Source of the DNA: an archaeon
Lineage (GTDB): Archaea; Hydrothermarchaeota; Hydrothermarchaeia; JALTZZ01; JALUTC01
Assembly (NCBI GenBank): GCA_027051265.1
Contig: JALTZH010000256.1
Span: forward strand, 1 to 7,837
Length of the DNA: 7,837 nucleotides
Reading direction: 5' to 3'
Shown: in pieces, positions 1 to 7,837 of the stretch
How positions within the stretch are numbered: the stretch's first letter is position 1
Layout: every line of letters starts with the position of its first letter
Program-made: the position numbers and the translations under genes
The notes under the pieces: model-generated
Told to the model about the DNA's origin: nothing
Database searches by the model: none
What the model saw: the letters and a program-made list of their open reading frames with translations, nothing else

Positions 1-1
1 A

Positions 2-838
2 TTTGAATATATGTTTACATTAAAATCTGATTGTTATCACTTTTTAGTAGCGTTTGAGTATTTTAACGAGGAACATAAACTCATACTAAATACGTTTTTA
101 AGAAACATGTTCAATATAATTAAATGTTCCATTCTTAACACCTATATCTCCGACATAGAGAAGAAATTATATGAATTGGAAAGATTCTCCTATAAATTGT
201 TACAATTCTTACATCATGATTTCTTAACACCTTTAACAATAATAAAACTAAGTGCACAAGTTCTTAGAGAAAATTATAAAGAAGAGTATATAGTGAAGAT
301 ATTAAAAAATGCTCATAAATTATCAAAATATGTTAAACGAGTTTTACATGCTGCTGATGTATATAGAAAAGCAACGCTTGGAAAATTTGAAGAAGAAATG
401 ATAAATTTAAAGGACTTGATATTGAAAATTCTTAATACTTACAGAGAGGAGATTTTAAAGAGAAAGTTAAAAATAATAAACAATACAAAAGATGTCGTTA
501 TAAAAACGATTAGAGAAGCACTTGAAGGAGCATTAATGGAAATAATAGAAAATGCAATAAAGTTTAATAAAAAGGGTGGTCTTGTAATTATAGACACAAA
601 CATACACGATAACGGTTTAGAAATAATTGTTGAAGATTCTGGAATTGGGATACCAAAGGAAAAACTCAGATATATTTCGATGCCTTTTTCAATAGATATA
701 GAATATACGAGAAAAAGGTATACAACAGGAATGGGTTTGTTTATTGCTAAATCACTACTCTATGCTATAGGTGGATCATTAGACATAGAATCTGAAATAG
801 ATAAAGGAACAAAGGTATACGTAAGAATTCCATTATAG
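2..838 (+). CDS. Sensor histidine kinase, C-terminal part (gene starts before the window)
   Basis: This is the kinase core of a two-component sensor. It autophosphorylates a histidine and passes the phosphate to a response regulator not seen here. Counting from the ATG at 11 (275 residues), the H box HDFLTPL has the phospho-accepting His at about 69. The N box EIIENAIKF is at 178-186, the G1 box DSGIGIP at 209-215, an F-box-like MPF at 224-226, and the G2 box TTGMGLFIAK at 238-247. The reading frame stays open to base 2 with no ribosome-binding site. Residues 14-60 (Phe-Asn-Glu-Glu, then a long helix) look like the tail of a GAF domain, so the true start and the sensor region are probably upstream. 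No membrane segment is visible in this part. The prepilin peptidase begins one base after the stop, which suggests one transcript. The kinase identity is secure; the signal sensed is unknown. Confidence 0.92.
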   Translation, partial: FEYMFTLKSDCYHFLVAFEYFNEEHKLILNTFLRNMFNIIKCSILNTYISDIEKKLYELERFSYKLLQFLHHDFLTPLTIIKLSAQVLRENYKEEYIVKILKNAHKLSKYVKRVLHAADVYRKATLGKFEEEMINLKDLILKILNTYREEILKRKLKIINNTKDVVIKTIREALEGALMEIIENAIKFNKKGGLVIIDTNIHDNGLEIIVEDSGIGIPKEKLRYISMPFSIDIEYTRKRYTTGMGLFIAKSLLYAIGGSLDIESEIDKGTKVYVRIPL

Positions 839-839
839 C

Positions 840-1505
840 ATGACTGAAATAATCTTTATAAAATATATTTTGATTATTATAATTTTGTCAATAGCAACAT
901 ATCAGGATATTAAAACTAGAGAGGTAAATTTATTAATACCATTGGCATTATTTATTCTCGGAATTGCTTTTTCGATTTATGAATATATTAATAATTATAT
1001 AAATATTTATGAGATAATAATTTCAGTTATTATGGGGTTAATAATATTTTTATTCATATATTTCACAGGTTTAATGGGGTATGGAGACGGTCTCATTTAT
1101 CTCTCGTTATCCTTCGTATTCCCATATTTCGATATTTTACCAGCTATCGTTGATATATTTATGAACTCGATCATATTATCTGCAATCATTCCACTAATTC
1201 TTTTGATATACAATATAAAAAATATAAAATATATAAATAATAAAAAAGATATAATTTTGCTGTTCGTTGGATATCCCAAGAAAAAGTCGGAAATTAAAAA
1301 GTTTGAAATAATAATTAAGGACGAAAAAGGTTATAGAATTTTATTCAACGTAGAGAAAACGAACTTTTCCAAACCTTCTGAAAAATCAGAAGAAATTGTT
1401 TGGGTGACTTATGGAATACCTTTTGTCCTATTTATATTTTTAGGAACCATTGTTTATATGTTTTTTAATAATATATTGTTAAAAGTTGTTTTTATTATAA
1501 TATAA
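840..1505 (+). CDS. Archaeal prepilin/preflagellin (type IV) peptidase, A24 aspartic family
   Basis: This is a membrane aspartic protease that removes the short class III signal peptide from archaellin or pilin precursors. The two catalytic aspartates of the family are visible: Asp23 in ATYQDIKTREV just after the first membrane helix, and Asp83 in the GxGD-type motif GYGD (80-83). Hydrophobic helices lie near residues 5-21, 31-48, 57-78, 84-100, 106-126 and 188-220. The final segment (WVTYGIPFVLFIF) resembles the conserved GIPF stretch near the C-terminus of FlaK-like enzymes. At 221 residues it is close to the roughly 230 typical of FlaK. It starts one base after the histidine-kinase stop, with no Shine-Dalgarno, so translation is probably coupled to the kinase. 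Whether it serves archaella (FlaK/ArlK) or other pili (EppA or PibD-like) cannot be decided, because no pilin or archaellum gene is in the window. Confidence 0.88.
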   Translation: MTEIIFIKYILIIIILSIATYQDIKTREVNLLIPLALFILGIAFSIYEYINNYINIYEIIISVIMGLIIFLFIYFTGLMGYGDGLIYLSLSFVFPYFDILPAIVDIFMNSIILSAIIPLILLIYNIKNIKYINNKKDIILLFVGYPKKKSEIKKFEIIIKDEKGYRILFNVEKTNFSKPSEKSEEIVWVTYGIPFVLFIFLGTIVYMFFNNILLKVVFIII

Positions 1506-1510
1506 ATTAT

Positions 1511-1559
1511 ATGATGAAGGAGGTGATCACTGAACAGTGATGATATAGGCAGGAACTGA
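1511..1559 (+). ncRNA. Box C/D guide sRNA 1, with a guide complementary to the 3' end of 16S rRNA
   Basis: All four boxes are present. Box C ATGATGA is at 1511-1517, D' CTGA at 1530-1533, C' GTGATGA at 1537-1543 and D CTGA at 1556-1559. The C-to-D' and C'-to-D spacers are both exactly 12 nt, and D' to C' is 3 nt. This is the compact geometry of archaeal 2'-O-methylation guides, which assemble with L7Ae, Nop5 and fibrillarin. The D' guide (1518-1529, AGGAGGTGATCA) is complementary over 11 bases to GAUCACCUCCU, the conserved 3' end of 16S rRNA. By the D+5 rule it would direct methylation of the C in GAU-C-ACC (E. coli 1533). The D guide (1544-1555, TATAGGCAGGAA) has no target that I recognise. 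No convincing terminal stem flanks the boxes. The RNA starts five bases after the peptidase stop, so it may be processed from that transcript or use a TATA-like stretch near 1469-1477. Confidence 0.88.
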
Positions 1560-1606
1560 TGATGAAGAACTCATGCTCTGAGAGATGATGATGCCTGCTA
1601 TGCTGA
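1559..1606 (+). ncRNA. Box C/D guide sRNA 2, fused head-to-tail to sRNA 1
   Basis: This is a second complete box set. Box C ATGATGA is at 1559-1565, D' CTGA at 1578-1581, C' ATGATGA at 1585-1591 and D CTGA at 1603-1606. The spacers are 12 nt (1566-1577, AGAACTCATGCT) and 11 nt (1592-1602, TGCCTGCTATG), and the D'-C' gap is 3 nt. By the D+5 rule the modified bases would be a U in AGCA-U-GAGUUCU and a G in CAUA-G-CAGGCA; I do not recognise either target. The first base of box C is also the last base of box D of the preceding sRNA, so two separate mature RNAs could not both keep intact boxes. The last nine bases lie antisense to the end of purC, whose Ser-Ala codons supply the complement of box D. 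Eight boxes with regular spacing make chance unlikely. Confidence 0.85.
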
Positions 1607-2293
1607 GATTCTTCTTAAGACTTCCCTGTAATACTCTATTACGTTACCCATGTCCTTTCTATAACGATCCTTATCCATTACTTCTCTTGTCTCTCTATCC
1701 CAGAATCTGCAAGTGTCTGGTGTTATTTCATCGGCAACATAAAGCTTGTTGTTTTTATCCTTTCCAAATTCCAGTTTAAAATCTACAAGTATTATACCTT
1801 TATCATATAAAAATTTCTTCAGAATGTCATTAACTCTTAGGATTATTTCTTTCATCTTTTTCATCTCATCTTCATTGCTTATACCTAAGTTATAGGCAAT
1901 ATCTTCGTTTATCATTGGGTCATGATATCTATCATCTTTAAGACAAAATTCTACAATAGGTTTTTTTAAAACTGTTTTATCTTTGAACGGAAATCTTCTT
2001 ATCAAACTACCCGTTGCTATATTTCTACATATAACTTCTAACGGAATCATTTCTAACCTTTTTGCAATTATTTTATTTGGTTCTTCAAATTTAATATAGT
2101 GTGTAGGTATTCCGTTTCTGTTTAATTCTTCGAAAAGTATAGAAGATATTCTGGCATTTATTTCCCCTTTACCTGCAATAACATCTTTCTTTTTTCCATC
2201 AAACGCTGATATATCATCCCTAAATTCTATAATGACATGATTTTTATCTAATTCATAAACGGTTTTTGCTTTTCCTCTATATAGAAGTTTCAT
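1598..2293 (-). CDS. purC: Phosphoribosylaminoimidazole-succinocarboxamide (SAICAR) synthetase
   Basis: This enzyme ligates CAIR and aspartate, using ATP, to form SAICAR in de novo purine synthesis in the cytosol. The 231 residues match the usual single-domain length. Conserved stretches in order are GKAKTVYE at 7-14 (nucleotide-binding N-terminal lobe), DDISAFDGKK at 26-35, EMIPLEVICRNIATGSLIRR at 81-100, DDRYHDPMIN at 120-129, LVDFKLEFG at 169-177 and ADEITPDTCRFWD at 187-199. The start ATG (2291-2293 on the complement) is where family members begin. No Shine-Dalgarno precedes it. The gene lies 19 bases downstream of the DUF366 gene on the same strand and is probably co-transcribed with it. 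The 3' end runs into the oppositely oriented box C/D sRNA 2, an overlap of nine bases. No other purine gene is in the window. Confidence 0.97.
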   Translation of the reverse strand: MKLLYRGKAKTVYELDKNHVIIEFRDDISAFDGKKKDVIAGKGEINARISSILFEELNRNGIPTHYIKFEEPNKIIAKRLEMIPLEVICRNIATGSLIRRFPFKDKTVLKKPIVEFCLKDDRYHDPMINEDIAYNLGISNEDEMKKMKEIILRVNDILKKFLYDKGIILVDFKLEFGKDKNNKLYVADEITPDTCRFWDRETREVMDKDRYRKDMGNVIEYYREVLRRISA

Positions 2294-2312
2294 AATATAA
2301 AGATTTATTAAT

Positions 2313-2900
2313 TTAAAATTTTATCTCCTTTGTCTTATAGATGTCTTTTTTAATCTTTTCCAGTTCCTCAGCATACTTTATACATACATCCCTAGCTAAA
2401 TTTAACGGATCGTTTCTATAGAAATTTTCCAAACAGGATATTTCAATTGGAGCATCTTCACATTTTATATTAATTGCAAAATGTATTTTCATTGATATAT
2501 TAGAAATGGATGCTATACTAACGGATAACTTTTTTCTTTTATAGTAGAGATCACTGAATCTTCTTTCGACACCGTATTTATAAAGAGCTTCATGGAACAA
2601 GTTTACGAGAAGTCTCTGTCTCAGATATGCAATTTCTATATTTGGAGGTTGAATATCGAAGTGTTCAACAACAACATGTACTAAATCTTTTCCTGAGATT
2701 TTTTCTCCTTTAATTAAATCCAACTGATCAATCATTTCCTCAGTTTTAACATTCATACCACCTCTAAAAATTACAATTGAATCTCCAAGAAGATTAAATT
2801 CTCTCAACGCCCATAACGGTTTCATTTGACTACCATCGTAAAATCTTTCTTCGTATAATTTAATTATCGTAATGTTGCCAGCTTTTAATATCTCTTTCAT
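2313..2900 (-). CDS. DUF366 family protein of unknown function
   Basis: This is a 195-residue archaeal protein of the DUF366 family, which includes the structurally solved Pyrococcus protein PH0223. Signature stretches, recognised from memory of the family, are YDGSQMKPLWALREFNLLGD at 21-40, IVIFRGGMNVKTEEMID at 42-58, DLVHVVVEHFD at 72-82, LRQRLLVNLFHEALYKYGV at 93-111, and RKKLSVSIASISNISMKIHF at 122-141. The fold of PH0223 is related, as far as I recall, to biotin/lipoate ligases and class II synthetases, but no reaction is established. No signal peptide or membrane helix is visible. It is the upstream gene of a minus-strand pair with purC and starts at the edge of a 40-bp spacer shared with a divergent gene. 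The pairing with purC could mean a link to purine or cofactor metabolism; this is inference only. Confidence 0.85.
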   Translation of the reverse strand: MKEILKAGNITIIKLYEERFYDGSQMKPLWALREFNLLGDSIVIFRGGMNVKTEEMIDQLDLIKGEKISGKDLVHVVVEHFDIQPPNIEIAYLRQRLLVNLFHEALYKYGVERRFSDLYYKRKKLSVSIASISNISMKIHFAINIKCEDAPIEISCLENFYRNDPLNLARDVCIKYAEELEKIKKDIYKTKEIKF

Positions 2901-2940
2901 ATAATGAATAAATGAATTTTAGTTTATTTTTTGATTATAT
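2901..2940. promoter_or_regulatory. Divergent promoter spacer between the DUF366 gene and the thioredoxin-fold gene
   Basis: These 40 bp separate two divergent start codons and are almost entirely A and T. There is room only for two overlapping archaeal promoters with leaderless or near-leaderless transcripts. TTTTAGTTTAT (2917-2926) lies about 15-24 bases before the plus-strand ATG. The complement of 2922-2932 (AAAAAATAAAC) lies about 22-32 bases before the minus-strand ATG. Neither is a strong TATA box, and no Shine-Dalgarno is present. The presence of promoters is inferred from gene arrangement. Confidence 0.4.
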
Positions 2941-3222
2941 ATGTCTAAAGTTCTTATTAAAATATATAGAAATAAACCTGCAGGTATAAGGTGTAACGAG
3001 TTAACGATAAATCTTCTTAAAGCACTTGCTGAGATTGTTGAAAAAACTGATAAAGAAATTGTTTTAGAGATAAAAAACTTTACGGAAGATGTTACTGAAA
3101 TATCTGCTGCTCCATCTTTGATAATTAATGAAAAAAAGATATTGGAAAATCCCTTATTAGAGGAGATTAGAAAAAATTATTCTAAAGAGAATCTCAAAAA
3201 AATACTAGAAGAATATGTTTGA
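2941..3222 (+). CDS. Small thioredoxin-fold protein lacking the CxxC motif
   Basis: This 93-residue protein has the outline of a minimal thioredoxin fold. It shows a beta strand (KVLIKIY, 3-9), a helix (about 19-35), a strand (KEIVLEIKNF, 38-47), then the segment SAAPSLIINEKKI at 55-67. In that segment Ala-Pro-Ser marks the cis-proline position, and the two strands that follow are typical of thioredoxin-like proteins. A C-terminal helix occupies 71-92. The usual CxxC is absent: only Cys18 (GIRCNE) lies near the expected N-terminal end of the first helix. A dithiol oxidoreductase role is therefore unlikely; a single-cysteine or non-redox role fits better. It is the first gene of the plus-strand run that continues through the TusE/DsrC-like gene. 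The start ATG abuts the AT-rich spacer, consistent with a leaderless message. Fold assignment is moderate; function is unknown. Confidence 0.7.
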   Translation: MSKVLIKIYRNKPAGIRCNELTINLLKALAEIVEKTDKEIVLEIKNFTEDVTEISAAPSLIINEKKILENPLLEEIRKNYSKENLKKILEEYV

Positions 3223-3259
3223 TTTGTCTTGCAATAAAACAATTTATTTTTTATTTTTT

Positions 3260-3895
3260 ATGAAGGGTTTTAAAATAAACGATGTTGAAATAACATGGTT
3301 AGGACATGCTAGTTTTTTGGTTAAATATAAGGGACTTAATATATACATTGATCCATATAAGTTACCTCAAAATTTAGAGAAAGCGGATATAATCTTGGCA
3401 ACACATGATCACTTTGACCATTGCTCTGATGAAGATATAAACGCGTTAATGAAAGATGATACAATTGTTATTGCTCCAATTAAATGTTCTCAGAAATTTA
3501 AAAGATCCAAAACAATAAAAGAAAACGAAGAAATAGAGTTAAAAGGTATTCGTATAAAAGCAGTGCCAGCATATAATATAGATAAACCTTTCCATCCAAG
3601 AGGAGAAGGTGTTGGATATATCATAACCCTAGGTAACGTTTCAATATATCATGCCGGAGATACAGATCATATACCAGAGATGAAAGATTTAAAACCAACG
3701 GTCGCATTACTTCCTATAGGAGGAAAGTACACGATGAACTATAAAGAAGCGGTTAATGCAACATTAGATATAAAACCAAAAATTGTCGTACCTATGCATT
3801 GTGATAAATTACCAGAAACTATAACGGATCCAAATAAATTTAAGGAACTATTAGAAAGTAAAACAAAAGATATAGAAGTAAAAATATTAAAATGA
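3260..3895 (+). CDS. UPF0173-type metal-dependent hydrolase, metallo-beta-lactamase fold
   Basis: This is a predicted cytosolic metal-dependent hydrolase of the UPF0173 (UlaG-like) branch of the metallo-beta-lactamase fold; the substrate is not known. With the ATG at 3260 (211 residues), the N-terminal WLGHASFLVKYKG is at 13-25 and the metal motif HxHxDH (HDHFDH) at 49-54. The second-metal region YHAGDTD is at 130-136 with the bridging Asp134, GGKYTMN is at 154-160, and the last metal His is in VPMH (180). An upstream in-frame ATG at 3215 would add 15 residues without family similarity and overlap the previous gene. I prefer 3260 because the family homology begins there and T-rich promoter-like DNA precedes it. 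The stop overlaps the start of the TusE/DsrC-like gene by four bases (ATGA), which argues for coupled expression. Confidence 0.9.
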   Translation: MKGFKINDVEITWLGHASFLVKYKGLNIYIDPYKLPQNLEKADIILATHDHFDHCSDEDINALMKDDTIVIAPIKCSQKFKRSKTIKENEEIELKGIRIKAVPAYNIDKPFHPRGEGVGYIITLGNVSIYHAGDTDHIPEMKDLKPTVALLPIGGKYTMNYKEAVNATLDIKPKIVVPMHCDKLPETITDPNKFKELLESKTKDIEVKILK

Positions 3896-4215
3896 TTGAA
3901 GAAATAGAAATAAATGGTAAAAAAATTAAACTCGAAGATGGTTTTCTTAAGAACTTTGATGATTGGAATTTAAACGTCATGTATTTTATAGCTAGAAGAG
4001 AAAATATTGAAATTGATGAGGAAACCGTTGAGTTGGTTAAATATGTTAGAAAAAGATTTAAGGAAGGAAAAACTGTAAGTAAAGCAACGATAGAATTTTA
4101 TATGAAAAGATATGGTAATTTAAAAATCGTTGCTAAAAAAATTAAAGAAAAGTTCCCAAAAGGATATAAACAAATATATAAAATTGCGGGAATACCTAAG
4201 TGTGGATGTCTATGA
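3892..4215 (+). CDS. TusE/DsrC-like sulfur carrier protein
   Basis: This belongs to the TusE/DsrC/DsvC family, small proteins that carry sulfur as a persulfide on a C-terminal cysteine. They act in tRNA thiolation relays (TusE) or in dissimilatory sulfur metabolism (DsrC). The 107 residues match the family length. The N-terminus EINGKKIKLEDGFLKNFDDW at 6-25 is typical, as is the C-terminus FPKGYKQIYKIAGIPKCGCL at 88-107. Cys106 is the conserved penultimate carrier cysteine. The second DsrC cysteine, expected near position 96-97, is replaced by Tyr-Lys, which fits a TusE-like rather than dissimilatory DsrC role. Unusually, Cys104 gives a terminal Cys-Gly-Cys. The start overlaps the preceding stop, and the stop overlaps the next start, each as ATGA. 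No TusBCD, DsrAB or tRNA thiolase is in the window, so the partner is unknown. Confidence 0.85.
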   Translation: MIEEIEINGKKIKLEDGFLKNFDDWNLNVMYFIARRENIEIDEETVELVKYVRKRFKEGKTVSKATIEFYMKRYGNLKIVAKKIKEKFPKGYKQIYKIAGIPKCGCL

Positions 4216-4703
4216 AAGCTGTTATAATTTCTGATACACATGATAACATATTTGCAATAGATGATTTCATTAAAAGTGTTGAAAACGAAGATTTCGAGAT
4301 ATTAATACATGCTGGTGATATAGTAGCACCATTTTCTTTGAGAAAATTTGAAAAGATTCCTTGTAAAAAATATTTTGTCTTCGGAAACAACGATGGTGAG
4401 AAAAAAATACTTAGAGAAATTGCTCAAAAATCGAATATAACCTTAGATGATGTTCTCGAATTAAATCTAAATAAGAAGAAGATCTTAATATATCATGGAA
4501 CATATAAAAGCTTGTTGGATGGTATTATAAAAAGCGAAATATATGATATAGTAATATATGGGCATACGCATCGATTAGAAATAACGAAACGTGGTAAATC
4601 TTTAATAATAAATCCAGGAGAATTGTGTGGATATCTAACAGGGAACAAAACATATGTAATATTAGATTTAAAAACACTTGATACGAAGGTTGTTAAAATT
4701 TGA
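4212..4703 (+). CDS. YfcE/MJ0936-type metallophosphoesterase
   Basis: This is a calcineurin-like metal-dependent phosphodiesterase of the YfcE/MJ0936 family. Characterised members hydrolyse artificial phosphodiesters, and natural substrates are uncertain. From the ATG at 4212 (163 residues) the metal motifs are SDTHDN at 7-12, HAGDIV at 33-38, GNNDG at 58-62, YHG at 94-96, GHTHR at 117-121 and NPGE at 134-137. All expected metal ligands are present, so the enzyme should be active. In-frame starts at 4200 (GTG) and 4206 (ATG) would add two to four residues. I chose 4212 because the family begins MKxxIISDTH and because it reproduces the ATGA overlap seen at the previous junction. Its own stop overlaps the TTG start of the UPF0179 gene. 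Confidence 0.92.
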   Translation: MKAVIISDTHDNIFAIDDFIKSVENEDFEILIHAGDIVAPFSLRKFEKIPCKKYFVFGNNDGEKKILREIAQKSNITLDDVLELNLNKKKILIYHGTYKSLLDGIIKSEIYDIVIYGHTHRLEITKRGKSLIINPGELCGYLTGNKTYVILDLKTLDTKVVKI

Positions 4704-5107
4704 TAGCAATAATACCTAAAAATTTAGCCAAACCTGGATATAAGTTTAAATTTATCGGTACAATTAACGAGTGCAATAAATGTAACTTATTAAACGTTTG
4801 TAAAAATATTGAAAAAGAAAAAGTATATGAAGTAAAAGATATAAAAGATAAGTCTTTCGAATGTATCATTTCTGGTACGGCTATTGTATGTGAAATTTTT
4901 GAGACTGTTATTGAAACGACGGTTGATAAACGTAACGCATACGAAGGTGCAAAAATATCTCTGGAAAAGGAATCATGTCTTGAAATTTCATGTGAAAATT
5001 TTATTATATGTAACAATATACTCCATGGAAAATTTGTTGTTAAAAGAATTTTAAAAGATGTAGATTGCAAGAAAGGATTAAATCTTGTTAAGGTACTATT
5101 AAAATAA
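4700..5107 (+). CDS. UPF0179 family cysteine-rich protein
   Basis: This is a 135-residue protein resembling UPF0179, a family restricted to archaea and of unknown function. The frame contains no ATG. The best start is TTG at 4700, overlapping the previous TGA stop as TTGA and matching the family N-terminus. Nine cysteines stand out: Cys25, 28 and 34 (C-x2-C-x5-C), 55, 64, then Cys93, 98 and 104 (C-x4-C-x5-C), and 123. Their spacing suggests a bound metal, either zinc or an iron-sulfur cluster; this is inferred from the pattern. It closes the plus-strand run; no gene follows for about 550 bases. Cysteine content and position next to a sulfur-carrier gene make a thiol or metal-related role plausible. 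Family assignment is from recalled similarity, so moderately sure. Confidence 0.78.
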   Translation: MIAIIPKNLAKPGYKFKFIGTINECNKCNLLNVCKNIEKEKVYEVKDIKDKSFECIISGTAIVCEIFETVIETTVDKRNAYEGAKISLEKESCLEISCENFIICNNILHGKFVVKRILKDVDCKKGLNLVKVLLK

Positions 5108-5160
5108 TGAATGTAACTATCTAACGAAAGCTTAATTAAAATTATTGTAATAAACCTATA

Positions 5161-5345
5161 GGAGATAATTTATCAAACTGTTCTTCTCCCCCGTGCTAAA
5201 GGGTGATGGGTCTTTGCGAGAAGGTTTACAGTGCTCCGATATGGAAAACTGTGGGATGAGTTAGTACCATGTTAAACTTTTTTCTCTCAGCTTCTCTAAA
5301 CCTATTCTGTTGCCAATTCGACTTAGAGGGCTTTATCGAAACGAG
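5161..5345. other. Non-coding block with RNA-like pairing, class unknown
   Basis: This part of the gene-free stretch is visibly richer in G and C than the surrounding spacer and holds several nested complementary segments. CTTCTC (5183-5188) pairs with GAGAAG (5218-5223). ACAGT (5228-5232) pairs with ACTGT (5248-5252), enclosing TCC/GGA. AAGGTTT (5221-5227) can pair with AAACTTT (5274-5280), followed by a T run ending at 5283 that could be a terminator. AGGTTTA (5222-5228) can instead pair with TAAACCT (5297-5303). A ten-pair helix with one bulge joins 5289-5299 and 5323-5332. I could not match it to the RNase P, SRP, tRNA, 5S or H/ACA features that I know. It may be an unassigned structured RNA or decayed sequence; the strand is undecided. 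Confidence 0.35.
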
Positions 5346-5472
5346 GGTTATATTTAAGACATTATAAATATCCTAATATCTATCCTATTAACGAACTTGG
5401 GCTGATTTGCACGAAAGATAGCGAGACAAGATATTACACTCATTTTTGTATAATTATTAATTTTACAGTATA

Positions 5473-5564
5473 TTATATAAACGTTTTGCTTACTGTCGCT
5501 CTTCCAAACCTTTACCAATTCATTCCAGCCTTGAAAAGCGAGGTTTTTTAGCAACGTTTTATAA
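5473..5564. repeat. Long imperfect inverted repeat in the gene-free stretch
   Basis: The left arm TTATATAAACGT (5473-5484) pairs with ACGTTTTATAA (5554-5564) with one bulged T. It continues as TGCT (5487-5490) with AGCA (5550-5553) after a two-base bulge. Further in, TCGCT (5496-5500) pairs with AGCGA (5537-5541) and TTC (5502-5504) with GAA (5533-5535). The whole could fold as a hairpin of about 92 nt, as RNA from either strand. The arm also contains TATA-like sequence in both directions. The bases between this and the previous block (5346-5472) are AT-rich, and I see no gene or clear motif in them. Confidence 0.45.
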
Positions 5565-5582
5565 GAAAAAGTTCTCATAATG

Positions 5583-5589
5583 GTATAAA
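5583..5589 (+). promoter_or_regulatory. Possible TATA box for lonB
   Basis: TATAAAT in GGTATAAATC lies about 70 bases before the lonB ATG and would give a leader of roughly 40-45 bases. The DNA between it and the ATG has no Shine-Dalgarno. Other AT-rich stretches closer to the start could serve equally well, so this is a weak call. Confidence 0.25.
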
Positions 5590-5654
5590 TCTACACAAAA
5601 CTTTATCAGTAAAAGTAGAAGAAATTCATCTGTTAATTAATCCAATATTAATTT

Positions 5655-7837
5655 ATGGAAGAAAAGGAAATAATGCAATTTAAGACAACAGAAGAGATTA
5701 AAGTTCCAGAGAAATTAATAGATCAAGTAATAGGCCAGGATAAAGCTGTTGAAATAATCAAAAAAGCAGTTAAACAAAGACGACACGTTTTACTTATAGG
5801 TGAACCAGGAACAGGAAAATCAATGCTTGCGCAAGCGATGGCCGAGTTGCTACCAACTACAAATCTCGAAGATATTCTTGTATTTCCAAATAACGAAAAC
5901 AAGTATGAACCTATAATCAAAACGGTTCCTGCTGGTGAAGGAGAGAAGATAGTTAAATCCTATCTTGAGAAGAGAAACCAAGCGGAAAGGTTTATAGATT
6001 TCCTGTTTAAAATGTTGTTTATAGCAGTATTTTTAATTACGTTCTTTTACACAATCTTCATGAAAAATCCTCTCGTATTATTTGGAGGTATTATTGCTTC
6101 GGTTTTTCTTTTAATTGGAAGAAGTTATATACGTGTCAAAAATGAAATTTTAGTACCTAAATTGTTAGTAAACAATGCTGGAAGAAAGACTGCTCCTTTT
6201 GTAGATGCTACTGGTCTCCATGCTGGTGCACTCTTTGGAGATTGTAGACATGACCCTTATCAATGCTTTAGGGAAGGAAATTTTATCTTTCTATTTAAGG
6301 ATGAAAAAATAGTACCTGTCGAAATTAAGAAATTCGTTGAAGATATCTTAAAGAAAAATACACATAAAATTCTAAGAAAGAAAGATAGCGAAATATTGAT
6401 TGAAGCAACATATGTAGATGAACCAATATATATTTTGGGATTCAAAAATGGAAAAGTAAGACCTGTTAGAGTATTATCTGTAAATAAAAGAGTAGGAATA
6501 CAAGAAATTTTGAATCTAAATTCTAACGATGTTTGGATTTCTGTAACACCTGAACATATGATTTTTACAAAAGAACTAAAAAAAATGGAAGCAGAAAAGA
6601 TTAATTCCGATATTTTCTTTAGGGTCTTTGACAATATAACAATCTTAACAGAAGATGATTTTATAAAGTCTAAGACAATAGGTCACGATGTTGTAAATGA
6701 TCTAAAAGCGTTAAAACTTTTACCATTAAAACTTTCTGATAGAAGATTAAAAACTATAGCTAGAATTCTTGGAGCAATGTTTAGTAAAAAAGGATATATC
6801 AGTAAGAAAATGGAACGTCTATATTATATCTCTTCAGAAGATGCTATAACAATATTTATAAGAGATTTACAAGAATTGTTTAGGAATTTTTCGTATAAAA
6901 TTAAAAAAATATCCAGCAGCTCCAAAGAGATGTATGTATTTGAAACAACGGATAAAAGAATGATAGGATTTTTTGTAGCCTTAGGTGTACCAGTTGGTAA
7001 AAAGAGAGATTCAATAATAAAGATACCAAACTGGATATTTATTAGAAGAGATTTATTACTATCATTTTTAGATGGATGGATTTCTTCGGATAGTTCTATT
7101 TCAAAATACGTAAAGTTTAAGAACTATCATAAGTTTAAAAATACCGTAGAAATTTCTTTAATATCTTTAATAAATAGATATAGAAAAACAATAAACGAAA
7201 TTAAAAAATTTGTTAAATACCTTAGACTGCTTGGTGTAAATGCAAAGGTTAAGATTAATCGTTATAAAAACTTAGGATATCGGATAAGGATATTAATCTC
7301 AAATAAAAATATCATAAAACTTTTTAACTTGTTGGAAATGAGATATTCCCCAACAAAAAAAGAGGAACTTTTTGATTTTGGATACGAAAGAGATGCTAAG
7401 CAAGTTACATTGTTGTTAAGAAAGCATAACAGTTTTTATAAGATTAAAGAATTTGTTCATGAAACTTATAATATAACAACTGAAACTGGAAATCTTATTG
7501 TTAATGGAGTTTTGGTTAAGAATTCTGGAGGATTAGAAACGCCTCCTCACGAATTAGTTGAAGCTGGTGCTATTCATAAAGCTCATAGAGGTGTTTTATT
7601 CATAGATGAAATTGGAAATCTAACCTATGAGGAACAAATTAAACTCTTAACGATATTACAGGAGAAGAAATTTTCAATTACAGGACAATCTGAAAGGAGT
7701 TTTGGAAGTCTTATTAGAACATCTCCAGCACCATGTGATTTCATACTTGTTGCAGCTGGTAATCCTGAAACTATAAGAAAGCTACATCCAGCACTAAGGG
7801 ATCGAATAAAAGGTTATGGATACGAGGTTTATATGAA
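5655..7837 (+). CDS. lonB: LonB membrane-anchored ATP-dependent protease, 5' part, interrupted by an intein
   Basis: Archaeal LonB is a hexameric AAA+ protease held in the membrane that degrades damaged and regulatory proteins. The visible 727 codons contain N-extein residues 1-203, an intein at 204-623 and C-extein from Ser624. Walker A GEPGTGKS is at 49-56. Two membrane helices, at about 114-136 and 138-156, sit inside the AAA+ domain as is characteristic of LonB. TAPFVDATGLHAGALFGD (179-196) precedes the insertion. After it come Walker B GVLFIDEIGNL (646-656), the sensor-1 stretch LVAAGN, and the HPALRDRIKGYGYEV segment with its arginines. The Ser-Lys protease domain lies past the window edge; the frame is open at 7837. 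The ATG at 5655 gives a normal N-terminus. No Shine-Dalgarno is present. After splicing, 307 residues of the mature protein are encoded here. Identity is secure. Confidence 0.96.
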   Translation, partial: MEEKEIMQFKTTEEIKVPEKLIDQVIGQDKAVEIIKKAVKQRRHVLLIGEPGTGKSMLAQAMAELLPTTNLEDILVFPNNENKYEPIIKTVPAGEGEKIVKSYLEKRNQAERFIDFLFKMLFIAVFLITFFYTIFMKNPLVLFGGIIASVFLLIGRSYIRVKNEILVPKLLVNNAGRKTAPFVDATGLHAGALFGDCRHDPYQCFREGNFIFLFKDEKIVPVEIKKFVEDILKKNTHKILRKKDSEILIEATYVDEPIYILGFKNGKVRPVRVLSVNKRVGIQEILNLNSNDVWISVTPEHMIFTKELKKMEAEKINSDIFFRVFDNITILTEDDFIKSKTIGHDVVNDLKALKLLPLKLSDRRLKTIARILGAMFSKKGYISKKMERLYYISSEDAITIFIRDLQELFRNFSYKIKKISSSSKEMYVFETTDKRMIGFFVALGVPVGKKRDSIIKIPNWIFIRRDLLLSFLDGWISSDSSISKYVKFKNYHKFKNTVEISLISLINRYRKTINEIKKFVKYLRLLGVNAKVKINRYKNLGYRIRILISNKNIIKLFNLLEMRYSPTKKEELFDFGYERDAKQVTLLLRKHNSFYKIKEFVHETYNITTETGNLIVNGVLVKNSGGLETPPHELVEAGAIHKAHRGVLFIDEIGNLTYEEQIKLLTILQEKKFSITGQSERSFGSLIRTSPAPCDFILVAAGNPETIRKLHPALRDRIKGYGYEVYM
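6264..7523 (+). mobile_element. LonB intein (420 residues) with a degenerate LAGLIDADG endonuclease
   Basis: This is an in-frame protein-splicing element. It starts at Cys1 (TGC at 6264, after DPYQ) and ends at Asn420 (AAT at 7521), with Ser as the +1 residue (SGGLETPP). This is the same point in the AAA+ domain as the lon inteins of Thermococcales. Block A begins CFREGN, block B carries TPEH (intein 95-98), and the C-terminal block reads NLIVNGVLVKN. The penultimate residue is Lys, not the usual His, and the usual block F His position appears to be Gly409. The middle section resembles a two-motif LAGLIDADG homing endonuclease. Motif 1 is LGAMFSKKG (intein 169-177), with Lys where the catalytic acid should be. 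Motif 2 is LDGWISSDS (269-277), with its Asp kept. Splicing is expected, since the host protein is otherwise intact; DNA cleavage is doubtful. Confidence 0.93.

Follow-up and report, generated by a model that had tools for sequence, protein, structure and literature searches.

The window analyzed here, that is, the whole stretch of 7,837 nucleotides, contains a gap of 92 bases between a prepilin-peptidase-like gene on the + strand, which ends at 1505, and purC on the − strand (1598–2293). Within this gap lies a short element, AGGAGGTGATCA (1518–1529, + strand), that reads both as the guide of a C/D box sRNA and as a perfect Shine-Dalgarno (SD) sequence covering the anti-SD of 16S rRNA. The question raised by the locus is which RNA this element is aimed at and what its binding would do: direct a methylation, assist folding of the small subunit, interfere with translation, or nothing at all, the likeness being accidental.

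Two C/D box sRNAs next to purC

Based on the sequence and the ORF list, the gap holds two C/D box sRNAs arranged head to tail on the + strand. The first, sRNA 1, spans about 1507–1559 (boxes 1511–1559), as delimited from the sequence, from Rfam and by an automated architecture check that located its four boxes: a C box, ATGATGA (1511–1517), a D' box, CTGA (1530–1533), a C' box, GTGATGA (1537–1543), and a D box, CTGA (1556–1559). The element described above is its D' guide and lies exactly where the initial annotation had placed a C/D guide, between complete boxes; it is followed, after the D' box, by a D'–C' spacer of 3 nt (ACA, 1534–1536), and the D guide is TATAGGCAGGAA (1544–1555). With C, D', C' and D boxes in order and guides of ~12 nt, sRNA 1 is, judged by its sequence, a canonical archaeal C/D box sRNA. 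The earlier remark that the SD-like guide has no usable start codon also held, as the GTG at 1537 and the ATG at 1540 both reach a TAG within three codons.

The second, sRNA 2 (1559–1606, + strand), has its C, D', C' and D boxes at 1559–1565, 1578–1581, 1585–1591 and 1603–1606, a D' guide AGAACTCATGCT (1566–1577) and a D guide TGCCTGCTATG (1592–1602), and its final 9 nt run into the 3' end of purC. The final A of the sRNA 1 D box is the first base of the sRNA 2 C box, so that between 1556 and 1565 CTGA and ATGATGA overlap by one base with no linker. No ordinary terminal stem is thus possible there for either sRNA, and the tandem layout is unusual. Neither sRNA reached the Rfam gathering score of any curated C/D family: sRNA 1 gave sub-threshold matches over 1507–1561 to sR2 (27.3 bits, gathering 42) and sR9 (24.4 bits), and sRNA 2 scored 36.6 bits against snoPyro_CD over 1555–1609, below the gathering score of 45. 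Sub-threshold scores are what would be expected if Rfam had drawn its C/D families from other archaea. These families are per-sRNA, and a family match is supportive of membership in the C/D class, not defining.

Two further features of the window were recorded. A stretch of about 540 bases (5108–5654) has no convincing gene and reaches up to 42% G+C at 5150–5350, compared with 26.5% for the genome; it gave no Rfam match of note and its folding energy was not unusual, and it may be a structural RNA that is undescribed or has diverged. At 5655–7837 is an archaeal LonB protease split at roughly residues 257–584 by an intein-like insert, identified by an NCBIfam intein match.

Pairing of the guides with ribosomal RNA

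The D' guide of sRNA 1 forms 11 contiguous Watson-Crick base pairs with the 16S 3' end (TGGATCACCTCCT) in all eight 16S genes available at the class level, the tail segment concerned being GAUCACCUCCU, and in each of the eight class relatives with a full 16S gene the paired stretch consists of the last bases, GATCACCTCCT. By the N+5 rule, G1525, fifth in the guide counting back from the D' box, stands opposite C1533 (E. coli numbering). The 11-base complementarity that had been reported from the window, and the placing of a predicted methyl on C1533, are thus both confirmed on the 16S rRNA of class relatives. The main text of PMC4644070 takes at least 9 contiguous base pairs to rRNA that include N+5 as the criterion for an archaeal guide, and sRNA 1, with 11 in class relatives' 16S, exceeds it. 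Only 1 of 3000 shuffled guides equalled 11 base pairs in 16S at the N+5 register. Against class 23S the best matches of the D' guide stayed at 6–8 bases, the one longer match in the 23S list (L066) being a 16S end that lies inside that locus. Each of the 30 archaeal 16S genes inspected first, read in both orientations, has GATCACCTCC followed by one variable base at its end. Neither 16S nor 23S is present in the host assembly (1.46 Mb, 257 contigs), and both are also absent from the same-genus and same-order genomes; the target in the host is therefore drawn from relatives.

For the D guide of sRNA 1 the comparison with relatives' 16S and 23S gave at most 7 contiguous base pairs at N+5, which is about chance level, and hence no confident target in class relatives. 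A match to the 16S 5' end (GAUCCUGCC) of 7 contiguous base pairs is near chance level and is not claimed as its target. Separately, the D' guide of sRNA 2 can form 10 Watson-Crick and 2 GU pairs with 23S GGGCGTGAGTTCC of one class relative (G016); the match is weak in other relatives.

Recurrence of the tail guide and its partner guides

The search of related genomes that the initial annotation proposed had a divided outcome, in that the guide recurs across archaeal phyla at one register but, with the patterns used, was found in no other genome of the host class. A scan of a collection of 84,980 genomes with the pattern TGATGA(0-2)GGAGGTGATC(0-3)CTGA returned 18 matches, eight of them archaeal even though archaea make up little of the collection. 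Looser scans gave 18 matches in 17 of 394 archaeal genomes domain-wide (reversed pattern, 0 of 394), matches in 6 of 227 genomes of the Asgard phylum (reversed control, 0) and in 5 of 398 genomes of Thermoproteota (control, 1), while in the host's own phylum (23 genomes) the host was the sole match. With these patterns the guide turned up in no other genome of the host class, so local conservation is lacking; a comparison of locus synteny found purC itself to be absent from the same-genus genome.

Over all scans, 18 distinct matches passed an automated check of the remaining boxes for full C/D architecture, a check that shuffled flanks pass at ~1% and that none of the 10 bacterial matches passed, these lacking C'/D boxes. 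Seventeen of the 18, sRNA 1 with its complete set of boxes among them, share the register AGGTGAT-NN-CTGA, which puts N+5 on C1533, out of four or five registers that the patterns allowed. Some of these are closely related (five from one Pyrococcus-like genus, three Njord-type, two from family f35 and two from f28); nevertheless, they span about nine lineages, and the register therefore looks selected. A register fixed in this way is, on the evidence of these matches, what marks a methylation guide and not an SD mimic. The sole exception (L068, 1432–1481, in G231 of the Asgard phylum) is shifted by two, so that its tail guide predicts methylation of C1535, within the anti-SD itself; its partner guide matches C896 of h27 when relatives' 16S is used. 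A separate observation is that the Njord and Asgard tail-guide sRNAs of L034 and L046 begin shortly after an apparent tRNA 3' end (TTCGAGTCCGCCCCCCGGCGCCA) and may thus be co-transcribed with a tRNA.

In six genomes the tail guide could be paired with the genome's own 16S, over 12 bp in each of G402, G468 and G040, 9 bp in G323, and 8 bp in both G049 and G048, the last being a Pyrococcus-like genome. In G049 (L119, about 1558–1600), the 16S ends in GATCACCTCGG and has an incomplete anti-SD; the tail guide there, CAAAGGTGATCG, pairs only over GATCACCT, up to the changed 16S end. The same genome, of family f35, reads CCGCCUGUC in its 16S and the partner guide carries a matching, compensating A. 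The archaeal metagenome-assembled genomes (MAGs) of the collection scan contain no 16S, which is why the Njord and Heimdall targets rest on relatives' 16S.

The assignable targets of the second guides all lie near the base of the tail. They are C1402 in h44 for sR1 (described below) and the f35 sRNAs, A1408 in h44 for the f28 sRNAs, U912 in h27 for the Njord and Asgard sRNAs and C896 in h27 for that of G231 (both from relatives' 16S), and about C798 in h24 for G402 (own 16S); the sRNAs of G468, G323 and Desulfurococcales had no assignable partner target. Both guides are thus on 16S sites close in the fold in the sR1-like, f35, f28 and G402 sRNAs, as judged from own 16S, and in the Njord sRNAs, as judged from relatives' 16S. 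A chaperone role has been proposed, in the main text of PMC4644070 and also in PMC7994747, for double-guide sRNAs that connect 16S sites lying far apart.

The matches in Thermococcaceae, a family name that rests on Rfam's Pyrococcus families and on the 16S ending, correspond to the D guide of the long-known Pyrococcus sRNA sR1 (Rfam RF01152), with 63.7–66.3 bits against a gathering score of 45. All five g39 genomes searched have a match, and no g18 genome of the same family does. In a Pyrococcus-like genome, compared with its own 16S and 23S, the 16S tail is the best rRNA match of this guide (8 contiguous base pairs; next, 7). Like sRNA 1, sR1 places N+5 on C1533 in the same register (AGGTGATCT-CTGA). 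In sR1, however, it is the D guide that matches the tail, over 8 contiguous base pairs, and the D' guide fits C1402, whereas in sRNA 1 the D' guide matches the tail, over 11, and the partner guide has no confident rRNA target. Its covariance score against RF01152 (17.6 bits, E 0.49, gathering 45) indicates that sRNA 1 is not an sR1 member. For 18S, yeast snR70 and human SNORD43, the snoRNAs for the C1402 equivalent, do what the partner guide of sR1 is predicted to do, but are not known to carry a tail guide; the anti-SD is absent from eukaryotic 18S.

The remark in the initial annotation that it knew of no described guide with this target is accordingly doubtful as a sign of novelty, and the view that no such guide was known is probably wrong: sR1, as read from its sequence, carries one, so that a tail guide is not unprecedented. 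Box anatomy, 12-nt guides, the 3-nt D'–C' spacer, the N+5 rule and the double-guide layout are shared by sRNA 1 with the archaeal C/D box sRNAs described in the main text of Dennis et al. 2015 (PMC4644070), and word searches of that main text found no 16S 3'-tail site. Likewise, among the papers returned by literature searches on the anti-SD and C/D guides, none concerned a tail target.

Structural data are available for Pyrococcus abyssi. In its 30S subunit Cm1376 (= Cm1402) was observed, and the anti-SD duplex AUCACCUCC was built with no tail modification listed (PMC7005279). This model speaks against complete methylation of C1533 in Pyrococcus, but with a weight reduced by how few 2'-O-methyls were modelled in it at all (Am373, Cm1376 and ac4Cm250). 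Given the absence of a listed tail modification, C1533 may be unmethylated in Pyrococcus, whose guide has only 8 bp.

Proposed role of sRNA 1 and its alternatives

We consider it probable that sRNA 1 belongs to a C/D sRNP that would guide methylation of C1533; its binding to the tail may also aid folding of the 30S core. In this mechanism sRNA 1 would be expressed and would assemble with L7Ae, Nop5 and fibrillarin, its D' guide would pair with the single-stranded 16S 3' tail just after helix 45, and 2'-O-methylation would be directed to the ribose of C1533, the C preceding ACCUCC. Binding would probably also draw the tail to the 30S core as the subunit assembles, since the second guides in other archaea often target the h44 decoding-centre strand, h27 or h24. 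The proposed target is supported, strongly by recurrence at one register across phyla and by pairing with own 16S in six genomes; methylation of C1533 is a prediction, and the most likely outcome of that pairing.

It is unlikely that pairing with the tail serves mainly to chaperone folding or assembly by way of a second guide to the decoding-centre region, with C1533 methylation absent or incidental. The convergence of partner guides on h44 (C1402, A1408), h27 (U912, C896) and h24 (about C798), near the tail base, would suit such a role, as would the chaperoning of distant 16S sites by double guides proposed in the main text of PMC4644070 and the P. abyssi structure, which lists no modification in the tail (PMC7005279). 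However, a fixed N+5 register, kept in 17 of 18 cases, is needed by methylation while a chaperone could tolerate shifts, and the second guide of sRNA 1 is without a target.

That the guide is directed at a different RNA, or is an orphan, its SD likeness stemming from the frequency of purine-rich SD sequences, we regard as improbable. GGAGGTGAT does occur as a true SD elsewhere in the host genome, a bacterial record (L042) has the identical 22-mer by chance, without the other boxes, and roughly one in three archaeal C/D sRNAs has no rRNA target according to the main text of PMC4644070. Against this stand the shuffle rate given above and the finding that archaea, unlike bacteria, carry the module repeatedly with its complete C/D architecture.

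The remaining alternative depends on how the host initiates translation. The earlier observation that genes lack an SD is true of the window but not of the genome: in 108 kb of sampled host DNA, 31% of the regions upstream of ORFs reach −7 kcal/mol or better in binding to the anti-SD, compared with 10% in shuffles, and they include GGAGGTGATCATG. As SD sites are used by part of the host genes, the anti-SD is in all probability intact, and the host would pay a price for a guide that blocked it. A nucleotide with a 2'-O-methyl can still base-pair. The suggestions of a maturation check on 16S or protection of its 3' end find no support in these facts, the fixed register fitting methylation instead, nor does that of SD damping or a decoy, which needs no fixed register. 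We therefore think it most improbable that the guide sits on the anti-SD to act as a decoy or damper, or that it protects the mature 3' end, even though it is a perfect SD sequence and about one third of sampled host genes have SD-like upstreams, because register conservation and the partner guides point to rRNA modification and because the Pyrococcus guide is mismatched to the anti-SD core (TAGGTGATC), which makes it a poor SD mimic.

We tentatively raise the possibility, without favoring it, that the tail at C1533 is targeted again and again across Archaea, for methylation or for assembly, by mutually independent double-guide C/D sRNAs that would pair the tail with a single decoding-centre or platform strand (h44, h27 or h24) and so tie it to the 30S core before mRNA binding. 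SD-dependent initiation binds mRNA through the 16S 3' tail, in which the archaeal 30S study lists no modification (PMC7005279). Pyrococcus is culturable and genetics are available in Thermococcales; recurrent guides fixed on one tail nucleotide, in Pyrococcus and in several uncultured phyla, would make both anti-SD-base methylation and chaperoning of the tail by an sRNP directly testable.
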